This document shows positions 1 to 64,000 of a DNA stretch of 64,000 bases, in pieces (positions within the stretch are counted from its first letter, which is position 1; every line of letters starts with the position of its first letter). Under the pieces are notes generated by a model. It did no database searches. It saw only the letters and a list, made by a program, of their open reading frames with translations, and was not told the origin of the DNA. The translations under genes and the position numbers were made by a program. The stretch is from Massilibacillus massiliensis (GTDB taxonomy: Bacteria > Bacillota > Negativicutes > FLKF01). The stretch is taken from the NCBI RefSeq assembly GCF_900086705.1, contig NZ_LT575483.1, forward strand, positions 2,077,894 through 2,141,893, written 5' to 3'.

Positions 1-1
1 G

Positions 2-652
2 CTAATTGATGATTTAGTGACTAAAGGGACAAATGAACCTTATCGAATTATGACTTCTCGCGCAGAGTATCGTCTTCTGTTAAGACAAGACAATGCGGAT
101 TTACGCTTAACGCAAAAAGGGTATGATGTCGGTTTGGTAACAGAAGATCGCTATACCCGGTTTAAAGAAAAAAAAGAAAGTATTGAAAATACCCTGAAAA
201 TTTTAACCGAAACAATGATTACGCCGACACCGGCTACACAAGAAAAACTTGCTGCAATTCATACGAGTGATATTAGAACGGGAACTACGCTGTATGATCT
301 ATTAAAACGTACAGGAATGGAATATGAATTACTTCGGAGTCAATTTGATTTACCGGAGACAACATCTGAAGTACGCAAACAAGTTGAAATTATTGTACGC
401 TATGAAGGTTATATAAAAAAGCAAGTTGAACAAGTTGAACGTTATGAAAAATTGGAACAGAAGATGATTCCTGCCGACATTGATTATGAGACGGTGCCTA
501 GCCTGCCAGGTGAAGCACGGCAAAAACTTACAGAAATAAAACCTCGTTCCATTGGGCAGGCCAGCCGAATTTCTGGAGTGTCGCCTGCGGATATCTCAAT
601 CCTAATTGTATATTTAGAGCAAGAGAGCCGTAGAAAGGAAAATAAAGCATGA
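2..652 (+). CDS. mnmG: MnmG (GidA) C-terminal part, 5' truncated by window edge
   Basis: This is the C-terminal portion of the FAD-dependent tRNA uridine-34 5-carboxymethylaminomethyl modification enzyme, which works with MnmE on the wobble base. The open frame runs from base 2 with no start in the window. The segment [20 protein letters not shown] is the strongly conserved MnmG stretch after the FAD domain, and the C-terminal helical domain with [14 protein letters not shown] follows. Only about a third of the usual 620-630 residues is present. Its stop overlaps the rsmG start by 4 bases (ATGA), so the two are translationally coupled, as in most Firmicutes beside oriC. Confidence 0.97.
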
Positions 653-1365
653 CATTTGCAGATCATCTTAGAGAAATTGCGCGTGCATATCCTATCGAAT
701 TAACGCAGGAGCAGTTAGATTCATATGCGACTTATTATCAGCTTTTAATTGAGTGGAACCAGAAAATAAATTTAACTGCGATTACTGAAGAACGACAAGT
801 TGCGATTAAACATATGATAGATTCACTCAGCTGTTTTGATGAAAAGATATTTTTTACAGGCTGTTCTGTTATCGATGTGGGGACTGGCGCCGGCTTCCCT
901 GGGCTGCCATTGAAAATATTTCGCGATCATATGCATCTAACCTTACTTGATTCTTTAAATAAACGGGTTAAGTTCCTCTCTACAGTTGCTGATACACTGC
1001 ATTTAACAAATATTGATGTGATTCATAGCCGGGCAGAAGAAGGTGCCAGAGAGAAGCAATATCGCGAGTGTTATGACGTTGCAGTATCACGTGCAGTTGC
1101 CCGACTAAACATATTGTCAGAACTTTGCATGCCGTTTGTAAAGATAGGCGGCTATTTTGTATCACTTAAAGGCGCGCAATATCTTGCAGAAGTCGATGAA
1201 GCGAAACGATCAATAGAAATATTGGGTGGAAAAATAGAAAAAGTTATACCAATAAAATTGCCTGAATTAAATGATGTTAGAGCGGTTATTTATATAAAAA
1301 AAATAAGAAAAACACCAACAATTTATCCGAGAAAAGCTGGGATACCAGAAAAAAAACCTCTATAA
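649..1365 (+). CDS. rsmG: 16S rRNA (guanine-527-N7)-methyltransferase RsmG
   Basis: RsmG methylates N7 of G527 in 16S rRNA using S-adenosylmethionine. The 238-residue protein has the usual length. The SAM-binding loop [17 protein letters not shown] lies near residues 72-90, followed by [14 protein letters not shown] and the family motif AVSRAVARL. The C-terminus is lysine- and arginine-rich, as expected of an rRNA-binding enzyme. The ATG overlaps the mnmG stop by 4 bases. The tail continues for some residues beyond the usual YPR motif, with [12 protein letters not shown], which is also the standard family ending. Confidence 0.97.
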
Positions 1366-1387
1366 TTTACCAAAAATTAGAGGAGTT
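1361..1387 (+). terminator. weak hairpin overlapping rsmG stop
   Basis: CCTCTA and TAGAGG arms, with further A/T pairing inside, flank an A-rich loop over the rsmG stop codon. The T-run after the hairpin is poor, so this is at best a weak terminator or an mRNA-end structure. Confidence 0.3.
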
Positions 1388-1411
1388 TGTTTATAATATG
1401 ACGAATTATAT

Positions 1412-1420
1412 TGCTATAAT
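1412..1420 (+). promoter_or_regulatory. extended -10 promoter of noc
   Basis: TGCTATAAT is a perfect extended -10 element 24 bases before the noc ATG. No good -35 is seen, which is usual for extended -10 promoters. Confidence 0.5.
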
Positions 1421-1443
1421 GTAAGTAGGTAGGCGGTGGATGA

Positions 1444-2370
1444 ATGAAAAGTTTCGCCAGATTCTTTGGACTCAAGTCTGAAAAACCCGAAATTTCGGCT
1501 GAAAATCCTGTAAAAACTGAAAAATTGACTGAGGAACCCGTCGTAGTGAACGATATACCCGTAGAAATTGTCAATAAAAATGATGTCCAATATTTAAACA
1601 TAGGGGATATTGTTCCCAATCCATTTCAACCTAGGAAAACTTTTAATGATGAAGCATTGAGAGATTTGGCTGCTTCTATTCAGGAATTTGGTGTAATTCA
1701 ACCGTTGTTGGTTCGAAATGCAAAAAATCAGCAATATGAATTAGTAGCTGGAGAACGTAGGCTGAGAGCTTCTAAATTGGTTGGATTAGAGAAAGTTCCG
1801 GCGATTATTAAAGAACTTACAGATAAAGAAATGGCAGAACTTGCCATGATTGAAAATTTACAGCGTGAAGATCTGCACTTTCTAGAAGAAGCAGAGGGCT
1901 TTCATCAATTGCTCGTAAATTTTGGTTTCACGCAAGATGAATTGGCAAAACGTATGGGGAAAAGTCAATCGACAATTGCCAATAAATTACGGCTTTTAAA
2001 GTTAAGTGATACGATTAGAAAGCAATTATACGAGTGCAGTTTGACAGAGCGGCATGCCAGGGCATTGCTGAAGTTGACGGATGAAATAAAACAGCTGGAA
2101 GCACTTTCAATTATAAAGGAAAAAGGGTTAAATGTTCGCGAAAGCGAAATGTTAATTCAAGAAATAATTGACGAAATTTCCCGGGAAAAGGATCAAAAAG
2201 TACCAAAGCAGAATGTTGTACGGATTATTAGAGATGTACGCATTTTTTTAAATACAATTCATAACGTTGTTGGAGAAATGAAAAAGTCTGGATTAAAGGT
2301 TAAAGTAAATCAAGAACAGGATGATGATTACATTACTGTAAAAATGGTCATTCCAAAACGAAAAAAATAA
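1444..2370 (+). CDS. noc: Nucleoid occlusion protein Noc (ParB family)
   Basis: Noc is a ParB-like CTP-switch protein that coats DNA around its binding sites, attaches it to the membrane and blocks FtsZ assembly over the nucleoid. The N-terminus MKSFARFFGLK matches the amphipathic membrane-targeting helix of Bacillus Noc. The ParB/Srx nucleotide domain (about residues 50-150) contains GERRLRASK and ENLQRED. The helix-turn-helix reads GKSQSTIANKLRLLKL and is followed by the Noc-typical TERHARALL. The protein is 308 residues, slightly longer than Bacillus Noc because of an acidic linker after the helix. Its place after rsmG and ahead of parA-parB is that of Bacillus yyaA, which separates it from the true ParB at 12.1 kb. 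Confidence 0.93.
   Translation: MKSFARFFGLKSEKPEISAENPVKTEKLTEEPVVVNDIPVEIVNKNDVQYLNIGDIVPNPFQPRKTFNDEALRDLAASIQEFGVIQPLLVRNAKNQQYELVAGERRLRASKLVGLEKVPAIIKELTDKEMAELAMIENLQREDLHFLEEAEGFHQLLVNFGFTQDELAKRMGKSQSTIANKLRLLKLSDTIRKQLYECSLTERHARALLKLTDEIKQLEALSIIKEKGLNVRESEMLIQEIIDEISREKDQKVPKQNVVRIIRDVRIFLNTIHNVVGEMKKSGLKVKVNQEQDDDYITVKMVIPKRKK
2176..2189 (+). promoter_or_regulatory. Noc-binding-site-like sequence inside noc
   Basis: ATTTCCCGGGAAAA matches 13 of 14 bases of the known Bacillus Noc-binding consensus ATTTCCCGGGAAAT. It lies inside the noc reading frame. The same TTCCCGGGAA core occurs at 33764 and 60445. Confidence 0.55.
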
Positions 2371-2442
2371 TTGGCATTATGATAGACAACTTAACCTTTG
2401 TAATCGTTTATAAGTGGAATGGAGTTTCAAATTACTTAAAAC

Positions 2443-2550
2443 AATGACCAACTTGCTAAAATCCTGAATTTGTTACGCTTAAACAAATGGATTTGTTAAC
2501 GTAAGTTGGTTATTTTTCATCTTTGGGAACATCGTTTTTCGGAAAAATTG
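2443..2550. repeat. interspersed palindromic repeat, copy A
   Basis: This is an imperfect long hairpin with outer arms AATGACCAACTT and AAGTTGGTTATT. It is followed by TTTTTCATC and a GGAAC...TTTTTCGGAAAA segment. Related copies lie at 54033 (opposite orientation) and 55327 (same orientation, same downstream extension). It follows noc and may also act as its transcription terminator. Confidence 0.6.
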
Positions 2551-2627
2551 ACGCACGAAAAGATAGGAGTGCCATATTTTTAGCCCGGCGTTCCTCGTGT
2601 TGTAGCATGAAGTGGCAGGTGTAAAAA

Positions 2628-3110
2628 ATGAAGAATTGGATGAAAGTAATTGGATTTGTATTGATCAGCTCGATTTATTTTGGGACTTTGTGTCAAGCGA
2701 AGGAAAGCAAAAATTTGAATGTGGAAAATGAAGGACAGCAACAAATTAAGATAGAAGACCAACGGTATATACCGATTTATCATGAAGATGAGTATACGTA
2801 TTATCTTGATAATGCAACCAAAAAAAAGATAAAACATCCATACTTAGAGGAAGAAATCCTTGACGTCTGGGTGAAAATAGAGGGAAATGAAGATGGGGTT
2901 TATACAGATCCCGTTAGCTATACGATGAAACATTACTATGTACGTCTAAAAGAAAAGCAAATGCAGCTGGTCAATACAATAGAGTTTATAGGAGGAATAT
3001 CACCAAGTTATTCTGCTGATACTCCTTATCGAGAAAAAAATTGGAAAACAGTCGTACCGACGAGTCGTGAAGAAAATTGTTATTTAAAAATAATTGAGCT
3101 TGTAAAGTGA
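2628..3110 (+). CDS. Small exported protein of unknown function
   Basis: I do not recognise a characterised function. The 160-residue product starts with a clear Sec signal peptide (MKNWMKVIGFVLISSIYFG, cleavage probably after CQA), so it should lie in the periplasm or at the envelope. The mature part is charged and tyrosine-rich, with YYVRLKEKQMQLVNTIEFI and a C-terminal WKTVVPTSREEN-like stretch. That pattern resembles small surface-adhesin-E-like exported proteins of Negativicutes, but the likeness is from memory and weak. An AGGTG ribosome site precedes the ATG and a good terminator follows. It appears monocistronic, between noc and the sorbitol operon. Confidence 0.6.
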   Translation: MKNWMKVIGFVLISSIYFGTLCQAKESKNLNVENEGQQQIKIEDQRYIPIYHEDEYTYYLDNATKKKIKHPYLEEEILDVWVKIEGNEDGVYTDPVSYTMKHYYVRLKEKQMQLVNTIEFIGGISPSYSADTPYREKNWKTVVPTSREENCYLKIIELVK

Positions 3111-3132
3111 AAATTTTAATTCTTTATAAATG

Positions 3133-3173
3133 CTGTGAGATTGATAAAAATCAAACTCACAGTATTCTTTTTA
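3133..3173 (+). terminator. rho-independent terminator of the exported protein gene
   Basis: The arms CTGTGAG and CTCACAG, with further TTGAT/ATCAA pairing inside, are followed by a T-rich tract (TATTCTTTTT). Confidence 0.8.
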
Positions 3174-3220
3174 GTGGAAGTTTATATAGATTATTTTAAT
3201 AAAAACCAGAAAGTATTATA

Positions 3221-3250
3221 TTAAATATTTATGCATATATAAATATTTAA
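3221..3250. repeat. AT-rich inverted repeat upstream of the sorbitol operon
   Basis: TTAAATATTTA and TAAATATTTAA are perfect inverted arms around a short centre, just upstream of the promoter at 3281. It could be an activator site for the SorC-type regulator, but composition alone could also produce it. Confidence 0.35.
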
Positions 3251-3280
3251 TATTTTATTAACTATATGGTTTTTTTTGTA

Positions 3281-3309
3281 TTGATTTTTGGTAAAAGTTA
3301 GAGTATTAT
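3281..3309 (+). promoter_or_regulatory. sigma-A promoter of the sorbitol operon
   Basis: TTGATT, a 17-base spacer and TATTAT. The predicted start near 3316 puts the 20-bp palindrome at 3336-3355 in the untranslated leader. Confidence 0.55.
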
Positions 3310-3335
3310 CATCTTATAACGAACAAAAGTTATAC

Positions 3336-3355
3336 ATCGTCACATATGTGACGAT
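3336..3355. promoter_or_regulatory. 20-bp perfect palindrome, likely SorC-family operator
   Basis: The sequence ATCGTCACATATGTGACGAT is a perfect 20-bp dyad, about 42 bases before the regulator start and just downstream of the likely transcription start. A dyad this strict next to a transcription-factor gene suggests autoregulation by the SorC-type protein. The core also resembles a CRP/FNR-type half-site pair (GTCAC/GTGAC). Confidence 0.6.
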
Positions 3356-3396
3356 AGCGAAATTGTACTAAAAGTTGTAAAAGAGAAGGTGAAAAA

Positions 3397-4341
3397 ATGA
3401 TACCAGTAGAAAAACGTTTACTCATAAAAGTAGCCAACATGTATTATATCGAAAATATGAAGCAAAGTGATATTGCCGACAAGTTAGGGATCAATCGGAC
3501 AACGGTTAGTAAATATTTAAAGCGGGCAATGGAAGCTGGCATTGTGCAAATTTCGATCGTGAATGATTCCTATGAAAGATTAGAATCTGAACTAGAAAAG
3601 GAATTTGGGCTAAAAGAAGTTTATATTGTAGATTCTGTAGACGATGCAGATGAAGTAAAAAATAATATGGGGAAAGCAGGTCTTGCGTTCCTAAAGCGCG
3701 TGATTCACGATGGTGATGTGGTTGGATTTGCTTGGGGAACTGCAATAGGAGCATTGGCAAAAAATGCTTCTTTAGAAAAATGTAATGAAGTCAAAGCTGA
3801 TATGGTACCGTTGGTCGGCGGACCAGAGAATATAGATAGTGAATTTCACGTAAATACCATTGCATATAAAGTGGCCAATGCATTTAAGGCACGAAATCAT
3901 TATTTATATGCACCCGCGATTACAAAGACGACGGAGATCAGAGCGGCGATCATGCAAGATGATAACTATGTGAAGATAACAAATTACTGGGATAAATTAG
4001 ATATAGCAATTGTTGGGATTGGAGCGCCAGTACAATCTTCAAATCTTGTGTGGGCAGGTGCTTTTGGTAAGAAAAGTATTGATGAATTGGCTGATGCGGG
4101 CGTTGCCGGAGAAATTTGCTCGGTATTTTATGATGTAAATGGACAGATTGTGACAACGGGATTAAGCGATAAGATCATTGCGATTGATTTAAAAAAATTG
4201 AGGCAAGTTAAGTATTCTATCGGCATAGCTGCTTCACCAGAAAAAGTGCCGGCAATTTATGGGGCGTTAAAGGGAAAATTAATCAATGTATTGATTTCTG
4301 ATGAGCAAACAGCGAAATTATTATTAACCTTTCAAAAATAA
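3397..4341 (+). CDS. SorC/DeoR-type sugar-responsive regulator of the sorbitol operon
   Basis: This 314-residue protein is a SorC-family transcription factor: an N-terminal helix-turn-helix (about residues 17-48, MKQSDIADKLGINRTTVSKYLK) and a C-terminal sugar-phosphate-sensing domain (about 60-312). The sensing domain shows the family features DGDVVGFAWGTAI and DIAIVGIGAP. SorC proteins bind phosphorylated sugars and control polyol or sorbose operons. It is the first gene ahead of srlD-gutM-srlAEB, so it most likely senses sorbitol-6-phosphate. GAAGGTG precedes the ATG. It replaces the LevR-type or DeoR-type regulators found at many other sorbitol loci. Confidence 0.88.
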   Translation: MIPVEKRLLIKVANMYYIENMKQSDIADKLGINRTTVSKYLKRAMEAGIVQISIVNDSYERLESELEKEFGLKEVYIVDSVDDADEVKNNMGKAGLAFLKRVIHDGDVVGFAWGTAIGALAKNASLEKCNEVKADMVPLVGGPENIDSEFHVNTIAYKVANAFKARNHYLYAPAITKTTEIRAAIMQDDNYVKITNYWDKLDIAIVGIGAPVQSSNLVWAGAFGKKSIDELADAGVAGEICSVFYDVNGQIVTTGLSDKIIAIDLKKLRQVKYSIGIAASPEKVPAIYGALKGKLINVLISDEQTAKLLLTFQK

Positions 4342-4424
4342 GTGATAAAGTCGTTGCGCGTTATGATAAAAATATCTATGGTTTTAGACATCTTTAGAAT
4401 AAAAGTTATATGGGGGTCAAAACA

Positions 4425-5195
4425 ATGTCAAAGGTTGCACTTGTTGTAGGTGGAGGAAGAAGCTTAGGTGCTTTTTTAAGCAAACATTTAGCAAAAGAAG
4501 GCTATGCAGTAGCTGTTGGTGATTTGAATAAAGAAAATGCTGAAAAAGTAGCTGCTGATATTGTAGCTGATGGCGGAAAGGCGATTTCTATTACAGCAAA
4601 TGCTTGTAAAGAAAATGAAGTTGCGGCAATGTTTAAAAATGTCGTAGAGAAATATGGAAAAATCGATTTATTACTTTATAATGCAGGCGTTGCTAAGAGC
4701 AGTAAAATTACCGGTTTTTCACTGGAAGATTTTAAGTTTATCTGTGACGTTAATCTAAATGGTTATTTTTTATGTGCTAGAGAAGCAGCAAGAGTGATGA
4801 TTGAGAAAGAAATTGCTGGATCGATTATTGTAATTAATTCTAAATCAGGAAGAGTAGGCAGTAAACATAATAGCGGGTATTCAGCTTCTAAATTTGGCGC
4901 TGTTGGTCTTACCCAAAGTTTGGCACTCGATCTTGCTGATCATCATATTAGAGTGAATTCAATGATGCTAGGTAATCTCCTAGATTCAGATATGTTTGAA
5001 AGTTTAATTCCACAATATGCAATTAAATTAGGTGTTCCTGAAGATCAGGTAAAACAAGTTTATATCGATAAGGTACCTTTAAAACGAGGATGTAGATTCC
5101 AAGATGTTGCGAATGTAGTTACGTTTTATGCATCAGAAAAAGCTGAATACTTAACAGGACAGTCCGTAAATATTACTGGGGGGCAAGTAATGTGA
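4425..5195 (+). CDS. srlD: Sorbitol-6-phosphate 2-dehydrogenase SrlD
   Basis: A short-chain dehydrogenase that oxidises D-sorbitol 6-phosphate to fructose 6-phosphate with NAD. The Rossmann motif VVGGGRSLGAFL is near the N-terminus. The catalytic Ser-Tyr-Lys set is in INSKSGRVGS and SGYSASKFG. Long stretches, such as SKHNSGYSASKFGAVGLTQS and YIDKVPLKRGC, are nearly the enteric SrlD sequence. I chose the ATG at 4425 rather than the in-frame ATG at 4410, because the GGGGG ribosome site at 4412-4416 lies properly before the second one; this gives 256 residues. Confidence 0.95.
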   Translation: MSKVALVVGGGRSLGAFLSKHLAKEGYAVAVGDLNKENAEKVAADIVADGGKAISITANACKENEVAAMFKNVVEKYGKIDLLLYNAGVAKSSKITGFSLEDFKFICDVNLNGYFLCAREAARVMIEKEIAGSIIVINSKSGRVGSKHNSGYSASKFGAVGLTQSLALDLADHHIRVNSMMLGNLLDSDMFESLIPQYAIKLGVPEDQVKQVYIDKVPLKRGCRFQDVANVVTFYASEKAEYLTGQSVNITGGQVM

Positions 5196-5264
5196 TTTTT
5201 TACTTCTCTTACTTAGGTGATGGATCAAATAACAGAAGCTTCGGAGATTACAGGAGGATAAAAA

Positions 5265-5675
5265 ATGTTGTGGTTGATTATGATTGCTGCATCGATGTGG
5301 ATTTTACAATGTATCTTAGGGCTTTGGCAATTTAATAAATTTAATCGCCGCTTTAAAGAACTAAGAACAGAAGGCAGGGTTGCAATTGGAAGGGCAAAAG
5401 GACGTTTTGTCGCAGGGGCAGTTGTATTACTTTGTATTGATAAAGAATGTAACATCATCAAGGGTGAAAAAATGCAAGGAACAACTATTTTTGCGGGAAT
5501 AAAGCCCTTTCATACATTGGATCGTATGAATTTATTAACCATAAATGAAGCCTGTTGTCAATCGTTAGACAAGCAAACAGCCAAAGCCGTCCTAAATGCG
5601 GTCCAGAATTATAAAGAATTTGTTGAAAAAGAACAAATGGCACAAATAAACACAGAACGTATTGTTGATCATTAA
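5265..5675 (+). CDS. gutM: Glucitol operon activator GutM
   Basis: GutM proteins are small auxiliary activators of glucitol (sorbitol) operons; their mechanism is little known. The 136-residue product has an N-terminal hydrophobic segment (MLWLIMIAASMWILQCILG) and a cytoplasmic part with FVAGAVVLLCIDKECNI and a DRMN-containing region typical of the family. AGGAGG lies 7 bases before the ATG. Its position between srlD and srlA is the common Firmicute arrangement. Confidence 0.85.
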   Translation: MLWLIMIAASMWILQCILGLWQFNKFNRRFKELRTEGRVAIGRAKGRFVAGAVVLLCIDKECNIIKGEKMQGTTIFAGIKPFHTLDRMNLLTINEACCQSLDKQTAKAVLNAVQNYKEFVEKEQMAQINTERIVDH

Positions 5676-5848
5676 CACTATGCCTTTTCTCCGTGCGATT
5701 GATTTCAGAAATTTCAGAAATAATTTGTTTTGTAATTTTTATCTGTTAGATCTCAGCTAGGCATAAGTGGATGCATTTATTTAGCGTTTTTAGATTTGTA
5801 AAATAAAAGTCGATTTATCAAAAATAAAAAAGAGAGTGGGGTTATCTT

Positions 5849-6415
5849 ATGGATTCATTAGTTTTCTTAGCGAAAGGGTTTATAGGAATGTTTAATGAAG
5901 GTGGTAAAACGTTTGTTGCTTTGGTAACAGGGATTGTACCTACACTGATTTGTTTACTAGTGGCAATGAATGCACTTATTCGTTTCGTTGGTCAGGAAAA
6001 AATTGAAAAACTAGCGCACATGTGTGCTGGTAACCCGATATCTAGATACCTTATCTTACCGGTTGTTGGCACGTTTTTTTTCTGTAATCCGATGACATTA
6101 TCATTAGGTAAATTTATGCCGGAAAAATACAAACCAAGTTATTATGCAGCAGGTTCCTTTTCCTGTCATACGTTAAATGGTTTATTTCCGCATGTGAATC
6201 CTGGTGAATTGTTTGTTTTTCTTGGCATAGCCAACGGAATTACGCAATTAGGCTTGCCTACAGTCGATTTAGCTCTACGGTATTTTTTAGTTGGTGTTGC
6301 AACCAACTTTTTAAGAGGCTGGATAACAGATTTTACAACGAGTTATGTTGAAAGACAACAAGGTGTTACGCTAAAAACAGAAGTCAATACAATTCATAAT
6401 GGGATCAGTGCATAG
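5849..6415 (+). CDS. srlA: PTS sorbitol transporter EIIC component SrlA
   Basis: Membrane subunit of the glucitol/sorbitol phosphotransferase system. The 188-residue protein has several hydrophobic segments and the family motifs [22 protein letters not shown] and [21 protein letters not shown]-like stretches. In this PTS family the membrane domain is split over SrlA and SrlE. It ends 16 bases before the SrlE start, and a GAGAGTGGGG ribosome site precedes its ATG. The 173-base gap before it holds no gene that I can see. Confidence 0.92.
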
Positions 6416-6431
6416 AGAGGAGGAAAAGAAA

Positions 6432-7418
6432 ATGGAACAATATCAATCAATTAAAGTGTCAGCAGGTAAAGGGGGCTTTGGTGGACCATTGCTTTTGACT
6501 CCAACTGCCGAAAAAAATATAGTTGTGAATATTACAGGCGGCATTATATCACCTGTTGCTGAAAAAATTGCTGAGATGACAGGGTGTACTTTAATAGATG
6601 GGTTTAAAACCAAGGCTCCTGATCATGAAATTTTATGTGTCGTGATTGATTGTGGTGGAACTTTACGCTGTGGCATCTATCCACAAAAAAGAATTCCTAC
6701 GATTAACTTAAATCCAACTGGACCAAGTGGACCGCTTGCTGAACATATTAAAGCAGATATTTATGTATCTGATGTAAAAGTAAGTAATTTAGCATTTCGT
6801 GATGGCACTGTGCCCGGCGAAGCGGAACCAGAAAATAAAAAACAACCTAAATATGATACTTCTAAAAAGATTACGCAACAGACGACAGGTGGACTCATGG
6901 CGAATATTGGTAAAATGATGGGGGCAATTACATCTACCCTGTATCAGGCGGGTCGCGATACAATAGATACAATTATAAAAACGATTCTTCCATTTATGGC
7001 ATTTGTATCTATGTTAATTGGTGTTGTCTTGAGTACAGGAATTGGTGATGTGATTGCACAGATATTAGCACCACTTGCTAGTTCGGCGATTGGCTTAATT
7101 CTATTGTCTATGATTTGTTCATTCCCATTCTTGTCGCCATTTCTTGGACCTGGCGCAGTCATTGCCCAAGTAATCGGTGTTCTAATCGGTGTCGAGATCG
7201 GTAAGGGAAATATTCCACCGCATCTTGCTCTACCAGCACTTTTTGCGATTAATGCCCAGGCCGCCTGCGATTTTATTCCCGTTGGTTTAGGCCTTGCTGA
7301 AGCGGAAACTGAAACTGTTGAAGTCGGTGTTCCGTCGGTTTTATATTCACGCTTCATCACGGGTCCGCTTACTGTAGCTTTTGCATGGATTGCAAGTTTT
7401 GGCTTGTATGAAAGTTAA
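6432..7418 (+). CDS. srlE: PTS sorbitol transporter EIIBC component SrlE
   Basis: The N-terminal EIIB domain (about 1-150) carries the phospho-accepting cysteine region, and the C-terminal half is a membrane EIIC part. [10 protein letters not shown] at the start is the glucitol EIIB signature. [23 protein letters not shown] and [20 protein letters not shown] mark the membrane part. I use ATG 6432, which has GAGAGGAGG directly upstream, rather than the in-frame ATG at 6399 that lies inside srlA. The result is 328 residues, the family length. Confidence 0.94.
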
Positions 7419-7500
7419 TTGCTAAATATATTTAGTAGAATGTGTATTCTAACGGATACACATTCTATGATAAAAACAGAATTACCGGAGGTATTTGAGC

Positions 7501-7869
7501 ATGTCTGTTATTTTTAAGACAAAAGTTGTAAAACTCGGAGCATTGGCACAGGCCTTTATCGCTGAAAAAATGGTGATTCTCTTTCAAGAAAATGCACCAG
7601 ATGAGCTCGCTGAATACTGTGTATTACATAAAGAACACCAATTAATTGATACCGTACAAATAGGAGATATTTTGATTTTTGCAGGTATAGAATACAAAAT
7701 TGTGTATGTTGGTGATCAAGTACAAAAGAACTTGGGTGATTTAGGGCATATAACATTGAAATTCAACAATAATTGTGAAGCAGAAAACTTGGAGGGCAGC
7801 TTATATCTGGAGGATAAAGAAATTGCGTTCATCCATATTGGAGATGAAATTTCGATTATCAGAAGATAA
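7501..7869 (+). CDS. srlB: PTS sorbitol transporter EIIA component SrlB
   Basis: Cytoplasmic phosphocarrier of the sorbitol PTS, passing phosphate from HPr to the EIIB domain of SrlE. The 122-residue product has the typical length and the family features VLHKEHQL, with the likely phosphorylated His, and LGHITLKFNN near the centre. I use ATG 7501; an in-frame TTG at 7495 also exists, but GGAGGT at 7487-7492 fits the ATG. It is the last gene before a strong terminator. Confidence 0.92.
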   Translation: MSVIFKTKVVKLGALAQAFIAEKMVILFQENAPDELAEYCVLHKEHQLIDTVQIGDILIFAGIEYKIVYVGDQVQKNLGDLGHITLKFNNNCEAENLEGSLYLEDKEIAFIHIGDEISIIRR

Positions 7870-7926
7870 TCGATTGCCTGTTATGAACTAAATAATTTAG
7901 AAATAGATCTCAAGCTTTTTAATATA

Positions 7927-7984
7927 AAAATAAACCAGTATAATTTCGCATCCTGCCATGCGTTATATTATACTGGTTTATTTT
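7927..7984. terminator. bidirectional terminator between srlB and metH
   Basis: Perfect 18-base arms (AAAATAAACCAGTATAAT and its complement) give a T-run in both directions, serving the converging sorbitol and methionine synthase genes. Confidence 0.9.
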
Positions 7985-8022
7985 ATTTGCTTAATTTACA
8001 AGATACAATAAGCGAATGTATC

Positions 8023-10398
8023 TTATTTTTCAACCAATTTTTTTGCTAGGTTTACAGCAACAACACCATCACGTGCATAGCAATCAGCGCCGGCTTGGTC
8101 TGCATATTCTTGTGTGAGAACTGCTCCGCCAACCATAATTTTGGCCTTGCTGCCGACATCTTTTAATGCTTGAATCGCAAGGTCAATTTGTGGCATTGTC
8201 GTTGTCATAAGTGCACATAATCCAATAATATCAGCGTTACTTTCAATTGCTGTTTTTACAATTTTTTCAAGATCTACATCTTTACCCAAATCAATGATAT
8301 GAAAACCATTATTTTCAAGTAAAGCACCGACAATATTTTTACCGAGATCATGGATATCACCTTTTACTGTAGCAATGACAACGGTACCTTTATTTTGTAA
8401 GTTTTGTGTAGGTAATAATTCTTTTATTTTTAAGAAGGCTTCGCGCATCGTTTCAGCTGATAGTAAAACTTGCGGTAGAAATACTTTGCCTGAGCCGAAG
8501 TCTATACCAAGGTCGTTCATAGCAGCGGTTAAACTTTTATCTGTAATTTCAGCAGATGAATGACCTTCTGCAATTGCTTTTTCTACCATGAGAGCAATTG
8601 CTTCTTTTTCACCATTTAAAACTGCCTGCTTCATTCTTAGCAATATATTTGTTTCAGTGTTTAATGTTTCAGCTGTTTTTAGTGGAGCGGCTGTTATTTT
8701 TGCGGCAATTTTACTATAGTGATGCGCGTTTTTATCGTGTCCTAATAGCGCAGAACTGGCAAGAAGCGCATCCTGCATCGTCTGGTCATATGGATTCATA
8801 ATTGGTGCATCAAGTCCGTGTGCTAAGCACATCGTGAAAAAGTGACTATTGATGCAAGGTCGGTTTGGTAAACCGAAAGAAATATTGCTAAGGCCCATTG
8901 TGGATGGATACCCAAATTTTTCACGATAAAGTTGCAATGTATTTAATGTTTGAATGCAGGCTTCGTCATCGGCAGCGATTGTCATAACAAGGGCATCAAG
9001 TAAAAAATCTCCTGCTTTAAGGCCGATTGATTGTGCATGATCAAGAATGGTTTGGATAACTGCCACACGTTCTGGTGCAGTTTTTGGCACACCAGAAGCT
9101 GAAATCGGTAAGCAAAGAATTGCTGCGCCATATTTTTTTGCTAATGGTAAGAAGTCACGTAATCTATCGGGTTCGGCGCTTACTGAATTGATTAAGGCGC
9201 GGCCTGGGTAGGCTTTTAAGCCGGCTTCTAATGCTTTGGCATCGCTTGTATCAATGACCAGTGGAACGTCAACTAATTGCGCTATTTCAGTAATGGCTTT
9301 CTCCATGGCTTTTTCTTGGTCTATGCCAGCAACGCCCATGTTTACATCTAATAAATGAGCGCCAGCGTGTACTTGTTCAAGCGCTTCTTTTTTTACGGAA
9401 AGAAAAATGCCTTCTTTAATTTCAGCAGCAAGTTTTTTTCGACCGGTAGGGTTGATTCTTTCGCCTAATAAAACGGTAGGTAAGCTTTTATCTATGCATA
9501 CCGTTTTACTGCGGCTGCTTAAGGTAAGCATTGGCTTGCGGTTTTTACGAACTGCTGGAGACAGACCTTGTACAGCACGTTTGATTGCTGCAATATGTTG
9601 TGGTGTTGTTCCGCAGCAACCACCGATATAGGTTGCACCTGCCGCAATTAGCTTTGGTGCCCATGTACCCATTTCTTCAGCTTCCATCGGAAAAACTGTT
9701 TTGCCTTCGACTAAATGCGGCATACCTGCATTCGGTTGAATACTGATCGGGCAATCACAATTTGCTGCAAAAATTTCTACGATGGGAAGCAGTTGCGCCG
9801 GGCCAAGCGAACAATTTGCCCCAATGATATCAGCGCCCATTGCTTCCAGTGTAATTGCTGCCGTTTTAGGATCTGTTCCAGTTACAGTGCGCCCATCGTT
9901 ATCAAACGATAATTGACAAATCACAGGTTTATTTGTCACAGATTTGGCAGCGAGTAAAGCCGCGCGCATCTCTTGAATATCAATAATTGTTTCAATTAAA
10001 ATCATATCGGCGCCAGCATCAACTAAGGCTGATATTTGTTCAACAAAAACATCATAGACCTCATCAAAAGATAATTCTCCTAGAGGTTTAATAAATTTTC
10101 CTGTAGAGCCCACAGATCCGGCGATTTTGACGTTACCCTTTGCAGCGGCTTTTGCAGCCATTACGGCTGCTGTGTTAAGTTCAGTTACACGATCCGATAA
10201 ACCGTAATGTGAAAGCTTGATTCTATTTGCGCCAAAACTATTTGTTTCAATAATATCTGCACCATGTGCAATGTATGCAGCATGTACTTTTGTTACAAGC
10301 TCCGGTTGTTCTACGTTTAATAATTCTGGACATTCTCCTGGTTTTAGCCCAGCATTTTGCAACATGGTGCCCATTGCACCATCAAAAATATAAATCAT
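8023..10398 (-). CDS. metH: Cobalamin-dependent methionine synthase, catalytic subunit
   Basis: Transfers a methyl group from methyltetrahydrofolate through cobalamin to homocysteine. The 791-residue chain has the homocysteine methyltransferase domain (about 1-285; zinc ligands in GANCSLGP and GGCCGTTP), a pterin-binding domain (about 305-560, GERINPTGR), the cap, and the B12-binding domain (about 670-791) with the DxHxxG signature GDIHDLGKN that supplies the lower-axial histidine. The reactivation domain present in the enterobacterial enzyme is absent; it is encoded by the gene just upstream. The ATG follows that gene's stop with no spacer (TAAATG), so the two are co-translated. Confidence 0.93.
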   Translation of the reverse strand: MIYIFDGAMGTMLQNAGLKPGECPELLNVEQPELVTKVHAAYIAHGADIIETNSFGANRIKLSHYGLSDRVTELNTAAVMAAKAAAKGNVKIAGSVGSTGKFIKPLGELSFDEVYDVFVEQISALVDAGADMILIETIIDIQEMRAALLAAKSVTNKPVICQLSFDNDGRTVTGTDPKTAAITLEAMGADIIGANCSLGPAQLLPIVEIFAANCDCPISIQPNAGMPHLVEGKTVFPMEAEEMGTWAPKLIAAGATYIGGCCGTTPQHIAAIKRAVQGLSPAVRKNRKPMLTLSSRSKTVCIDKSLPTVLLGERINPTGRKKLAAEIKEGIFLSVKKEALEQVHAGAHLLDVNMGVAGIDQEKAMEKAITEIAQLVDVPLVIDTSDAKALEAGLKAYPGRALINSVSAEPDRLRDFLPLAKKYGAAILCLPISASGVPKTAPERVAVIQTILDHAQSIGLKAGDFLLDALVMTIAADDEACIQTLNTLQLYREKFGYPSTMGLSNISFGLPNRPCINSHFFTMCLAHGLDAPIMNPYDQTMQDALLASSALLGHDKNAHHYSKIAAKITAAPLKTAETLNTETNILLRMKQAVLNGEKEAIALMVEKAIAEGHSSAEITDKSLTAAMNDLGIDFGSGKVFLPQVLLSAETMREAFLKIKELLPTQNLQNKGTVVIATVKGDIHDLGKNIVGALLENNGFHIIDLGKDVDLEKIVKTAIESNADIIGLCALMTTTMPQIDLAIQALKDVGSKAKIMVGGAVLTQEYADQAGADCYARDGVVAVNLAKKLVEK

Positions 10399-11085
10399 TT
10401 AAGAAGAAGACTCCTTTCGAGCTAGACAATCTAGTTTATTACAACTTTCGCAGCTGTGTTTTTCTGTAAGTGTACAATCTGCATTATTTGGGACAAAGCC
10501 AATAATTGCAGTTACTGATTTACGGGGGATCAGCATCATGCTGTCGGTTAAAGAAATTCCAATTCTATGTGCACTTGTTAAATGCAGCATTTCGGGTTGA
10601 AATTTGATATCCCAGTCTCCATAGCCGGGACTAAATCGCATAACGGTTTGATAACCTTTAGCACGTGCATTTTGTTTAATACTTTTTTCCATTGCATCTG
10701 CTGCCATCTCTACTGCTGTAGTTGCAGCAGCATCTAATAAAACAGAATGCGTATAAGCATTGTTTTTAAAATGATTGGTAACTGCTTGTTCGATTTCTTC
10801 ACCAACTGTGACTGCTAATACGGCGACTTTTGTAGCATTTTGTAGATGTCTCTGGACAATTTTGCCTTGAATTTGAATTGGCTGAGCTGATTCAATGGTA
10901 TGCGTCCTATTATTATAATCATAGATTTCCCAAATACCTTTAGCATTTCCTAGTAATTGTGCTTCAAGACATGCTTTATCAATTAAATTTTCATCAAAAT
11001 TAACCTTGCTTAGACCAGCATAACGTTTTGTTTCACCTTTATCAATCGTGGTGATTGAGGCATTATAAATAGGCAAAATCAACAC
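10399..11085 (-). CDS. Stand-alone methionine synthase reactivation protein
   Basis: This 228-residue protein corresponds to the C-terminal S-adenosylmethionine-binding activation domain of MetH, which restores oxidised cobalamin by reductive methylation. RFSPGYGDWDIKFQPEML is the diagnostic SAM-binding stretch. A C-terminal CTLTEKHSCESCNKLDC cluster of four cysteines, common in these free-standing versions, may bind a metal or Fe-S cluster. It is directly upstream of, and abutting, metH. Together the pair makes a complete MetH in two polypeptides, a layout common in anaerobic Firmicutes. Confidence 0.9.
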   Translation of the reverse strand: MLILPIYNASITTIDKGETKRYAGLSKVNFDENLIDKACLEAQLLGNAKGIWEIYDYNNRTHTIESAQPIQIQGKIVQRHLQNATKVAVLAVTVGEEIEQAVTNHFKNNAYTHSVLLDAAATTAVEMAADAMEKSIKQNARAKGYQTVMRFSPGYGDWDIKFQPEMLHLTSAHRIGISLTDSMMLIPRKSVTAIIGFVPNNADCTLTEKHSCESCNKLDCLARKESSS

Positions 11086-11352
11086 CTCATTCTAGTTAAA
11101 ATTGTAATCATAATTATTTTAACACAAATAGTCAAGAAAAAACTCGAATACATAAAAAAGTGTAAATTTTAAGTTTTATAGTTGTTAATTTGTGCATATT
11201 TTGATTCTATATTTTTAAAATCGGAACATATATATTGAATTTTTAATTGATCTAATCGATTGATCACAAGAAAACAGCAGGAATATGAAGAAGGGTGTGG
11301 AATTGAGTTATTTTAATAGGAAAAAAGATTGTTTTAAAGAGAGGTTAATTTC
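11086..11352. other. intergenic region between the methionine synthase operon and parA
   Basis: AT-rich 267-base divergent spacer. I looked for S-box, T-box and cobalamin riboswitch signatures for the methionine genes and saw none. AGAGAGG precedes the parA ATG. A dyad GATC-TAATCGATT-GATC lies near 11251-11267, of unknown meaning. Confidence 0.5.
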
Positions 11353-12114
11353 ATGGTAAAAGTAATTGCAATTGCAAACCAAAAAGGAGGAGTGGGTAAA
11401 ACTACAACTTCAGTTAACTTAAGTGCTTGTTTAGCTGAGTTAGGAAAAAAAGTGCTATTAATCGACATTGATCCACAAGGAAATTCGACGAGCGGATATG
11501 GAATAGATAAGTTAAAGATTAGGCGGTCAGTATATGATGTTCTAGTTGATAATGTTGATCCAGCAGAGGCTATCTTGCAAACAGATATTGAAAATTTAGA
11601 TATAATACCTGCGACGATACAATTAGCTGGAGCGGAAATAGAATTGGTATCTGTTATGTCTAGAGAAACTAAATTAAAACGTGCAATTGATAAAATAAAA
11701 TATGATTATGACTATGTTGTTATGGATTGCCCGCCGTCGCTTGGATTATTGACAATTAATGCATTGAATGCCGCACATTCAGTTTTAGTGCCAATACAAT
11801 GTGAATTTTATGCGTTAGAAGGTTTATCGCAATTAATGAATACAGTGTCTTTGGTTCAGAAAAATTTGAACCCAATATTAGAGCTGGAAGGCGTAGTTCT
11901 TACAATGTTTGATGCACGTACAAATTTATCAATACAGGTGGTTGAAGAGGTAAAAAATCACTTTAGACAGAAAGTGTATCAGACAATCATTCCGAGAAAT
12001 GTCCGACTGAGTGAGGCGCCTAGTCATGGTCAGCCGGTAACTTTATATGATCCAAAATCGAAAGGCGCAGAAGTGTATTTTGAATTGGCGAAAGAGGTGA
12101 TTGATAATGAGTAA
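11353..12114 (+). CDS. parA: Chromosome partitioning ATPase ParA (Soj)
   Basis: Deviant-Walker ATPase that cooperates with ParB in origin segregation and, in Bacillus-like systems, regulates DnaA. The P-loop [16 protein letters not shown] is at residues 8-23, Walker A' [11 protein letters not shown] follows at about 40, and VMDCPPSLG is Walker B. The 253-residue length is that of chromosomal Soj. It overlaps parB by 8 bases. Confidence 0.96.
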
Positions 12115-13054
12115 GCAAGCTCGCGGATTGGGTAGAGGTTTAGATGCATTGATAAGAAATACTACGGTAGAAGATACGGATGCAAATGAAAAAGTCAATT
12201 TACTTGCCATCAGTGAGATTGAGGCAAATAAATTCCAACCACGAAAAGAATTTGATGATGAAGCTTTAGAAGAATTAATGCAGTCTATTAAGCAGTATGG
12301 TGTATTGCAACCAATTTTAGTTCGCAGAACGCTAACAGGGTATGAATTAATTGCTGGAGAACGAAGATTAAGAGCATCAAAACGAGCAGGGTTAAAAGTA
12401 ATTCCGGCTATTGTTCGAGAATATAGTGATTCTGAAATGACAGAAATTGCGCTTATAGAAAATTTACAGAGAGAAGACTTAACCGCAATCGAAGAAGCCA
12501 CTGCATATGAAAAACTCTTAACTATATTTGGTTTAACACAAGAAGAATTAGCACAAAAGGTTGGTAGAAGTCGCTCTCATATTGCAAATTTTATTCGTAT
12601 GTTGAGTTTACCAAAAGTGATTCAAGATTATGTTTCACGTGAAACAATTTCTATGGGACAAGCAAAACCTTTAATAACACTTGATGATGAAAATTTGCAA
12701 ATTGAAGCAGCTGAATATATTATCGCTGAAGATTTATCTGCACGGGCAAGTGAAGATTTAGTGAAAATATTGACTGCAAATCCAAATTACCTACATGAAA
12801 AACAACAACTCATTGATGAGGCAGATGAAAATGAGACAATACTTACACCTGATGTAAGAGAACTTTTTGTTGTTGAGGCAGAAGATCGATTAAAGTTAAT
12901 GTTAGGTACACAAGTAAAAATAAAGCAGGGCAAGAAAAAAAGCAGAATTGAAATAGATTTTTATTCACAGGATGATTTGGATAGAATTATTGAAGCATTA
13001 TCAGAGCCTATATCGCTAAAAAGCAACAAAAACTATGAAGCATTTACTGTTTAA
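12107..13054 (+). CDS. parB: Chromosome partitioning protein ParB (Spo0J)
   Basis: CTP-dependent DNA clamp that loads at parS and recruits SMC and ParA. The N-terminus [15 protein letters not shown] is the ParA-contact motif. The nucleotide domain has [12 protein letters not shown] and [14 protein letters not shown]; the helix-turn-helix is [15 protein letters not shown]. The C-terminal dimer domain ends near residue 305. I choose ATG 12107 with GAGGTG upstream rather than the TTG at 12101. A parS site is embedded in its own reading frame (12631) and another directly follows its stop. Confidence 0.96.
12631..12646. promoter_or_regulatory. parS: parS site inside parB
   Basis: TGTTTCACGTGAAACA, a perfect 16-bp palindrome identical to the bacterial parS consensus, here encoding part of the VSRETI stretch of ParB. 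Confidence 0.96.
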
Positions 13055-13070
13055 TGTTTCACGTGAAACA
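13055..13070. promoter_or_regulatory. parS: parS site after parB
   Basis: A second perfect TGTTTCACGTGAAACA, beginning one base after the parB stop codon and 424 bases from the first parS. Confidence 0.97.
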
Positions 13071-13087
13071 TTTTGGAGAAATATGTT

Positions 13088-14488
13088 ATGAGAGTCGAAA
13101 AAGATTTATTAGGTGAAAAAAGTATAGCAGAAGATTGTTATTATGGAATTCATACATTGCGAGCGGTTGAAAATTTTTCGATCAGCGGGAAACGTGTACA
13201 TAAAAATTTAATTCGAGCGATTGCACTTATTAAAGAAAGTGCGGCACAAGTTAATATGGATTTAGGGTATTTAGAAAAAGAAAAAGCAATTGCAATTATT
13301 GCGGCCAGCAAAGAAATGGCAGCAGGAGATTTGGAACAGTATATTATCGTTGATGCATTGCAAGGTGGAGCCGGAACGTCAACAAATATGAATATAAATG
13401 AAGTAATTGCGAATCGAGCCTTAGAATTGGCTGGTCGAAATAAAGGAAGTTATGATTATATACATCCAATTGAACACGTCAACTTGCATCAGTCTACCAA
13501 TGATGTTTACCCTTCAGGGCTAAAGATTGCTTGTCTTTGGACTTTAGAAGAATTGAGTAAGGCTTGTGAGAATCTACAGGATAGTTTACAAAAAAAAGAA
13601 CAAGAATTTGCACAGATGATTAAAATGGGACGTACGCAATTACAAGATGCAGTTCCGATCACTTTAGGACAAGAGTTTAGTGCGTATGCGCAAGCAATTG
13701 CCAGAGATCGTTGGCGTATTTATAAATGTCAAGAACGACTAAAACAGATCAATTTAGGCGGTACTGCAATCGGAACAGGTATCACAGCACCTCTAAAATA
13801 TGTATTTGCAGTGGTTGAAAAACTAAGAAGTTTAGCGAAAGTAAATATTGGCCGTAGTGAAAACATGATTGATGCTACACAGAATGTAGATGCTTTCGTA
13901 GAGATATCGGGGCTTGTAAAAACTTTGGCAGTAAATCTAAATAAAATTGCCAATGATTTACGGCTTTTATCATCTGGCCCATCTGCTGGATTTAGAGATA
14001 TAGAATTGCCTTCTTGTCAAGCTGGATCTTCTATCATGCCAGGTAAAGTAAATCCTGTTATTGCTGAGGCCACAAATCAAGCTTGTTTTCATGTAATGGC
14101 AGGTGATTTAGCTATTTCTTTGGGGGCTCAAAACGGGCAGCTTGAATTAAATGCTTTCTTACCGTTAATTGCACATCATATATTAGAAAATATAGAATTG
14201 ATGACGAAAACTGTAACTATGCTAGATAAACGTTGCATTCAGGGGATCTTGCCAAATGAGGAACGGATGAGATATGTTGTATATCACTCTCCTGCGTTAA
14301 TTACGGCATTAGTTCCGTATGTTGGTTATCGTAAGGCAACCGAATTGGCAGTAGAAATGAGTAAAACAGGTGTAAGCATCGAAACTATTTTAAAAAAGTA
14401 TAATCTTATGAATACACAGCAGATAGAAGAATTTTTAGATCCATATCAACTTACGAAACCTTATAAAGATAAGAAAAGGGAGTCATAA
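13088..14488 (+). CDS. aspA: Aspartate ammonia-lyase
   Basis: Deaminates aspartate to fumarate. The 466-residue sequence has the fumarase/aspartase superfamily signature GSSIMPGKVNPV and the conserved HQSTNDVYPS and GRTQLQDAVPITLGQEF blocks, the last being typical of aspartases. I use ATG 13088 with GGAG at 13075-13078; an in-frame TTG at 13073 is less likely. Only 2 bases separate it from hydF. The aspA-hydF pairing recurs in hydrogenase maturation clusters, where aspartase is thought to supply ammonia or relieve a by-product, but that is not proven. Confidence 0.93.
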   Translation: MRVEKDLLGEKSIAEDCYYGIHTLRAVENFSISGKRVHKNLIRAIALIKESAAQVNMDLGYLEKEKAIAIIAASKEMAAGDLEQYIIVDALQGGAGTSTNMNINEVIANRALELAGRNKGSYDYIHPIEHVNLHQSTNDVYPSGLKIACLWTLEELSKACENLQDSLQKKEQEFAQMIKMGRTQLQDAVPITLGQEFSAYAQAIARDRWRIYKCQERLKQINLGGTAIGTGITAPLKYVFAVVEKLRSLAKVNIGRSENMIDATQNVDAFVEISGLVKTLAVNLNKIANDLRLLSSGPSAGFRDIELPSCQAGSSIMPGKVNPVIAEATNQACFHVMAGDLAISLGAQNGQLELNAFLPLIAHHILENIELMTKTVTMLDKRCIQGILPNEERMRYVVYHSPALITALVPYVGYRKATELAVEMSKTGVSIETILKKYNLMNTQQIEEFLDPYQLTKPYKDKKRES

Positions 14489-14490
14489 GC

Positions 14491-15717
14491 ATGCAAGACA
14501 CACCGAAAGGAAATCGACTGCATATAGGAATATTTGGTCGTAGAAATGCAGGAAAGTCTAGTTTGATTAATTGTTTAACAAAACAAGACACCGCATTGGT
14601 ATCTCCGGTCGCCGGGACGACGACAGACCCTGTATATAAAGCGATGGAGTTGTTACCGATTGGACCCGTGATGATCATTGATACAGCAGGAATTGATGAT
14701 ATGGGAACTTTAGGAGAAATGAGAATTGAAAAAACACATGAAGTTATTACAAAAACAGATCTTGCAATTGTTGTAATGGATGGATGTGAAACATTTTCTG
14801 CTTATGAAGAAGATTTAATTATAGAGTTAAAACGACGTAAAATTCCCACGGTTTTTGTATTAAATAAAGAAGATCGGATACAAATTTCTGAAGATGAAAT
14901 AAAGCAATTAAGAAAACGTTTTGAAATTCCGGTAATAAAAATTAGTACAATAAATTTTACTGGCATCGAAGAATTAAGAAAACAAGTGATTAGAAATGTT
15001 CCTGACCAGTGGGAGGGGCAACCGTTATTAGGAGATTTGATCAATGGCGGTGATAGTGTTGTTATGGTAGTGCCAATTGATACAGCGGCACCTAAAGGCA
15101 GACTTATATTACCGCAAGTACAGGCGATCCGTGACGTGTTAGATCATGATGGACATGCTATGGTCGTCAAAGAGAGAGAACTAAAGGCAGTATTAGATAA
15201 TTTAAAAGAAAAGCCTAAATTAGTGGTGACAGACTCACAAGAATTTTTAAAAGCAGATGCAGATACGCCAAAAGATATCATGCTCACTTCTTTTTCAATT
15301 TTGATGGCCCGGCACAAAGGCGATTTAGAGACGCTCGTAAAGGGAGCAAAGGCCATTGATTTCTTAAAAAGAGGAGATAAAGTTTTAATTGCTGAGGCGT
15401 GTACGCATCAATGTCAGTCTGATGATATTGGACGCGTTAAAATACCGCGTTGGTTGAGGCAGTATGTGGGCGGAGATCTGGATTTTCATTGGGTGAGTGG
15501 GAATAGCTTTCCGGCAGATTTAAAAGCGTATAAGTTGATCATTCATTGTGGAAGCTGCATGATTAATCGGCGTGCTATGCTGCATCGTATGCAGGTTGCA
15601 GAGGCATATGATGTGCCAATTGTAAATTACGGCGTATTAATAGCAAAGCTCCATGGGATTTTGCCACGTGCATTAAGTCCATTTCCTTATTTACAAATGC
15701 TGATAAAAGATGAATAA
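14491..15717 (+). CDS. hydF: [FeFe]-hydrogenase maturation GTPase HydF
   Basis: Scaffold GTPase that carries the 2Fe precursor made by HydE and HydG and delivers it to the HydA apoenzyme. The GTPase domain (about 8-170) shows GRRNAGKSSLIN, the G3 motif DTAGIDD and NKED. The C-terminal domain has the HydF cluster ligands: CTH at residues 304-306 and CGSC at 353-356, the family's C-x-H...C-x-x-C spacing. HydE, HydG and a hydrogenase gene are not in this window. The gene follows aspA closely and probably shares its transcript. Confidence 0.95.
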   Translation: MQDTPKGNRLHIGIFGRRNAGKSSLINCLTKQDTALVSPVAGTTTDPVYKAMELLPIGPVMIIDTAGIDDMGTLGEMRIEKTHEVITKTDLAIVVMDGCETFSAYEEDLIIELKRRKIPTVFVLNKEDRIQISEDEIKQLRKRFEIPVIKISTINFTGIEELRKQVIRNVPDQWEGQPLLGDLINGGDSVVMVVPIDTAAPKGRLILPQVQAIRDVLDHDGHAMVVKERELKAVLDNLKEKPKLVVTDSQEFLKADADTPKDIMLTSFSILMARHKGDLETLVKGAKAIDFLKRGDKVLIAEACTHQCQSDDIGRVKIPRWLRQYVGGDLDFHWVSGNSFPADLKAYKLIIHCGSCMINRRAMLHRMQVAEAYDVPIVNYGVLIAKLHGILPRALSPFPYLQMLIKDE

Positions 15718-15734
15718 TATATTAGGAGTAAAAA

Positions 15735-16415
15735 ATGAGAGGTGCATTTGTTAATTTTTTAGCAATTATAATTGGATCAGGGTTAGGATTGATTTTCAAG
15801 AGCGGTATTCCAGAAAGTTATAAGGAAACGATTATTTATGGTTTGGGTTTAGCTGTCATGATGATTGGCGTTAAAATGGCAATGGTGACGGAAAATATAT
15901 TGATTGTCATTGTTAGCATTGCTGTTGGTGCTTTCATCGGTGAATTTATTGGTATCGATGCAGCATTAAATCGTGTAGGTATATGGCTGACGACCAAATT
16001 AGGCGATCGATATGGCGATGTGGGGAAGGGCTTTGTTACGGCAACTTTGCTCTTTTGCATTGGTGCTATGGCGATCGTTGGAAGCATACAAGAAGGGCTA
16101 AATGGTGATGCCAGTACACTTTATGCAAAGTCTATGATCGACGGCGTAGTAGCGATTATTTTTACTGCTGCAATGGGAATTGGTGTTGCATTTTCCGCTA
16201 TATCGGTGTTAATTTATCAAGGGGTAATCACAGTGGGAGCAAGTTTTTTTAGTACCTTAATTACCGAAGCCGTGATTCATGAAATCACCGCAGTTGGTGG
16301 GGTTTTGATTATCGCAATTAGTCTTGCCATGCTGGAAATTAAAAAAATCAGAGTAGCGAATTTATTGCCGGCAATTCCGATTGCTGTCATATTAGCCGTT
16401 TGGAAAATTTTATAA
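15735..16415 (+). CDS. DUF554 family membrane protein
   Basis: A 226-residue integral membrane protein of the DUF554 (YdfK-like) family, function unknown. It opens with GAFVNFLAIIIGSGLGLIFK and has about six or seven hydrophobic segments. GFVTATLLFCIGAMAIVGSIQEG in the middle is highly conserved in the family. It starts 17 bases after hydF with AGGAG upstream, so it could be co-transcribed; nothing ties it to hydrogenase maturation. Confidence 0.85.
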   Translation: MRGAFVNFLAIIIGSGLGLIFKSGIPESYKETIIYGLGLAVMMIGVKMAMVTENILIVIVSIAVGAFIGEFIGIDAALNRVGIWLTTKLGDRYGDVGKGFVTATLLFCIGAMAIVGSIQEGLNGDASTLYAKSMIDGVVAIIFTAAMGIGVAFSAISVLIYQGVITVGASFFSTLITEAVIHEITAVGGVLIIAISLAMLEIKKIRVANLLPAIPIAVILAVWKIL

Positions 16416-16440
16416 GGGATAGTTAAGGAGTTTTGTGAAA

Positions 16441-16956
16441 ATGGGACAAGGCATAGATTTATCAATGGTAGCTATATTTATAAATAATAATATCCATTAT
16501 GTAATTTTAATAATGACGATATTGTTATTTTTTTCGTTAATTGTATTTATTAATATTAATATGAAATTATCTAGAATGAATAAGCGCTACAAGAAATTAA
16601 TGTCCGGTATGGATGGGAGCAATATTGAAAGAATCCTTATGGGTCATATTGATGAGGTAAGAGATTTAGTAAAACAAGTCGATGCTTTGGAAAGGGAAAA
16701 TAAACGGATTGATTTGATGGCAAAAAAATCGGTGCAAAAAGTAGGAATTGTTCGTTTTAGTGCGTTTGAAGGTATTGGCAGTGACTTAAGTTATGCAGTT
16801 GCTGTGCTGGATCATTATAATAATGGAGTAGTTTTTTCCAGTATTTTCGGAAGAGAAGATTCTCGCACTTATGCCAAGCCGATTTTGGATGGAAAATCAA
16901 CCTATTTATTGACAGAGGAAGAAAAAGGCGCAATTGAACAGGCGCTGCAAAAATAA
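16441..16956 (+). CDS. DUF4446 family membrane-anchored protein
   Basis: A 171-residue protein with one N-terminal transmembrane helix (about 16-40), a short coiled-coil stretch (about 55-90) and a C-terminal domain with VGIVRFSAFEGIGSDLSYAV and SYLL-like motifs of DUF4446. The family is widespread near parAB in Firmicutes and has no known role. I choose ATG 16441, ten bases after AAGGAG; a GTG at 16435 is also in frame. Confidence 0.82.
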   Translation: MGQGIDLSMVAIFINNNIHYVILIMTILLFFSLIVFININMKLSRMNKRYKKLMSGMDGSNIERILMGHIDEVRDLVKQVDALERENKRIDLMAKKSVQKVGIVRFSAFEGIGSDLSYAVAVLDHYNNGVVFSSIFGREDSRTYAKPILDGKSTYLLTEEEKGAIEQALQK

Positions 16957-17035
16957 ATTTGGAAAAAAAGCAGGAATTTTCATATTTATGGCAAAGTAAT
17001 AAGGTTGATACGATTTTATAGTTTGGAGGATTTTG

Positions 17036-17944
17036 ATGGATAAAAAAACTCAAAAACCAGATAAACGTGAATATACCTTAAAAATTATTCCGCACCAAGG
17101 TGGAGATGTACGCAGTATTCGATTACCGATACGTGCAATCAAATATGGTGTGGCTGTAATTTGTGCAAGTGCAGTTCTATTTATTGGTGCCTTTGGTTAT
17201 TCTACTTACAATGCCAGTCTGCTCAAACAAGATCAAGCTGAATTAGACGAATTAAGACAAGTAAATAATATACAGCAAACACAAATCCTGCAATTGGCTA
17301 AAAAAGCAGCTACGTTGCAAGAGGATATGGATAAATTAGATGAGCTTGAAAGTGAACTTCGTCAGTTAACTGCAACGAATACAGACACGGAGACTTCTCG
17401 TTCTGGGGTGAATCGACTAGAACACGATGGGCAAGGTGGTCCGGTAATAAAACCCAATATTGATAATTTGAACGAAACGTTAACTTCTTTAGAAGAACGG
17501 TTAAAAGTCCGTAAAGCGAATTTAGAGGCATTGAAAGCTAACCTTGTCACACAACAAGCGCAATTGGCTGTTACGCCGTCTATATGGCCAGCAAATGGGG
17601 AAGTTAGCTCTCGGTATGGGTTACGCTGGGGTGGCAGTGACTTCCATCCTGGTGTCGATATTGCGGCAGATACGGGTACACCTGTTGTTGCAACAGCTGA
17701 TGGCGTGGTCGTGGAAAGCGGGTGGAATTCCGGCGGTTATGGCTATATGGTTGATATAGATCATGGCAATGGAGTTGTTACACGTTATGGGCATAATTCA
17801 CAGCTTGCTGTCAGTGTAGGTACAGCTGTAAAAAAAGGACAGGTTATTGCTTATATGGGAAGCACTGGGTTTAGTACAGGCCCACACGTCCATTATGAAG
17901 TTATTGTGAATGGGAAACCCGTAAATCCAGATAGATATTTGTAA
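17036..17944 (+). CDS. M23-family peptidoglycan endopeptidase with coiled coil
   Basis: A 302-residue membrane-anchored metallopeptidase. A transmembrane helix (about 38-60) follows a short cytoplasmic tail, then comes a long coiled coil (about 65-175), and the LytM/M23 domain occupies about 180-300. Zinc ligands are visible in FHPGVDIA (H-x3-D) and in GPHVHYEV (H-x-H). The domain has the complete RYGLRWGGSDFHPGVD frame, so it should be active on peptide cross-links. I use ATG 17036 with GGAGGA upstream. The bactofilin gene follows by 38 bases, which suggests a shared role in cell-wall shaping. Confidence 0.9.
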   Translation: MDKKTQKPDKREYTLKIIPHQGGDVRSIRLPIRAIKYGVAVICASAVLFIGAFGYSTYNASLLKQDQAELDELRQVNNIQQTQILQLAKKAATLQEDMDKLDELESELRQLTATNTDTETSRSGVNRLEHDGQGGPVIKPNIDNLNETLTSLEERLKVRKANLEALKANLVTQQAQLAVTPSIWPANGEVSSRYGLRWGGSDFHPGVDIAADTGTPVVATADGVVVESGWNSGGYGYMVDIDHGNGVVTRYGHNSQLAVSVGTAVKKGQVIAYMGSTGFSTGPHVHYEVIVNGKPVNPDRYL

Positions 17945-17982
17945 TATTTTTAGAATCAATGTAGAAGGGCGCGTGTGCAAGG

Positions 17983-18381
17983 ATGTTTAGCAGCAAGAAA
18001 AAAACAAGTGGTTTAAGTACGAATGAGATTGAAACAATCATTGGAAAAAACACGAAATTTAAGGGTACGATTAGTGGAGAGGGCAATGTTCGTATTGATG
18101 GTGCATTAGATGGCGAAATTAGTTCTACTGGTGATATCGTGATTGGCGAACAAGGGAATGTTACCGCAACGATAAAAGCAAATAATGTGTTGATATCTGG
18201 AACAGTTAAGGGCAATATTCATGTAAATAGTAAGCTTGAAATTACAGCTACAGGTAATTTATTTGGTGATGTAAGAGCTTCTGTATTAAGTATCGCTGAA
18301 GGGGCTGCTTTTAAAGGAAGCAGTAACATGGAAGCTTCTGAAGTTGCAGTGAAAGAGGAAAAGCTGGCAAAAGCAAAGTAA
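17983..18381 (+). CDS. Bactofilin
   Basis: Polymer-forming beta-helical cytoskeletal protein of 132 residues. A short disordered N-terminus (MFSSKKKTSGLSTNEIETII) precedes the repeated beta-helix core (about 22-115), where IDGALDGEI, VLISGTVKGNIHV and LEITATGNLFGDV are the spaced hydrophobic-glycine repeats of the family. The tail is lysine- and glutamate-rich. It lies just after an M23 peptidase and before a strong terminator. Bactofilins are known to organise M23 enzymes in Helicobacter and some alphaproteobacteria. Confidence 0.92.
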   Translation: MFSSKKKTSGLSTNEIETIIGKNTKFKGTISGEGNVRIDGALDGEISSTGDIVIGEQGNVTATIKANNVLISGTVKGNIHVNSKLEITATGNLFGDVRASVLSIAEGAAFKGSSNMEASEVAVKEEKLAKAK

Positions 18382-18465
18382 GAATTTAAGTGTCATAATT
18401 TCTCATAAAAAAATACAGAATTGAAAGCGTGTTTCATATTCTGTAAAGAATATTTTATACAATCT

Positions 18466-18512
18466 AAAAAGAAAGTATAGTACAGTGAAGTTTTGTACTA
18501 TACTTTCTTTTT
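18466..18512. terminator. bidirectional terminator between bactofilin and yyaC
   Basis: Perfect 18-base arms beginning AAAAAGAAAGTATAGTAC give T-runs in both directions between the two converging genes. Confidence 0.92.
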
Positions 18513-18517
18513 GCTTT

Positions 18518-19108
18518 TTAAAGAGAGGCATTCATCGTAGGTAAGGTTGAATGACGTAAAGCGAAAGAGATTGATTTTGCGATTGTATCGGCCATGGTCA
18601 TAACCAAATTAAGGCGTGTACTTTGCAAAACTAAGTGCTCCATGAAACCACTGACATTTACGATTCCAGTTATGTAAGCATCGCCCACAGGAGGTAAATC
18701 CTTTTTAACAGCAGCGCCGGGTTTTACTGAGCCGAGTCCAAGCGATAGATAGCCAACGTTTTCTATTTTACCAAGACAAGCATCAATTGCAATGATAAAG
18801 GGGTTTTGATATTGTTCATTGATGATATTCATATAATGAATCAGATTTGTTGCATGGACAGGTTCTTCTAGTGTACCAAATATAGGGGAAGCAACTTGTA
18901 AACTCTTTAATTTCGTGCCGGTTAGTGGGCCAAGCGCATCTCCTGTAGAACGGTCTGTACCTATACAGACAAATACGATATCTTGGTTTGTTTTCTGTGC
19001 CTCATATAAAAGGGTTTGTATCTTGGTTGCAAAGTCGAAAATTATGGTAGGGGTATGAACTGAAAATTTTGATTCTACTTTTTTAGGTTTAAAAATATTT
19101 GTTAGCAT
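18518..19108 (-). CDS. yyaC: YyaC-like putative spore protease (DUF1256)
   Basis: A 196-residue member of the YyaC family, related to the germination protease Gpr fold and conserved in endospore formers. The segments VFVCIGTDRSTGDALGPLTG and FIIAIDACLGKIENVGY are family hallmarks. AGGAG lies 7 bases before the ATG on the minus strand. In Bacillus the gene sits beside spo0J on the same arm, so its place here, a few kilobases after parB, is ancestral. Its presence suggests a sporulating ancestor or host, but does not prove sporulation. Confidence 0.88.
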   Translation of the reverse strand: MLTNIFKPKKVESKFSVHTPTIIFDFATKIQTLLYEAQKTNQDIVFVCIGTDRSTGDALGPLTGTKLKSLQVASPIFGTLEEPVHATNLIHYMNIINEQYQNPFIIAIDACLGKIENVGYLSLGLGSVKPGAAVKKDLPPVGDAYITGIVNVSGFMEHLVLQSTRLNLVMTMADTIAKSISFALRHSTLPTMNASL

Positions 19109-19877
19109 AGTGCACTCCTGTTATTTATTTGAACATTATCATTATGTCCGGAGACACTACTTCTTTATACAGAAAATATCTAGGAACGTAATTTTTATAA
19201 TATTTTTATAATTTATACATTGCAAACAAGAATAATACAAAGTAAAAAGCAAAAAAAATTAAAAAATAAAAATATATAATGTATCCTTGTATACCGCAAA
19301 ACAATGCAGTACAAAATTTTGCGAAATAAATTTTAGTGTATGTGTAAATGGTAGGAATTATACTCATTAAAAAGGGTTACTTAACATTATTAACATAATT
19401 CTTGCTGTGTATAATAAAACAATTAGTGAATATTTATACAATAAAAAACGTTTATATTACAGAAAATTAACGATAATAAGCATTATTATGCAACTTTATT
19501 TTAAATATGCATATTGACAGTATAAGGTTTCGTTTTTATAATGAATATACATTACATGCATATAATATTGACAGTGAACAAATGTATATTAGTAATGGAA
19601 AGAGTATAACGATATGCCTTGTAATATCGTCCAGTTCAATCTAATTTCAATAATAAATAATGGCGTTTATTTATTGATTTTATATTAATTTGGTTTATAA
19701 ATTGGCCATGCGACAGTGAAGAGGAGAAAAGTAGCTGGAGCAAGGTTTTTTTATTGAAATAGATTGCATGTAATGAAGACAAAACATAAAAATCATGAGT
19801 ATGTGAGTATTCTTAAATTTAAGAGTGCTTAGATAGATTGATTTTTAAATTTGTGTATCTGATATGGGGGAGAGAAT
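19109..19877. other. long AT-rich intergenic region before the glutamate synthase operon
   Basis: This 769-base stretch has no credible gene: short frames lack ribosome sites. It contains the promoter at 19514, and a near-duplicate of its upstream part (TGCATAT...ATTGACAGT) about 50 bases later at 19557-19576, pointing to tandem promoters or a duplicated control site. Its length suggests regulation of the nitrogen-assimilation operon. Confidence 0.5.
19514..19542 (+). promoter_or_regulatory. consensus promoter upstream of the glutamate synthase operon
   Basis: TTGACA, a 17-base spacer and TATAAT: a perfect sigma-A promoter. It would leave a leader of about 330 bases before the first gene. 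Confidence 0.65.
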
Positions 19878-20984
19878 ATGTGTAGGATTGGATCAATAAA
19901 GAGTAAAGTACCGGTTCATCCATCAAAAGCTTTGCATTTGATGTTGCCGCAGCAAGAAGGCCATGATAACTCTGGTTTTGCTATGGTTATGCAGGATTTG
20001 TATGGAGTTTTCACTGAGTATAAAGATAAACCATTATTATCTTTGGCATGTACACAACGCGGCGCCCAGCTGGTAGAAGATTATATGGACAGTCATAACT
20101 TTGTTCAACTGGCAGAATGGATTCCAAAGCCCAATAAACAACCGGGGTTAGATATAAAAGCGATGCCTTACTATATTTTCCGTAACTATGATTATCCAGA
20201 ACAATATCATGATAAATCTCAAGCAGAGCGTGAAGAACTTATGCTGGATACGCGGCTCGCGCTTCGCAGTATATTAGAGGAAGAGGCAGAAGGGTATGTA
20301 TATTCTTTCTGGCCAGATGTTTTGACCTTAAAAGAAATTGGTGATCCACGGGATATTGCCACTTATTTTAGATTATGGGATGACAGTGGAATGTTGATGG
20401 CCAAAAGTATCATCACGCAATGTCGTCAAAATACAAACTATGATATTGTACGTTACGCCGCACATCCGTTTTTTATTCAAGGCTATACATTATGTGCGAA
20501 TGGTGAAAATACATTCTATACAAAGAATATGGAATATCAGAAATCTTTGCATCGTGGGTATATTGGTTTTGAGTCGGATTCACAGAATTTCATTTATACA
20601 TTGCATTATGTACTTCGCCAATTAAAATGGCCGATTCAATATTATAAGCATGTGATTACGCCACTGACATTTGCTGAAGCTGAGGAGCGGCAGGATAAGA
20701 AAGTACTGAGTGTCATTCGACAATCTTTAGGTCATTTAGAAATCAACGGGCCGAATACAATCATTGCATTATTGCCGAGTGGTGATATGATGACCTGCTG
20801 TGATTCGAAGAAACTTCGTCCGGTTGTTGTTGGCGGAGATGATACAACAATTGCAATTGCATCTGAAGTTTGTGGTTTAAATGCAATTTTACCAAATCGT
20901 GATATGGCAAAAGACATTTATCCAAATGAACGTGAGGTCGTTTTGATTAATAATGAATTGGAGGTGCAAAGATGGAAGCAGTAA
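19878..20984 (+). CDS. Glutamate synthase glutaminase (class II amidotransferase) subunit
   Basis: This 368-residue protein is the N-terminal-nucleophile amidotransferase part of glutamate synthase, which frees ammonia from glutamine. MCRIG places the catalytic cysteine at residue 2 after Met removal, and QQEGHDNSGFAMVMQD matches the class II fold. Further conserved parts are the RYAAHPFFIQGYTLCANGENTF stretch, with the HNGE-like region. In canonical GltB this domain is fused to the synthase domain; here it is separate, as in GlxB-type and archaeal-type enzymes. It overlaps the next gene by 13 bases. Confidence 0.85.
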   Translation: MCRIGSIKSKVPVHPSKALHLMLPQQEGHDNSGFAMVMQDLYGVFTEYKDKPLLSLACTQRGAQLVEDYMDSHNFVQLAEWIPKPNKQPGLDIKAMPYYIFRNYDYPEQYHDKSQAEREELMLDTRLALRSILEEEAEGYVYSFWPDVLTLKEIGDPRDIATYFRLWDDSGMLMAKSIITQCRQNTNYDIVRYAAHPFFIQGYTLCANGENTFYTKNMEYQKSLHRGYIGFESDSQNFIYTLHYVLRQLKWPIQYYKHVITPLTFAEAEERQDKKVLSVIRQSLGHLEINGPNTIIALLPSGDMMTCCDSKKLRPVVVGGDDTTIAIASEVCGLNAILPNRDMAKDIYPNEREVVLINNELEVQRWKQ

Positions 20985-22603
20985 GAACGCAGGATGTTGG
21001 TGTAAATGACTTGAAATGGAAAATAGAATATTACGCCGAGCGCTGCACGATGTGCGGGAGTTGTATTGCAGCTTGTACGAAGAATGCAATTGAAGCTTGT
21101 ATGGCACGACGTTCTATTACTGTTTCTACTGCACATCAGCCAGAACCTTTGAAAGAGCATAAAGCGGTCCCTGTGATACGTCAAGTGGCGAGTATAGATA
21201 GTGCCTGTATTGGCTGTGGGATGTGTGAAAAGGTTTGTCCTAATCGGGCAATAAAACCGGTTCGCAATCCTGATAATCGTGTAAATTTGCTGGCACGCGA
21301 TCATGGGCCGATAAAACGCGGCGGACGTACGAACTTAAATGCACAACGTACGCTAGACCATATTATTGTTGGAAGAATATCGCAAATGACAGATCCAGCG
21401 CTTGATTCGGAACGTCATACTTTTGATATCCGGGCTCCATTCGGAAGAGTACTATTGCCTGGTGAATTGCCATTGGTATCAGAAAATGGTGAATTAAGAT
21501 TAACTGAAAAAACACCACCTGTGAATTGGATATATCCGTTGATTTTTAGTGATATGTCTATAGGGGCTTTATCAACAAGAGCATGGGAAGCGGTTTCTTT
21601 AGCGACAGCCTATCTGAATGAAAAACATCATTTGCCGATTCGTATGAGTTCCGGTGAAGGTGGGATGCCGGTAAAATTACTGGAATCAGAAAAATTAAAA
21701 TATATGATTTTGCAAATTGCTTCGGGACATTTCGGCTGGAATCGCATTATCAAGGCTATGCCAAGAATGAAAGTAGATCCGGCTGGTATTTTAATTAAAA
21801 TCGGGCAAGGGGCAAAACCTGGTGACGGCGGACTTTTACCAGCGGCAAAAGTTGCGGAACATGTGCAGGCAATTCGCGGTGTCCCAAAAGCGACTTTAAG
21901 CTCACCGCCGAATCATCAAGGTTTATATTCTATTGAGGAATCCGTACAAAAAATGCATTTATCTTTAAATGCCGCATTTGGTTTTAGAGTTCCTGTAGCG
22001 ATTAAATGCGCGGCCTCGGCCACTTCGGTATCCGTATATAATAATTTGCTTCGTGATCCATATAAAATTTGCGGCGGATTCTTTATTGATGGTATTCAAG
22101 GTGGAACTGGTGCTGCGAATGAAGTTTCTTTGGATCATACAGGACATCCGGTCGTATCTAAATTACGTGAATGTTATTTAGCAGCTGTAAAGCAAGGTTT
22201 GCAAGGTCAGATTCCACTTTGGGCGGGCGGCGGTATTGGCTTAACTGGAAATGCAGCAGCGGATGCATTTAAAATGATTTGTTTAGGAGCAAATGGTGTT
22301 TTTGTAGGAAAAATTTTAATACAATTACTTGGCTGTGTTGGGAATGAGAATGGGCGTTGTAATGCTTGTTCTACAGGAAAATGTCCAACGGGGATTTGCA
22401 CGCAGGATCCTCGTTTAGTAAAGCGGTTGGATATTGATAGAGGTGCGCAAAATATTGTTGACTATGTATTGGCATTAGATAATGAAATGCGAAAATTGAT
22501 GGCACCAATTGGAAATAGTTCGCTTCCGGTAGGACGTTCTGATGCTCTAGTGACGACAGATAAGGCAATTGCCGATAAACTTGGAATACAATATGTATGT
22601 TAG
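20972..22603 (+). CDS. Glutamate synthase FMN/synthase subunit with two 4Fe-4S motifs
   Basis: The 543-residue catalytic subunit reduces 2-oxoglutarate plus ammonia to glutamate. An N-terminal ferredoxin-like module (about 20-90) has CTMCGSCIAACTKNAI and CIGCGMCEKVCPNRAI. The FMN-binding TIM barrel follows (about 140-510), with MSSGEGGMPVKL, KIGQGAKPGDGG, PPNHQGLYSIEE and DGIQGGTGAA, all glutamate synthase signatures. CNACSTGKCPTGICTQDP near the C-terminus supplies further cluster cysteines. This is the archaeal-type synthase core with its own ferredoxin domain, fed by the subunits encoded on either side. Confidence 0.92.
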   Translation: MEAVRTQDVGVNDLKWKIEYYAERCTMCGSCIAACTKNAIEACMARRSITVSTAHQPEPLKEHKAVPVIRQVASIDSACIGCGMCEKVCPNRAIKPVRNPDNRVNLLARDHGPIKRGGRTNLNAQRTLDHIIVGRISQMTDPALDSERHTFDIRAPFGRVLLPGELPLVSENGELRLTEKTPPVNWIYPLIFSDMSIGALSTRAWEAVSLATAYLNEKHHLPIRMSSGEGGMPVKLLESEKLKYMILQIASGHFGWNRIIKAMPRMKVDPAGILIKIGQGAKPGDGGLLPAAKVAEHVQAIRGVPKATLSSPPNHQGLYSIEESVQKMHLSLNAAFGFRVPVAIKCAASATSVSVYNNLLRDPYKICGGFFIDGIQGGTGAANEVSLDHTGHPVVSKLRECYLAAVKQGLQGQIPLWAGGGIGLTGNAAADAFKMICLGANGVFVGKILIQLLGCVGNENGRCNACSTGKCPTGICTQDPRLVKRLDIDRGAQNIVDYVLALDNEMRKLMAPIGNSSLPVGRSDALVTTDKAIADKLGIQYVC

Positions 22604-22615
22604 GAGGGAAGCTGT

Positions 22616-24946
22616 GTGTTTAAGATTAATACATTAGAAGGACATAATCGAATGTCAACGCAAGATCTGCTTATGACGATTAGTGAAGCGTTGGCCAATG
22701 GGGAAACAGAGTTTGATATCATGGCTTCTGGACAACATGATATTGGTGGACCATTATGGCACCCAGAAGGAAAAAAATTAACCTTCCGTGTAACTAATGC
22801 TGGACAGCGCGTTGGTTCTATGTGTCTTGAAAATACAGAAATTATTGTTGATGGGTCAGCCTCTGCTGATGTGGGATGGCTGAATGCCGGTGGTAAAATT
22901 GTTGTAAAGGGAGATGCCGGCGATACAGCAGGGCATTGTGCCGCAGCCGGGAAAATTTACATTGGCGGCCGTGCGGGAACGCGTTCAGGCTCATTAATGA
23001 AACATGATCCGCTGTATGATGCGCCTGAAATGTGGATTCTAAAAAATGTCGGCAGTTTCTCCTTTGAATTTATGGGTGGCGGTAAGGCTGTGGTTTGTGG
23101 ATATGACAGTGAGGCGTTTGAATCGGTATTGGGAGACCGGGCTTGTGTAGGAATGGTAGGCGGTGTGCTTTATTTTCGAGGCAAAGCAGCAGGATTTTCT
23201 ACAACGGAGCTTAAAATCACTGCGCTTGAAGCGGAAGATATTGCTTATTTAGCGGGAAATATGGACGATTTTTTGCAGTCAATTGATAAACCGGAACTTT
23301 ATGATGCGCTTACAAATTGGAGTGATTGGCATAAATTAAGACCGCTTACGTTTGAAGAACGGGTGCCAAATGCTGCAAGTAATATAAAAGATTTTCGTAC
23401 GAAAGAATGGATCGAGGGCGGCATTTTCAGTGATGTTTGTATGGATGATTTTGTGGTAAACAGCACGGTTATGACTGGACTTTATCGTCAGCGTGTCCCA
23501 GCTTGGGAAAATGCAAAATATGCAGCGCCTTGTGAATTTAATTGTCCCGCATCTATTCCGACACAAAGGCGGTACAATTTATTGCGTGAAGGAAAATTTA
23601 AAGAAGCGTATGAGCTAGTCCTTGACTATACACCGTTTCCGGGCTCAGTGTGCGGCAGTGTTTGTCCAAATCTTTGTATGGAAGATTGTACGCGCGGAAC
23701 AATTGATGAATCTGCGCAGATCGGAAAGTTAGGACTTTATTCTGTTGATACGACAGTGGAAATGCCGAGTTTTAAAACAGGTAAGAAAGTCGCTGTGCTT
23801 GGCGGGGGCGTCGCAGGACTTAACGCAGCGTGGCAGTTGGCAAGAAGGGGTCATGATGTAACGGTTTATGAAGAAGATGCAAAAATGGGTGGAAAGTTGG
23901 AGCAAGTAATTCCTCGTTCTCGTCTGCCACAAGAAATTTTGCAGAAAGAATTAAAGCGCATAGAGGATATCGGCGTTCAGTTTATCAATAACTATAAAGT
24001 TACTGCAGAGAAATTTGTGCAGATAAAGGCTTCTTATGATGCGGTGATTGTAGCTACCGGCGGTCATAATCCAACTGTATTTCCATGGCCGGGAAAAGAA
24101 AAAATTGTAAAGGGCTTGCATTTTTTAAAGGCGATCAACAAAGGGCAAAATCCTAAAGTCGGCAAACATGTTATTGTAATTGGCTGTGGTAATTCAGGGA
24201 TGGATGCAGCATTGGGAGCGTATCAAATGGGTGCTGAAACAGTAACTTGTATTGATGTACAAAAACCTGCTGCTTTTGCTAAAGAGATTGCACATGTGAA
24301 AGCGTTAGGCGGAAAATTAGTTTGGCCTGTTATGACGAAAGAAGTAACTGACGACGGGCTTATCACCAGCGACGGGCAGCTTATCCCTGGAGATATGGTA
24401 ATTATTACAGTTGGTGAAACACCCGAACTCGAGTATTTACCGGAGGGTATAGAAAAATTTCGTGCATGGCTGGTGGCGAAAGCGGATAAAAGCATCATGC
24501 AGGGGGTGTTTGCAGCAGGTGATGTAATAAAACCAGGGCGTCTTGTTGATGCAATTGGTGCCGGAACGAAGGCTGCCCATGCAGTGGATTTGTATGTGCG
24601 TAATCTGCCGTATGAATCGATGGCTGAGAAAACAATGATTCCGTCAAAGCAAATAAGTAAAGCTTATTTTTCGAAATGCCATAGTTGTGATCTGCCAGCG
24701 GCAAATAAGGATCATAATCGCTGTATTAGCTGCGGTACATGTCGTGATTGTCAAATGTGCCTAAAATCCTGCCCGGAGAAGGCAATTACAAGAGTTTATT
24801 CAGAAGAGGGTACATTTGAATATGAATCTAATAGTGAGAAATGTATCGGTTGTGGTATCTGTGCAGGTGTTTGTCCATGTGGAATATGGACGATGAGCGC
24901 GAATTCGGAGAAAATCAATATGTATAGAACGTACAATAAAAATTAA
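22616..24946 (+). CDS. GXGXG-GltD-ferredoxin fusion subunit of glutamate synthase
   Basis: A 776-residue fusion. Residues about 40-210 are the GXGXG beta-helix normally found at the C-terminus of GltB (VDGSASADVGWLNAGGKIV). Residues about 300-690 form a GltD-like NAD(P)H oxidoreductase: an N-terminal Fe-S region with CEFNCPASIPTQRR and VCGSVCPNLCMEDCTRG, an FAD Rossmann motif VAVLGGGVAGLNAAW near 391 and an NAD(P) motif VIVIGCGNSGMDAA near 518. The C-terminus adds a ferredoxin domain from about residue 702 (CISCGTCRDCQMCLKSCPEKA, CIGCGICAGVCPCG). It uses a GTG start behind AGGAGGG. The three genes together make one glutamate synthase with an unusual division of domains. Confidence 0.9.
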   Translation: MFKINTLEGHNRMSTQDLLMTISEALANGETEFDIMASGQHDIGGPLWHPEGKKLTFRVTNAGQRVGSMCLENTEIIVDGSASADVGWLNAGGKIVVKGDAGDTAGHCAAAGKIYIGGRAGTRSGSLMKHDPLYDAPEMWILKNVGSFSFEFMGGGKAVVCGYDSEAFESVLGDRACVGMVGGVLYFRGKAAGFSTTELKITALEAEDIAYLAGNMDDFLQSIDKPELYDALTNWSDWHKLRPLTFEERVPNAASNIKDFRTKEWIEGGIFSDVCMDDFVVNSTVMTGLYRQRVPAWENAKYAAPCEFNCPASIPTQRRYNLLREGKFKEAYELVLDYTPFPGSVCGSVCPNLCMEDCTRGTIDESAQIGKLGLYSVDTTVEMPSFKTGKKVAVLGGGVAGLNAAWQLARRGHDVTVYEEDAKMGGKLEQVIPRSRLPQEILQKELKRIEDIGVQFINNYKVTAEKFVQIKASYDAVIVATGGHNPTVFPWPGKEKIVKGLHFLKAINKGQNPKVGKHVIVIGCGNSGMDAALGAYQMGAETVTCIDVQKPAAFAKEIAHVKALGGKLVWPVMTKEVTDDGLITSDGQLIPGDMVIITVGETPELEYLPEGIEKFRAWLVAKADKSIMQGVFAAGDVIKPGRLVDAIGAGTKAAHAVDLYVRNLPYESMAEKTMIPSKQISKAYFSKCHSCDLPAANKDHNRCISCGTCRDCQMCLKSCPEKAITRVYSEEGTFEYESNSEKCIGCGICAGVCPCGIWTMSANSEKINMYRTYNKN

Positions 24947-24965
24947 TTTTATTCAGAAAAGCGAT

Positions 24966-25020
24966 AAGAAAACATCGAATTTCGTCAAAGGCATGAGATG
25001 AAATTCGATGTTTTCTTTTT
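24966..25020 (+). terminator. terminator of the glutamate synthase operon
   Basis: Perfect 18-base arms (AAGAAAACATCGAATTTC and complement) followed by CTTTTT. Confidence 0.92.
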
Positions 25021-25117
25021 ATTAATAAAGAGAAAATGGGGTAAAATAAATAGAGGAAAACATAAAATAAAAAAACAAATGTATCTAGGTGTAGAACACA
25101 TAATAAATAAAAAGTTA

Positions 25118-25146
25118 TTGACGATGTAAACAATGTAAACTATAAT
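25118..25146 (+). promoter_or_regulatory. promoter of first livK
   Basis: TTGACG, 17-base spacer, TATAAT, 63 bases before the livK start. The spacer contains the direct repeat ATGTAAAC(A)ATGTAAAC, a possible regulator site. Confidence 0.7.
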
Positions 25147-25208
25147 ACATTTATGGCTTATGAATGAGGACGTAACTCGTATACTGGTTAATAACTGGAG
25201 GGATAAAA

Positions 25209-26390
25209 ATGAATATGAAAAAAAAGGTGATGACTGTAGCGAGTATGGCTATAGGCATGACGATGATGGGAGCAGTATTTGCTGGTTGTGGCGGTAATGA
25301 TGCAGCAAATAGTAATGAGATCAAAATTGGTGCAAATTTTGAGTTGACCGGCGGTGTTGCCAATTATGGTACGCAAGCGTTAAATGGTATCAAATTAGCA
25401 ATTAAACAAGTCAACGATGCTGGTGGTATTAATGGCAAGAAAATAAATCTCATTGTTGCAGACAATAAGTCTGAAGCATCTGAAGCGGCAAATGCAACGA
25501 CAAAGCTAATCTCTAATGATAAGGTTAAGGTTATTCTTGGGCCGGCAACAACTTCTAATATGTTAGCGACAACGCAAATTGCAACGGACAATAAGATACC
25601 GGTGATCGCTCCAACTGGAACCAATCCTAAAATTACGGTAGATAATGGTCAAGTGAAACCATTTATTTTCCGCAGTTGTTTCATTGATCCGTTACAAGGT
25701 GAAGTTATGGCAAACTTCGCGGCAAAGACTTTACAGGCTAAAACAGCAGCCATTTATGTAGATTCAAGTTCTGACTACTCTAAGAGTTTAGCAGAGGTAT
25801 TTACTAAACAATTCGAGGCAAATGGCGGAAAAGTTCTAGTTCAAGAAGCATTTTTACAAAAAGATCAAGATTTTAAATCAACACTTACAAAAATCAAAGC
25901 TGCAAATCCAGAAATTATATTTATTCCTGCTTACTATGAAGAAGTTGGAAAGATTGTAAAGCAAGCACGTGAACTTGGTATTACAATTCCTCTGTTAGGC
26001 ACAGATGGCTGGGATGATGCAAAGTTGACGGAGATCGCTGGAACAGCTCCACTCAATAATACATTCTTTAGCTCACACTATTCTGTACAAGATAGTGATG
26101 AGAATGTAAAAAAATTCATTGAAGCGTATAAAGCCGAATATAATCAGGAACCAAGTGTATTTGCAGCGTTAGGTTATGATGCTGGCATTATGCTGATTGA
26201 TGCGATCAAACGGGCAGGCTCAGATGATCCAGAGAAAATCCGCCAAGCCTTAGAAGAAACAAAAGATTTGCAAGTGGGAACAGGGATTATTACAATTGAT
26301 AAAAATCATGATCCAATTAAATCGGCCGTTGTACTTGAGATGAAAGACGGTCAAAAAATGTTCAAGCAAAAAATTAATCCGGAAAAATGA
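25209..26390 (+). CDS. livK: Branched-chain amino-acid ABC transporter binding lipoprotein (copy 1)
   Basis: A 393-residue substrate-binding protein of the Leu/Ile/Val-binding type. A lipoprotein signal peptide ends in the lipobox VFAGCGG, so it should be membrane-tethered. The mature part opens with IKIGANFELTGGVANYG, the usual start of the periplasmic binding fold, and has LPLVAD-like, FRSCFIDPLQGEVMANF and LGTDGWDDAKL blocks. It is about two-thirds conserved with the copy at 26781. It is followed by its own terminator, so it can be expressed apart from the permease genes. Confidence 0.92.
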   Translation: MNMKKKVMTVASMAIGMTMMGAVFAGCGGNDAANSNEIKIGANFELTGGVANYGTQALNGIKLAIKQVNDAGGINGKKINLIVADNKSEASEAANATTKLISNDKVKVILGPATTSNMLATTQIATDNKIPVIAPTGTNPKITVDNGQVKPFIFRSCFIDPLQGEVMANFAAKTLQAKTAAIYVDSSSDYSKSLAEVFTKQFEANGGKVLVQEAFLQKDQDFKSTLTKIKAANPEIIFIPAYYEEVGKIVKQARELGITIPLLGTDGWDDAKLTEIAGTAPLNNTFFSSHYSVQDSDENVKKFIEAYKAEYNQEPSVFAALGYDAGIMLIDAIKRAGSDDPEKIRQALEETKDLQVGTGIITIDKNHDPIKSAVVLEMKDGQKMFKQKINPEK

Positions 26391-26420
26391 TGGTTATTAT
26401 ACAAAATCTGTTTTGACCTT

Positions 26421-26464
26421 AAATACAGGAGTGAAGCGAGAATACGCTTTGCTCCTGTATTTGT
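26421..26464 (+). terminator. terminator after first livK
   Basis: AAATACAGGAG and CTCCTGTATTT arms with extra CG pairs inside the loop, followed by TTGTTTT. Confidence 0.85.
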
Positions 26465-26780
26465 TTTAGCCATTAAAAATATAAATTATATTTTTAATTT
26501 GCATGCAAGAACAATAGTTTACAAACAAGAAACAAAGCATATAAATTCATGGATGAATACTCGTTGAATAATCTAATGTACTTTCAGAAAGAACAAAATT
26601 GGATAATGTATTACATTTATAGTATTGACAATAAAAATGAGTAACTTTACAATTAAAGGCATTGGGAATGAATCAAAAGAGAGCATCTTTTTAATTTGTT
26701 TCGACTAAGGACTGTTGAAGAAGTGATGGAGATTTATTAAACATGACTTTGGATGGGCAAAATCGCTGAGGGAGGTTATT
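26465..26780. other. intergenic region between the livK copies
   Basis: AT-rich, no credible gene. It contains a promoter at 26625-26653 and a GGGAGG ribosome site for the second livK. Confidence 0.5.
26625..26653 (+). promoter_or_regulatory. promoter of second livK
   Basis: TTGACA, 17-base spacer, TACAAT, giving a leader of about 120 bases. Confidence 0.65.
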
Positions 26781-27950
26781 ATGATTTTTAAAAAAGGAAA
26801 ACAGATGGTATGCGCAGTAGCTGCAATGAGTTTTTTTGCACTTACAGCTGCGGGGTGTGGGGATGCAAATTCTGATACAATTAAAATCGGTGCTAATTTG
26901 GAAATGACAGGAACAAATGCTACATTTGGACAATCGGCAACAAATGGTGCGAAGCTTGCAATCAAAGAAGTGAATGAAAAAGGCGGTGTACTTGGTAAAA
27001 AAATCAGTTTGGTGGTAGCAGATAACAAATCCGAAGCTGCTGAAGCTGCAAATGCAATGCAGAAGTTAATTTCACAGGATAAAGTTGTCGGCGTTATTGC
27101 GCCAATCGCTTCTTCCAGTGTGATTGCAGGAGCACAGGTAAATACAGATGGCAAAGTTCTAGCGATTAGTCCAACCGCATCTAATCCAAAAGTGACGGTG
27201 GATCCCGATACAGGCAAAACGCGTGATTTTCTGTTTAGAGCAGCATTTATTGATCCATTTCAAGGCTCTGTAATGGCAAATTTTGCTGCAAAATCTTTGC
27301 AAGGAAAAACGGCAGCCTTATATATTGATAATTCCAGCGATTATGCGAAAGGTTTAGGGCAGTTTTTTAAGGAAACATTCATAAAGAATGGCGGAACAAT
27401 TGTAGCCGAAGAAGCGTATTTGGCGAAGGATACCGATTTTAAATCAACGTTAACAAAAATTAAAGCTACAAATCCTGACATTGTATTTGTACCTGGGTAT
27501 TATCAAGAAGTTGGGATGATTATCAAACAAGGACGTGAAATGGGTATTCAAGCTGCTATCTTAGGCGGTGACGGCTGGGATAGTGCGAAACTTCCTGAAA
27601 TTGCTGGTGCAGAAGCGCTGAACAACACGTTCTTTGCGAATCATTATTCTCCTGATGATGATAGTCCAGCGATCAAAACTTTTGTAGAGGCATATCAAGC
27701 AGAATATAAACAAACACCGGATGCGTTTGCCGCACTTGCTTATGATGCGACAATGATGATCATTGAAGCAATAAAGCGTGCAGGTAGTGAGGATACGGTG
27801 AAGATTAAGGATGAGCTAGCTAAGACGAAAGATTTTGCAGCTGTTTCGGGCGTTATTACGTTAAATGAAACGCATGATGCGATTAAGAGTGCAGTTGTAA
27901 TTGAAATGAAAAATGGGCAGAAGACTTTTAGGGAAAAAATAAATCCATAA
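26781..27950 (+). CDS. livK: Branched-chain amino-acid ABC transporter binding lipoprotein (copy 2)
   Basis: A 389-residue paralogue of the preceding gene with its own lipobox (LTAAGCGD). It shares the frame IKIGANLEMTG, FRAAFIDPFQGSVMANFAAK and ADNKSEAAEAANA. Differences cluster in the ligand-pocket half, for example LGGDGWDSAKLPEIAG against LGTDGWDDAKLTEIAG, which may mean different amino-acid preference. It has its own promoter and terminator. Recent tandem duplication followed by divergence is the likely history. Confidence 0.92.
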   Translation: MIFKKGKQMVCAVAAMSFFALTAAGCGDANSDTIKIGANLEMTGTNATFGQSATNGAKLAIKEVNEKGGVLGKKISLVVADNKSEAAEAANAMQKLISQDKVVGVIAPIASSSVIAGAQVNTDGKVLAISPTASNPKVTVDPDTGKTRDFLFRAAFIDPFQGSVMANFAAKSLQGKTAALYIDNSSDYAKGLGQFFKETFIKNGGTIVAEEAYLAKDTDFKSTLTKIKATNPDIVFVPGYYQEVGMIIKQGREMGIQAAILGGDGWDSAKLPEIAGAEALNNTFFANHYSPDDDSPAIKTFVEAYQAEYKQTPDAFAALAYDATMMIIEAIKRAGSEDTVKIKDELAKTKDFAAVSGVITLNETHDAIKSAVVIEMKNGQKTFREKINP

Positions 27951-27962
27951 ACGATATACGAG

Positions 27963-28014
27963 CACACTATAGTTGTACTGATAATATAGTATAGATCTAT
28001 AGTGTGTTTTTTTA
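27963..28014 (+). terminator. terminator after second livK
   Basis: CACACTATAG and CTATAGTGTG arms followed by a run of seven T. Confidence 0.88.
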
Positions 28015-28114
28015 TAGTAGACAAAAAGGAGCGGCATTGGATACAAAATACGGTATATTTTAATATAAATATAGCGAAAATAGGGTTAACGCCCGGAATA
28101 TGTTAAACGTATTA

Positions 28115-28143
28115 TTGACAGTGTATACTTGTAACATTATAAT
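28115..28143 (+). promoter_or_regulatory. promoter of the livHMGF operon
   Basis: TTGACA, 17-base spacer, TATAAT: a perfect promoter. The predicted transcript begins near 28150 and has about 230 bases of leader. Confidence 0.75.
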
Positions 28144-28149
28144 AAGGAT

Positions 28150-28285
28150 AGTAACAAATTTAATCGTGAACGTTTAAACTGTCAGTATGAGAATGGTTTT
28201 GCTCAAGGGTGAGTTTATCTACTAGGGTGGCGAATGCAGAGGTGAAAAAGACCTTTAGCCAATAGTGTGGCTAGGGGTCTTTTCT
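28150..28285 (+). promoter_or_regulatory. unidentified attenuator leader of livHMGF
   Basis: A terminator hairpin (AAGACCTTTAGCC, 28248-28260, with GGCTAGGGGTCTT, 28269-28281, then TT) is placed before livH. AGAGGT at 28238-28243 can instead pair with ACCTTT at 28251-28256, destroying the terminator, so two exclusive folds exist. A short frame from ATG 28187 reads MRMVLLKGEFIY and ends just before the switch. It includes Val-Leu-Leu and Ile codons but lacks a clear ribosome site. AGGGTGG at 28224-28230 recalls a T-box but the rest does not fit. Type of regulation unknown. Confidence 0.5.
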
Positions 28286-28378
28286 TGATTTTTGACAAGC
28301 GTCTGTGCCAAAGCACGGAAATCTCAGTTTAAGGGTTCCTCGTCAAATGTCGGTTATTATATGAATGGAGGAGACAAT

Positions 28379-29266
28379 ATGGAATTTATGGAACAGTTCG
28401 TTCAACAGTTAATTAACGGTGTTTCTTTAGGCAGTATTTATGCCTTGATTGCACTCGGTTATACCATGGTTTATGGCATTATCAAATTAATTAACTTTGC
28501 TCATGGCGACATTTATATGATCGGCGCGTATGCTGGATTTTTTGCAACAGCGACTCTTGGCTTATCATTTGTACCAGCACTTATTGTATCTATGATAGTT
28601 TCAGGTTTATTGGGAATGCTGATAGAGCGAATGGCGTATCGTCCGCTTCGGCATGCACCAAAAATTGCAGTTTTAATCACGGCAATCGGTATTTCACTCT
28701 TATTGGAGTATGGCGGAATGCTGGTTTTTACACCACAACCTAGAACTTTCCCGAATGTGTTTGAAGCTACAACGTATCATATCGGTCCGTTTGTAGTGAA
28801 TAGTCAACAGATTCTTATTTTAGCTGTTTCAGTATTGTTGATGGTAATTTTAACGTATGTAGTTCAAAAGACGATTATTGGCAAAGCAATGCGCGCTGTT
28901 TCTTTTGATACAGAAGCAGCACAGTTAATGGGGATTGATGTAAACCGTATTATTTCTGCTACGTTTGGAATTGGTTCTGCACTTGCAGCCGCTGCGGGGG
29001 TACTTGTTGGTGTCTATTACAATTCAATTGATCCATTAATGGGGATTATGCCAGGTTTAAAAGCCTTTGTTGCGGCTGTACTGGGCGGTATCGGAATCAT
29101 CCCAGGCGCAATGGCTGGTGGCGTTATTCTCGGGGTCATAGAGGCATTGGTGAGCGGGTTCATCTCTTCTACATTTCGTGATGCGGCGGCGTTTGCTATT
29201 TTAATCATTATTCTTTTATTTAAACCATCGGGTTTATTCGGCAAGAATACGCGTGAGAAGGTGTAG
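28379..29266 (+). CDS. livH: Branched-chain amino-acid ABC transporter permease LivH
   Basis: Integral membrane permease, 295 residues, about eight hydrophobic segments. QLINGVSLGSIYALIALGYTMVYG and the INFAHGDIYMIGAY block are LivH signatures. GGIGIIPGAMAGGVILG is the coupling-helix region that contacts the ATPase. I choose ATG 28379 behind GGAGGAG over an in-frame TTG at 28292. It is first in a tight livH-livM-livG-livF operon with overlapping or near-overlapping ends. Confidence 0.95.
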   Translation: MEFMEQFVQQLINGVSLGSIYALIALGYTMVYGIIKLINFAHGDIYMIGAYAGFFATATLGLSFVPALIVSMIVSGLLGMLIERMAYRPLRHAPKIAVLITAIGISLLLEYGGMLVFTPQPRTFPNVFEATTYHIGPFVVNSQQILILAVSVLLMVILTYVVQKTIIGKAMRAVSFDTEAAQLMGIDVNRIISATFGIGSALAAAAGVLVGVYYNSIDPLMGIMPGLKAFVAAVLGGIGIIPGAMAGGVILGVIEALVSGFISSTFRDAAAFAILIIILLFKPSGLFGKNTREKV

Positions 29267-29275
29267 GTGATAGAA

Positions 29276-30220
29276 ATGAGAGCAGTAACAAAAAAAGATA
29301 TAAAAATACTGGGTGCCTGTGTTGTTGTTTATGCAATTATTGAGGCGCTTTTACAAATGAATATGATTGGTTCTTTTTGGGAGTTAAACTTAATATTAAT
29401 TGCAATTAATATTATCATGGCAGCCAGCCTGAATTTAATCAATGGATATACAGGGCAATTTTCGCTTGGTCATGCAGGTTTTATGGCGGTTGGCGCATAT
29501 ATGAGTGCAATCATTACAGTCAAGTTCCAGCTACCGTTTATCTTGGCAATTATCGTTGGCGCAGCAGGGGCCGGTTTACTTGGTTTTCTCATTGGTTTGC
29601 CGACTTTGCGGTTAAGTGGAGATTACTTGGCAATTGCAACACTTGGGCTTGGAGAAATTATTCGTATTACGATTTTGAATATTCCTTATGTTGGTGGTGC
29701 TTCCGGATTCATGGGAATCCCACGGTACACAAATTTTGCTTGGGCGTTCTTTGTTTGTCTGTTTACATTGTTTTTTATTAAAAACTTGGTCAATTCCTCG
29801 CATGGGCGTGCCTGTATTTCGATTCGAGAAAATGAAATTGCAGCGGAGGCAATGGGAATTGATACGACGAAATATAAAGTGATTGCATTTACGATCGGGG
29901 CAGCATTTGCAGGTGTCGCAGGTGCTTTATTTGCGCATTACTTTTATATTGCCCATCCGGCATCGTTTACGTTTATGATGTCCTTTAATTATTTAACTAT
30001 GGTTGTTATGGGAGGACTGGGATCTATTACGGGATCCGTAGCCGGAGCCGTTATCTTGACGTTTGTTTCCGCGGCATTGGCAAGCTGGCCGGAATGGCGC
30101 ATGATTATTTACTCCATCGTATTGATTTTATTGATGTTGTATCGCCCACAAGGGTTATTTGGAAATGTGGAATTAACAAGTCTCAGCGTTTTTAAACGCT
30201 TCAAGGGAGGTAGCAAGTAA
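29276..30220 (+). CDS. livM: Branched-chain amino-acid ABC transporter permease LivM
   Basis: Second permease, about 314 residues. NLINGYTGQFSLGHAGFMAVGAYM is the LivM signature and GGLGSITGSVAGAVIL the ATPase-contact loop. I choose ATG 29276, six bases after AGGTG; a GTG directly after the livH stop at 29267 is also in frame. Its stop overlaps the livG ATG by one base. Confidence 0.94.
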   Translation: MRAVTKKDIKILGACVVVYAIIEALLQMNMIGSFWELNLILIAINIIMAASLNLINGYTGQFSLGHAGFMAVGAYMSAIITVKFQLPFILAIIVGAAGAGLLGFLIGLPTLRLSGDYLAIATLGLGEIIRITILNIPYVGGASGFMGIPRYTNFAWAFFVCLFTLFFIKNLVNSSHGRACISIRENEIAAEAMGIDTTKYKVIAFTIGAAFAGVAGALFAHYFYIAHPASFTFMMSFNYLTMVVMGGLGSITGSVAGAVILTFVSAALASWPEWRMIIYSIVLILLMLYRPQGLFGNVELTSLSVFKRFKGGSK

Positions 30221-30987
30221 TGAATTTACTTAAAGCCGAAAAAGTTTCAAAGGTATTTGGCGGGTTAAAAGCAGTTTCCAATTTCGAAATGCATATTGAG
30301 CAAGGCGAACTTATTGGTTTGATTGGCCCAAATGGTGCAGGAAAGACGACAGCATTCAACCTGTTGACTGGGGTTTATCAACCTACGACTGGTGTAATTG
30401 AATTTGCCGGTAAGAGCGTAGTAGGTCTTAAACCTTTCCAAATTACACAAGGCGGTATAGCGCGCACATTTCAAAATATTCGCTTGTTCTCTGAACTTAG
30501 TGTGCTGGACAATGTAAAGATAGCGTATCATTCGCATGTAAAATACAGCTTACTAGAATCTGTTTTTCGTGTTGGGCGATATTTCAAAGAAGAAGAAGAA
30601 ATTGAACAAAAGGCAATTGAGTTTTTAGAAATATTTAAATTGGGACATAAAAAAGATGAAATTGCAAAGAATCTACCATATGGTGAACAACGTCGTTTGG
30701 AGATTGCCCGAGCATTAGCTGCAAAACCCAAGTTATTGTTGTTAGATGAACCAGCGGCAGGGATGAATCCGCAAGAAACCCAAGACTTGATGGAAATGAT
30801 CAGTTGGATACGTAAAGAGTTTGGTTTGACAATTCTTTTAATCGAACATGATATGAGCTTGGTAATGGGGATCTGTGAGCGTATTTATGTATTAGAATAC
30901 GGTAGTATTATTGCGCATGGTACTCCAAATGAGATTAAAAATAATCCGCAGGTTATAAAAGCTTATCTTGGGGAAGAGGTGGAATAA
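30220..30987 (+). CDS. livG: Branched-chain amino-acid ABC transporter ATPase LivG
   Basis: A 255-residue ATP-binding subunit. Walker A is GPNGAGKTT (near 37-45), the signature is LPYGEQRRLEIARALA and Walker B is LLLLDEPAAGMNP. The long insert between Walker A and the signature, with GIARTFQNIRLF, is the LivG type. It overlaps livM and livF by one base each (TAATG), as expected of a coupled heterodimer pair. Confidence 0.95.
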   Translation: MNLLKAEKVSKVFGGLKAVSNFEMHIEQGELIGLIGPNGAGKTTAFNLLTGVYQPTTGVIEFAGKSVVGLKPFQITQGGIARTFQNIRLFSELSVLDNVKIAYHSHVKYSLLESVFRVGRYFKEEEEIEQKAIEFLEIFKLGHKKDEIAKNLPYGEQRRLEIARALAAKPKLLLLDEPAAGMNPQETQDLMEMISWIRKEFGLTILLIEHDMSLVMGICERIYVLEYGSIIAHGTPNEIKNNPQVIKAYLGEEVE

Positions 30988-31691
30988 TGCTTCATATTGA
31001 AAATATAAACGTATACTATGGCGCAATTCATGCAATTAAAGATATTAGTATCAATGTAACAGAAGGTCAAATTGTAACGTTAATTGGAGCGAATGGTGCT
31101 GGTAAAAGTACAACATTGCGTACGATTTCTGGACTGCTTAAACCCAAAACAGGAAAAATTGATTTTGAAGGTAAAAATATAGCGGGATTGGCGGCACAAG
31201 AAATTGTAAAACGAGGGATTTCACAGGTACCAGAGGGTCGTCGTGTATTTGCGAATATGACGGTATTAGAAAATCTTGAACTTGGAGCTTATATCAGAAA
31301 AGATAAAGACGGCATTCAGAAAGATATGGATGCTGTATTTGACCGGTTTCCTCGTTTACTTGAGCGTAAATTACAATTGGCAGGTACGCTTAGTGGTGGT
31401 GAGCAGCAAATGCTTGCTATGGGACGTGCGCTGATGAGTCGTCCACGATTATTATTGCTAGATGAACCCTCCATGGGATTGGCACCATTACTTGTGAAGG
31501 AAATTTTTTCGATTGTACAGGAGATCAATAGAACCGGCACAACGGTTTTATTAGTGGAACAAAATGCGAATATGGCCTTATCAATTGCCCATCAGGCCTA
31601 TGTGCTTGAGACCGGAAGAATTACATTGTCCGGTGATGCAAAAAAACTGGCGGCGAGTGAGGAAGTGCGCAAAGCTTATTTGGGCGGCTGA
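30987..31691 (+). CDS. livF: Branched-chain amino-acid ABC transporter ATPase LivF
   Basis: The second ATPase, 234 residues. Walker A is GANGAGKST, the signature is LSGGEQQMLAMGRAL and Walker B is LLLLDEPSMGLAP. VPEGRRVFANMTVLENLELGAY is the LivF-typical stretch. No strong terminator follows, so transcription may run on into the CBS-ACT gene 75 bases later. Confidence 0.95.
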   Translation: MLHIENINVYYGAIHAIKDISINVTEGQIVTLIGANGAGKSTTLRTISGLLKPKTGKIDFEGKNIAGLAAQEIVKRGISQVPEGRRVFANMTVLENLELGAYIRKDKDGIQKDMDAVFDRFPRLLERKLQLAGTLSGGEQQMLAMGRALMSRPRLLLLDEPSMGLAPLLVKEIFSIVQEINRTGTTVLLVEQNANMALSIAHQAYVLETGRITLSGDAKKLAASEEVRKAYLGG

Positions 31692-31766
31692 TTGAACTGT
31701 ACAAATTTTTACAATGCGGTATATAATTATATATAGAATGATACAAGTTGAGAGGAGTGTTCTATT

Positions 31767-32417
31767 GTGTTCGTGGCGAATAGAATGACAAAAAATCCAA
31801 TTGTAGTTGCCCCAAATGATAAGGTCGACGAAGCGGCTGATATTATGAAAAAACATGGGTTTCGTCGGTTACCTGTTGTTGAAGAAGGTCAGGTCGTTGG
31901 TTTTTTTAGTGACCGAGATTTGATGAAAGCTGCACCTTCACCTGCGACGACTTTATCAAAATATGAAGTAAACTCCTTATTGGCAAAAATGACAGTAAAA
32001 GAAATTATGACAAAAAAAGTGATTACAATTCATGCTGATGCAACGATTGAAGAAGCTGCCCTCATTATGTATCACCAAAAAATTGGCGGTATGCCAGTAA
32101 TTAGCAGTACCAATACACTTGTAGGAATTATTACGGAAACAGATATCTTTAAGGCTTTTGTTGATATTATGGTTCTTACTGAGCCATCCACGCGTATTAC
32201 GATCAGCGGAGAAGATACAATTGGTGTTATTCATGGTGTAACTCGTATCTTTGCTGAGATGGGAATTAATATCATCAGTTTAGTGAGTGCGAAAAAGGCA
32301 AATGAAGCTGGCAAGTACGATTTGATCGTGCGTGCGCCGATTGACGATGTAGATGTATTAAAACAAAAGTTAGCGGAAAATGGATATCAAGTAACGAGTA
32401 TCATAAAGATCGGATAA
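31767..32417 (+). CDS. CBS-pair plus ACT domain protein (AcuB-like)
   Basis: A 216-residue cytoplasmic sensor with two CBS motifs (about 1-60 and 75-135) that form one nucleotide-binding Bateman module, and a C-terminal ACT domain (about 140-216) typical of amino-acid sensing. MTKNPIVVAPND and IMTKKVITIHADATIEEAA mark the CBS starts. The layout resembles AcuB. The start is GTG with GAGGAG upstream. Standing after livHMGF, it could link energy or amino-acid status to transport, but this is inference from position only. Confidence 0.8.
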   Translation: MFVANRMTKNPIVVAPNDKVDEAADIMKKHGFRRLPVVEEGQVVGFFSDRDLMKAAPSPATTLSKYEVNSLLAKMTVKEIMTKKVITIHADATIEEAALIMYHQKIGGMPVISSTNTLVGIITETDIFKAFVDIMVLTEPSTRITISGEDTIGVIHGVTRIFAEMGINIISLVSAKKANEAGKYDLIVRAPIDDVDVLKQKLAENGYQVTSIIKIG

Positions 32418-32470
32418 AATGACTATCGTTATCAATTATAAATAAAATTTATATGTTTGCTTGAAAAGTA

Positions 32471-32500
32471 TTTACAATCTTTGCTTGTGTATGATACTAT
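32471..32500 (+). promoter_or_regulatory. promoter of the NiCo riboswitch transcript
   Basis: TTTACA, 18-base spacer, TACTAT. The expected start near 32507 coincides with the 5' edge of the aptamer. Confidence 0.6.
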
Positions 32501-32504
32501 ATTT

Positions 32505-32598
32505 GCAAGGAACAGGCGCTTAGTTTATAGGCGGCCGGGCATCAAGCAGCAGTGTTATACCTGTGGGACCGTCAAAATGGTTCTGCGGGTATTTTTTT
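32505..32598 (+). ncRNA. NiCo (czcD motif) riboswitch with terminator
   Basis: The leader carries the conserved NiCo segments in order: AACAGGCGC (32511), GGCGGCCGGGC (32530-32540), AGCAGCAG (32545-32552) and CCTGTGGGACC (32560-32570). The last part can pair with GGTTCTGCGGG (32579-32589) to form a terminator followed by seven T. Binding of Ni2+ or Co2+ should hold the aptamer strand and prevent termination. The next gene is a cation diffusion facilitator, the usual target. Confidence 0.85.
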
Positions 32599-32741
32599 GT
32601 AATGATAATAAAAATTTATTATAAAGTGTGTACTTTTGGAGCCGGAAGTTCATTATATATAGGGAGGCTTGCTTTGCATTGCAAGAATTCGCTATGTTTG
32701 ATCGTGAGAGTAAGTTTGCGGTAATTTGTGGAGGTGCATTC

Positions 32742-33635
32742 ATGGGAGTAGAAGAAAAACATAACATTTTAAAGCAGAGAACGGCATGGCTTTCTATTAT
32801 GTCCAACACGCTTTTGGTCATTATAAAATTAATTGTTGGATTGGTTACGGGAGCAGTCAGTTTAGTATCAGAGGCTGCACATTCCGGGGTTGATTTAATT
32901 GCATCAGTCATTGCTTTTTATGCTGTAAAAACATCGGTCATTCCACCCGATGAAAACCATGAATATGGACATGGGAAATTTGAAAATTTATCTAGTGCAG
33001 TAGAAGCGTTACTAATTGTGTTTGCTGCAATATGGATTGTATATGAGTCGGTGCGAAAATTAAGCCATTTGACTGAACCTGAGTATTTAGAATATGGGAT
33101 TGTGATTATGTTAGTCTCAATTGTTGTAAATTATCTGGTATCTGGGCGATTGATGAAAGTTGCGAAGCAAACACATTCTCAGGCATTAGAGGCGGATGGT
33201 TTGCATCTTCGGGCTGATATATGGACGTCGATCGGTGTTTTAGTTGGTTTAATTGCAATTAAAATAACAGGGTGGTTATGGATTGATTCTGCGATTGCAA
33301 TTGTTGTTGCTGGAATTATTTTTAAAACTGGCTATGATATGACAATCGCGAGTGCTAAAGAGTTGACGGATATGAGTTTGCCGCCAGAGGATGAAAAAAT
33401 TATTGAGGATATTTTTAATGCCCATCAAGATGTAATTGGGTTCCACCAATTAAGAACGCGTCGGTCTGGCGCCTATCGGTTGTTAGATGTGCATATTATT
33501 TTAGATAAAAATATGCATTTGGATAAAGTACATGATATTTGTGATCAGTTAGAACATCAATTAAAGGAAGCACTTGGTATGTGTGATGTTGTTATTCATG
33601 CGGAACCTTCTGATCATCATGCCGAACTCGTCTAA
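32742..33635 (+). CDS. Cation diffusion facilitator exporter (probable Co/Ni efflux)
   Basis: A 297-residue CDF transporter with six expected transmembrane helices and a C-terminal cytoplasmic dimer domain (about 210-290). Metal-site motifs are HSGVD in helix II and HLRAD in helix V; EYGHGKFEN is the family linker. I start at ATG 32742, behind GGAGGTG, and not at the in-frame codon 114 bases upstream, which lies in the leader. The NiCo riboswitch ahead of it predicts Co2+/Ni2+ as substrate rather than Zn2+. Confidence 0.92.
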   Translation: MGVEEKHNILKQRTAWLSIMSNTLLVIIKLIVGLVTGAVSLVSEAAHSGVDLIASVIAFYAVKTSVIPPDENHEYGHGKFENLSSAVEALLIVFAAIWIVYESVRKLSHLTEPEYLEYGIVIMLVSIVVNYLVSGRLMKVAKQTHSQALEADGLHLRADIWTSIGVLVGLIAIKITGWLWIDSAIAIVVAGIIFKTGYDMTIASAKELTDMSLPPEDEKIIEDIFNAHQDVIGFHQLRTRRSGAYRLLDVHIILDKNMHLDKVHDICDQLEHQLKEALGMCDVVIHAEPSDHHAELV

Positions 33636-33687
33636 GTCACCGGTTGTACGAGGCGAAAATAGATCATAATTGTGGAAAAAAACGTAT

Positions 33688-33746
33688 GAAAAACTCCAAA
33701 TGAGGATGTTGATATTTTAGTGCAACATGCTCATTTGGAGTTTTCC
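33688..33746 (+). terminator. terminator of the CDF gene
   Basis: GAAAAACTCCAAATGAG and CTCATTTGGAGTTTTCC arms; also serves as a hairpin end for the converging amidase gene. Confidence 0.85.
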
Positions 33747-33762
33747 TGTAAGTCATCAGAAA

Positions 33763-33776
33763 ATTTCCCGGGAATA
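33763..33776 (+). promoter_or_regulatory. Noc-binding-site-like sequence
   Basis: ATTTCCCGGGAATA matches 12 of 14 bases of the Bacillus Noc consensus, in the gap between two converging genes. Confidence 0.4.
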
Positions 33777-33779
33777 ATC

Positions 33780-34562
33780 TTAATATGTATATAGGTTGGG
33801 TTTCCGGTCTTTAAACACATGCATGGTACTGCGAATTTGCCTTAGTGCACCTAAATTTATCGTTGCGGTGACGATGGACGGTGCTGCATCTGCTTCAGCA
33901 AGGATATTCCCCCATGGATCAATGATCATAGAATGTCCAGCCAGATGAAAATTTTTAAATGAGCCGGACCCATTGATAGCAGCAATAAAGATCTGATTTT
34001 CAATAGCGCGGGCCTGATTTAAAATTTGCCAATGCGTAAGACGATCTACTGGCCAAGCGGCTGGTACAAATAAGACATCAATCCCTTCTAAAGCAACCAT
34101 ACGGACGAGTTCACAAAAACGTATATCATAACAAATAATAACTGCGCATTTTATTTGATCGAGCGTAAAGATATGAATTTTGTCCCCGGCAGTGAAGCGT
34201 TTATCTTCTTTAGAAGGAGAAAAAAGATGGATTTTATGATAGGTAGAAACTTCTTCACCGTGTCGATTAAAAGTATAATTCGTATTATACAGAGTCTCCT
34301 CAACGCGGTTGGCAATAGAGCCGCCAACGATGTTTACCTGATGCTTTTTTGCCAATGCACTTAAAAAATTACGCGTTTGTTGACCATTGGGATCGGCAAA
34401 CTCTATGATTGGATTTGGGAAAAAGCCGACGTTCCACATCTCAGACAACGCGAGTATGTCTGGTTTTGCTTGCATGGCTTTCTCAACGGCCTTTTGCACG
34501 GACGCTTTGTTCTTTTCAAAATCACCTAAAGTAATATTTATTTGGAGTAATGAAAGTTTCAT
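33780..34562 (-). CDS. Carbon-nitrogen hydrolase (nitrilase superfamily amidase)
   Basis: A 260-residue cytoplasmic amidase with the Glu-Lys-Cys triad of the family: SEMWN (Glu about 40), YHKIHLFSP (Lys about 109) and VIICYDIRF (Cys about 144). The arrangement is that of omega-amidase/YafV-like members that deamidate alpha-ketoglutaramate or similar 2-oxo-amides. The substrate cannot be set from sequence. AGGTC precedes the ATG on the minus strand at a fair distance. It seems monocistronic. Confidence 0.85.
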   Translation of the reverse strand: MKLSLLQINITLGDFEKNKASVQKAVEKAMQAKPDILALSEMWNVGFFPNPIIEFADPNGQQTRNFLSALAKKHQVNIVGGSIANRVEETLYNTNYTFNRHGEEVSTYHKIHLFSPSKEDKRFTAGDKIHIFTLDQIKCAVIICYDIRFCELVRMVALEGIDVLFVPAAWPVDRLTHWQILNQARAIENQIFIAAINGSGSFKNFHLAGHSMIIDPWGNILAEADAAPSIVTATINLGALRQIRSTMHVFKDRKPNLYTY

Positions 34563-34699
34563 CGTACTTTGACCTCACAATATAATTTGACTTCATGTTT
34601 GCTTTATTTCGTTAAGTTCCATCTAAATCCTTTCTCTTGCATCGTTGAATTTATTGAAGAGGTAATGTTACTGATGTAACTTAAATTTGCTTGATTATT

Positions 34700-34737
34700 A
34701 AAATAGTATAAAGACAACAATCTGTTTTATACTATTC
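34700..34737 (-). terminator. terminator of the Cys-rich orphan gene
   Basis: AATAGTATAAA and its complement form a hairpin that overlaps the stop codon at 34732, followed on the minus strand by TTTTAATAAT. Confidence 0.7.
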
Positions 34738-35196
34738 GGAGTCTGTTTTATCGGTTGGATTGTTTGTTTTTGGCGGATTACATGGATAACTGCAATCAAA
34801 GTTGAATGAATCGGGGGTGGAGAAACAGCTGTTTTCCTCACAATAACATTTTAAAATACGACGTAGAACTTCAATTTCAATAATGATTTCAATTGTACTG
34901 TCATCGACTGGATTTTGTGCTAGTGCAATGAGATCAATCGGTGCACAAGTGGTGCTTAAAAATTCGGACATAAATTTGATTTTACAGCAAAGCAATTCTA
35001 AAAGGATATCAATTAAAGAGCCACAGCGATCAAAGCGGATGATAGATCGTTCATATACTTCAATAGGTACGCCAGGAATACGGCTGATTTCTTCGGCTGA
35101 ACCAACAAGTAAGCGAAAAGTACTGGCGAGGGAGGCTAGATTTGGAACTAAAGCATTCACGTCAGCAATAATGGTGGTTAAGATTGGTGTAGCCAT
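34732..35196 (-). CDS. Cysteine-containing protein of unknown function
   Basis: I do not recognise this 154-residue protein. AGAGAGGTGA lies well placed before the minus-strand ATG, and a terminator overlaps its stop, so it looks genuine. It has a mainly alpha-helical, hydrophobic N-terminal part, then a cysteine cluster (LLCCKIKF, CYCEENSCF, FDCSYPCNPP) and a polar tail. Regularly spaced cysteines in a small protein recall spore coat or exosporium proteins, but nothing in the sequence proves this. An overlapping plus-strand frame has no good ribosome site. Confidence 0.6.
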   Translation of the reverse strand: MATPILTTIIADVNALVPNLASLASTFRLLVGSAEEISRIPGVPIEVYERSIIRFDRCGSLIDILLELLCCKIKFMSEFLSTTCAPIDLIALAQNPVDDSTIEIIIEIEVLRRILKCYCEENSCFSTPDSFNFDCSYPCNPPKTNNPTDKTDSE

Positions 35197-35335
35197 AAAA
35201 TCACCTCTCTCTATTTACTACACCATAGTATGCAATAGAGCATGGTTTAGTGAGGCAGGATTGCGTAAAAGAATAGAGAATTATAATTATATTAAAACGT
35301 ATATAAAAAGGCTATAAATAAGGTAGGTGTGTATT

Positions 35336-35539
35336 TTGGAAAGGATTCGTTACGATATTGGCGATATTGTGAAAATGAAAAAATCGCATCCTTGCGGAAG
35401 TAATTTGTGGGAAATTACACGTACTGGTATTGATTTTGGTATGAAGTGCAAGGGCTGTGGGCATTTTGTTATGATACCAAGAGTTAAATTTGAAAAAGCC
35501 GTAAGGGAAATTGTCGAAAAGAAAAATCAGCAAGGTTAA
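35336..35539 (+). CDS. DUF951 family protein (YyzM-like)
   Basis: A 67-residue conserved protein, function unknown. RYDIGDIVKMKKSHPCGSNL and GMKCKGCGHFVMIPR are the family hallmarks; the CxxC pair may bind zinc. The likely start is TTG 35336, six bases after AGGTAGGTG; a GTG at 35327 is also in frame but lies in the ribosome site. The family usually stands just before ychF near rpsF; here the pfl genes separate it from ychF. Confidence 0.85.
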   Translation: MERIRYDIGDIVKMKKSHPCGSNLWEITRTGIDFGMKCKGCGHFVMIPRVKFEKAVREIVEKKNQQG

Positions 35540-35586
35540 GGCAAAACATAGGAAACCTGAAGTACGAACAATTGGTGAAAATAGTA

Positions 35587-35616
35587 TTGACAGATTCTGT
35601 TGTCTTCGAATATAAT
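35587..35616 (+). promoter_or_regulatory. promoter P1 of pfl operon (upstream of ZTP riboswitch)
   Basis: TTGACA, 18-base spacer, TATAAT. The predicted start near 35623 includes the riboswitch. Confidence 0.75.
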
Positions 35617-35639
35617 AGCCCCATAAAACAAAATATTTG

Positions 35640-35737
35640 CGATACAGAACTGGCGGATCAAGTGGTTTACCACGAGGGACTGTATTGTATAAAAGTCGAC
35701 CGCCTGGGCATTGGTTTTCTATGCTCAGGCGGTTTTT
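35640..35737 (+). ncRNA. ZTP riboswitch (pfl motif) with terminator
   Basis: The aptamer shows ACTGGCGGAT (35650-35659), GTGGTTTACCACGAGGGAC (35662-35680) and the invariant CCGCCTGGGCA (35700-35710). ATACAG/CTGTAT pairs close the first domain. The CCGCCTGGGCA strand can also pair with TGCTCAGGCGG (35722-35732), giving a terminator followed by five T. ZTP or ZMP, the signal of 10-formyltetrahydrofolate shortage, should prevent termination. Upstream of pflB this is the location from which the motif was named. Confidence 0.9.
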
Positions 35738-35825
35738 GTCATTTTTTATAGGACTAAAATCTTCTGAAGCAAAACGGTAAAAGGAGGTAAATTAGTACTA
35801 GGTATTAAAAGTTGATCATATTACC

Positions 35826-35855
35826 TTGACATATACTTGCTGGCTCGAATATAAT
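35826..35855 (+). promoter_or_regulatory. promoter P2 of pfl operon (downstream of riboswitch)
   Basis: TTGACA, 18-base spacer, TATAAT. Its -10 context (TCGAATATAATA) resembles that of P1, as if duplicated. Transcripts from here would bypass the riboswitch. Confidence 0.7.
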
Positions 35856-35976
35856 AAGCACATTAAGAATATAAAGTAATACAAACCTTATTTAAGTAAC
35901 GTAGTTCTGCCAGAGATAAAGAAGAGGCAATTTCTATATTAAGATTGTATTTTAAAATGAAAGCGAGGAAAATGAA

Positions 35977-38202
35977 ATGAATGTTTGGCAAGGTTTTAAC
36001 AAAGGAAAATGGCAAGAGCATATAGATGTGAGAGATTTTATACAGGTGAACTATAAACCGTATGAAGGTGAAGATACTTTTTTAGCGGCTGCAACGGATA
36101 AGACTAAAAGGGTTTGGGATAGATGTAAAAAACTATTGGAAGAAGAAAATAAAAAGGGTGTATTGGATGTTGATACAGAAATTGTTTCAACGATTACATC
36201 TCATAAAGCTGGTTATATTGATCAGGAAAATGAAGTTATTTTTGGTCTGCAAACAGATGCGCCATTAAAACGTGGTGTTATTGTCAATGGTGGTGTCCGT
36301 ATGGCTGAGCAGGCTTGTGAGGAATATGGATATAAATTAAATCCAGCGATTAAGGATGTCTACACAGATCTAGTGACTACACATAATAGTGCGGTATTTA
36401 GCGTCTATACACCGGAAATGCGCAAAGCGCGTAAGTTGGGGATTATTACAGGGCTGCCTGATGCTTATGGTCGGGGGCGTATCATTGGCGATTATCGTCG
36501 AATTGCTCTTTACGGGGTGAAGCATTTAATTACGGAAAAAGAAAAAGATTTGAATGAAATGTTTAGTAATGTAATGACAGAAGAAGTCCTGCAGCATCGT
36601 GATGAAATTGCAAAACAGATTGCAGCTTTGAAAAGCATGATTGCTATGGCTGAGGAATATGGTTTTGATATTCGTGTTCCGGCTAAAGATGCAAAAGAAG
36701 CCGTACAATGGGTGTATTTTGGGTATTTAGCAGCGATTAAAGATCAAAACGGTGCAGCAATGTCAATCGGGCGTGTTTCGACTTTCTTGGATATTTACAT
36801 TTCCCGTGATCTTGAAAATGGAATACTTACGGAAAGCGGAGCACAGGAATTGATGGATCAATTTGTAATTAAGCTTCGCCTTGCACGTATGCTGAGAACA
36901 CCGGAATATAATGAATTGTTTGCTGGAGATCCGCTTTGGGTGACGGAAGCAATTGGCGGAATTGGTGAGGATGGACGTTCGTTGGTGACGAAAAATTCTT
37001 ATCGGATTTTACATTCTTTATATAATTTAGGACCTGCACCAGAACCAAATTTAACGGTGCTTTGGTCAGATAAATTACCGCATACATTTAAAAATTTCTG
37101 TGCGCAGGTATCGATTGCTACAAGCGCAATCCAATATGAAAATGATGAAGTAATGCGCCCGGTATATGGTGATGATTATGGAATTGCCTGCTGTGTATCG
37201 GCAATGCAGTTGGGGAAACAAATGCAGTTCTTTGGGGCACGTGCAAACCTTGCAAAATCTTTATTGCTTTCGATTAATGGTGGATTGGATGAAAATACGG
37301 CGCAGCAATTGGCACCTGCAATGCCGATTGTCGATGGTGAATATTTAGAGTATGAAGTTGTACGTAAAAATTATTCTAAAGTTTTGGCTTGGTTAGCTGG
37401 TCTTTATGTCAATACGATGAATCTTATCCATTTTATGCATGATAAGCATGCATATGAAGCCGGACAAATGGCATTGCATGATAGTGAAGTAAAGCGTTTG
37501 ATGGCGTTTGGGGTTGCCGGTCTCTCTGTGGCAGTGGATTCATTGAGTGCGATCCGTTATGCGAAGGTAAAGGCAATTCGTGATGAAAATGGTATTGCAA
37601 AAGATTTCGAAATTACGGGTGAATTCCCTATGTATGGAAACAATGATCCACGGGTAGATTGCCTGGTAGAAGAAATTACGCATGAATTTATCAGTGAGCT
37701 TAGAAAGCATCCAACGTATCGTGAGGCAGAACACACTTTGTCAGTGCTTACGATTACTTCTAATGTAATGTATGGCAAGAAAACGGGTGCGACACCGGAT
37801 GGGCGTAAAGCTGGTGAAGCTTTTGCACCTGGTGCAAATCCAATGCATGGGCGTGATAAACAAGGCGCATTGGCTGCGATGAAGTCTGTAACAAATATCT
37901 CGTATGAGGATTGTCGCGATGGAATTTCGTATACATTTTCCATTGTGCCGGCAGCTCTTGGCAAAACGTCTGAGGATCGAAGCCGCAATTTGGTCGCATT
38001 ATTAGATGGATATTCTGCTTGCAAAGGGCACCATATTAATATTAATGTGTTTGACCGTGCGCTATTAGAAACTGCAATGAAGGAACCGGAAAACTATCCG
38101 CAGCTTACAATTCGTGTATCCGGCTATGCCGTCAACTTTGTAAAACTTAGTAAGGCCCATCAATTAGAAGTGATTCGTCGTACATTTTATGAAGCAGTCT
38201 GA
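35977..38202 (+). CDS. pflB: Formate C-acetyltransferase (pyruvate formate-lyase)
   Basis: A glycyl-radical enzyme that cleaves pyruvate with CoA to acetyl-CoA and formate. The 741-residue chain has the catalytic pair Cys405-Cys406 in [14 protein letters not shown] and the glycyl radical at about Gly716 in [27 protein letters not shown] and [16 protein letters not shown] are typical of true PFL rather than glycerol- or choline-type relatives. GCGAGG precedes the ATG. Its stop overlaps the activase start by 14 bases. Confidence 0.96.
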
Positions 38203-38929
38203 GATAAGTGCTTACTATCATTCAAAAGAAACTTTTGGAACAGTAGACGGCAAGGGGATCCGGTATGTTTTATTTTTGGCTGGGTGCAGTTTAGGCTGTG
38301 CTTTTTGCCATAATCCGGATAGCTGGGCGCGCGGCAATAAAACGATTACGATTGAAGAAGTGATGACAGATTTTTCGCAGTATCGTCATTTTTATGAATC
38401 TTCAGGTGGCGGTATTACAGTAAGTGGCGGGGAGCCGTTTTTACAAGCGGATTTTGTTGCCGCCTTATTTGCGGCTTGTCATGAAAGCAACATTCATACC
38501 ACAATAGATACTGCTGGTTTCTATCAACAGTCTCTTATCGACAAAGTTTTGGAAAATACCGATCAAGTGTTATTCTCTTTAAAAGCGGTTGACGTAAAAA
38601 CGCATCGATATTTAACCACAGCAGATAATCAAAAAATACTTGAAAATCTAGCTTATATTGCGAAGCGTAAGCCGATTTCACTCCGTTATGTTGTTGTTCC
38701 GGGCATCAATGATAAACCAGAGGAAATAGAGGCATTGACTGCGCTGATTCATAAAATCGGCGGCGAAGTAAAGGTAGAATTGCTAGGATATCATACGATG
38801 GGGATGTATAAATGGAAAGCACTTGATATGGAATATAAACTTATCGATGTGAAGCCTGCGACAAAAACAGATGTGCAAAAAGTTTGCGCGCAGTTAGAAG
38901 CAGCAGGAATTGAGATGCAATATAAATAA
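38189..38929 (+). CDS. pflA: Pyruvate formate-lyase activating enzyme
   Basis: Radical-SAM enzyme that installs the glycyl radical in PflB. The cluster motif C33-x3-C37-x2-C40 lies in [30 protein letters not shown] is the SAM-binding GGEP region. The 246-residue length is standard. Its start is within the pflB end, so the pair is coupled in translation. Confidence 0.96.
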
Positions 38930-38984
38930 AACATTAATTTTCAAGTGATTCATATTGATTGGAAGGTACTGAAATATGTGCTGT

Positions 38985-39022
38985 AAAAATCGGATGCGCC
39001 GCATAGCGTGTCCGATTTTTTT
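38985..39022 (+). terminator. terminator of the pfl operon
   Basis: AAAAATCGGA and TCCGATTTTT arms, followed by more T. Confidence 0.85.
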
Positions 39023-39062
39023 AGTGGACGGCTTGATATCAGTTGTAAAATAATGCGGGCTA

Positions 39063-39091
39063 TTGCATTTAAATCTTAGATAATCTACAAT
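39063..39091 (+). promoter_or_regulatory. promoter of ychF
   Basis: TTGCAT, 17-base spacer, TACAAT, 87 bases before the ychF ATG. Confidence 0.55.
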
Positions 39092-39177
39092 GATAAAGAC
39101 TTGGTTTTTCTTAAAAGAGCAATGAAAAGGACACTTGATGTCTGATTAAATAAAATAATAAGGTGGAATTGTAATTT

Positions 39178-40284
39178 ATGAGTAATTTAGAAGTAGGGAT
39201 TGTTGGATTGCCGAATGTGGGAAAGAGTACCTTGTTTAATGCTATTACAAAAGCCGGTGCGGAAGCTGCAAATTATCCATTTTGCACAATTGAGCCGAAT
39301 GTTGGTGTTGTCGATGTACCAGATCCTCGTTTAGCCGTATTGCGGGATATGAATCAAGCGAAAAAAGTAGTGCCTGCATCGATCCGTTTTGTCGATATTG
39401 CCGGACTGGTAAAAGGTGCTGCACAAGGAGAAGGTCTAGGAAATAAATTTTTGTCGCACATTCGTCAAGTTGATGCTGTTGCACAGGTTATTCGCTGTTT
39501 TACCGATGAAAATATTACGCATGTGGAGGGCAATATCGATCCTTTACGCGATATTGAAATCATCAATACAGAATTGTGCTTAGCTGATTTAGAGTCTGTT
39601 GAAAAACGTATGGAACGGACACAAAAAATGGTGAAAAGCGGCGATAAAAAGGCGAAAGTAGAATTGGATTTATTGACGAAGATAAAGGATACGCTGGGAG
39701 AAGCGCTTCCAGCTCGCCGTGTAGAGATGAACGAGGATGAACAATTGCTGATTCGTGATCTGAATCTGCTTACACTAAAGCCGATTCTTTTCGTTGCAAA
39801 TGTTGCGGAAGATGAAGTAGCAACTGCGGAAACAGAAAATGATTATGTGCAGAAAGTTAAAGAATATGCAAAACAAGAAGGTGCTGAAGTTATTGTTGTT
39901 TCTGCAAAAGTAGAATCTGAAATTGCAGAGCTCAGTGATGAGGATGCAAAAGAATTTTTAGCGGAGTTAGGATTAGAGCAATCAGGCTTGGATAAATTGA
40001 TTAAGGCGTCTTTTACATTGCTAGGGTTAATAACGTTTTTGACAGCTGGTGTTCAGGAAGTTCGCGCATGGACGATTACAGAAGGAACAAAGGCTCCAGC
40101 GGCAGGTGGGAAGATTCATAGCGATATTGAACGTGGCTTTATCCGCGCTGAAATCGTATCTTATGATGAGTTAATCGCTGCTGGCAGTCAAAATGCAGCC
40201 AAAGAAAAAGGACAGGTTCGACTTGAAGGGAAAGAATATATCATGAAAGATGGCGATGTTACGTACTTCCGCTTTAATGTATAA
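39178..40284 (+). CDS. ychF: Ribosome-associated ATPase/GTPase YchF (Ola1 family)
   Basis: A 368-residue P-loop protein of the Obg-related YchF family, which binds ribosomes and prefers ATP. GLPNVGKSTLFNAIT is the P-loop, DIAGLVKGAAQGEGLGN the switch II region and KPILFVANVAEDE carries the altered G4 motif of the family. A TGS domain closes the C-terminus (about 285-368) with EGKEYIMKDGDVTYFRFNV. AGGTGG precedes the ATG. It belongs to the ancestral gene set next to rpsF. Confidence 0.96.
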   Translation: MSNLEVGIVGLPNVGKSTLFNAITKAGAEAANYPFCTIEPNVGVVDVPDPRLAVLRDMNQAKKVVPASIRFVDIAGLVKGAAQGEGLGNKFLSHIRQVDAVAQVIRCFTDENITHVEGNIDPLRDIEIINTELCLADLESVEKRMERTQKMVKSGDKKAKVELDLLTKIKDTLGEALPARRVEMNEDEQLLIRDLNLLTLKPILFVANVAEDEVATAETENDYVQKVKEYAKQEGAEVIVVSAKVESEIAELSDEDAKEFLAELGLEQSGLDKLIKASFTLLGLITFLTAGVQEVRAWTITEGTKAPAAGGKIHSDIERGFIRAEIVSYDELIAAGSQNAAKEKGQVRLEGKEYIMKDGDVTYFRFNV

Positions 40285-40303
40285 AGAGAAAGCTATTTAA
40301 TAG

Positions 40304-40352
40304 AAAAACCCCTATAGTATGGATAAAAAATCCACACTATAGGGGTTTTTTT
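40304..40352 (+). terminator. terminator of ychF
   Basis: AAAAACCCCTATAGT and ACTATAGGGGTTTTT arms followed by further T. Confidence 0.93.
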
Positions 40353-40429
40353 ATAGATAAAATAAACAAAATATAACTGTTTGTTTGGTTATTATTAGTC
40401 ATATTTAGTCGAAATGAGTCGGATTTTAA

Positions 40430-40458
40430 TTGACAATGATAATCATTTTCATTAAAAT
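40430..40458 (+). promoter_or_regulatory. Fur-box promoter of the haem-type operon
   Basis: TTGACA, 17-base spacer, TAAAAT. GACAATGATAATCATTTTC (40432-40450) matches 17 of 19 bases of the Fur consensus and spans the -35 and spacer, so iron-bound Fur should block the promoter. Confidence 0.8.
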
Positions 40459-40767
40459 GATGGGGAGAGAATGTATACATCTATAGATTATAGTTTCATT
40501 TTAGAAAGATTATGTAAGCATTTTGCTATATAGAGTGCGTGCATGAAGCTGAGAGTGGTAAAAGATGTATAACATAACTTTGGAAATAAAGGAGTGATAG
40601 ATAGCGTATGTTAAAAGATAGCAGGATGCGACAAAAATTTGGCTAACAATCAACACGCTCCTCAATTTACATAGAGAGAATTAAAAGTACGATGTGTTGC
40701 ACAAGGAGATGTGAAGTGGTTGGTTGCCTTCCATATGACGAGTAAAACAGTTAAGGAGCATGATGCA
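40459..40767 (+). other. long leader of the haem-type operon
   Basis: About 300 bases lie between the Fur-box promoter and the first structural gene. It contains a 12-codon frame with a good ribosome site (40608) and the inverted pair CAACAC/GTGTTG (about 40652 and 40695). No known riboswitch is recognised. Confidence 0.4.
40608..40646 (+). CDS. possible 12-codon leader peptide
   Basis: ATG to TAA frame encoding MLKDSRMRQKFG, preceded by AAAGGAGTG with somewhat long spacing. No homology can be claimed for so short a frame. Confidence 0.3.
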   Translation: MLKDSRMRQKFG

Positions 40768-41502
40768 ATGCTCAGGATAGAACATGTTTCAAAATTTTAT
40801 CAGGGAAAGCCTGTTTTAAATGATGTGTCCTTAAGAGTGGAAGCTGGAGAGGTATTTGGCTTATTAGGTCCGAATGGCGCTGGTAAAACGACGTTAATGA
40901 AAATGATTGCCGGGCTGAGCCGTCCTCACAGTGGAAGTTTATATATTTTAGGTTTAGATGGCGTTAAAGAAAGGGCTGCGATTAAGCAGAAGATTGGCTG
41001 GGTACCGCAAGAAAATAATCTAGAACGAGAATTGACTGTGCAGGAAGCCTTGACACTATATGCCTGGCTTTTTGGTGTTTCCGATGTAAAGTGTAGAGTA
41101 AAGCAAATCATGGCAGAATTTAATCTGGAAGATATGTGTGATAAAAAGACGGATACGCTGTCTGGTGGGATGGCAAGGCGGGTGCTGATCGCCAGAGCCG
41201 TATTACCTGAACCTCAAATATTGCTTTTAGATGAACCGACAGTAGGCCTTGATCCAGATGTTCGTCAAGATATTTGGGAGATGATCCGTGATTTAGCGAG
41301 TAAAGGCAAAACGATATTTATGACAACGCATTATATGGATGAGGCAGAACAGCTTTGTAATCGGTTGGCGCTTTTAAAATCAGGTAAGCTTTTACTAACG
41401 GGAACACCGGAAAAAATTAAAGATATGGCAGAAGGAAAAAATGATCCGACGTTTACCTTGGAAAAAGCCTTTTTGCGATTGATTCGAAAAGGGGTGCAGT
41501 AA
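40768..41502 (+). CDS. ABC-2 type transporter ATP-binding protein
   Basis: A 244-residue ATPase of the CcmA/DrrA type. Walker A GPNGAGKTTLMK, signature LSGGMARRVLIARAVLP and Walker B LLLLDEPTVGLDPD are complete. I start at ATG 40768, nine bases after AAGGAG; frames extend upstream to a GTG at 40711 and an ATG at 40735, but these lack proper ribosome sites. The membrane partner overlaps its stop by one base. Such pairs usually export small hydrophobic molecules; in this operon the cargo may be haem, a haem breakdown product or a siderophore-like compound. Confidence 0.88.
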   Translation: MLRIEHVSKFYQGKPVLNDVSLRVEAGEVFGLLGPNGAGKTTLMKMIAGLSRPHSGSLYILGLDGVKERAAIKQKIGWVPQENNLERELTVQEALTLYAWLFGVSDVKCRVKQIMAEFNLEDMCDKKTDTLSGGMARRVLIARAVLPEPQILLLDEPTVGLDPDVRQDIWEMIRDLASKGKTIFMTTHYMDEAEQLCNRLALLKSGKLLLTGTPEKIKDMAEGKNDPTFTLEKAFLRLIRKGVQ

Positions 41503-42236
41503 TGGGTTGTCTTGTTGTGTACTGCCGAGAAATGATTTTGATGAAGAAAAAAATGGGGAAGCTCGGTCGTGTTTTTTCGTCATTGATGTTTCCTGTAATT
41601 TATTTGTTTGCTTTTAGCTGGGGGTTAGGTGCTCGGCTGGAAGTAAGCGGGGGATATATTCCGTTTTTGGCAAAAGGAATTCTCGGGATAACGGTTATGT
41701 TGAATTCGTTTCAGCAAACTTCTCTTTCAGCCAGTGTAGGGCGTATTTATTTTAAAACATTTCAGACCTTACTTGTAAGTCCGATTTCTCTTACCCAGGT
41801 AGCATTTGGGCTGGCGTTAGCAGGTACAACGCGGGGATTATTGTTTGGTGGTCTGGTTTATGGAACAGCTTGGATGTTCTTTGATGCTCCAGGATTGAGT
41901 TCTGTGGCAGTTTGTGGGGTGATTTTATCCGCATTTTTTTTTGCCGCATTTGGGTTGGTCGTTGGTTTATGGATTGTTGACCCCGATGATCTCTCGCTAA
42001 TTAATAATTTTTTTATGACGCCGATGATTTTCTTTGGCGGTTCGTTTTTCCCAGAAGGGCATTTTCCTGCTTTGGTACGGGAAATTGTTGCGATGCTGCC
42101 GCTTAGTCTTGTAAATAGTTTATTGCGTCTGCCGATGTGGGGAGAAACTGCTGCGATGAAAGCGGGTATTTTATTGTTCTTTACTTGCTTGATGCTGTGG
42201 TTAAGTGTGAGAAAATTGGCTGCTTACAATGAGTGA
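41502..42236 (+). CDS. ABC-2 type transporter permease
   Basis: A 244-residue membrane protein with about six transmembrane helices and the ABC-2 features of DrrB/NodJ-type permeases: an amphipathic N-terminus followed by SSLMFPVIYLFAFSWGLG, and NNFFMTPMIFFGGSFFPEGHFP before the last helices. It is coupled with the ATPase gene by a TAATG overlap. A flavodoxin gene follows after 39 bases with AGGGAGAG upstream. Confidence 0.87.
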   Translation: MGCLVVYCREMILMKKKMGKLGRVFSSLMFPVIYLFAFSWGLGARLEVSGGYIPFLAKGILGITVMLNSFQQTSLSASVGRIYFKTFQTLLVSPISLTQVAFGLALAGTTRGLLFGGLVYGTAWMFFDAPGLSSVAVCGVILSAFFFAAFGLVVGLWIVDPDDLSLINNFFMTPMIFFGGSFFPEGHFPALVREIVAMLPLSLVNSLLRLPMWGETAAMKAGILLFFTCLMLWLSVRKLAAYNE

Positions 42237-42275
42237 TCAGTAATTTAACAATAGATTGAAAAGGGAGAGTGTGCA

Positions 42276-42797
42276 ATGAAGACACTTATTGTTTATTCAA
42301 GTTTAACGGGAAATACGAAAAAAGTTGCAGAAGCAATAAAAGAAGTTTTTGGTGATGAAGCGGATCTTTTTCCGGTGGAAGAAAAGCCGGACGCAAAGGC
42401 GTATGATTTGATTGCTGTCGGATTTTGGGTGGATCGGGGAACAGCCGATAAAAAAGCGCAAGCGTATATTACGGAATTACGGGAAAAGAAAGTGGCACTT
42501 TTTGCGACGTTAGGCGCATATCCGGATTCAGAACATGCACGAAAAAGTATGCAAAACGCAGGCGCATTGTTAGATGCAAGTAATCAACTGATGGGCGACT
42601 TTATTTGCCAAGGAAAAGTGAATGGAAATCTAGTGGAGAAGTTTAAAGATCTGCCACAGGGGCATCCGCATGCGATGACTCCAGAACGCATTGCTCGGCA
42701 TCGTGAAGCAGCTAAACATCCAGATGAAGCGGATTTGACAAAAGCGAAAGCAATTTTCTCAGTGATTCGTGAAAAAGTCTATGAGGATGTTTTATGA
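42276..42797 (+). CDS. Flavodoxin-family protein, electron donor candidate for HutW
   Basis: A 173-residue flavodoxin-fold protein. The FMN phosphate loop SSLTGNTKKVAEAI (about 8-21) is present; GFWVDRGTADKKAQAY and LFATLGAYPDSEHA are stretches of the subfamily that includes BilS-like and haem-associated flavodoxins. It is about 25 residues longer than a minimal flavodoxin because of a charged C-terminal helix. Its stop overlaps the radical-SAM gene start by 4 bases (ATGA), so the two are probably made together, suiting a role in reducing that enzyme. Confidence 0.85.
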   Translation: MKTLIVYSSLTGNTKKVAEAIKEVFGDEADLFPVEEKPDAKAYDLIAVGFWVDRGTADKKAQAYITELREKKVALFATLGAYPDSEHARKSMQNAGALLDASNQLMGDFICQGKVNGNLVEKFKDLPQGHPHAMTPERIARHREAAKHPDEADLTKAKAIFSVIREKVYEDVL

Positions 42798-44218
42798 CAA
42801 AGTTAAATGCTGCAGAGAACATTCGACCAACCGGCGGATTAGAAGAAATTTTTGCATCGATGGGGCCAGAGCTCTATTCGTTGGTCGTTGGTTGTGAAAC
42901 CGAGCAGCCCTTGCAGGAGTCATTTTCTGGTAAACGAGTGTTGCACAGCGATTTTAAGGGACAGCCTTTGCAGGAGACCAAATGGGCAGATATGTGGCAA
43001 GCGGCTTTAAAAGAAACGGGAAGAGGAGAGAAGCGTTCAGCGTATATCCATATTCCTTTTTGTCGGCATAAATGCTTGTACTGCGGTTTTTTTCAAAATT
43101 TTTGTCAGGAAGAGCTTGAAACTGCCTATATTGATCGTTTGATTGTTGAGTTACAGATGTATGCAGGCAGCCCTTGTTTTACAGCGCCTATTCATGCTGT
43201 ATTTATTGGTGGGGGGACGCCAAGCTGTTTATCGCCATTTAATATTGGGCGATTACTGAGAGCGATTCATACCTATTTACCGTTAGCGAATGATTATGAG
43301 TTGACACTTGAGGGGAGAATTCGTGATCTGGTTTCAGAAAAAATGGATTGCTGGTTTGAAAATGGTGTGAATCGGATATCTCTTGGGGTGCAGTCCTTTC
43401 AGACAAAAGTACGGAGAGCGGTTGGTCGGCTTGATGATCGAGAGACGGTTTTAGAACGTTTGACTGCTTTATCTGCGTATAGTCAAGCAAGCGTTATTAT
43501 TGATTTGCTTTATGGATTGCCATATCAGACAAAAGATGTTTGGCTTGAGGATGTCATGACATTGAAAGCTGCTGCAGTAGATGGCTGGGATTTATATCAA
43601 TTGAATGTTTACGAAAATAGTATGCTAAAAAAAGCAATAGAAACAGGGCGATTGCCCGCTGGAGCTGTACTTCGGGAACAGGCAGAGATGTTTGCAATGG
43701 CGCATCAGATCTTGCAGCAATGGCCTGTGAATCAAATCAGTGTTTGTCATTGGGCAAAAAGTAATCGAGAGCGCAATCTATATAATTCAGCAGCACGGCA
43801 GGGGCATACCAGATTCCCTTTTGGTGCAGGCGCCGGAGGGCGAATAAGTGGTATAGCACTAATGCAGGATCGAGATGTAAAGCGTTATATTAAGCGTATT
43901 GATGCCGGAGAAAAGCCGATTGTAACAATGCTGAAGGCACATGCATCAGCGGATTTATATGATGAAGTTAAATATCAGCTGAAGCTTGGTTATTTAGACA
44001 TTGGACAACTTGCCAGTACCTTTGATGCTCGAATTTTTGAACTTAATGTGTTGCTTAACCTATGGGAAAAGCAGGGGCTTTTGGTTCGAAGCGCGGATCT
44101 AATTCGATTAACCATTGCAGGGCAGTTCTGGTATGTAAATATGACGCAGTCAATATTAGAATGTTTAAACGCCGTATTGCATAATGGCTGGTCTTGGAGT
44201 GAGCAGAAGAAACTGTAG
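42794..44218 (+). CDS. hutW: HutW/ChuW-type radical-SAM haem-degrading methyltransferase
   Basis: A 474-residue member of the HemW-like radical-SAM group. The cluster motif C90-x3-C94-x2-C97 lies in YIHIPFCRHKCLYCGFFQN; the FFQN ending and the later RFPFGAGAGGRISG block separate HutW/ChuW from the coproporphyrin-related HemW. ChuW opens haem anaerobically, methylating it and releasing iron. The partners here, a flavodoxin and a TonB receptor behind a Fur box, fit that function. Assignment is from motifs and context; methyltransferase activity is inferred. Confidence 0.85.
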   Translation: MTKLNAAENIRPTGGLEEIFASMGPELYSLVVGCETEQPLQESFSGKRVLHSDFKGQPLQETKWADMWQAALKETGRGEKRSAYIHIPFCRHKCLYCGFFQNFCQEELETAYIDRLIVELQMYAGSPCFTAPIHAVFIGGGTPSCLSPFNIGRLLRAIHTYLPLANDYELTLEGRIRDLVSEKMDCWFENGVNRISLGVQSFQTKVRRAVGRLDDRETVLERLTALSAYSQASVIIDLLYGLPYQTKDVWLEDVMTLKAAAVDGWDLYQLNVYENSMLKKAIETGRLPAGAVLREQAEMFAMAHQILQQWPVNQISVCHWAKSNRERNLYNSAARQGHTRFPFGAGAGGRISGIALMQDRDVKRYIKRIDAGEKPIVTMLKAHASADLYDEVKYQLKLGYLDIGQLASTFDARIFELNVLLNLWEKQGLLVRSADLIRLTIAGQFWYVNMTQSILECLNAVLHNGWSWSEQKKL

Positions 44219-44335
44219 GGTGTGAAAGTATTTAAGACACATTTCGATAAGAGATATAAAAGTTTTTATAGAAATAGCCCATGTAAATTTTAATAGACCT
44301 AAATAATTTATTACACGGTGAGAGGAGATTATGAG

Positions 44336-46282
44336 TTGAAAAGACGGAAGTATCAAAGAACAGGAAAGATTGTATTAATGAGCTGCGGAATTATGATGAC
44401 ATTGAGTATGCCAGCACAGGCCGAGGAGATTTTTCAATTCGATGAAATGGTGGTGACAGCGACTCGGACAGAGCAGACGATTAGGGAAACTCCAGCAGCC
44501 GCTGAAGTCATTACACGCAAAGATATTGAAAACATGGGCGCTGATAGGTTAACGGCGGCATTGAAACTTGCTTTGAATCTAAATCTTTCCGAGGCTAGTA
44601 TGACTGGCAATCAAGTTAGCTTGCGAGGAATGAACACAGATCAAACATTGATTTTAATTGATGGGCGTAGGATGGCCGGAGAAGATGCCGGCTCTACTAC
44701 GAATGTATACGAGCTTGATCGCATTAACATTAATAATGTAGAACGAATTGAAATTATTCGAGGCCCGGTCAGTTCGCTTTATGGATCTGAAGCTTTGGGC
44801 GGTGTAATTAATATCATTACGAGGAAGTCCGAAAAGCCGCAGACCACGATTGGGATGTCTACAGGCAACTATCAACAAAATGCATCGTATCATGTTGACT
44901 TGGGCAAACAGGGAAAATGGGCATGGACGATGGATGCTTCATTTACTGATACAAAAGAAAGACGGCGCCTGAACGAAGCCGAAAAGCAAGATGAATCAAA
45001 TCTATATGGACCACGCCAGTTTTATAATTTTAGTGGTACTTATGACATTGCTGAAGGAAAGAATTTGGATGTTTACTATGAACGTCTAGGTGAGCATTTA
45101 CAAAAAGCAGATTATATTGGTAAAAGTCGAGAATATTATACGAATACAAGAGATTCTTATGGAGCTACTTATCGTGGGCAGAGTACTTTAGGAAATTATG
45201 AATTACGTACCTATTATAACGAATTAGAAAAAAATAATGATACTTTGCTAACAACGGGTAGTTATAAAGATTTTGATAGAGCAAATTATAAAACTTGGGC
45301 AATTGATGGAAAAAATACGATGAAAGTAATGGACAATCATGTATTGACGTTTGGTGGTGAATATCGAACAACGAAGTATCGTGGAACTCGTTTAGAGGAT
45401 AATGGAAAAAATGTTTCGACTGTCATTGAGCATGGAATTAGCAAATCAATCTCGGAGAAAGAGATCACATATAAAGCAGCATATATTCAGGATGAATGGA
45501 AACCGGATGATAAATTGCTGATCATTCCTTCCCTTCGTTATGATACGAGTAATAAATTTGAAGATAGCCTTAGTCCAAAACTTGGAATAACGTATCGATT
45601 CACAGATGAATTTCGATTGAAAACAAATTATGGAAAAGGCTTTAAAGCACCTAGCATAAGTGAATTGTATATGAAAATGACGCGTCATCCTCGAGCAAAT
45701 AAAACAGTTATCGTTATAGGAAATCCTGATTTAAAACCAGAAAAATCAACAAGTTTTGATATCAGTTTAGAAGGCGAGAAAGGAGCAAGTTTTGGTAAGT
45801 TAACATATTTTGATAATGATGTTAATGATTTAATTGATACGAAAAGTTCAACTACTGGCACTGTTTCCACAGCAAAGTATTTTAATATTGAAAAAGCGAG
45901 AATTAAAGGGGTTGAACTAGAAGCAGGACGGCATCTTTCGGACAAATTTACAGTAAAGACCTCATATACTTATTTAGATGCAAAAAATTCAATAACTGGT
46001 GAAGTTTTAGAGGATCGGGGCAAACATAATTATTCTATCCAGGTACATTATGATGATGTTCAAAGTAGCGGTATCAGCAGTATGCTTTGGTATAATTGGG
46101 TGCGTGATTACCACTATGAAGAAAAAGATTATAATTATGGTACGTTGAATTTTACATTGAATAAAAAATGGGATGAGCATTATAGTACCTATGTTGGGGT
46201 TGATAATATATTGGGCAAGGAAATTAATGATCTTACCTTGGAAGGACGTTTCTGGCGTGTTGGAATGAATTATACATTTTAA
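44336..46282 (+). CDS. TonB-dependent outer-membrane receptor, probable haem receptor
   Basis: A 648-residue outer-membrane beta-barrel receptor. A signal peptide (about 1-30, ending MPAQAEE) is followed by a TonB box-like FDEMVVTATRTEQ, the plug domain (about 35-155, with LIDGRRMAGEDAG and RIEIIRGPVSSLYGSEALGGVINI) and the barrel (about 160-648), ending in a terminal aromatic F as expected for BAM insertion. The start is TTG 44336 behind GAGGAG; the ATG at 44331 is followed by an early stop. Clear proof that the host has an outer membrane. Ligand inferred from HutW and Fur box. Confidence 0.92.
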   Translation: MKRRKYQRTGKIVLMSCGIMMTLSMPAQAEEIFQFDEMVVTATRTEQTIRETPAAAEVITRKDIENMGADRLTAALKLALNLNLSEASMTGNQVSLRGMNTDQTLILIDGRRMAGEDAGSTTNVYELDRININNVERIEIIRGPVSSLYGSEALGGVINIITRKSEKPQTTIGMSTGNYQQNASYHVDLGKQGKWAWTMDASFTDTKERRRLNEAEKQDESNLYGPRQFYNFSGTYDIAEGKNLDVYYERLGEHLQKADYIGKSREYYTNTRDSYGATYRGQSTLGNYELRTYYNELEKNNDTLLTTGSYKDFDRANYKTWAIDGKNTMKVMDNHVLTFGGEYRTTKYRGTRLEDNGKNVSTVIEHGISKSISEKEITYKAAYIQDEWKPDDKLLIIPSLRYDTSNKFEDSLSPKLGITYRFTDEFRLKTNYGKGFKAPSISELYMKMTRHPRANKTVIVIGNPDLKPEKSTSFDISLEGEKGASFGKLTYFDNDVNDLIDTKSSTTGTVSTAKYFNIEKARIKGVELEAGRHLSDKFTVKTSYTYLDAKNSITGEVLEDRGKHNYSIQVHYDDVQSSGISSMLWYNWVRDYHYEEKDYNYGTLNFTLNKKWDEHYSTYVGVDNILGKEINDLTLEGRFWRVGMNYTF

Positions 46283-46389
46283 ATAAAAATAGCGTAATTT
46301 TATAGTTTATTATGCATAAACGTCATGAAACGCGATAAGTTCGGTAAAAGTATTATAAAGTGTATCCAGAAAAGATCAGGAGAAAAATG

Positions 46390-46424
46390 CTAGGGGAGCC
46401 GCATAAAGAATGCGGCTCCCCTAG
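46390..46424. terminator. strong hairpin between the receptor and the TetR gene
   Basis: Perfect CTAGGGGAGCCGCAT and complementary arms with a five-base loop, between converging genes. The T-run is short. Confidence 0.8.
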
Positions 46425-46452
46425 TTTGATATGTGATTTAAATAAAAATAAG

Positions 46453-47112
46453 TTATTCTTCTTCGGACCAGAAGGCCTTTAACCGAAGGCTTCCTTCCGG
46501 CAGCTGAAATAAATTTTCAAATAATCTTTCTGCGATATGTACTTTGCTCTTTATAATTTGTATATCTGTTTCATGCCCGTAAGTCGTGGGTGAACTGGAT
46601 TCTAATAAGGCGGCCATGATTCCATTGAAAAAAGCTAGGCTTTCTTCCATTCTTGTCACCTTGGAAACGCCTTCCTGATTGCATTGTTCAAGAATAGAAA
46701 TTAAGATTGGGCTAGTCGCGGTGAGTGTCAACCTCCAGAGCTTATTGATCAGGATACCTTGCTTTTCTTTGTACAATACATCGCTGATTTGTCCGACGAT
46801 ATCTTTATGACATAGGTAGTAAAAGAGATTTATAAATAAAGTCAGTTTATCTAAGGCAGTTGCATTTATCAGTTCTGTAGACTGCATTTTTTCAATCGTT
46901 TTATTAATGTGACGTATTGTGATTGCTTCGAGAATAGATTCTTTTGAATTATAGTAATAGTAAAAGGTTCCTTGTGCTACATTCACTTTACGTACGATAT
47001 CTTGTACGGTTGTTTGTAGATAACCAATGGAAAGAAATAATCCTTGTGCCGCATCCATAAGCTCTGCTTGCCGAATTAAAGGATCTTTTGAAATTCTAGA
47101 AATGATGAACAC
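46453..47112 (-). CDS. TetR-family transcriptional regulator
   Basis: A 219-residue regulator. The helix-turn-helix lies at about 14-60 (MDAAQGLFLSIGYLQTTVQDIVRKVNVAQGTFYYYYNSKE is its frame, cited by parts: TTVQDIVRKV, GTFYYYYNSKE). The C-terminal ligand domain is undefined. The most likely start is GTG 47112 next to AGG; no ATG fits. It sits between two Fur-box TonB loci and may control one of them or its own gene through the dyad at 47129. Confidence 0.85.
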   Translation of the reverse strand: MFIISRISKDPLIRQAELMDAAQGLFLSIGYLQTTVQDIVRKVNVAQGTFYYYYNSKESILEAITIRHINKTIEKMQSTELINATALDKLTLFINLFYYLCHKDIVGQISDVLYKEKQGILINKLWRLTLTATSPILISILEQCNQEGVSKVTRMEESLAFFNGIMAALLESSSPTTYGHETDIQIIKSKVHIAERLFENLFQLPEGSLRLKAFWSEEE

Positions 47113-47128
47113 CTCATTTATGAAATTG

Positions 47129-47140
47129 ACTGATATCAGT
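47129..47140. promoter_or_regulatory. dyad ahead of the TetR gene, possible operator
   Basis: ACTGATATCAGT is a perfect 12-bp palindrome 17 bases upstream of the TetR start, with TG...CA flanks. The position suits autoregulation. Confidence 0.45.
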
Positions 47141-47201
47141 ACATATTCTAGAGAAAAAAGAATTTATTGTCAAGAAAGAATAAATTGTAGAGATCCTTAG
47201 A

Positions 47202-47235
47202 GATTCCATGAGAGAGCAACGCTTTCTCATGGAAT
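47202..47235. terminator. hairpin downstream of the broken receptor gene
   Basis: GATTCCATGAGA and TCTCATGGAATC arms lie just after the receptor stop on the minus strand. A T-run is lacking, so termination is uncertain. Confidence 0.4.
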
Positions 47236-47272
47236 CGTATTCGTCTAAATAGAGGATATGGATGCCTTTAGA

Positions 47273-49172
47273 TTAAAGTTTTTGCTCTAAGCCGACATAG
47301 AAGCTCCGTCCAGGCATTGGATAGGCTCCAATATTTTTGAATTTGCCTCCACTTCTTATTTCATAGCTTTCGTTGGTTAAGTTATACCCTTTCATAAATA
47401 AACGACTATCCGGTGTCATTTGATAATTTAAATTTAGATCTAATGTTGTATATGCTGAGGAGGAGAAGGTTTGTGTGTTGCGTCCGCTGATATGACGCAG
47501 TGTGATGTCAGAACTAAATTTATCTTGTGTATATTGTAGGCCAAGATGATAGAAATTTGGTTGGTTATTATTTTTATCATTGCTATAGTCGGTGGAATCG
47601 GCAGTTTTATTTTTAATGCTTACATAGGAATAACCTCCCGAAACATTCCATTTAGGTGAAAGCTGGTGCGATAAAGTAAGACCGGCACCTTTGCGTTTTT
47701 GCTGATCGATATTGAGTGATTTTGTGCGTGGACCTTGCGTATCATAAGCAATGGCATTTTCAAGACGACTGCTAAAAATGCTTGTCTGTAGTTTTGTTCC
47801 ATTTCCTAAGGTCGTATTTAATCCTAAAGTAACGGTATCTCCCGATTCTGGCTTTAGGTTAGGATTACCAATCATAAATTCGGTGTCGCTGTATAAATCT
47901 TCAATTAACGGTGCTTTGATAAATTGCCCCCAAGAGAGATAAACATTTGATTTTTGATCCAATTGATGGTTGACTGTCACACGTGAAGTTTGGTGTCCGC
48001 CGATAAAACTATGATTGTCATAGCGAGTGCCTAGTGTCATATTCCAGTCATCTGATAATTTCCATAAATCCTCAATAAAAATTGCTTTAGAATTGTAGGT
48101 TTTTTGGATTCCTTGCGAAGGGTAATCGAATTTATCTTTGCGATAATCTGTTCCTGTCGTTAGGGTATGACGTTCGTTGAGTTTAAAGCTGTTCTGCCAG
48201 TTAAAACCTTGCTCTTTTCGGTCGATGGAATAGTTAGACGTTTCATCACGATAGGTATCGTTTGAGGCATGATTTTGATAAATTTGCACAAGATTATTTT
48301 TACCGTAATTGTAAGTCAATGCAATATTATCATTATTGGACTTGGTGTGACCATTTGGGTAATAAGACGTATAGCCAGGTGCTGCAAAAGTAAAGTCTCC
48401 GTCACGGTCATTATGATCAAAATAAAAAGAAATTGAACGATCGTTATCTAAGTCTTGATCAAGTCGCATAGTTAAAGAATTTTCGTCATAACTGGTCTGG
48501 GTAAAGGTTCTGTTGCTGTTCGTTTTGGCATCTTTATAACGATAATTGCCACGTTTCTCTTTTCCAGCAGTAACAAAATAACTGAAGCCATTATCCGTTT
48601 TATCTCCTGTTGTGATGCTATAACGTTGTGTGCCCCAACTGCCGAATTCGGTCTTTACAGAGGTAGAAGCTTTGGTAGCTTTGCGTGTGATGATATTGAT
48701 TACACCCCCGGCTGCATCACTGCCGTAGAGAGAAGAGGAAGGTCCGCGTACGACTTCAATACGCTCAATATTTTCAACGTTTAAATTGTTTAAATTTACG
48801 CCTTTACTGCCGCTTTTCACAATCTGATCCCAGTTCATTCTGCGCCCATTGACTAAAACTAAAACGCGCGAATCGCCTGATTGGTTGAGAACCGGAGCTG
48901 TCTTCTTCGATATTTATATTATTTTTTCGTAAAATATCTGGCACTGTGCTAAAGTTACCCTGTTCGATTTGCTCTTGCGTGATGACGGTTACATTGGCCG
49001 CTGTTTCTGTAATTTTTACAGGGATTCGGTTGGCAGTAATGACGTATTCCTCCATTTCAAAGGCCGGATCAGGTTCGTCACTGGAGGTTTCCGCGAAAAC
49101 GAGGGAAGGAACGCCAAATAATAAATGTGTAATAATTAGAGAAGATAATAATTGCTTTTTCTTTTGTGTCAT
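47273..49172 (-). pseudogene. TonB-dependent receptor gene broken by a frameshift
   Basis: Two minus-strand frames make one receptor. The first (49172 to 48804, 122 codons) has a signal peptide (LLSSLIITHLLFGVPSLVFA), a TonB box-like EEYVITANRIPVK and the plug start VPDILRKNNINIEE. The second contains VLVLVNGRRMNWDQ, RIEVVRGPSSSLYGSDAAGG and the whole barrel, to the terminal EQKL. Reading frame changes by one base between about 48881 and 48910; after it the continuation GDSRVLVLVNGRR is intact. No long homopolymer is present there. AAGGAG precedes the ATG and a Fur box lies upstream. It may be a decaying gene, a reversible off-state or a sequencing error. Confidence 0.85.
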
Positions 49173-49284
49173 GAGGAGACTCCTTTCTTTATTGCAGCGT
49201 AGTTAAATTGAAATTTAGAAGTTTTTACGATTGAAAAGTTGCGCTGCCAACTTAATAAGACTGATGTTAGTCATTCTAACAATA

Positions 49285-49303
49285 TGAAATGATTATCATT
49301 ATC
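49285..49303 (-). promoter_or_regulatory. Fur box upstream of the broken receptor gene
   Basis: On the minus strand GATAATGATAATCATTTC matches the Fur 19-mer except near its end. It lies about 115 bases before the receptor start. Confidence 0.8.
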
Positions 49304-49400
49304 ACATGGATAAGATTATAAAGTCTAGATAATTTTTGGTCAAGGCTTTATAATTTTATTTTTAGAAATTTCTAAAATGAAATAGGAGGTATTTATATTA

Positions 49401-49454
49401 ATGGAGGTAGAATATAAAAGTGCAGTAGGCTTTTACATGGACTGGTCGCGTTGA
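49401..49454 (+). CDS. possible 17-codon peptide
   Basis: A frame MEVEYKSAVGFYMDWSR with AGGAGGT eleven bases upstream, in the 371-base gap between the receptor and the next gene. Spacing is long and no other support exists. Confidence 0.2.
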   Translation: MEVEYKSAVGFYMDWSR

Positions 49455-49543
49455 TTGGTGTATGATTACTGCAAGTATTTGCAAAAACTATAAGGGAATA
49501 GCATGTGTGCTGTTCTCGATGAAAGAAAATTAGCAGAAATGGG

Positions 49544-50251
49544 ATGTTTTATATTAGTAGAATGAAGTTTAGCGGACGTGTAAATGGGAATAAAAATCGC
49601 AATACATTTGGTCATAAGATGGGGTTAGGTTTGATCATATTTGTTGCGATATTTTTAAGTTGGTTGGTGCTGCGCCAAACTCCGAATTTTGCAGAAAACA
49701 GTAAAGCAGAAACGGAAGTGTCCGAGCGTCAAGAAAAAAGATTTGAAGAGAAATTAGATGCATCGGCAGATTCGACGCGAGAATCGCGGAATGCGTTTAC
49801 GATGCGAATTGTTTCCAACCCGCAAGACATGGATTGGACAGGAGATTTTTTATTTTCAAAAATATTGCAATTTTTAGAAAATCCACAAATGAATGTCTTA
49901 CCATTGTTTGACGAAAAGATCAGTCAATTGGAAGGTGAAGCATATTACGCCGGTGCATATCATTTGAAAGAGAATTTGTTTTGTGAATTGCTTTGGATTT
50001 CGAATAATGAACAGCTCTCATTAGGTTTTAAATTATCAGGGCCAACACAAGCAATCAAGCATTTGGAGCGAAGCATAGAAAATAGATTGCAAAAACCTTC
50101 TACGGAGGAACAGCAGGATAAGCACAGTAAAAAAGGGTGGTACGATAAAGTATATAATAAAATGAAGTATGACATTGAATATAGTCATGATGAATTGCAG
50201 GCTGGACAATCTACATTTATTATGAACATTCATCCGCATGTAAACCATTAA
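49544..50251 (+). CDS. Single-pass membrane protein of unknown function
   Basis: I do not recognise a family. The 235-residue product has one transmembrane helix (about 26-44, GLGLIIFVAIFLSWLVLRQ), then a charged glutamate- and lysine-rich stretch (about 50-85) and a folded-looking domain (about 85-235) with YYAGAYHLKENLFCELLWI. The N-terminus is short and basic, so the domain is probably outside the inner membrane. Ribosome sites before both ATG 49544 and ATG 49562 are poor; the second gives MKFSGRVNG. Neighbours give no hint of function. Confidence 0.55.
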   Translation: MFYISRMKFSGRVNGNKNRNTFGHKMGLGLIIFVAIFLSWLVLRQTPNFAENSKAETEVSERQEKRFEEKLDASADSTRESRNAFTMRIVSNPQDMDWTGDFLFSKILQFLENPQMNVLPLFDEKISQLEGEAYYAGAYHLKENLFCELLWISNNEQLSLGFKLSGPTQAIKHLERSIENRLQKPSTEEQQDKHSKKGWYDKVYNKMKYDIEYSHDELQAGQSTFIMNIHPHVNH

Positions 50252-50304
50252 GTTTCAATTTATGGGAATTTTATCAATAGGAGGGTGCGGTGATATAGTG
50301 GGAA

Positions 50305-50333
50305 TTGAAACCATATCTTTTGTGGTATGATAT
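50305..50333 (+). promoter_or_regulatory. promoter of the MFS transporter
   Basis: TTGAAA, 17-base spacer, TGATAT, 40 bases before the ATG. Confidence 0.55.
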
Positions 50334-50373
50334 GAAGTAGAGACGGATGCGGTTTTTTGTTGGGAGTGATGTT

Positions 50374-51735
50374 ATGTCGGAGTCGAAGCTCATCTTTCTG
50401 GCAGTATTGAATACATCTTTTATCGGACCTTTTATGGGAAGTGCAATTAATTTAGCTATTCCAGCGATGGGAGAAACATTTGCGGTGAGTGCCAATGTTC
50501 TTAGCTGGGTGGTAACGGCGTATTTGCTTGGGTCTGTTATGGTCATGTTACCAATTGGACGGCTTGCTGATATCATGGGACGAAAAAAAATCTACATGAT
50601 CGGGGTTGTATTTTTCATTCTTTTCACGTTATTGTCAGGCTTTGCTGAATCTGTGGAATTTTTAATTGTTTGCCGCTGGATCCAAGGGATGGCAACAGCA
50701 ATGATTTTTAGTACGGGAATGGCAATGATTATATCGGTACATAAACCGGAAGAGCGGGGCAGGGTAATTGGATATTCTGCGGCAGCTACTTATATTGGAT
50801 TATCTTTGGGGCCGATGCTCGGTGGCATTATGACACATTTTATGGGCTGGCGGAGTATTTTTTTCATTACAGCGATTGTATTAGGCGTGAGCTTATGGCT
50901 GATCTTACGTGTCGAGAAGGAATGGTATGGGGCACAAGGGGAAAGATTTGATATTTTAGGAACTTTGTATTATGGTATTGCAAGTCCGGGGATATTGTAT
51001 GGTTGCTCGACGATTGCTACCAACCACTATGCAAAATACATTTTGATAGGCTGTTTGCTGTTAGGTGGTTTATTTGTAAAAAGACAGATGAAATATGATT
51101 CACCGATTTTTGATGTAAAAATGTTTCGTGGCAATACTGTGTTTGCCATGTCAAATTTAGCGGCAATGATTAATTATAGTGCTACGTTTGCAATTGGTTT
51201 TATTCTATCGTTATATCTCCAGCTGATTCGTGGTTTTGATGCACCGATGGCGGGGCTCATTTTACTGATTCAACCAATTGTTATGGCGATTTTTTCTCCC
51301 AAGGCAGGTGCATTATCTGATAAGATGGAACCACGGATCGTTGCTTCTATTGGGATGGGATTGAATACGATTGGGCTTATTTTTCTTGCGTTTCTTCAGG
51401 AGGATACATCACTTGTTTGGATTGGGTTAGATCTTATGTTGATCGGGTTAGGTTTTGCTTTGTTTTCGTCACCGAATAATAATGCAATTATGGGTGCAGT
51501 GACACCGAAGTACTATGGTGTGGCAGCGTCTGCTTTGTCTGCTATGCGGCTCAGCGGCCAAGCGGTGAGTATGGCGATTGTAACTTTTATGCTGTCCATT
51601 TACGCGATGGACACTTTATCGCCAGACTATCTGATACATATGCTGGATAGCTTTCAGCAGATATTTATTATTTTTGCGTTCTTATGTTTGCTTGGCGTTG
51701 CAGCATCTATGGCACGGGGGGACCGGGACAGATAA
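50374..51735 (+). CDS. MFS transporter, drug:H+ antiporter type
   Basis: A 453-residue major facilitator protein with 13-14 predicted membrane segments. The A-motif GRLADIMGRKKIY after helix II and motif C-like GLSLGPMLGGIMTHFMGWRSIFF are those of the DHA2 drug-efflux group. I start at ATG 50374 behind GGGAGTGATG, not at an in-frame ATG at 50347. The substrate cannot be predicted. Confidence 0.88.
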   Translation: MSESKLIFLAVLNTSFIGPFMGSAINLAIPAMGETFAVSANVLSWVVTAYLLGSVMVMLPIGRLADIMGRKKIYMIGVVFFILFTLLSGFAESVEFLIVCRWIQGMATAMIFSTGMAMIISVHKPEERGRVIGYSAAATYIGLSLGPMLGGIMTHFMGWRSIFFITAIVLGVSLWLILRVEKEWYGAQGERFDILGTLYYGIASPGILYGCSTIATNHYAKYILIGCLLLGGLFVKRQMKYDSPIFDVKMFRGNTVFAMSNLAAMINYSATFAIGFILSLYLQLIRGFDAPMAGLILLIQPIVMAIFSPKAGALSDKMEPRIVASIGMGLNTIGLIFLAFLQEDTSLVWIGLDLMLIGLGFALFSSPNNNAIMGAVTPKYYGVAASALSAMRLSGQAVSMAIVTFMLSIYAMDTLSPDYLIHMLDSFQQIFIIFAFLCLLGVAASMARGDRDR

Positions 51736-51763
51736 AATATTTCTATTTTTAGGGAGAAACGCC

Positions 51764-51793
51764 TTGCATAGCTTGGGCTAAAAGTGATATAAT
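51764..51793 (+). promoter_or_regulatory. promoter of the rpsF operon
   Basis: TTGCAT, 18-base spacer, TATAAT. Confidence 0.65.
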
Positions 51794-51819
51794 AGTTTGG
51801 TCATAAGACAGTTAGGTTT

Positions 51820-51884
51820 CAAAATTTATTTTGGGCCTTCCCTGCTCCTGTTAGGGAGCCATTAGTCCAGAGAGGGAGGTGATT
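51820..51884 (+). promoter_or_regulatory. rpsF leader, possible S6:S18 autoregulatory element
   Basis: CCCTGCTCCTGTTAGGGAG can fold into a hairpin, followed by CCATTAGTCC and the ribosome site GGGAGGTGA. Many rpsF leaders hold an S6:S18-binding hairpin in this position; I cannot confirm the exact motif by eye. Confidence 0.4.
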
Positions 51885-51886
51885 TC

Positions 51887-52171
51887 GTGAGAAAGTACGA
51901 AGTCATATTCATTGTTAAACCACTTGAAGAAGAAGCAACGAATGCTGTGATTGAAAAATTCGAAAAGCTAATTGCTGATAATGGTGGTAACATTGATAAA
52001 GTTGATCGTTGGGGCAAAAAACGTTTAGCGTATGAAATTAAAGACTGCGTTGACGGATACTATTGCTTATTCTACATTACTGCAGAGCCAGCCGTTGTTG
52101 CTGAAATTGACCGTGTAATGAAGATTACTGACGATATTGTTAAACACATGATCGTAAAAGAAGAAGAATAA
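51887..52171 (+). CDS. rpsF: 30S ribosomal protein S6
   Basis: A 94-residue S6. MRKYEVIFIVKPLEEEA opens the protein and WGKKRLAYEIKDCVDGYYCL is the conserved centre that contacts S18 and rRNA. GTG start behind GGGAGGTG. First gene of rpsF-ssb-rpsR. Confidence 0.97.
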   Translation: MRKYEVIFIVKPLEEEATNAVIEKFEKLIADNGGNIDKVDRWGKKRLAYEIKDCVDGYYCLFYITAEPAVVAEIDRVMKITDDIVKHMIVKEEE

Positions 52172-52196
52172 TATAAGGCCAGGGGGAAAAGTTACC

Positions 52197-52607
52197 ATGA
52201 ATAAGGTTATATTAGTTGGGCGTCTTGCACGCGATCCAGAAGTACGTTATACGCAAAGTGGAAAAGCAAATGCTACTTTCAGTCTTGCTGTTAGCCGTTA
52301 CGCTGGTAACGGGCAGAATACAGCTGATTTTATACCCATCGTAGCATGGGAAAAACTGGCCGAAATTTGTGGCAATAATCTGATCAAAGGCAGTCAAATT
52401 TTGGTTGAAGGTCGCATACAAGTTCGTAATTATGAAACGCAAGACGGACAAAAACGGTATGTGACAGAAGTTATTGCACAAAACATTGAGTTTATGGGCA
52501 GTAAACAAACGAGACCAGATGATGGCGGAAGTTCGGCGCCTGCAGCGGGCGGCGGTGCGAATTCCTTTGGCAGTGAGGTCTTCCCTGACGAAGAGATACC
52601 ATTTTAA
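52197..52607 (+). CDS. ssb: Single-stranded DNA-binding protein
   Basis: A 136-residue OB-fold SSB. MNKVILVGRLARDPEVRYTQ and DFIPIVAWEKLAEI are the family blocks. A glycine-rich linker (about 105-125) leads to the acidic tip DEEIPF that recruits partner proteins. It lies between rpsF and rpsR, the usual place. Confidence 0.97.
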   Translation: MNKVILVGRLARDPEVRYTQSGKANATFSLAVSRYAGNGQNTADFIPIVAWEKLAEICGNNLIKGSQILVEGRIQVRNYETQDGQKRYVTEVIAQNIEFMGSKQTRPDDGGSSAPAAGGGANSFGSEVFPDEEIPF

Positions 52608-52622
52608 AGGGAGGTATGTTCG

Positions 52623-52853
52623 GTGAAACGCGAAAGAGGAAGAAAGCCTAAGAAAAAAGTTTGTAGTTTCTGCGTAGATAAAGTAGAAGCTATCGATTAT
52701 AAAGATGTTCCAAAATTGCGCCGTTATGTTACTGAACGCGGTAAGATTTTACCACGTCGTATTTCTGGTAACTGTGCAAAACATCAACGTCAAGTAACTG
52801 TTGCAATCAAACGTGCACGTAACATTGCATTATTGCCATTTACTGCTGAATAA
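52623..52853 (+). CDS. rpsR: 30S ribosomal protein S18
   Basis: A 76-residue S18. [21 protein letters not shown] and [13 protein letters not shown] are conserved. An N-terminal KKKVCSFC pair of cysteines suggests the zinc-binding (C+) version. GTG start with GGGAGGT upstream. The Mn riboswitch starts within a dozen bases of its stop. Confidence 0.97.
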
Positions 52854-52861
52854 AATATAAA

Positions 52862-52990
52862 CTCCTAAAGGGGAGTAGCTCATAGAACAGAGTCAACATA
52901 CTGGCAGCGTAGCTGTCTGGCTCTGTTGTTGGCTTAGCCAATAGCGAGACCTTTAGTATGACGTAAATCGTCGTACTAAAGGTCTCGCTT
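52862..52990 (+). ncRNA. yybP-ykoY manganese riboswitch with terminator
   Basis: The diagnostic AAAGGGGAGTAGC (52867-52879) opens the aptamer, and AGCGAGACCTTTAG closes it, pairing CTAAAGG with CCTTTAG. Three internal stems (AACAGAG/CTCTGTT and others) make the three-way junction. The closing strand GCGAGACCTTTAGTATGACG (52944-52963) can also pair with 52969-52988 to form a terminator followed by seven T. Mn2+ binding should release transcription of the exporter downstream. Confidence 0.93.
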
Positions 52991-53191
52991 TTTTTATGGT
53001 ATAAATAAAAGTGTGTATTTTAAGTGTGTTTTATAAATAGAGACTTCATTCAGTTCGCAGTATAGCTGCTGCTGAATTTTAGTTAAATTTATTCAGCGAT
53101 GGATTCGTTCTTTGTGCAGCTTTCACTGGCTGGATTCTTAGGGCGAGAGCAGATTCGTAATTGAATAAAAAAAATATTTGGAGGGCAGGAT

Positions 53192-53866
53192 ATGATAGCT
53201 TTTTTAACTTCTTTAGTTTTCGTTGTATTGGCGGAGATGGGAGATAAGACACAACTTTTAGCAATGGCATTTGCAACACGCTATTGTTGGAAAACTGTAA
53301 TGTGGGGTGTTTTTGCTGCAACGGTTTTAAATCATTTGCTGGCTGTAGTTGTTGGTAATTATTTGACCAACTTTATTCCAATGCAGCATATTCAGATCAT
53401 TGCTGCATTGTCGTTTATCGTATTTGGGCTTTGGACAATTCGCGGTGATGAACTTGATGGTGAAGATAAAGCTAGGAAGTATAGTCCGTTTTGGACTGTG
53501 GCAATTGCTTTTTTTATTGCCGAAATGGGTGATAAAACGCAGTTTGCAACGGTTGCTTTAGCAGCGCAGTTTCATGCGGTCTTGCCTGTTTGGCTTGGTA
53601 CGACAATCGGAATGATGATTGCTGATGGAATTGGGATCATTATTGGGATTGTTTTGGGTAAAAAAATACCAGAACGTGTGGTTAAATGGGTAGCAGCGAT
53701 TGTTTTTATTCTTTTTGGTTTATTTGGTTTGTATGGAGCTGTGCCAAAAGAATTTTTAACGATGCCAGTAATTGTAGGTTGTTTAATTGTCGTGATTGTT
53801 TCTATCTATTTAACGAGTCGTTTGGGGCAGAGTAAAGAAGTGGAACCATCAATGGAAAAACATTAA
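53192..53866 (+). CDS. GDT1/UPF0016-family manganese exporter
   Basis: A 224-residue membrane protein with two repeated halves, each with the family motif E-M-G-D-K-T (residues about 15-20, LAEMGDKTQLLAM, and about 108-113, IAEMGDKTQFATV). These acidic motifs bind the transported cation. Homologues (MneA, MntX-like) expel Mn2+, and the upstream Mn riboswitch supports this. GGAGG lies at fair spacing before the ATG. Confidence 0.93.
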   Translation: MIAFLTSLVFVVLAEMGDKTQLLAMAFATRYCWKTVMWGVFAATVLNHLLAVVVGNYLTNFIPMQHIQIIAALSFIVFGLWTIRGDELDGEDKARKYSPFWTVAIAFFIAEMGDKTQFATVALAAQFHAVLPVWLGTTIGMMIADGIGIIIGIVLGKKIPERVVKWVAAIVFILFGLFGLYGAVPKEFLTMPVIVGCLIVVIVSIYLTSRLGQSKEVEPSMEKH

Positions 53867-53896
53867 GATGAGTGAAATTTTTTCAACACAATATAC

Positions 53897-53979
53897 TGTG
53901 GATAAGTAACTGGTTGAGGAAGTTTTGACACAAAATATACGAAGTTATACACATTTTTCTGTGGTTATGCTGTGCATAA
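53897..53979. promoter_or_regulatory. cluster of DnaA-box-like 9-mers
   Basis: TGTGGATAA at 53897 is the exact reverse complement of the DnaA box TTATCCACA. TTATACACA at 53945 and TGTGCATAA at 53971 (reverse of TTATGCACA) fit TTATNCACA. TGTGGTTAT at 53960 is a weaker copy. Four sites lie within 83 bases of a gene-free stretch. Confidence 0.5.
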
Positions 53980-53987
53980 CTTCGTAT
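53937..53987. repeat. hairpin overlapping the DnaA-box cluster
   Basis: ATACGAAGTTATACACA and TGTGCATAACTTCGTAT pair over 17 positions with one G-T. No T-run follows, so it is not an obvious intrinsic terminator; two of the DnaA-box-like sequences lie in its arms. Confidence 0.7.
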
Positions 53988-54032
53988 GGTGAAAAATAAG
54001 TGAGAGTTAATACCATAAAATTTTAAAAGATG

Positions 54033-54108
54033 AAAAATGACCGACTTACGTTAAAATTCATTTGCTTGAGCGAAGCAAATGAAAAATTTTCGTGAGTCGG
54101 TCATTTTT
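54033..54108. repeat. interspersed palindromic repeat, copy B (inverted)
   Basis: AAAAATGACCGACTTA and its near complement form the outer arms of a hairpin with long inner pairing (TTCATTTGCTT/AAGCAAATGAA). It is the reverse-oriented relative of the repeats at 2443 and 55327, and sits where it can terminate the AEC gene. Confidence 0.7.
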
Positions 54109-54146
54109 TACTCGTGTAGTTGAATACCAAAAGTGCATCTGCGCGT

Positions 54147-55061
54147 TTATAAATTCCAATACGTAAGTAATGAAGTCATGATGATGAGACTGATTGGAAT
54201 TGCAAAAGAGCTGCATATTCCAGAAAGTTTAACGTCGGCACCGCATCTTTCGGTAAAAATTGTTGTGCTAATTGGAATTGGGGAAAAGGTCGTTAAAATA
54301 ACAACTTGCTTAATAGCTAAAGAAAAAGAGGTATAGTAATAAATGATAAAGGCGAAAATTGCTGCGGATAAGAGGCGGACACTTAATATTGTAATGACAT
54401 GGACAAGTTGATATCGCTCTAATTTATATTCGAACAGCATACCAATTAAAAGCATACAGAGGAAGGCATTGGCACTGCCAATATGCGAAGTAATGTAAAA
54501 GACAAAATGCGGTAATTGTATACCTGTGATGGTAATAAACAACATGACCATATAGACATCAAAAGGGATAGAGGAAAGCATTTTTTTGATAAAATTTCGT
54601 ATTTTATTCTGTTCGCCTTTTCCGGCGATTTCTGCAGCCAGTGCATAATTGACACCTGTGCACATGATGGAGTTACCAATATCAAACATACTCGTAACGA
54701 TAACACCAAAAGGTCCTAAGGAAGTTTGAACAAAAGGAAGGGTGAAACAGCCGATGTTATAGCCAGGCATATTGAGTACATTAAAAGCTTTCACTTCATT
54801 ATGCTCACGGTGTGACCAAATTAGAGCGAATAAGCAGACGATAACGTTAAAAGATAAGCTGACCAAAATAACATAATATAATGATGCATCCATTTTAAAG
54901 TCTGAAAAACCTGAAATCAATGCACAGGGCAGTGTTACCATCATAATAATGTCTGTAATTAATTTGCGTCCTTCGAGTGTTACGAAATTGTATTTTTTTA
55001 AATGATATCCAATGATAATCATTGTAATTAGGCTTAAAGCATTTAGTAGTACGTCGTTCAT
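54147..55061 (-). CDS. AEC-family transporter (auxin efflux carrier type)
   Basis: A 304-residue membrane protein with about ten transmembrane helices. The family features are VTLPCALISGF in helix II-III and GYNIGCFTLPFVQ in the first half, with a second related half. Bacterial AEC proteins move malate, malonate or other organic acids; the substrate here is unknown. I use the ATG at 55061 behind CGAGG; an upstream in-frame ATG (55130) lacks a ribosome site. Confidence 0.85.
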   Translation of the reverse strand: MNDVLLNALSLITMIIIGYHLKKYNFVTLEGRKLITDIIMMVTLPCALISGFSDFKMDASLYYVILVSLSFNVIVCLFALIWSHREHNEVKAFNVLNMPGYNIGCFTLPFVQTSLGPFGVIVTSMFDIGNSIMCTGVNYALAAEIAGKGEQNKIRNFIKKMLSSIPFDVYMVMLFITITGIQLPHFVFYITSHIGSANAFLCMLLIGMLFEYKLERYQLVHVITILSVRLLSAAIFAFIIYYYTSFSLAIKQVVILTTFSPIPISTTIFTERCGADVKLSGICSSFAIPISLIIMTSLLTYWNL

Positions 55062-55264
55062 AAAAACCTCGTTTACATATAATTTGCAGTTGATGCAGCG
55101 CAATTTACCATGAAATTGGAGATGTTGCATACTTACATGTGAAAAATTTCTTGATGTATATCACTTGAGTATAACGCTTATCCATCATATCTGCAAGCTG
55201 TAATGCAAAATAGGAGTACTAAGATTTTATTCATAAAATTCTTAGTGTATCATGAACGCATGGG

Positions 55265-55292
55265 TGTCCTTTTGTCATCGACACAAAAGGAC
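55265..55292. repeat. perfect hairpin GTCCTTTTGT
   Basis: GTCCTTTTGT and ACAAAAGGAC flank a short loop, directly before repeat copy C. It may be part of the same repeat unit. Confidence 0.6.
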
Positions 55293-55326
55293 CAAAAAGT
55301 CTAGGCCTCAGTCCTCCAAAATCCTT

Positions 55327-55440
55327 GAAAAATAGCCGGCTTACTAAAATTCGCAAACTCACTTCGCTCAGACAAACGAATTTCTTCACGTAAGCCGGCT
55401 ATTTTTCATCCTTCGGAACGTATTTTTCCGGAAAAGGCCG
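55327..55440. repeat. interspersed palindromic repeat, copy C
   Basis: Outer arms GAAAAATAGCCGGCTTA and TAAGCCGGCTATTTTTC are perfectly complementary over 17 bases, with inner ATTCG.../CGAAT pairing. Downstream CATCCTTCGGAACGT and TTTTTCCGGAAAA match the extension of copy A. Confidence 0.75.
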
Positions 55441-55445
55441 GGTAC

Positions 55446-55474
55446 GAGAAAAATGCCGCATTAAAATGCGGCAT
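55446..55474 (-). terminator. terminator of the DeoR-type regulator gene
   Basis: ATGCCGCAT and ATGCGGCAT arms followed on the minus strand by TTTTTCTC. Confidence 0.75.
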
Positions 55475-55562
55475 CTCATAGAGATCAGATAAATATACGA
55501 TTTGCACGATAAAAAAGATATTCAATCCCCCTCTATCGATAACCTATTTGTTCATGGTTTGT

Positions 55563-56363
55563 CTACAGTATTGTTTCTTCGATTGGATCGACTTCAATGA
55601 TTTCAATACCCTTGCTGCGGAGTCGGGCAAGTTCTTGTTTATCGGCGTCTTTATTTGTAATGATTGTAGATACTTTATCTAAGGATCCGCTCATAAAATT
55701 GTGCTGCCGACCAATTTTTGAACTGCCTGCCAAGATAAAACAAGGTCCGATGCAGCGTTTTAACATCATTTCATTGATCGGCGTTTCTTGTAAGACTGAT
55801 GTTGTGATGCCGCCGCGTACGCTAATGCCGCCAACGCCGATAAAAGTTTTGTTGGCGGTGATTTTATTTAATGTATGCATGGCAAATTCACCAACCATGG
55901 ATTGTTTTCTTTCGTAAATTTCGCCACCTGTTAATACCAGCTCTACGCGTGGATCTTTTTCTGCGACGATCGCGTTTCCATTGTTGGTAATAACGATGAC
56001 ATGTTTATTTTTTAAATACTTAAGAAGTAGCAATGCAGTTGAACTTGAATTCATAAAGATGGTGTCTCCATCATCAATCAGAGAGGCCGCATATTTGGCA
56101 ATGGCGTGTTTTTGAGAGATTTTTTTTGGTGATAGGGTATCTGGAGCAGGATCTTCTTTTAGATTGCCCTCTACGAGTTTTGCTCCGCCGTGAAATCTTT
56201 TCACGATGTTCTGTTGTTCAAAAATTTGCAAGTCGCGGCGGATCGTCGTTGGTGAAATTTTTAACTTCTCCGCTAATTCGTCAACTTGAACAGTTTGTTT
56301 CTCTTTTAAACATTTTAAAATATATTGTTGGCGTTTATAGACAACACCTTTGCTGTTTTTCAT
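55563..56363 (-). CDS. DeoR-family repressor, probable ascorbate-operon regulator
   Basis: A 266-residue DeoR-type protein. The N-terminal helix-turn-helix (about 5-55) has RQQYILKCLKEKQTVQVDELAE and ISPTTIRRDLQ. The C-terminal sugar-phosphate domain (about 75-250) contains DDGDTIFMNSSSTALLL and FIGVGGISVRGGITTS. I choose ATG 56363; the upstream ATGs at 56396 and 56375 either lack or overlap the AAAGGA ribosome site. It is divergent from ulaG and resembles UlaR in position and type. It most likely represses both directions until an ascorbate-derived phosphate is bound. Confidence 0.88.
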   Translation of the reverse strand: MKNSKGVVYKRQQYILKCLKEKQTVQVDELAEKLKISPTTIRRDLQIFEQQNIVKRFHGGAKLVEGNLKEDPAPDTLSPKKISQKHAIAKYAASLIDDGDTIFMNSSSTALLLLKYLKNKHVIVITNNGNAIVAEKDPRVELVLTGGEIYERKQSMVGEFAMHTLNKITANKTFIGVGGISVRGGITTSVLQETPINEMMLKRCIGPCFILAGSSKIGRQHNFMSGSLDKVSTIITNKDADKQELARLRSKGIEIIEVDPIEETIL

Positions 56364-56415
56364 AAGAATGTTCATTCCTTTCAAAAGACGTATCATGATT
56401 TATTTTGATAATTAA

Positions 56416-56428
56416 ATGCTCATTTTAT
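56416..56428. promoter_or_regulatory. operator copy 1 (near the regulator start)
   Basis: ATGCTCATTTTAT. It lies just downstream of the likely start of the minus-strand regulator transcript and is the exact inverse of the copy at 56651. Confidence 0.6.
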
Positions 56429-56462
56429 ATAAATAGGCCTTATTTTCGTTTGTTATATTCTT

Positions 56463-56492
56463 ATTATAATGCAAAAGTATAGAAATAAACAA
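56463..56492 (-). promoter_or_regulatory. promoter of the DeoR-type regulator
   Basis: On the minus strand TTGTTT, 18-base spacer, TATAAT. Confidence 0.6.
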
Positions 56493-56521
56493 GCAGGATT
56501 GCTTAAAAAGAACATATAAAA

Positions 56522-56534
56522 ATGATCGTTTTAT
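56522..56534. promoter_or_regulatory. operator copy 2 (between the promoters)
   Basis: ATGATCGTTTTAT, exactly 106 bases from copy 1. Confidence 0.5.
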
Positions 56535-56585
56535 GCATATATACAAAAATAACGATCGTAAAATCATGATGGGATAAAAAAAAAC

Positions 56586-56614
56586 TTGTAAAAAAATCGG
56601 ATAAAGTGTATTAT
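56586..56614 (+). promoter_or_regulatory. promoter of the ula operon
   Basis: TTGTAA, 17-base spacer, TATTAT; expected start near 56621. Confidence 0.6.
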
Positions 56615-56627
56615 AAAAGCATAAATT

Positions 56628-56663
56628 ATGCTCGTTTAAAACAAACAAGGATAAAATGAGCAT
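56628..56663. promoter_or_regulatory. operator copies 3 and 4 at the ula transcription start
   Basis: ATGCTCGTTTAAA at 56628 (106 bases from copy 2) and the inverse ATAAAATGAGCAT at 56651-56663. Both are placed right after the promoter, as for a repressor. Confidence 0.6.
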
Positions 56664-56708
56664 AAAAATAATTATAAGCACTAAAATAAACATAACGGAG
56701 GCGCATCT

Positions 56709-57773
56709 ATGAGTAAAGTTAAAGAGATTAGCAGAGAATCATGGATTTTAAGCACATTTCCTGAATGGGGTACTTGGCTGAATGAAGAGATAGAGCAAGA
56801 AGTTGTAGTCCCTGGAACGTTTGCAATGTGGTGGTTAGGCTGTACTGGTATTTGGATGAAATCTGAAGGTAATGCAAATATTTGCATTGATTTTTGGTGC
56901 GGCAGTGGTAAAAGGACAAAGGCAAAACCTAATATGGATCCGCAGCATCAAATGGCTAGAATGTGCGGCGGCAAAAAGCTGCAACCGAATTTAAGAGTAG
57001 CGCCATTTGTACTTGATCCGTTTGCGATTCGGCAGATTGATGCAGTTTTGTCTACCCATTATCATAATGATCATATTGATGTAAATGTAGCGGCCGCTGT
57101 TATGCAAAACTGCGCGGAAGATGTTCCTTTTATTGGGCCTAAATATTGTGTAGAAAAATGGATGGAATGGGGTGTTCCGGCAGAACGGTGCATTACGGTT
57201 AAACCTGGTGATGTAATAAAAATAAAAGATATGGAAATTTTGGCGTTGGAATCTTTTGATCGTACCGCATTGATTACAGCACCACCCGAAGGAGCATTAA
57301 AAGGCTGGCTACCGGATGATATGGATGAAAAAGCAGTTAATTACCTTGTCAAAACGCCGGGGGGAAATCTTTATCATAGTGGCGATTCCCACTATTCTAA
57401 TTACTATGCAAAACATGGCAATGAACATAAGATTGATGTTGCCTTAGGTTCATATGGGGAAAATCCGCGTGGTATAACAGATAAAATGACGGCTTCCGAT
57501 ATTCTGCGGATGGGGGAATCGTTAAACACACAAGTCGTAATTCCGTTCCATCATGATATATGGGCTAACTTTCAGGCAGATCCGGCAGAAATTACGACTT
57601 TATATGAAATGAAGAAACATCGTCTGCAATATAAATTTAAACCATTTATTTGGCAAGTTGGCGGAAAATTTGTGTTTCCGGCAGATAAAGATAAGCGTGA
57701 GTATCACTATCCAAGAGGATTTGAAGATTGTTTCACAAAAGACATTAATCTTCCATTTACAAGCTTTTTATAA
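56709..57773 (+). CDS. ulaG: L-ascorbate-6-phosphate lactonase UlaG
   Basis: Opens the lactone ring of L-ascorbate 6-phosphate, the product of PTS uptake. The 354-residue protein is nearly the enterobacterial UlaG throughout: [13 protein letters not shown] at the start, the metallo-beta-lactamase motif HYHNDHID (about 117-124), [16 protein letters not shown] and [15 protein letters not shown]. Length is the same. GGAGG precedes the ATG. It is the first gene of the operon and divergent from the repressor. Confidence 0.97.
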
Positions 57774-57911
57774 AAATGTTATGCAGGTGGTTTTATTGCA
57801 TTGCTCAAGGTACGGTTTGCGGCATTTATGTTTTGGCAAATCGTTCCTGCTGAGAGTAAATAGTTTGAAAATTTAAATTATAGTTATGATTGATGAAACG
57901 AGGGGAACTAA

Positions 57912-58346
57912 ATGTTTCAAAACTTAATTCAAAAGAAAAGATGTTGTTTTCATAAAGGGTTTAAAAATTGGGAAGATGCTGTAAGAGCCGCTTGCCTGCC
58001 TTTACTTATAGATCAAACCATTGAACCGGAGTATCCGGATGCAATTATTGAAAAAGTAAAAGAGCTCGGTCCGTATATTGTCATTGCTCCTAAAATCTGT
58101 ATTCCACATGCACAAGAAGGCGTGGGTGTAAATGATACGGCAGTTTGTTTTATGAAAACAGAGGAACCAATTCATTTTAGTGATGATCCGGATCATGATG
58201 CACAATTGTTTTTCGTATTGGCATCGGTTGATAATGGAGAGCACTTAGAAAATCTTTGCGAGTTGTCCGAATTGTTATCTGATGAAACGGTTGTAGAAAA
58301 GTTATTGGCAGCAAAATCCATAGAAGATTTAAAAGAGTTACCGTAA
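57912..58346 (+). CDS. ulaC: PTS ascorbate transporter EIIA component UlaC
   Basis: A 144-residue EIIA of the mannitol/fructose fold. The phosphorylated histidine is in ICIPHAQEGVGVNDTAV. It carries phosphate from HPr to UlaB. GAGGGG lies before the ATG. The 138-base gap after ulaG contains no gene. Confidence 0.88.
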   Translation: MFQNLIQKKRCCFHKGFKNWEDAVRAACLPLLIDQTIEPEYPDAIIEKVKELGPYIVIAPKICIPHAQEGVGVNDTAVCFMKTEEPIHFSDDPDHDAQLFFVLASVDNGEHLENLCELSELLSDETVVEKLLAAKSIEDLKELP

Positions 58347-58402
58347 TGATGAAAGATTTATTTTGTGTGTTTTAAAATCGCAATTATAGGAGGTATTCAC
58401 CT

Positions 58403-59860
58403 ATGGAATTTTTGATGAGCATCTGGGAGTTTTTCCAAAATAATGTATTGACAAAACCGCAATTTTTTGTTGGCTTGATTGTATTTATTGGATATTTATT
58501 ATTGCAAAGACCAATTTATGAAGCTTTGGCTGGATTTATTAAAGCCGTAGTTGGTTATATGATTTTGATGGTAGCATCCGGTGGACTGGTCGGCAATTTC
58601 CGTCCAGTACTCGCGGGATTGAAGGATCGTTTTGATTTATCTGCAGCTGTGATTGATCCATATTTTGGACAAGCCGCCGCACAAGCTTCTGTCGAAAGTG
58701 TCGGGCGCTCATTTTCTATGATGATGTTAGTTTTATTAATCGCCTTTATGTTTAATTTACTGCTTGTTTTGTTTAGAAAATATACGAAAATTCGAACTTT
58801 GTTTATCACCGGACACGTTATGGTACAGCAGTCGTCTACTGCTTTATGGTTAGTCCTCTTTTGTTTTCCACAGCTACAGGATATCGGTGTTGTAGCTATG
58901 TTGGGGATTTTGCTTGGTGCGTATTGGTCCGTTGCATCGAATCTCACGGTCGAACCTTGTCAAAAGCTGACGGAAGGCGGCGGATTTGCAACGGGACATC
59001 AACAAATGTTTGGCATTTGGTTTGTATCAAAGATTGCTGGAAAAATCGGCGATAAAAAGAAGTCAATTGAAAGTTTAAAACTGCCGGGATTTTTGTCGAT
59101 CTTCAATGAAAATGTTGTAGCAACTGGTATTTTAATGCTTGTGTTTTTTGGGGCAATTATCACGATTTTAGGCCCGGATTTAATGCATAAAATTGATAAG
59201 AGTTTTAGTAAAGAGCAAAATTTTGCGTTTTATATTGTGGAAAAATCCTTTAATTTCGCAGTGTTTTTAACAATCTTGCAATTGGGCGTTAGGATGTTCG
59301 TATCGGAATTGACGGAATCTTTTCAGGGTATTTCTAATAAAATTTTACCGGGATCTATGCCAGCGGTGGACTGTGCGGCAACCTATGGATTTGGACATCC
59401 AAATGCGATAACGCTTGGTTTCTTGTGCGGTGCACTTGGCCAATTTACCGCCATTATCGGATTGCTCGTTTTCCAAAGTCCTATCCTTATTATCAGCGGA
59501 TTCGTGCCGTTATTTTTTGATAATGCAACGTTTGCAGTATTTGCGAATCGCTTAGGCGGAATTAAAGCAACTGTCATTATTACTTATTTTTCTGGAATTA
59601 CACAGGTGCTTGGCGGCGCTTTTGCCGCGTACTTCTTTATGACCGGTAAATTTGGCGGCTGGCATGGAAATTTTGACTGGGATACGGTTTGGCCGCTATT
59701 TGGCGTGATTATGAATTATGGCCAATATATTGGTGTTGCTGCAATCGTCATCGTCTTATTGATGATTCCGCAAATTTTGTATCGGCAAAATAAAGAGACC
59801 TATTTCTTGATTGCAGAAGACTATGATAAATATCTCGAGGTTAAAGGTGAAAAAGCGTAA
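58403..59860 (+). CDS. ulaA: PTS ascorbate transporter EIIC component UlaA
   Basis: The 485-residue membrane transporter that takes up L-ascorbate with phosphorylation. About eleven hydrophobic segments are present. KAVVGYMILMVASGGLVGNFRPVLAGL, the central STALWLVLFCFPQ and MPAVDCAATYGFGHPNAITLGF are typical UlaA stretches. AGGAGG precedes the ATG. It ends 48 bases before the EIIB gene. Confidence 0.95.
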   Translation: MEFLMSIWEFFQNNVLTKPQFFVGLIVFIGYLLLQRPIYEALAGFIKAVVGYMILMVASGGLVGNFRPVLAGLKDRFDLSAAVIDPYFGQAAAQASVESVGRSFSMMMLVLLIAFMFNLLLVLFRKYTKIRTLFITGHVMVQQSSTALWLVLFCFPQLQDIGVVAMLGILLGAYWSVASNLTVEPCQKLTEGGGFATGHQQMFGIWFVSKIAGKIGDKKKSIESLKLPGFLSIFNENVVATGILMLVFFGAIITILGPDLMHKIDKSFSKEQNFAFYIVEKSFNFAVFLTILQLGVRMFVSELTESFQGISNKILPGSMPAVDCAATYGFGHPNAITLGFLCGALGQFTAIIGLLVFQSPILIISGFVPLFFDNATFAVFANRLGGIKATVIITYFSGITQVLGGAFAAYFFMTGKFGGWHGNFDWDTVWPLFGVIMNYGQYIGVAAIVIVLLMIPQILYRQNKETYFLIAEDYDKYLEVKGEKA

Positions 59861-59908
59861 AGATTCGTTCTACATATTGATATTGTAAATAAAAATGGGG
59901 TGTGCATG

Positions 59909-60199
59909 ATGTTAAAAGTGATTGCTGCATGTGGCAGTGGTATGGGATCAAGTCAGATTATTAAAATGAAGCTAGAAAAAGTATTTAAAAAGCTTGGTAT
60001 CGACGCTAGTATTTATCATACAAATGTTGGCGACGCAAAATCTCAGGCAGGAAACTATGATGTTGTTGTTTGTTCGGAGTCTCTCCTTGGGACATTTACA
60101 AATGCAGCAGCAAAGGGAATTACGGTTATTGGGCTTAAAAATTTATTATCAGAAAAAGAAATCGAGGAAAAAGTTACAGAGCAGATTGTGAATAAATAG
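59909..60199 (+). CDS. ulaB: PTS ascorbate transporter EIIB component UlaB
   Basis: A 96-residue EIIB with the phosphorylated cysteine in the loop AACGSGMGSSQIIKMK (C about 8-9). The fold is the short ascorbate/galactitol type. Starts at ATG 59906 or 59909 both fit GGGG at 59897; I take the second. Confidence 0.93.
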   Translation: MLKVIAACGSGMGSSQIIKMKLEKVFKKLGIDASIYHTNVGDAKSQAGNYDVVVCSESLLGTFTNAAAKGITVIGLKNLLSEKEIEEKVTEQIVNK

Positions 60200-60254
60200 A
60201 ATCGTATATACGTCTGAATGTAATGTTATTGCTGCAAATAGGAGTGGGTTTGTC

Positions 60255-61283
60255 ATGAAAATTGAGAAGAAGTTTTTAACGAAATTGCATCGTTGTTACG
60301 CGACAAGCAGTACTGTAATAGATGGCGAAGAAAAAATTTTGCTGGCGACGGAGGGTGAGGGCTCTTGTTATATGTACGCAGGGCCGGAATTTAAACAGTC
60401 TACGGTATGGGACGGGCCAGGGGGGACAATGTCGATGGTCGCTGTTCCCGGGAAAAATGGAGATTTTTTAGCCGTGCAAAATTTTTTCCCAACGTTTCAA
60501 TCGGAGAATGCTACGATTGTCTGGGCAAGCCCAAAAGCCAATGACACATGGGAGATAAAAACTTTATTTAAGCTTCCTTATGTGCATAGATTTGATATCC
60601 TAACGGCCAATGGTGTCCATTATTTTATTGGCTGTACACTTTGTACGAGTAAAACCGATAAAGAGGATTGGTCAGATCCGGGGAAAATCTATGTCGGTCT
60701 TATTCCAGATGATTTGAATCAGCCCATTACACTTAAGGTGATTCAGGAAGGCCTGACGAAGAATCATGGGTATAGCCGCGTGCAATGGCAAGGAAAGATG
60801 GTAGGCATGGTGACTTGTGAGGAAGGTGTTTTTGTCGTTACACCACCGCAGCAAGTCGGTGAAGACTGGAAGGTCGAAATGCTCCTAGATCGCCCTGTCA
60901 GTGATATCGCAGTCGTTGATATAGATGGTGATGGTGTGGATGAATTGGTGACGATTGAACCGTTTCATGGCAATCAGTTTTTAATTAACAAAAAGACTGT
61001 AGATGGATATCAAGTTGTGTATCAATATCCGGAGGAAATGGAATTTGGCCATGTTGTTTGGGGTGGTTCACTGAGAGGCGTACCAACGATTATCGGAGGC
61101 CAAAGAAGGCATGCGAAAGATCTATTTTATATTCAATATAAAGATGGTACGTATGTAAAAACAACGATTGAAACAGAGATAGGCCCTAGTAATGTTGCGG
61201 TGATACATGAGCAGGAACGGGATATTATTATTTCTGCAAATCGTGAAATCGGCGAGGCTGTTTTATATTTGGTAACGGATTGA
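60255..61283 (+). CDS. Cytosolic beta-propeller-like protein in the ula operon
   Basis: A 342-residue protein without signal peptide, so probably cytosolic. I recognise repeated beta-strand blades of the FG-GAP/VCBS kind, best seen in VSDIAVVDIDGDGVDELVTIEP (about 215-236), where DxDxDG can bind calcium, and in HVVWGGSLRG, VAVIHEQERDIIISANREIG and similar pieces. No catalytic signature is clear. GGAGTG precedes the ATG; 55 bases separate it from ulaB and 25 from ulaF. In the E. coli system this place has ulaD, absent here. The function is unknown: an accessory enzyme or sensor in ascorbate use is possible. Confidence 0.65.
   Translation: MKIEKKFLTKLHRCYATSSTVIDGEEKILLATEGEGSCYMYAGPEFKQSTVWDGPGGTMSMVAVPGKNGDFLAVQNFFPTFQSENATIVWASPKANDTWEIKTLFKLPYVHRFDILTANGVHYFIGCTLCTSKTDKEDWSDPGKIYVGLIPDDLNQPITLKVIQEGLTKNHGYSRVQWQGKMVGMVTCEEGVFVVTPPQQVGEDWKVEMLLDRPVSDIAVVDIDGDGVDELVTIEPFHGNQFLINKKTVDGYQVVYQYPEEMEFGHVVWGGSLRGVPTIIGGQRRHAKDLFYIQYKDGTYVKTTIETEIGPSNVAVIHEQERDIIISANREIGEAVLYLVTD
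60445..60454 (+). promoter_or_regulatory. Noc-site-like core TTCCCGGGAA
   Basis: TTCCCGGGAA followed by AAA inside the propeller gene, the third copy of this core in the window. Confidence 0.3.
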
Positions 61284-61308
61284 TCGTTTAGATGGAGTGT
61301 GAGATAGC

Positions 61309-62001
61309 ATGTTAGAAGATTTAAAACAAAAAGTATATGAAGCGAATATGTTGCTGCCTAAATATGGTCTGATCACTTTTACATGGGGAAACGTTTCTGC
61401 GATTGATCGTCAAAACGGTCTGTTTGTGATAAAGCCTTCCGGGGTTGAATACGATAAAATGCAGGCGAGTGATATGGTGGTTGTGGATCTTACTGGTAAA
61501 GTGATAGAGGGGGATTTGAAACCGTCTTCTGATACACCGACCCATTTAAAGCTCTATCAGGAATTTCAAAATATTGGCGGTATTGTACATACGCATTCGC
61601 GTTGGGCAACTGTATTTGCACAGGCGGGCAGGTCTATTCATGCATATGGAACTACACAGGCGGATTATTTTTACGGTGAAATTCCTTGTACAGCAGATAT
61701 GCCGAAAGAGGCTGTTGAAGGTGCTTATGAATATAATACCGGCAGGATCATCGTAGATACATTTAAAAATATCAATCCGGATTATATGCCGGCGGTATTG
61801 GTAAAAAATCATGGACCCTTTGTTTGGGGAGCCGATGCCTTTGAGGCGGTGCATAATGCTGTTGTGCTTGAAGAAGTTGCCATGATGGCCTTTAATACAG
61901 AGCGGTTGGGGCAAGGAAGCGTAGAGCATATGCCAAAGGTATTGCTGGATAAACATTTTTTGCGCAAGCACGGTCCGAAAGCATATTACGGACAAAAATA
62001 A
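61309..62001 (+). CDS. ulaF: L-ribulose-5-phosphate 4-epimerase UlaF
   Basis: A class II aldolase-fold epimerase making D-xylulose 5-phosphate. The 230-residue protein has metal ligands in [14 protein letters not shown] (His-x-His) and [11 protein letters not shown]; Asp in [11 protein letters not shown] and Tyr near the C-terminus complete the site. The length and motifs fit AraD/UlaF; the ula context decides for UlaF. Confidence 0.93.
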
Positions 62002-62019
62002 GGATGAGATCGTTTTGAC

Positions 62020-62070
62020 TTACTCGCTCTTTGTTTCTTTTTCATTAGGAATATAGAGCGGGTAATTTTT
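62020..62070 (+). terminator. hairpin between ulaF and ulaE
   Basis: TTACTCGCTCT and AGAGCGGGTAA arms followed by six T. As an intrinsic terminator within the operon it should lower ulaE expression. Confidence 0.55.
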
Positions 62071-62101
62071 TACTAAGTTTTGAGAAAGAGCGTGATCAAT
62101 G

Positions 62102-62947
62102 ATGAAACAATATATGCTTGGGTTATATGAAAAAGCAATGCCTCCTAATTTATCGTGGAAGGAGAAATTACAGGAGGCAAAAAAGGCAGGGTTTGATTTT
62201 TTAGAAATGAGCATCGATGAAACGGATGAGAAGTTGTCCCGTCTAGAAATGCCCAAATCTGAACGACGACGAATTTGCGACTCTATGGATGAAATCGGCA
62301 TCCCGATCCGGAGCATTTGTTTAAGTGGACATCGCAAATATCCATTAGGCAGCCAAGATGTTAAAATTCGTGAGAGAAGCTTAGAAATTATGGAGAAAGC
62401 GATAGATCTTGCTTGTGATTTAGGCGTACGAATTATTCAACTGGCTGGGTATGATGTCTACTACGAGGAATCCTCCAAAGAAACGAGGTTGATGTTTGAG
62501 CAAAATCTTGCAAAATGTGCATGTATGGCGGCTAAAAAAGGCGTGCTGCTAGGTTTTGAAACAATGGAAACAGAGTTTATGAACACAGTGGAGAAAGCAA
62601 TTGCTTATGTTGGAAAAATAAATTCGCCATATCTTCAAATCTATCCAGATGCCGGAAATCTTACAAATGCCGCTGTCTTATATGAAAAAAATGTAGTTGC
62701 TGATATGAAAGGCGGCGCAGGACATATTGTTGCTTGCCATTTAAAGGAAACTGTCCCGGGGAAATTCAGAGAAATTCCGTTTGGAACAGGACATGTAAAT
62801 TTTAAAACAGTGATTGATACGACTTGGAAACTCGGGGTGAGAATTTATGTAGCGGAGTTTTGGTATACAGGCAGTACAAGCTGGCAGGATGATTTGAAAC
62901 ATGCAAATCAGTTTATCTCGGTAAATTTTACTGATAAAAATTCTTAA
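62102..62947 (+). CDS. ulaE: L-ribulose-5-phosphate (L-xylulose-5-phosphate) 3-epimerase UlaE
   Basis: A TIM-barrel epimerase of about 281 residues acting before UlaF. GLYEKAMPPNLSWKEKL at the start, DFLEMSIDETDEKLSRL, ICLSGHRKYPLGS and FREIPFGTGHVNF are UlaE/SgaU signatures. Glu and His metal ligands are in those stretches. It can begin at ATG 62099 or 62102; ribosome site is weak in both cases. Confidence 0.94.
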   Translation: MKQYMLGLYEKAMPPNLSWKEKLQEAKKAGFDFLEMSIDETDEKLSRLEMPKSERRRICDSMDEIGIPIRSICLSGHRKYPLGSQDVKIRERSLEIMEKAIDLACDLGVRIIQLAGYDVYYEESSKETRLMFEQNLAKCACMAAKKGVLLGFETMETEFMNTVEKAIAYVGKINSPYLQIYPDAGNLTNAAVLYEKNVVADMKGGAGHIVACHLKETVPGKFREIPFGTGHVNFKTVIDTTWKLGVRIYVAEFWYTGSTSWQDDLKHANQFISVNFTDKNS

Positions 62948-63040
62948 ATAAGGATTGCATACAAGGTAAAAATGTAGTATTTATATAGAGAGAAGGACAA
63001 AGTAATGTAGATTAAATTTTTTACTAAAAGGATGAGTGAT

Positions 63041-64000
63041 TTGAGTAAAGTTAAAAAAATTGGGGTCCTAACAAGTGGCGGAGATTCGCCGGGAATGAAT
63101 GCAGTTGTTCGAGCTGTCGTAAGAAGCGCAAATGAATTTGGTTTAGAAGTTATAGGAATTCGGCGTGGTTATAATGGATTGATGAATGGTGATTTTGTCG
63201 AATTGGACAATCGTTCTGTTGGCGATATTATACAACGTGGCGGTACGATGCTTTATACTGCACGATGCTTGGAATTTATAGAACTCGCGGGTCAAAAACA
63301 AGGGTATGAGACCGCAAAAAAGGTTGGCATTGATGGAATCGTTGTAGTTGGCGGGGATGGTTCTTTCCGCGGCGCTGCTGCGTTAAGTAAATTAGGCATT
63401 CCTACAGTGGGAATTCCGGGGACGATTGATAATGATATTGCTTGTACGGATTACTCCATCGGGTTTGATACTGCTTGCAATATTGCAATGGAAGCGGTGG
63501 ACAGGCTTAGAGACACTACGCAGAGTCATGAAAAGTGCAGTATCGTAGAAGTTATGGGACGGCATGCTGGGCATTTGGCACTGAATGTTGGCGTTGCAAC
63601 AGGTGCAACTACGGTCTTGATTCCCGAGAAGGAATACGATATAAAGAAAGATGTTTCTGATAAAATTTTGGCTGCGCAAAAATCAGGAAAAACACATCAC
63701 ATTATTATCGTTGCTGAAGGTTGTAAAGATTCAGTTGCAGAAATTGCGAAGCAAATTGAGGCCGATACTGGAATCTGCTCGCGTTTGACTGTGCTTGGAC
63801 ATATCCAGCGTGGCGGAGCGCCGACTGTATTTGACCGTGTAAATGCAACGAAGATGGGCTATCATGCGGTTGAATTGTTAAAAGAAGGGATCGGTAATCG
63901 ATTGGTGTCAATTAAAGATGATCACGTTGTAGATTTTTCAATCGAAGAAGGTTTGGCAATGAAAAAGACAATCGATGAAAAATTGTACAATGTTTGTCGT
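63041..64000 (+). CDS. pfkA: ATP-dependent 6-phosphofructokinase, 3' end at window edge
   Basis: Phosphorylates fructose 6-phosphate in glycolysis. IGVLTSGGDSPGMNAVVRAVVRS opens the chain; VVVGGDGSFRGAAAL has Gly rather than Asp after GGD, the mark of ATP- rather than pyrophosphate-dependent enzymes. GTIDNDIACTDYSIGFDTA contains the catalytic Asp, and MGRHAGHLAL and HIQRGGAPT bind substrate. The start is TTG 63041, eight bases after AAAGGATG. The frame is open to the last base, 320 codons, so only the end is missing. Confidence 0.95.
   Translation, partial: MSKVKKIGVLTSGGDSPGMNAVVRAVVRSANEFGLEVIGIRRGYNGLMNGDFVELDNRSVGDIIQRGGTMLYTARCLEFIELAGQKQGYETAKKVGIDGIVVVGGDGSFRGAAALSKLGIPTVGIPGTIDNDIACTDYSIGFDTACNIAMEAVDRLRDTTQSHEKCSIVEVMGRHAGHLALNVGVATGATTVLIPEKEYDIKKDVSDKILAAQKSGKTHHIIIVAEGCKDSVAEIAKQIEADTGICSRLTVLGHIQRGGAPTVFDRVNATKMGYHAVELLKEGIGNRLVSIKDDHVVDFSIEEGLAMKKTIDEKLYNVCR

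Follow-up and report, generated by a model that had tools for sequence, protein, structure and literature searches.

We report that the livHMGF operon of Massilibacillus massiliensis, for the uptake of branched-chain amino acids (BCAA), is preceded by a leader with its own promoter, an intrinsic terminator and, between the two, a small hexaloop hairpin (P1) which recurs before livH in several families of the Negativicutes, and that ANTAR genes are present in the genomes concerned. The combination of a premature stop signal with an ANTAR-like half-site hairpin suggests that the leader is probably an unlisted switch of amino-acid uptake, and not one run by a short peptide. Specifically, RNA polymerase would start behind the promoter and, unless helped, stop at the terminator, while an RNA-binding protein, most likely an ANTAR-domain response regulator, would read the C-G-closed hexaloop by the A at loop position 1 (A1) and the G at position 4 (G4). 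Once bound to P1 it would allow transcription to continue into livHMGF, perhaps because a short hairpin formed with the terminator's 5' arm would then be preferred. We put this protein-dependent antitermination forward tentatively; the binding of a protein to P1, the identity of that protein and the signal to which it responds (the state of nitrogen or of amino acids) are what we infer. It is also possible, if somewhat doubtful, that several Negativicutes families share a leader class where a lone ANTAR-type hexaloop hairpin, with no partner, governs antitermination of BCAA uptake, by a one-hairpin mode of ANTAR action or through another protein that reads the same loop.

Organization of the livHMGF leader

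The window, i.e. the whole stretch of 64,000 nucleotides that was analysed, comes from a genome of 4.0 Mb, and the LivH encoded there shares 93% identity with its counterpart in a Massilibacillus MAG (locus L011); the features of the livHMGF region are given in Table 1. The hairpin and T run behind the livK-type gene should end livK transcription, and lie outside the terminator scan because the loop is too long. The promoter was absent from the preliminary description of this DNA, and several relatives also have a 12/12 sigma-70 promoter in front of their livH leaders. The terminator, which had been placed at 28248-28283, was recovered by the scan with slightly different ends and is predicted to halt transcription in the cell. 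Between 27900 and 28500 there are 2 terminator-like sites compared to 0.1 in shuffles, both of them representing this stem, one per strand. The earlier view of an attenuator-like leader outside the known classes agrees with our data: the leader scores below the gathering cut-off of every Rfam family, the loci of 13 relatives likewise have no family at threshold, and the pairing is kept in relatives (see below). We consider it likely that the leader acts as an attenuator. Directly 3' of livF (31767-32417) there is a gene for a CBS-pair and ACT-like protein (domains named by eye), a possible amino-acid sensor.

Table 1. Features of the livHMGF region, in window coordinates
Feature	Position	Strand	Basis or remark
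Second livK-type binding-protein gene, 5' neighbour	26781..27950	+	ORF list; name from sequence and context
Probable livK terminator, CACACTATAG ... CTATAGTGTG followed by T run	27963..28013	+	by eye
Sigma-70 promoter TTGACA-17-TATAAT, 12/12	28115..28143	+	promoter scan
Leader RNA, about 135 nt	28150..28285	+	start predicted some 7 nt downstream of the -10 box
Frame MRMVLLKGEFIY of the preliminary description; probably no working leader peptide	28187..28225 (stop 28223-28225)	+	sequence letters, energies, shuffles
P1 hexaloop hairpin GCUC-AAGGGU-GAGU	28201..28214	+	A1 = 28205, G4 = 28208, closing pair C28204-G28211
Weak possible antiterminator hairpin	28238..28256 (AGAGGT 28238-28243, ACCTTT 28251-28256)	+	folding energies, shuffles
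Intrinsic terminator, 16 pairs	28246..28283	+	terminator scan
livH (permease)	28379..29266	+	ribosome site GGAGGAG 28367-28373
livM, livG, livF	29267..31691 (ORFs 29267-30220, 30220-30987, 30987-31691)	+	names from sequence and context

The P1 hexaloop hairpin

P1, which the preliminary description did not name, is the best conserved feature of the leader. Among 12 aligned rows loop position 1 is A in 12/12 and position 4 is G in 11/12, positions 2, 3, 5 and 6 are variable and the closing pair is C-G in 12/12; these columns were counted by position, since MAFFT misaligned two hairpins with GAAC stems, and their placement is an assumption. A fifth stem pair is kept in only 6/12 rows, and the loop is therefore a hexaloop.

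Within the set of 12 leaders used for our tests, 10 have an A1/G4 hexaloop on four pairs, where 0.016 is expected per leader. This set left out L010 (a near copy of L009), L203 and L204. A uniform scan of 137 livH upstream regions yielded 22 distinct leaders with a promoter of at least 11/12, and 10 of these 22 have a C-G-closed A1/G4 hexaloop (0.35 expected); L076, without a 10/12 promoter, and L126, with none by eye, belong to the 12 and stand outside the 22. The fitting leaders use four P1 stems (GCUC/GAGC, GAAC/GUUC, GGAC/GUCC and GUCC/GGAC) and span six families (f1, f2, f11, f18, f24 and f26; L011 was counted as G001 for its family label because the leaders are identical). Three leaders examined after the rule was set, L204, L198 and L253, fit it on new stems, while L010, whose stem has just 3 pairs (by eye), L203, L252, L255 and L261, likewise examined later, do not. 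The 12/22 leaders without P1 by the rule are seven of Pelosinus type (five from Pelosinus and two from the same family), L086, L130, L164, L203 and L206. Four further leaders with promoters of 11 or 12 stand outside the 22, namely L253, L252 (where the sole P1-type hairpin lies at +139), L255 (an A1/G4 loop on a G-C top pair) and L261 (no A1/G4 hexaloop with a C-G top pair); with them 11/26 fit.

For comparison, an A1/G4 hexaloop hairpin lies at most 60 nt upstream of 5/54 terminator-like sites in the window, this leader included. The sequence GCTCAANGGYGAGY has matches in 8/10 searched genomes at 9 places, of which 7 are liv leaders and the other 2 fall within a beta-galactosidase-type gene; it has no match in G001 and G016 despite their leaders, and in G307 only in the beta-galactosidase copy. 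P1 was also considered as a DNA operator, which we rejected as there was no sign of its use at several promoters.

Distribution and conservation of the leader

In the search for LivH in GTDB genomes the best 80 of 353 loci were kept, and a close LivH is present in 268/380 genomes of the class. A covariance model (R1) built from eight leaders gave matches above 50 bits in 9/380 class genomes, each directly before livH, with no further match above 40 bits among the 380; G016 has a match of 36.2 bits, also before livH. Among the 30 R1 loci given, L118-L126 match strongly, L130 is located in front of livH, and the other 19 are, on a quick look, seemingly ordinary terminators. One locus, L127 (1501-1589, minus strand, before a TerC-like gene), matched R1 mainly by its terminator, and the letters of its leader, AAAGGGGAGUAG, probably represent a Mn riboswitch (by eye). 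In a phylum sample of 398 genomes R1 was found in 3, two of them already known, and the third (L239) was rejected as a terminator behind a stop codon. Homologous leaders are present before livH in part of the class, and they are lineage-limited.

A covariance search with livH leaders of relatives had been proposed as a check, and the pairing turned out to be kept: in an alignment of 10 rows, which was fitted to the R1 model, 96.1% of the cells pair, and shifting the partners by one to three columns lowers this to 31.2-58.9%. Both partners have changed in five pairs, of which one belongs to P1, and of the five alignment measures one, further pair types, was not beyond shuffles (69/500).

Two other groups of livH leaders were seen. 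Those of Pelosinus type (L023, L036, L040, L041, L056 and L168-L171) combine a 12/12 promoter with a long 5' region that is conserved, lacks P1 and is perhaps a repeat element. L167, L180 and L181, from one family, share a conserved GC-rich stretch before livH, GGGGCGCCGC.GAAGGGCCAGTA.AGACTTCGG, and no Rfam match at threshold was obtained for L167 and L180.

These data also bear on whether P1, the linker and the terminator arm might together form a riboswitch for a small metabolite such as a BCAA, a keto acid, ppGpp or glutamine. The leader has what such an element would have, i.e. its own promoter, a compact conserved sequence and a terminator, and it falls in no Rfam class; moreover, the 5' arm of P1 can also pair with the linker in Pectinatus leaders (shuffles as good: L058 2/300, L076 0/300, L050 10/300 and L126 21/300). 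However, there was no sign of this pairing in the window, L011, L130 and L009, and in L046 it is weak; the 14 nt and the closing pair that alone are kept between families leave little for a binding pocket, and the strong R1 matches, in 9/380 class genomes, lie before livH only. A riboswitch is quite unlikely in our judgement, and we prefer a protein that would read the P1 loop.

A candidate antiterminator hairpin

According to the preliminary description the terminator competes with an AGAGGT/ACCTTT pairing. This pairing exists and excludes the terminator because ACCTTT belongs to the 5' arm of the latter, but it is weak (-4.6 kcal/mol, where the terminator has -22.5 kcal/mol). Shuffling of the window leader gave an equally long local stem in 76/1000 cases, and as much pairing of the terminator arm with upstream sequence in 45/200; the window hairpin, taken alone, is therefore within chance. 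Over the 12 related leaders the mean local stem on the terminator arm is 4.08 compared to 1.04 in shuffles, a value that 0/1000 shuffles reach, with the rows being related to one another. Such local stems have at least 3 pairs in 10/12 leaders and at least 4 pairs in 9/12, no local hairpin on the arm was found in L165 and L179, and in a wider arm-pairing test over the 12 leaders 7/200 shuffles were as good. An antiterminator hairpin in the leader is plausible, not proven. The leader of L198 (G041) has a 7-pair hairpin directly on its terminator arm, AGTCTCC(AGAATCTGC)GGAGACT (by eye), which is a stronger candidate than that of the window.

The weakness of the window hairpin suits another scheme without a dedicated factor, in which premature termination would be either constitutive or growth-dependent (or the site would mark a small RNA's end) and P1 would be a pause or stability hairpin. 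Local hairpins of at least 4 pairs also occur at 11/38 ordinary terminator-like sites of the window (under a slightly different rule), and the terminator arm is not special because GACCTTTAG recurs in another window terminator (52944-52988). What such a scheme leaves aside is that the P1 loop rule is kept while the stem is replaced, as in the 10 leaders seen against 0.35 expected, and we consider a factor-free terminator unlikely.

The short frame and the leader-peptide reading

Leader-peptide attenuators are known from amino-acid operons of the ilv, leu and his type, and ribosome-mediated attenuation had been suggested here as well: stalling on a Val/Leu/Ile-rich peptide would choose between antiterminator and terminator. 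The livH leader resembles these attenuators in having a terminator with an exclusive, weaker hairpin, and the frame with Val, Leu, Leu and Ile codons is present and ends just upstream. It is unlike them in that the frame has no ribosome site (Shine-Dalgarno pairing +0.7 kcal/mol, compared to a strong -9.8 kcal/mol for livH) and in that its BCAA codons are neither conserved nor beyond shuffles. In L011, the nearest relative, the equally long frame gives MRMFVAQGGAYC, where one of the four BCAA codons' kind remains. The Leu/Ile/Val richness of the window frame is reached in 203/500 shuffles with ATG starts and in 400/500 with ATG, GTG and TTG starts.

The ATG frames of the 12 leaders, when pooled, are richer in Leu, Ile and Val than shuffles (5/500), which speaks for a peptide. 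This signal comes mainly from L011 (MVLVVDV) and L179, whose closest relatives, the window and L165, lack the ATG of the frame at the corresponding position (by eye); it is gone once GTG and TTG starts are allowed (178/500 shuffles). Moreover, the reading frame through the hairpin differs between species (by eye). Taken together, our results argue against a leader peptide for livHMGF: a peptide mechanism is unlikely, and ribosome stalling as the switch between the two folds very much so.

Comparison with known RNA classes and ANTAR targets

The preliminary description saw the letters AGGGTGG (28224-28230) as a reminder of the T-box core without the other T-box nucleotides, and held that ykkC-type sequences do not fit. 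The leader shares AGGGTGG and a terminator with the T-box riboswitch (RF00230), but a covariance match is absent: of the 19 T-box hits in the genome, 16 of which exceed the cut-off, none is at the livH leader. Nor was there a ykkC match at gathering scores or with E up to 5. Elsewhere in the window we found a ZMP/ZTP riboswitch at 35636-35716 (RF01750, 61.7 bits) followed by a large ORF of pyruvate-formate-lyase-type look (35977-38202, by eye), and at 52858-52988 a probable Mn2+ riboswitch with a terminator (RF00080, 37.7 bits vs the gathering score of 45), behind which the ORF 53192-53866 has the look of an UPF0016/Gdt1-type exporter (by eye).

Searches of the open-licence literature showed nothing published about liv leaders of Negativicutes. 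The ilvD, gltD and ldh2 leader motifs of this class, in the passages of PMC8632094 consulted, concern other genes; the first is placed before ilvD (in Veillonella only) and the second before gltD, neither of them before livH. Like the livH leader, the ilvD and gltD motifs are putative cis-regulatory leaders in the same class with related metabolism, and some ilvD motifs carry a terminator; what sets them apart is the genes before which they are described. Likewise, a term search of the available text of PMC2965389, a survey of premature terminators, gave no hit for branched-chain, livK, livJ, Veillonella, Selenomonas or ANTAR. In the window, a 12/12 promoter and a long leader (19514-19877) precede a three-ORF glutamate-synthase-type operon (19878-24946), and this leader might hold a gltD motif; considered as a second ANTAR-type target it was rejected, no terminator being found.

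ANTAR targets, as described in the passages of Ramesh et al. (2012, PMC3369931) on which we draw, consist of two small hairpins whose hexaloops carry A1 and G4, and published recognition requires both. According to the same passages the stems matter by structure and the closing pairs by sequence, the second hairpin overlaps the terminator, the linkers are 5-12 nt, and function is impaired by loss of either hairpin or by a 14-nt linker; in the eutP target the top pair is C28-G35 and the next pair A-U.

Unlike these targets, the livH leaders were not found to have a second A1/G4 hexaloop hairpin at the terminator. A strict scan gave it in 1/12 leaders and a relaxed scan in 1/13, with 2.73 expected by chance, and tandem A1/G4 hairpins at a terminator were found neither in the window nor in L148 or L149, the two loci with histidine kinase-ANTAR regulator pairs of this genome. 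For this reason we have not filed the livH leader as an ANTAR target. In a single and poor control from the same genome, the eat leader beside one ANTAR system, there was likewise no clean pair, just one A1/G4 hairpin at the terminator, so that the scan for the second hairpin may be too strict. P1 and the short arm hairpin lie about 16-24 nt apart (by eye), compared to 5-12 nt for the published linkers. The second pair from the top is U-A in the window P1 and A-U in eutP; of the four stems, GAAC and GGAC alone have the eutP pair.

The genome has 2 ANTAR genes, neither of them in the window. Of its two kinase-ANTAR pairs, one lies before groES/groEL and the other before the gene of a permease that resembles ethanolamine permeases; the leader of this gene contains two terminator-like stems as well as an A1/G4 hairpin. 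ANTAR genes are present in 16/16 genomes checked whose leaders or P1 were used (G000, G001, G012, G016, G017, G031, G038, G041, G078, G086, G187, G229, G269, G275, G307 and G308) and in 272/380 genomes of the class, which fits the proposed mechanism but does not decide it.

With the targets of EutV (eut), NasR (nasF) and AmiR (amiE), P1 shares a small hexaloop hairpin with A1, G4 and a C-G top pair on a stem that is free to change while its structure is kept, and the livH leader shares with these systems an intrinsic terminator downstream and ANTAR proteins in the genome. Judged by its letters, the leader looks like it contains a recurrent ANTAR-like half-site, and by analogy it might work like an ANTAR target rather than be one. 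If so, the ANTAR regulons could be extended to amino-acid uptake, and a recurrent one-hairpin leader, in a class where 272/380 genomes have ANTAR genes, offers a direct test of the two-hairpin rule.

What the first reader, a model, noticed from the sequence alone, without database searches (positions are those of the whole stretch)
40430..46282. Fur-controlled anaerobic haem operon with an ABC-2 transporter in an outer-membrane Firmicute
A Fur-box promoter precedes an ABC-2 ATPase and permease, a flavodoxin, a HutW/ChuW-type radical SAM protein and a TonB receptor. HutW/ChuW enzymes open haem without oxygen. The flavodoxin overlaps hutW by 4 bases, hinting at a dedicated reductant. The ABC-2 pair is not a normal importer, so it may export the linear tetrapyrrole or excess haem. 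This would be a complete uptake, ring-opening and disposal module.
Basis: partly seen in the sequence, partly recalled or inferred. Interest (0 to 1): 0.65.

Follow-up and report, generated by a model that had tools for sequence, protein, structure and literature searches.

The report
Anaerobic haem-iron operon with ABC-2 transporter
An iron-starvation operon for stripping iron from haem without oxygen carries, like its relatives in this bacterial class, an unstudied ABC transporter pair that may pump out the spent haem ring, while its inner-membrane haem importer genes have been lost.

Summary
Five same-strand genes (40768-46282) follow a TTGACA-N17-TAAAAT promoter with a double Fur box in its spacer. 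HutW passes its curated model. The flavodoxin is not a dedicated reductant: it carries the diagnostic residues of Fusobacterium FldH/HmuF (haem trafficking, anaerobilin reduction), and hmuW-hmuF pairing is already published.

The new part is the ABC-2 pair. In 300 genomes of the class, 36 permease orthologues stand clearly apart; 22 lie in a hutW locus, in rearranged gene orders, against 0 of 20 sister-family permeases. Ten of the other 14 lie beside tetrapyrrole metal chelatases. A sister family, with a member in this genome, is cobalamin-riboswitch linked. The fold is of the exporter type (KpsM/Wzm).

"Complete module" is wrong: all 21 relatives keep the inner-membrane importer; here hmuTUV is deleted, leaving the promoter and an hmuV tail with stop codons. 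A second hmuTUV lies elsewhere under a Fur-like box.

Most likely the pair exports a haem-derived tetrapyrrole, probably the reduced ring-opened product. Substrate and direction are inferred. Both branches are tied to scarcity signals, which argues against excess-haem export. Nine paper searches found no report of it.

The parts
40430..40458 (+). Promoter TTGACA-N17-TAAAAT with double Fur box (40431-40451) in the spacer
   Evidence: 40430-40479 is 82% identical to the same place in the nearest relative
40697..40767 (+). Remnant of the 3' end of hmuV (in-frame stops), the scar of a deleted hmuTUV importer
   Evidence: nucleotide alignment to L066 from 4891 on, i.e. inside hmuV; frame reads CEVVGCLPYDE*NS*GA against CEQLVCLPHDICNSHGA
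40768..41502 (+). ABC-2 transporter ATPase (DrrA/NodI-like)
   Evidence: PF00005 128.5 bits; TIGR01188 241 bits, below its cut-off 312
41502..42236 (+). ABC-2 permease of a Negativicutes tetrapyrrole-operon family
   Evidence: PF01061; 36 orthologues in 300 genomes; contexts; model pLDDT 86, best solved match KpsM TM 0.72
42276..42797 (+). HmuF/FldH-type haem-binding flavoprotein
   Evidence: 8g64 E 9.1e-26, the only solved relative; His132 (= FldH His134) invariant in 17 of 17
42794..44218 (+). HutW/ChuW/HmuW radical SAM anaerobilin synthase
   Evidence: TIGR04107 483.6 bits, cut-off 400; CxxxCxxC at residue 90
44336..46282 (+). TonB-dependent outer-membrane receptor (haem inferred from context)
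   Evidence: PF00593, PF07715; TIGR01785 232.8 and TIGR01779 231.8 bits, both below cut-off
46390..46424 (.). Strong terminator-like hairpin (15 pairs) between this operon and the convergent TetR gene
   Evidence: listed on the - strand

Best explanation
This is a Fur-repressed operon for taking iron from haem without oxygen. Inferred order of events: the TonB receptor brings haem (ligand inferred) into the periplasm; an importer encoded elsewhere, such as the Fur-boxed hmuTUV paralogue, brings it into the cytoplasm because the operon's own hmuTUV has been deleted; the HmuF-type flavoprotein binds haem and hands it to HutW; HutW opens the ring and frees iron; HmuF reduces the reactive product. 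The ABC-2 pair most likely exports a haem-derived tetrapyrrole, probably the reduced ring-opened product, out of the cytoplasm. Shown here: gene identities, Fur-box promoter, deletion of hmuTUV, conserved linkage of the ABC-2 pair with hutW and hmuF, exporter-type fold (predicted). Inferred: substrate, direction, and the haem ligand of the receptor.
For: HutW over curated cut-off. HmuF diagnostic residues present in 17 of 17 aligned. ABC-2 orthologue lies in the hutW locus in 22 of 36 cases, 0 of 20 in the sister family (Fisher p 2e-6 without correction for relatedness), and it stays linked in two different gene orders, hmuTUV-ABC2-hmuF-hutW-receptor and hutW-tonB-hmuF-ABC2-receptor. Fur boxes in 17 of 21 hutW-linked loci against 2 of 14 of the other orthologue loci. 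Fold nearest to KpsM, with Wzm, TarG, ABCG and CcmB further down the list. The window operon kept the ABC-2 pair when it lost hmuTUV and a binding protein. In three loci the ABC-2 pair or hutW sits beside RND or MacB efflux pumps or HlyD adaptors (L077, L087, L207).
Against: Many hutW loci lack the pair: 101 of 300 genomes have HutW over cut-off and 22 of these have the pair in the same locus. Several have the same hmuTUV-F-W-receptor order simply without it (L202, L203, L205, L212), so it is not needed for HutW. The window genome's own second hutW-hmuF locus lacks it. Ten of 36 orthologues lie beside CobN, ChlI/D or CbiK chelatases, none with hutW, so the family as a whole does not follow ring opening. 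Among positions conserved in the hutW branch, the script flagged only L21 and L201 as differing in the chelatase branch. No substrate data exist.
Confidence: 0.5

Rival explanations
1. The ABC-2 pair exports intact haem or protoporphyrin, protecting the cell while haem uptake is switched on, as HrtAB, PefCD or ABCG2 do.
For: Orthologues beside chelatases, which leave the ring closed, suggest a closed tetrapyrrole as substrate. Haem and PPIX efflux ABC pumps are known (PMC12670364, passages). ABCG2 and CcmB are among the weaker fold matches.
Against: It is tied to iron scarcity (Fur) and, in the sister family, to a cobalamin riboswitch, that is, to scarcity. The haem efflux pumps in the passages read are induced by haem itself. 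HmuF already buffers haem (by analogy).
Confidence: 0.2
2. The pair is an uptake or membrane-handling accessory: it moves haem inward or between leaflets and may now stand in for the lost hmuTUV.
For: Relatives encode it directly after hmuV or among the uptake genes; the window operon lost hmuTUV yet kept the pair and the receptor. Scarcity control in both branches fits uptake better than detoxification.
Against: 21 of 21 hutW-linked relatives keep a FecCD importer beside it, so an importer would be redundant. The fold is that of exporters. The window genome has another hmuTUV with a Fur-like box.
Confidence: 0.17
3. The pair exports something else needed when iron or cobalt is scarce, such as a metal-binding ligand.
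For: Same scarcity logic in the Fur branch and the cobalamin-riboswitch branch; TonB receptors and FecCD importers nearby could retrieve such a ligand.
Against: No ligand-making genes were recognised in the neighbourhoods annotated, though most unlabelled ORFs were not searched.
Confidence: 0.1

Closest known systems
Fusobacterium nucleatum hmuTRUVWF operon (PMC10404700)
   Same: Contiguous radical SAM anaerobilin synthase and HmuF flavoprotein in a haem-uptake operon with a TonB receptor; Veillonella, a Negativicute, is listed there too
   Different: The ABC-2 pair is not mentioned in the passages read; in the window hmuTUV is deleted
E. coli O157 chuW/chuY and V. cholerae hutWXZ (PMC12670364 passages)
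   Same: Anaerobic haem opening by a HutW/ChuW enzyme; hutWXZ is described as Fur-regulated
   Different: ChuY or HutX/HutZ in place of HmuF; no ABC-2 pair in the passages read
HrtAB and PefCD haem/PPIX exporters (PMC12670364 passages); CcmAB (recalled)
   Same: ABC transporters acting on haem or porphyrin
   Different: HrtB belongs to another permease type (recalled); haem-induced rather than Fur-linked; no direct sequence comparison was made
KpsMT, WzmWzt, TarGH, NosFY ABC-2 transporters
   Same: Same fold (Foldseek TM up to 0.72, about 14-17% identity)
   Different: Polysaccharide, teichoic acid or NosZ-maturation roles
HmuS dechelatase systems of Bacteroidota (PMC12583661, one passage)
   Same: Haem receptor and iron-removing chelatase together; resembles the setting of the chelatase-linked orthologues (CobN kinship of HmuS is recalled)
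   Different: No ring opening; relation of the Negativicutes CobN-like proteins to HmuS not tested

Membership tests
HutW/ChuW/HmuW anaerobilin synthase | Match above curated TIGR04107 cut-off | tested here: met
   483.6 bits against 400
HutW/ChuW/HmuW anaerobilin synthase | Radical SAM CxxxCxxC motif | tested here: met
   CRHKCLYC from residue 90
HutW/ChuW/HmuW anaerobilin synthase | Opens haem to anaerobilin | not testable with these tools
   needs enzyme assay
HmuF/FldH haem-binding flavodoxins | Haem-ligand His134 and linker residues Ala147, His150, Pro151, Asp155; His89 at FMN (FldH numbering) | tested here: met
   His132, Ala145, His148, Pro149, Asp153 and His87, invariant in 17 of 17 (residues named in PMC10404700)
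HmuF/FldH haem-binding flavodoxins | Adjacent to hmuW | tested here: met
   4-base overlap
BilS flavodoxin (NF045594) | Above curated cut-off 155 | tested here: not met
   135.1 bits
ABC-2 (type V) exporter | PF01061 permease with separate ATPase | tested here: met
   genes overlap by one base
ABC-2 (type V) exporter | Fold of KpsM/Wzm/ABCG | tested here: met
   predicted model
ABC-2 (type V) exporter | Outward transport of a tetrapyrrole | not testable with these tools
   needs transport assay
TonB haem receptor | Above TIGR01785 cut-off 316.85 | tested here: not met
   232.8 bits; TonB-B12 nearly equal at 231.8, also below cut-off
TonB haem receptor | Conserved histidine between FRAP and NPNL boxes (motif recalled) | tested here: inconclusive
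   FKAP and NPDL present with a His between in the window, but that His is not conserved in the operon relatives
Fur regulon | Fur box overlapping the promoter, conserved in relatives | tested here: met
Haem-uptake operon with inner-membrane importer | hmuTUV in the operon | tested here: not met
   FecCD gene present in 21 of 21 hutW-linked relatives, absent in the window, with hmuV scar

The most novel reading that the evidence does not exclude
The ABC-2 pair belongs to a previously unrecognised family of tetrapyrrole transporters of outer-membrane Firmicutes, with a Fur-controlled haem branch built into hutW-hmuF operons and a cobalamin-riboswitch-linked branch beside cobalt-type chelatases; in the haem branch it is the exporter of ring-opened haem, a missing last step of anaerobic haem catabolism.
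Probability: 0.35. Interest if true: 0.7.

Novelty: new variant of a known kind. Interest (0 to 1): 0.5.

Why it matters
What becomes of the linear tetrapyrrole made by HutW/HmuW enzymes after its reduction is not addressed in the passages I read of the HmuF paper ('export' and 'efflux' do not occur in its main text). A conserved, Fur-linked transporter pair in the operon gives a direct genetic handle. The parallel linkage of close relatives to chelatase loci offers a comparison that can separate 'moves haem or porphyrin' from 'moves ring-opened product'.

Tried and rejected
Dedicated reductant role of the flavodoxin: rejected on homology to HmuF/FldH. Chance neighbour: rejected on the class survey. 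FRAP-His-NPNL as proof of haem specificity: dropped, His not conserved. RND-sized ORF beside HutW in L218: turned out to be a GGDEF/EAL protein. Sister-family permeases were meant as a neutral control, but 15 of 20 of those loci had CbiK, ChlI/D, CobN or FecCD neighbours, so they are a control for hutW linkage only, not for tetrapyrrole context. Cobalamin riboswitches near orthologues without hutW (3 of 11 loci scanned: L077, L079, L082) do not lie directly upstream of the pair there, so I do not claim control of those pairs. Papers: nine searches gave no paper that joins an ABC-2 pair to HutW/HmuW, judged from listings and the passages read; the library lacks most subscription journals and the terms were few.

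Count correction: the 'sister' line wrongly included the window itself (21 entries). Without it, 3 of 20 sister loci carry a Fur-like site with up to 2 mismatches, and 5 sites in all (9 minus the window's 4, which are listed).

Full report
What is there. The promoter TTGACA-N17-TAAAAT at 40430-40458 is an equal-best match in the region (11 of 12) and carries overlapping Fur sites at 40431 and 40437. Promoter-like matches as a whole are not in excess in that region (27 found, 28.9 in shuffles), so the weight rests on the Fur box and on conservation: 40430-40479 is 82% identical to the nearest relative, while the bases just upstream are not similar.

The flavodoxin. Its only solved relative is 8g64 (E 9.1e-26), which I take to be FldH of Fusobacterium nucleatum (chain length 172 against the paper's 169 residues, and the register of His134 fits). 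The paper (PMC10404700; abstract, passages and the crystal-structure section read) reports that FldH and HmuF bind haem, that His134 is the ligand in FldH, that they pass haem to HmuW and reduce anaerobilin, and that HmuF does not act as an ordinary flavodoxin. The window protein has the equivalent His132 and the linker residues; these are invariant in 17 of 17 aligned. The 4-base overlap therefore points to haem delivery and product reduction rather than to a dedicated reductant. The BilS model is not met (135.1 of 155 bits).

The ABC-2 pair across the class. In 300 genomes drawn from the class, HutW is over cut-off in 101 genomes. The permease search splits cleanly: 36 matches at 193 bits or more (44% identity or more) and then nothing until 115 bits (34% or less). 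I fetched the surroundings of the 35 other than the window and annotated all 36 with reference proteins: HutW in 22 of 36, HmuF in 22, FecCD importer in 27, TonB receptor in 27. The 22 are 22 different genomes in nine family labels. As a control I took 20 of the sister-family matches (115 bits or less): HutW in 0 of 20 (Fisher p 2e-6; not corrected for shared ancestry). Order varies: hmuTUV-ABC2-hmuF-hutW-receptor in Sporomusa-type loci, and hutW-tonB-hmuF with ABC2 and receptor further on in Selenomonas-type loci. Named records from a separate scan show the same settings in Propionispora, Sporomusa, Anaerospora, Selenomonas and Mitsuokella; many of these are the same genomes, so they add names rather than independent counts. 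All matches of 41% identity or more there carry names within the Negativicutes apart from one 'Bacillota bacterium'.

Orthologues without hutW. Of the other 14, ten lie beside CobN/ChlH, ChlI/D or CbiK, two (L089, L090) among FecCD and TonB receptors, and two (L086, L098, short contigs) beside nothing recognised (Pfam). The ten chelatase-linked permeases fall in one clade (100/99, with L086) set apart from the hutW-linked ones; the sister family is a third group (100/100) (long branches flagged by the program). Fur sites with up to 2 mismatches occur in 17 of 21 hutW-linked loci (window left out) and in 2 of 14 of the others. No Rfam match of any kind was found in the 9 hutW-linked loci scanned of 21; cobalamin riboswitches were found in 3 of 11 loci without hutW and in 9 of 10 sister-family loci scanned, including the window genome's own sister pair, where it lies just upstream of the ATPase (L101). 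Those sister loci were chosen because they had chelatase or importer neighbours, so 9 of 10 is not a rate for the whole sister family.

What that says about function. Both branches are tied to tetrapyrrole operons and both are linked to scarcity signals (Fur, cobalamin riboswitch). That weakens 'export of excess haem', which one would expect to be haem-induced, and it also means that disposal of a linear tetrapyrrole cannot be the role of the whole family. In the hutW branch a waste product is made exactly when Fur lifts, and the predicted permease fold is that of exporters (pLDDT 86; KpsM TM 0.72, then Wzm, TarG, ABCG, CcmB among others). I therefore commit to export of the haem-derived product as the most likely role, at about one in two, with haem or porphyrin export and uptake assistance as live rivals.

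The window operon is a reduced version. All 21 hutW-linked relatives have a FecCD importer gene in the locus; the window has none. Against the nearest relative (L066), the window aligns at 40430-40479, then from 40697 to 44151, then again from 44320: it lacks the stretch holding hmuT, hmuU and most of hmuV, and a second binding-protein gene between hutW and the receptor. The alignment resumes inside the hmuV 3' end, which in the window has stop codons. The nearest hmuU in the genome (62%) lies in an SBP-HmuV-HmuU set with a Fur-like box upstream. A second hutW-hmuF locus (47% identical HutW) with importer genes and a receptor but no ABC-2 pair lies elsewhere. So uptake is probably supplied in trans, and the pair is not required for every HutW.

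hutW loci without the pair. Twenty such loci were fetched from the genomes over the HutW cut-off, most of them high in the list. Several show the same order with the pair simply missing between hmuV and hmuF (L202, L203, L205, L212). One (L207) has a HlyD adaptor and an RND pump right after hutW on the same strand, a possible substitute, not pursued.

Literature. hmuW-hmuF pairing and its biochemistry are known. Nine searches of the open library found no paper that joins an ABC-2 pair to HutW or HmuW. Hence 'new variant of a known kind'.

Noticed in passing
G000 C6 636964-637647 (L101) and L168-L187: Sister ABC-2 family, often in cobalamin-riboswitch operons with CbiK, binding protein and FecCD importer; role unknown
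   Followed up: partly
L082 593-12120; L085 103-8233; L173 from 3432: Nitrogenase-like NifH/NifD/NifK-type genes near CobN, ChlI/D or CbiK chelatase genes and ABC-2 genes, some after cobalamin riboswitches; in L082 none of the three reaches a curated model cut-off; possibly an undescribed tetrapyrrole reductase
   Followed up: partly
window 47273-49172, - strand: Second TonB receptor split by a frameshift (or sequencing error) near 48820, with a Fur-like box at 49290-49304 upstream; its full-length paralogue is in the second hutW locus
   Followed up: partly
window 46453-47112, - strand: TetR-type regulator convergent with the operon; no curated model reached
   Followed up: no
window 35636-35716: ZMP/ZTP riboswitch upstream of the pyruvate-formate-lyase-like gene at 35977
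   Followed up: no
L207 1979-6616: RND pump and HlyD adaptor directly after hutW, same strand
   Followed up: partly
L074 11810-12715 and 10 other hutW loci: ChaN-like haem-binding protein (PF04187) gene at the end of many hutW operons, absent in the window
   Followed up: no

Follow-up and report, generated by a model that had tools for sequence, protein, structure and literature searches.

A cytosolic beta-propeller protein as the likely replacement of the decarboxylase UlaD in ascorbate operons of Negativicutes

Introduction

The E. coli ula operon for L-ascorbate utilisation combines PTS uptake, the lactonase UlaG, the decarboxylase UlaD, and the epimerases UlaE and UlaF. UlaD, about 215 aa long, folds as a (beta/alpha)8 barrel; its substrate, 3-keto-L-gulonate 6-phosphate, is a beta-keto acid that the enzyme decarboxylates through a Mg-stabilised enediolate. 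A UlaD paralogue, SgbH, belongs to the E. coli yiaK-S operon, which has the gene order yiaK-L-...-lyxK-sgbH-sgbU-sgbE and also encodes YiaMNO.

We know of no beta-propeller decarboxylase, and the open-licence papers that we searched yielded neither one nor any FG-GAP, VCBS or propeller protein linked to ula genes or to this decarboxylase. Aldos-2-ulose dehydratase (AUDH) is a keto-sugar lyase whose propeller binds a metal; in Claesson et al. 2012 (J Mol Biol 417:279), this metal is reported to be a catalytic zinc by which the keto group of the sugar is polarised. AUDH has been named as a seven-bladed VCBS propeller (PMC8023676, which cites that study). A survey of the UlaG family reported ulaABCDEF in all cases examined, subject to rearrangements, insertions and losses particular to individual species, and mentions no propeller for the decarboxylation step (PMC3219644). 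Here we describe an ula operon in which a cytosolic seven-bladed FG-GAP/VCBS propeller very likely takes the place of UlaD, judging by sequence, predicted structure and genomic context.

Results

An ascorbate operon without ulaD

The 64-kb stretch of DNA analysed here (the window) contains the complete PTS, UlaG, UlaE and UlaF set of an L-ascorbate utilisation operon, in the order deoR (divergent), ulaG, IIA, IIC, IIB, propeller, ulaF, ulaE and then pfkA (Table 1). Family cut-offs bore out the names UlaG, UlaC, UlaA, UlaB, UlaF and UlaE given to these neighbours in an earlier, sequence-only reading, with the small correction that ulaF precedes ulaE. Where the E. coli operon has ulaD, the window operon has the propeller gene instead. 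Regulators 51-76% identical to the DeoR-type regulator of the window stand upstream of ulaG in relatives. The neighbour pfkA is also kept after ulaE in Massilibacillus and Propionispira operons, and transaldolase- or transketolase-like genes occupy its position in some Clostridium operons.

Table 1 Features of the ascorbate operon and its flanks in the window
Feature	Position	Strand	Evidence
DeoR-family regulator, divergent, UlaR-like position	55563..56396	-	family profile searches
ulaG, L-ascorbate-6-phosphate lactonase	56709..57773	+	NF008688, 669 bits vs equivalog cut-off 306
PTS IIA (ulaC-like)	57912..58346	+	PTS family match
PTS IIC (ulaA)	58403..59860	+	PF03611; NF006919 (ascorbate IIC), 389.7 vs cut-off 380
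PTS IIB (ulaB)	59900..60199	+	PTS family match
Propeller gene (FG-GAP protein, 342 aa)	60255..61283	+	ORF confirmed at exact coordinates
DxDxDG loop (DIDGDG, residues 222-227), blade 5 of propeller, FG-GAP/VCBS cation-loop motif	60918..60935	+	
ulaF, L-ribulose-5-phosphate 4-epimerase	61309..62001	+	NF006047, 379.6 vs 257 (subfamily cut-off)
ulaE, L-xylulose/L-ribulose-5-phosphate 3-epimerase	62099..62947	+	TIGR00542, 310 vs 272; NF009689, 365.7 vs 200
pfkA (6-phosphofructokinase), directly after ulaE	63032..64000	+	

The absence of ulaD, first remarked on for the window, extends to the whole 4.0-Mb, 98%-complete genome. Searches with PF00215 (the OMPDC family) returned PyrF as their single match, the UlaD model NF009832 reached only 20 bits, to the pyrF gene itself, and E. 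coli UlaD as a query found no match, which rules out an ordinary ulaD elsewhere in the genome. Neither PF00215 nor NF009832 found an OMPDC signature in the propeller protein, and UlaD and the propeller have no relation in sequence or fold.

A confidently predicted seven-bladed propeller with one conserved face

The propeller protein begins without an apparent signal sequence and is cytosolic. FG-GAP-like blades and a DxDxDG loop had been noticed in it before; in Pfam, PF01839 (FG-GAP) matches a single stretch, residues 216-239, with a score of 23.2 bits (cut-off 22.1), and the DIDGDG loop (D222-G227) falls inside it. Among the NCBIfam models the protein has no match. An AlphaFold2 model built from 10 sequences, the window protein and its relatives, is all beta and confident (pLDDT 87.7, pTM 0.86), with 28 strands in seven blades and an N-terminal strand that closes blade 7. 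The window protein thus combines the FG-GAP/VCBS signature, DxDxDG loop included, with a predicted seven-bladed fold.

Among 41 propeller sequences, with pairwise identity down to 28%, 40 positions are invariant, and 28 of these lie in loops or strand ends of the DA/BC-loop (top) face (p 6e-5). They include H111, H171, H238, H266, E33, D217, N170, R284 and N329, and R112 follows immediately after H111 in the sequence. Such conservation of one face is enzyme-like and resembles that of an active site. D222, D226 and G227 of the DxDxDG loop are also invariant in the 41 sequences; in the model this loop lies on the opposite face, where it is probably a structural cation site.

Structural comparison with AUDH

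Searches of PDB sequences with phmmer and hmmsearch found no solved structure homologous in sequence to the propeller, AUDH chains included; matches to kaptin (E 1.3) were set aside as reflecting the generic FG-GAP motif. By structure, the best VIA-align match to the predicted fold is the AUDH propeller (PDB 4a7k/4a7y/4a7z; the similar region is 4a7k residues 20-434), with Z 33.9 over 332 of 342 residues at 2.7 A and 14% identity, although LGI1 (Z 30.8) is not far below; WD40 proteins follow with Z 26-28. Foldseek E-values ranked the LGI1 EPTP propeller first, and AUDH came first only after re-ranking with VIA-align. Both AUDH and, by prediction, the window protein are seven-bladed VCBS-type propellers. 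They differ in that AUDH carries cupin and lectin domains, whereas the window protein is a single domain with neither; the fungal enzyme dehydrates unphosphorylated sugars, whereas the window protein would decarboxylate a sugar phosphate. The parallel is one of predicted fold and does not prove function.

The propeller and UlaD exclude each other in the genomes sampled

We sought UlaG in 380 Negativicutes genomes and then UlaD and the propeller in the 51 that were positive. Forty-four of these carry the propeller and lack UlaD, three have UlaD (>300 bits, within the ula operon) and lack the propeller, and none has both. The remaining four have neither; their UlaG is divergent and no ulaE or ulaF lies nearby, and on these grounds we did not count them as exceptions. 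Incomplete assemblies do not account for the absence of UlaD, as genomes at least 90% complete show the same pattern. HPS-like paralogues in G163 and G164 were considered as hidden UlaD and rejected, the strongest (G164, 133 bits) scoring as a 3-hexulose-6-phosphate synthase (276 against a cut-off of 200).

In an even sample of the phylum (398 genomes), eight genomes exceeded the UlaG cut-off, six with the propeller (three of them shared with the Negativicutes sample) and two with UlaD. The presence of UlaD in these two, G617 and G625, had been predicted before the search from the absence of the propeller, and it was found in both. UlaD-bearing genomes are few in our sampling, five plus E. coli.

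When all 380 Negativicutes genomes were scanned for the propeller, 53 had it, namely 44 of 51 with UlaG and 9 of 329 without (Fisher p 5e-41, genomes taken as independent although they are not). In most of the nine, the propeller still lies beside ulaE or ulaF; these cases comprise contig-end fragments, an ula operon in which no UlaG was found (G277), decaying operons (G258 and G274) and a yia-like operon (G003). In G258 (L117:7980-9593), the 5' part of ulaG runs into the 3' part of the propeller gene, followed by ulaF, and in G274 (L077:7474-8717) a propeller fragment and ulaF remain. A cluster of IIA, UlaG, IIB and IIC in G155 (L067:6400-9550) has no ulaD, ulaE, ulaF or propeller; its UlaG has diverged (51% to E. 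coli), so that the cluster may act on a different substrate.

Genomic context and repeated exchange

Across 58 distinct propeller loci, ulaE and/or ulaF stand within 3 kb in 49, ulaG in the absence of ulaE and ulaF in four more, and ulaD in none. The other five are without ula neighbours; two of these are at contig ends, and three (G117, G292 and G118) are true orphan genes. The G118 propeller adjoins a split transketolase, a 2-hydroxyacid dehydrogenase and an MFS transporter. Propeller paralogues with this set of genes occur at L115:1837-9441 (G118) and L055:8152-15163 (G035) and possibly serve a related keto-hexonate phosphate pathway. Massilibacillus, Propionispira, Megamonas and Clostridium have close relatives of the propeller (70-83%), every one of them in an ula operon that lacks ulaD. 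The propeller-bearing operon usually has a DeoR or PRD regulator next to it, and we found no relatives of the propeller on plasmids or viral contigs. In one Megamonas operon (G293, L052:5482-12903; the same region as L012, Megamonas sp. UBA1796), a corrinoid methyltransferase module of two URO-D/MtaA-like proteins, a corrinoid protein, DUF1638 and a RACo-like reductive activase lies between ulaG and the propeller, which suggests O-demethylation of a methylated ascorbate-like substrate ahead of catabolism.

Three genomes (G004, G119 and G305) have a PTS-ulaE-ulaF operon with the same enzyme types as the UlaD-bearing G015, G011 and G324; they lack ulaD, however, and have the propeller next to ulaG or close to it. 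In swapped operons UlaG is 77-82% identical to that of the window, whether UlaD or the propeller accompanies it. A quick UlaG tree shows the two states interleaved, requiring at least four changes, and because one well-supported clade of closely related UlaG mixes four UlaD and four propeller operons, one was probably exchanged for the other on more than one occasion.

A second substitution, in yia-like operons

Two loci without UlaG, G164:C4 and one in G003, place the propeller in a different operon, ordered PanE-like dehydrogenase, yiaL, MFS, TIM barrel, lyxK homologue, propeller, and ulaF with ulaE. The last two occur in either order across the two loci, and G003 has a regulator between the lyxK homologue and the propeller. 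This layout corresponds to that of E. coli yiaK-S, with which it shares YiaL and a kinase of the LyxK type (34-37% identity to LyxK), while MFS transport and a PanE-like dehydrogenase are found where E. coli has YiaMNO and YiaK; the propeller occupies the place of SgbH. The ula and yia-like pathways share only the segment from 3-keto-L-gulonate 6-phosphate to D-xylulose 5-phosphate, and the same UlaD/SgbH substitution is therefore seen in two pathways.

Discussion

The contextual evidence linking the propeller to UlaD is strong. The two share an operon slot and flanking enzymes and have a strictly complementary distribution in the genomes sampled, and we propose the same reaction for both. As 44 of the 51 UlaG-bearing genomes carry the propeller without UlaD and none carries both, the propeller is not incidental cargo. 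The sequence-only reading had coupled the propeller to the missing ulaD, a pairing that holds up, with no ulaD elsewhere in the genome and the propeller almost always beside ulaE, ulaF or ulaG. It had also offered an accessory enzyme, a sensor or the cargo of a variant pathway as roles; the tie to the pathway stands, whereas the missing decarboxylase is indicated by two facts, that no sampled genome has both UlaD and the propeller and that the propeller takes over from SgbH in yia-like operons. Its statement that 3-keto-L-gulonate 6-phosphate has no route to L-xylulose 5-phosphate is accordingly probably wrong.

In the pathway as we picture it, UlaG would make 3-keto-L-gulonate 6-phosphate from PTS-imported L-ascorbate 6-phosphate, the propeller would decarboxylate it to L-xylulose 5-phosphate, and UlaE and UlaF would then convert this to D-xylulose 5-phosphate. 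The substrate may bind the top face of the propeller, where some of H111, H171, H238, H266, E33, D217, N170 and N329 could hold a divalent metal acting on the C3 keto group as a Lewis acid. With the departure of CO2 from C2, an enediolate would form that the metal stabilises and a nearby acid reprotonates; the invariant or near-invariant R112, R284, K169 and R330 are candidates for binding the carboxylate and phosphate. Because AUDH, the nearest structural relative, performs metal-assisted lyase chemistry on keto sugars, a metal-bearing propeller face is plausible, by analogy, as a second solution to the chemistry of UlaD.

The propeller might instead act at a neighbouring step such as epimerisation, mutarotation or a second lactone opening, with decarboxylation left to another enzyme or proceeding spontaneously, as beta-keto acids can decarboxylate unaided; SMP-30-type propellers are lactonases, and the Foldseek matches include one propeller lactonase (7ris). 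We regard this as quite unlikely. UlaG, UlaE and UlaF are all present above family cut-offs, so that no other pathway step is vacant, and the genomes that have UlaD are precisely those that have lost the propeller. The similarity of UlaG in UlaD and propeller operons, in turn, implies the same upstream chemistry. A purely regulatory or scaffolding part, as a sensor or accessory protein of the pathway, would also account for the operon linkage and would suit a fold that often serves as a binding scaffold, in operons that a DeoR or PRD regulator usually adjoins. It is nevertheless very improbable: none of the 44 Negativicutes genomes with the propeller and no UlaD would then have the decarboxylase, both the mutual exclusion and the SgbH substitution would go unexplained, the operons already have regulators, and the conserved face looks like an active site.

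Another possibility concerns the substrate. The names UlaG, UlaE and UlaF come from homology, and the operon could handle a compound related to ascorbate, with the propeller decarboxylating or otherwise cleaving another keto-hexonate phosphate; the corrinoid methyltransferase module in the G293 operon and the transketolase and 2-hydroxyacid dehydrogenase genes beside the G118 propeller point that way. This too seems unlikely to us for the window, where both UlaG and IIC are recognised by ascorbate equivalogs; in sister genomes, true UlaD is found together with UlaG and PTS genes closely related to these. Decarboxylation of 3-keto-L-gulonate 6-phosphate by the propeller remains much the likeliest reading, given that it and UlaD exclude each other and that it replaces SgbH.

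The propeller likely defines a new family, the first beta-propeller decarboxylase and a non-homologous isofunctional replacement of UlaD/SgbH, with a metal site that it would in principle have in common with the AUDH propeller and a wide distribution in Negativicutes, some Clostridium and other Bacillota. If so, decarboxylation of the same beta-keto acid arose independently on a TIM barrel and on a beta-propeller, and the natural swaps in otherwise very similar operons would be a clean and directly assayable case of non-orthologous gene displacement. Cytosolic sugar-phosphate enzymes would then be found among the FG-GAP/VCBS propellers, a group usually regarded as binding scaffolds. The proposal gives a specific, testable reaction to an uncharacterised propeller family without an NCBIfam model. 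The locus encodes a variant of the ascorbate pathway resting on a probably new enzyme family, one that would fill a hole in the fermentation of vitamin C by common gut and environmental anaerobes such as Propionispira, Megamonas, Clostridium and their sampled relatives.
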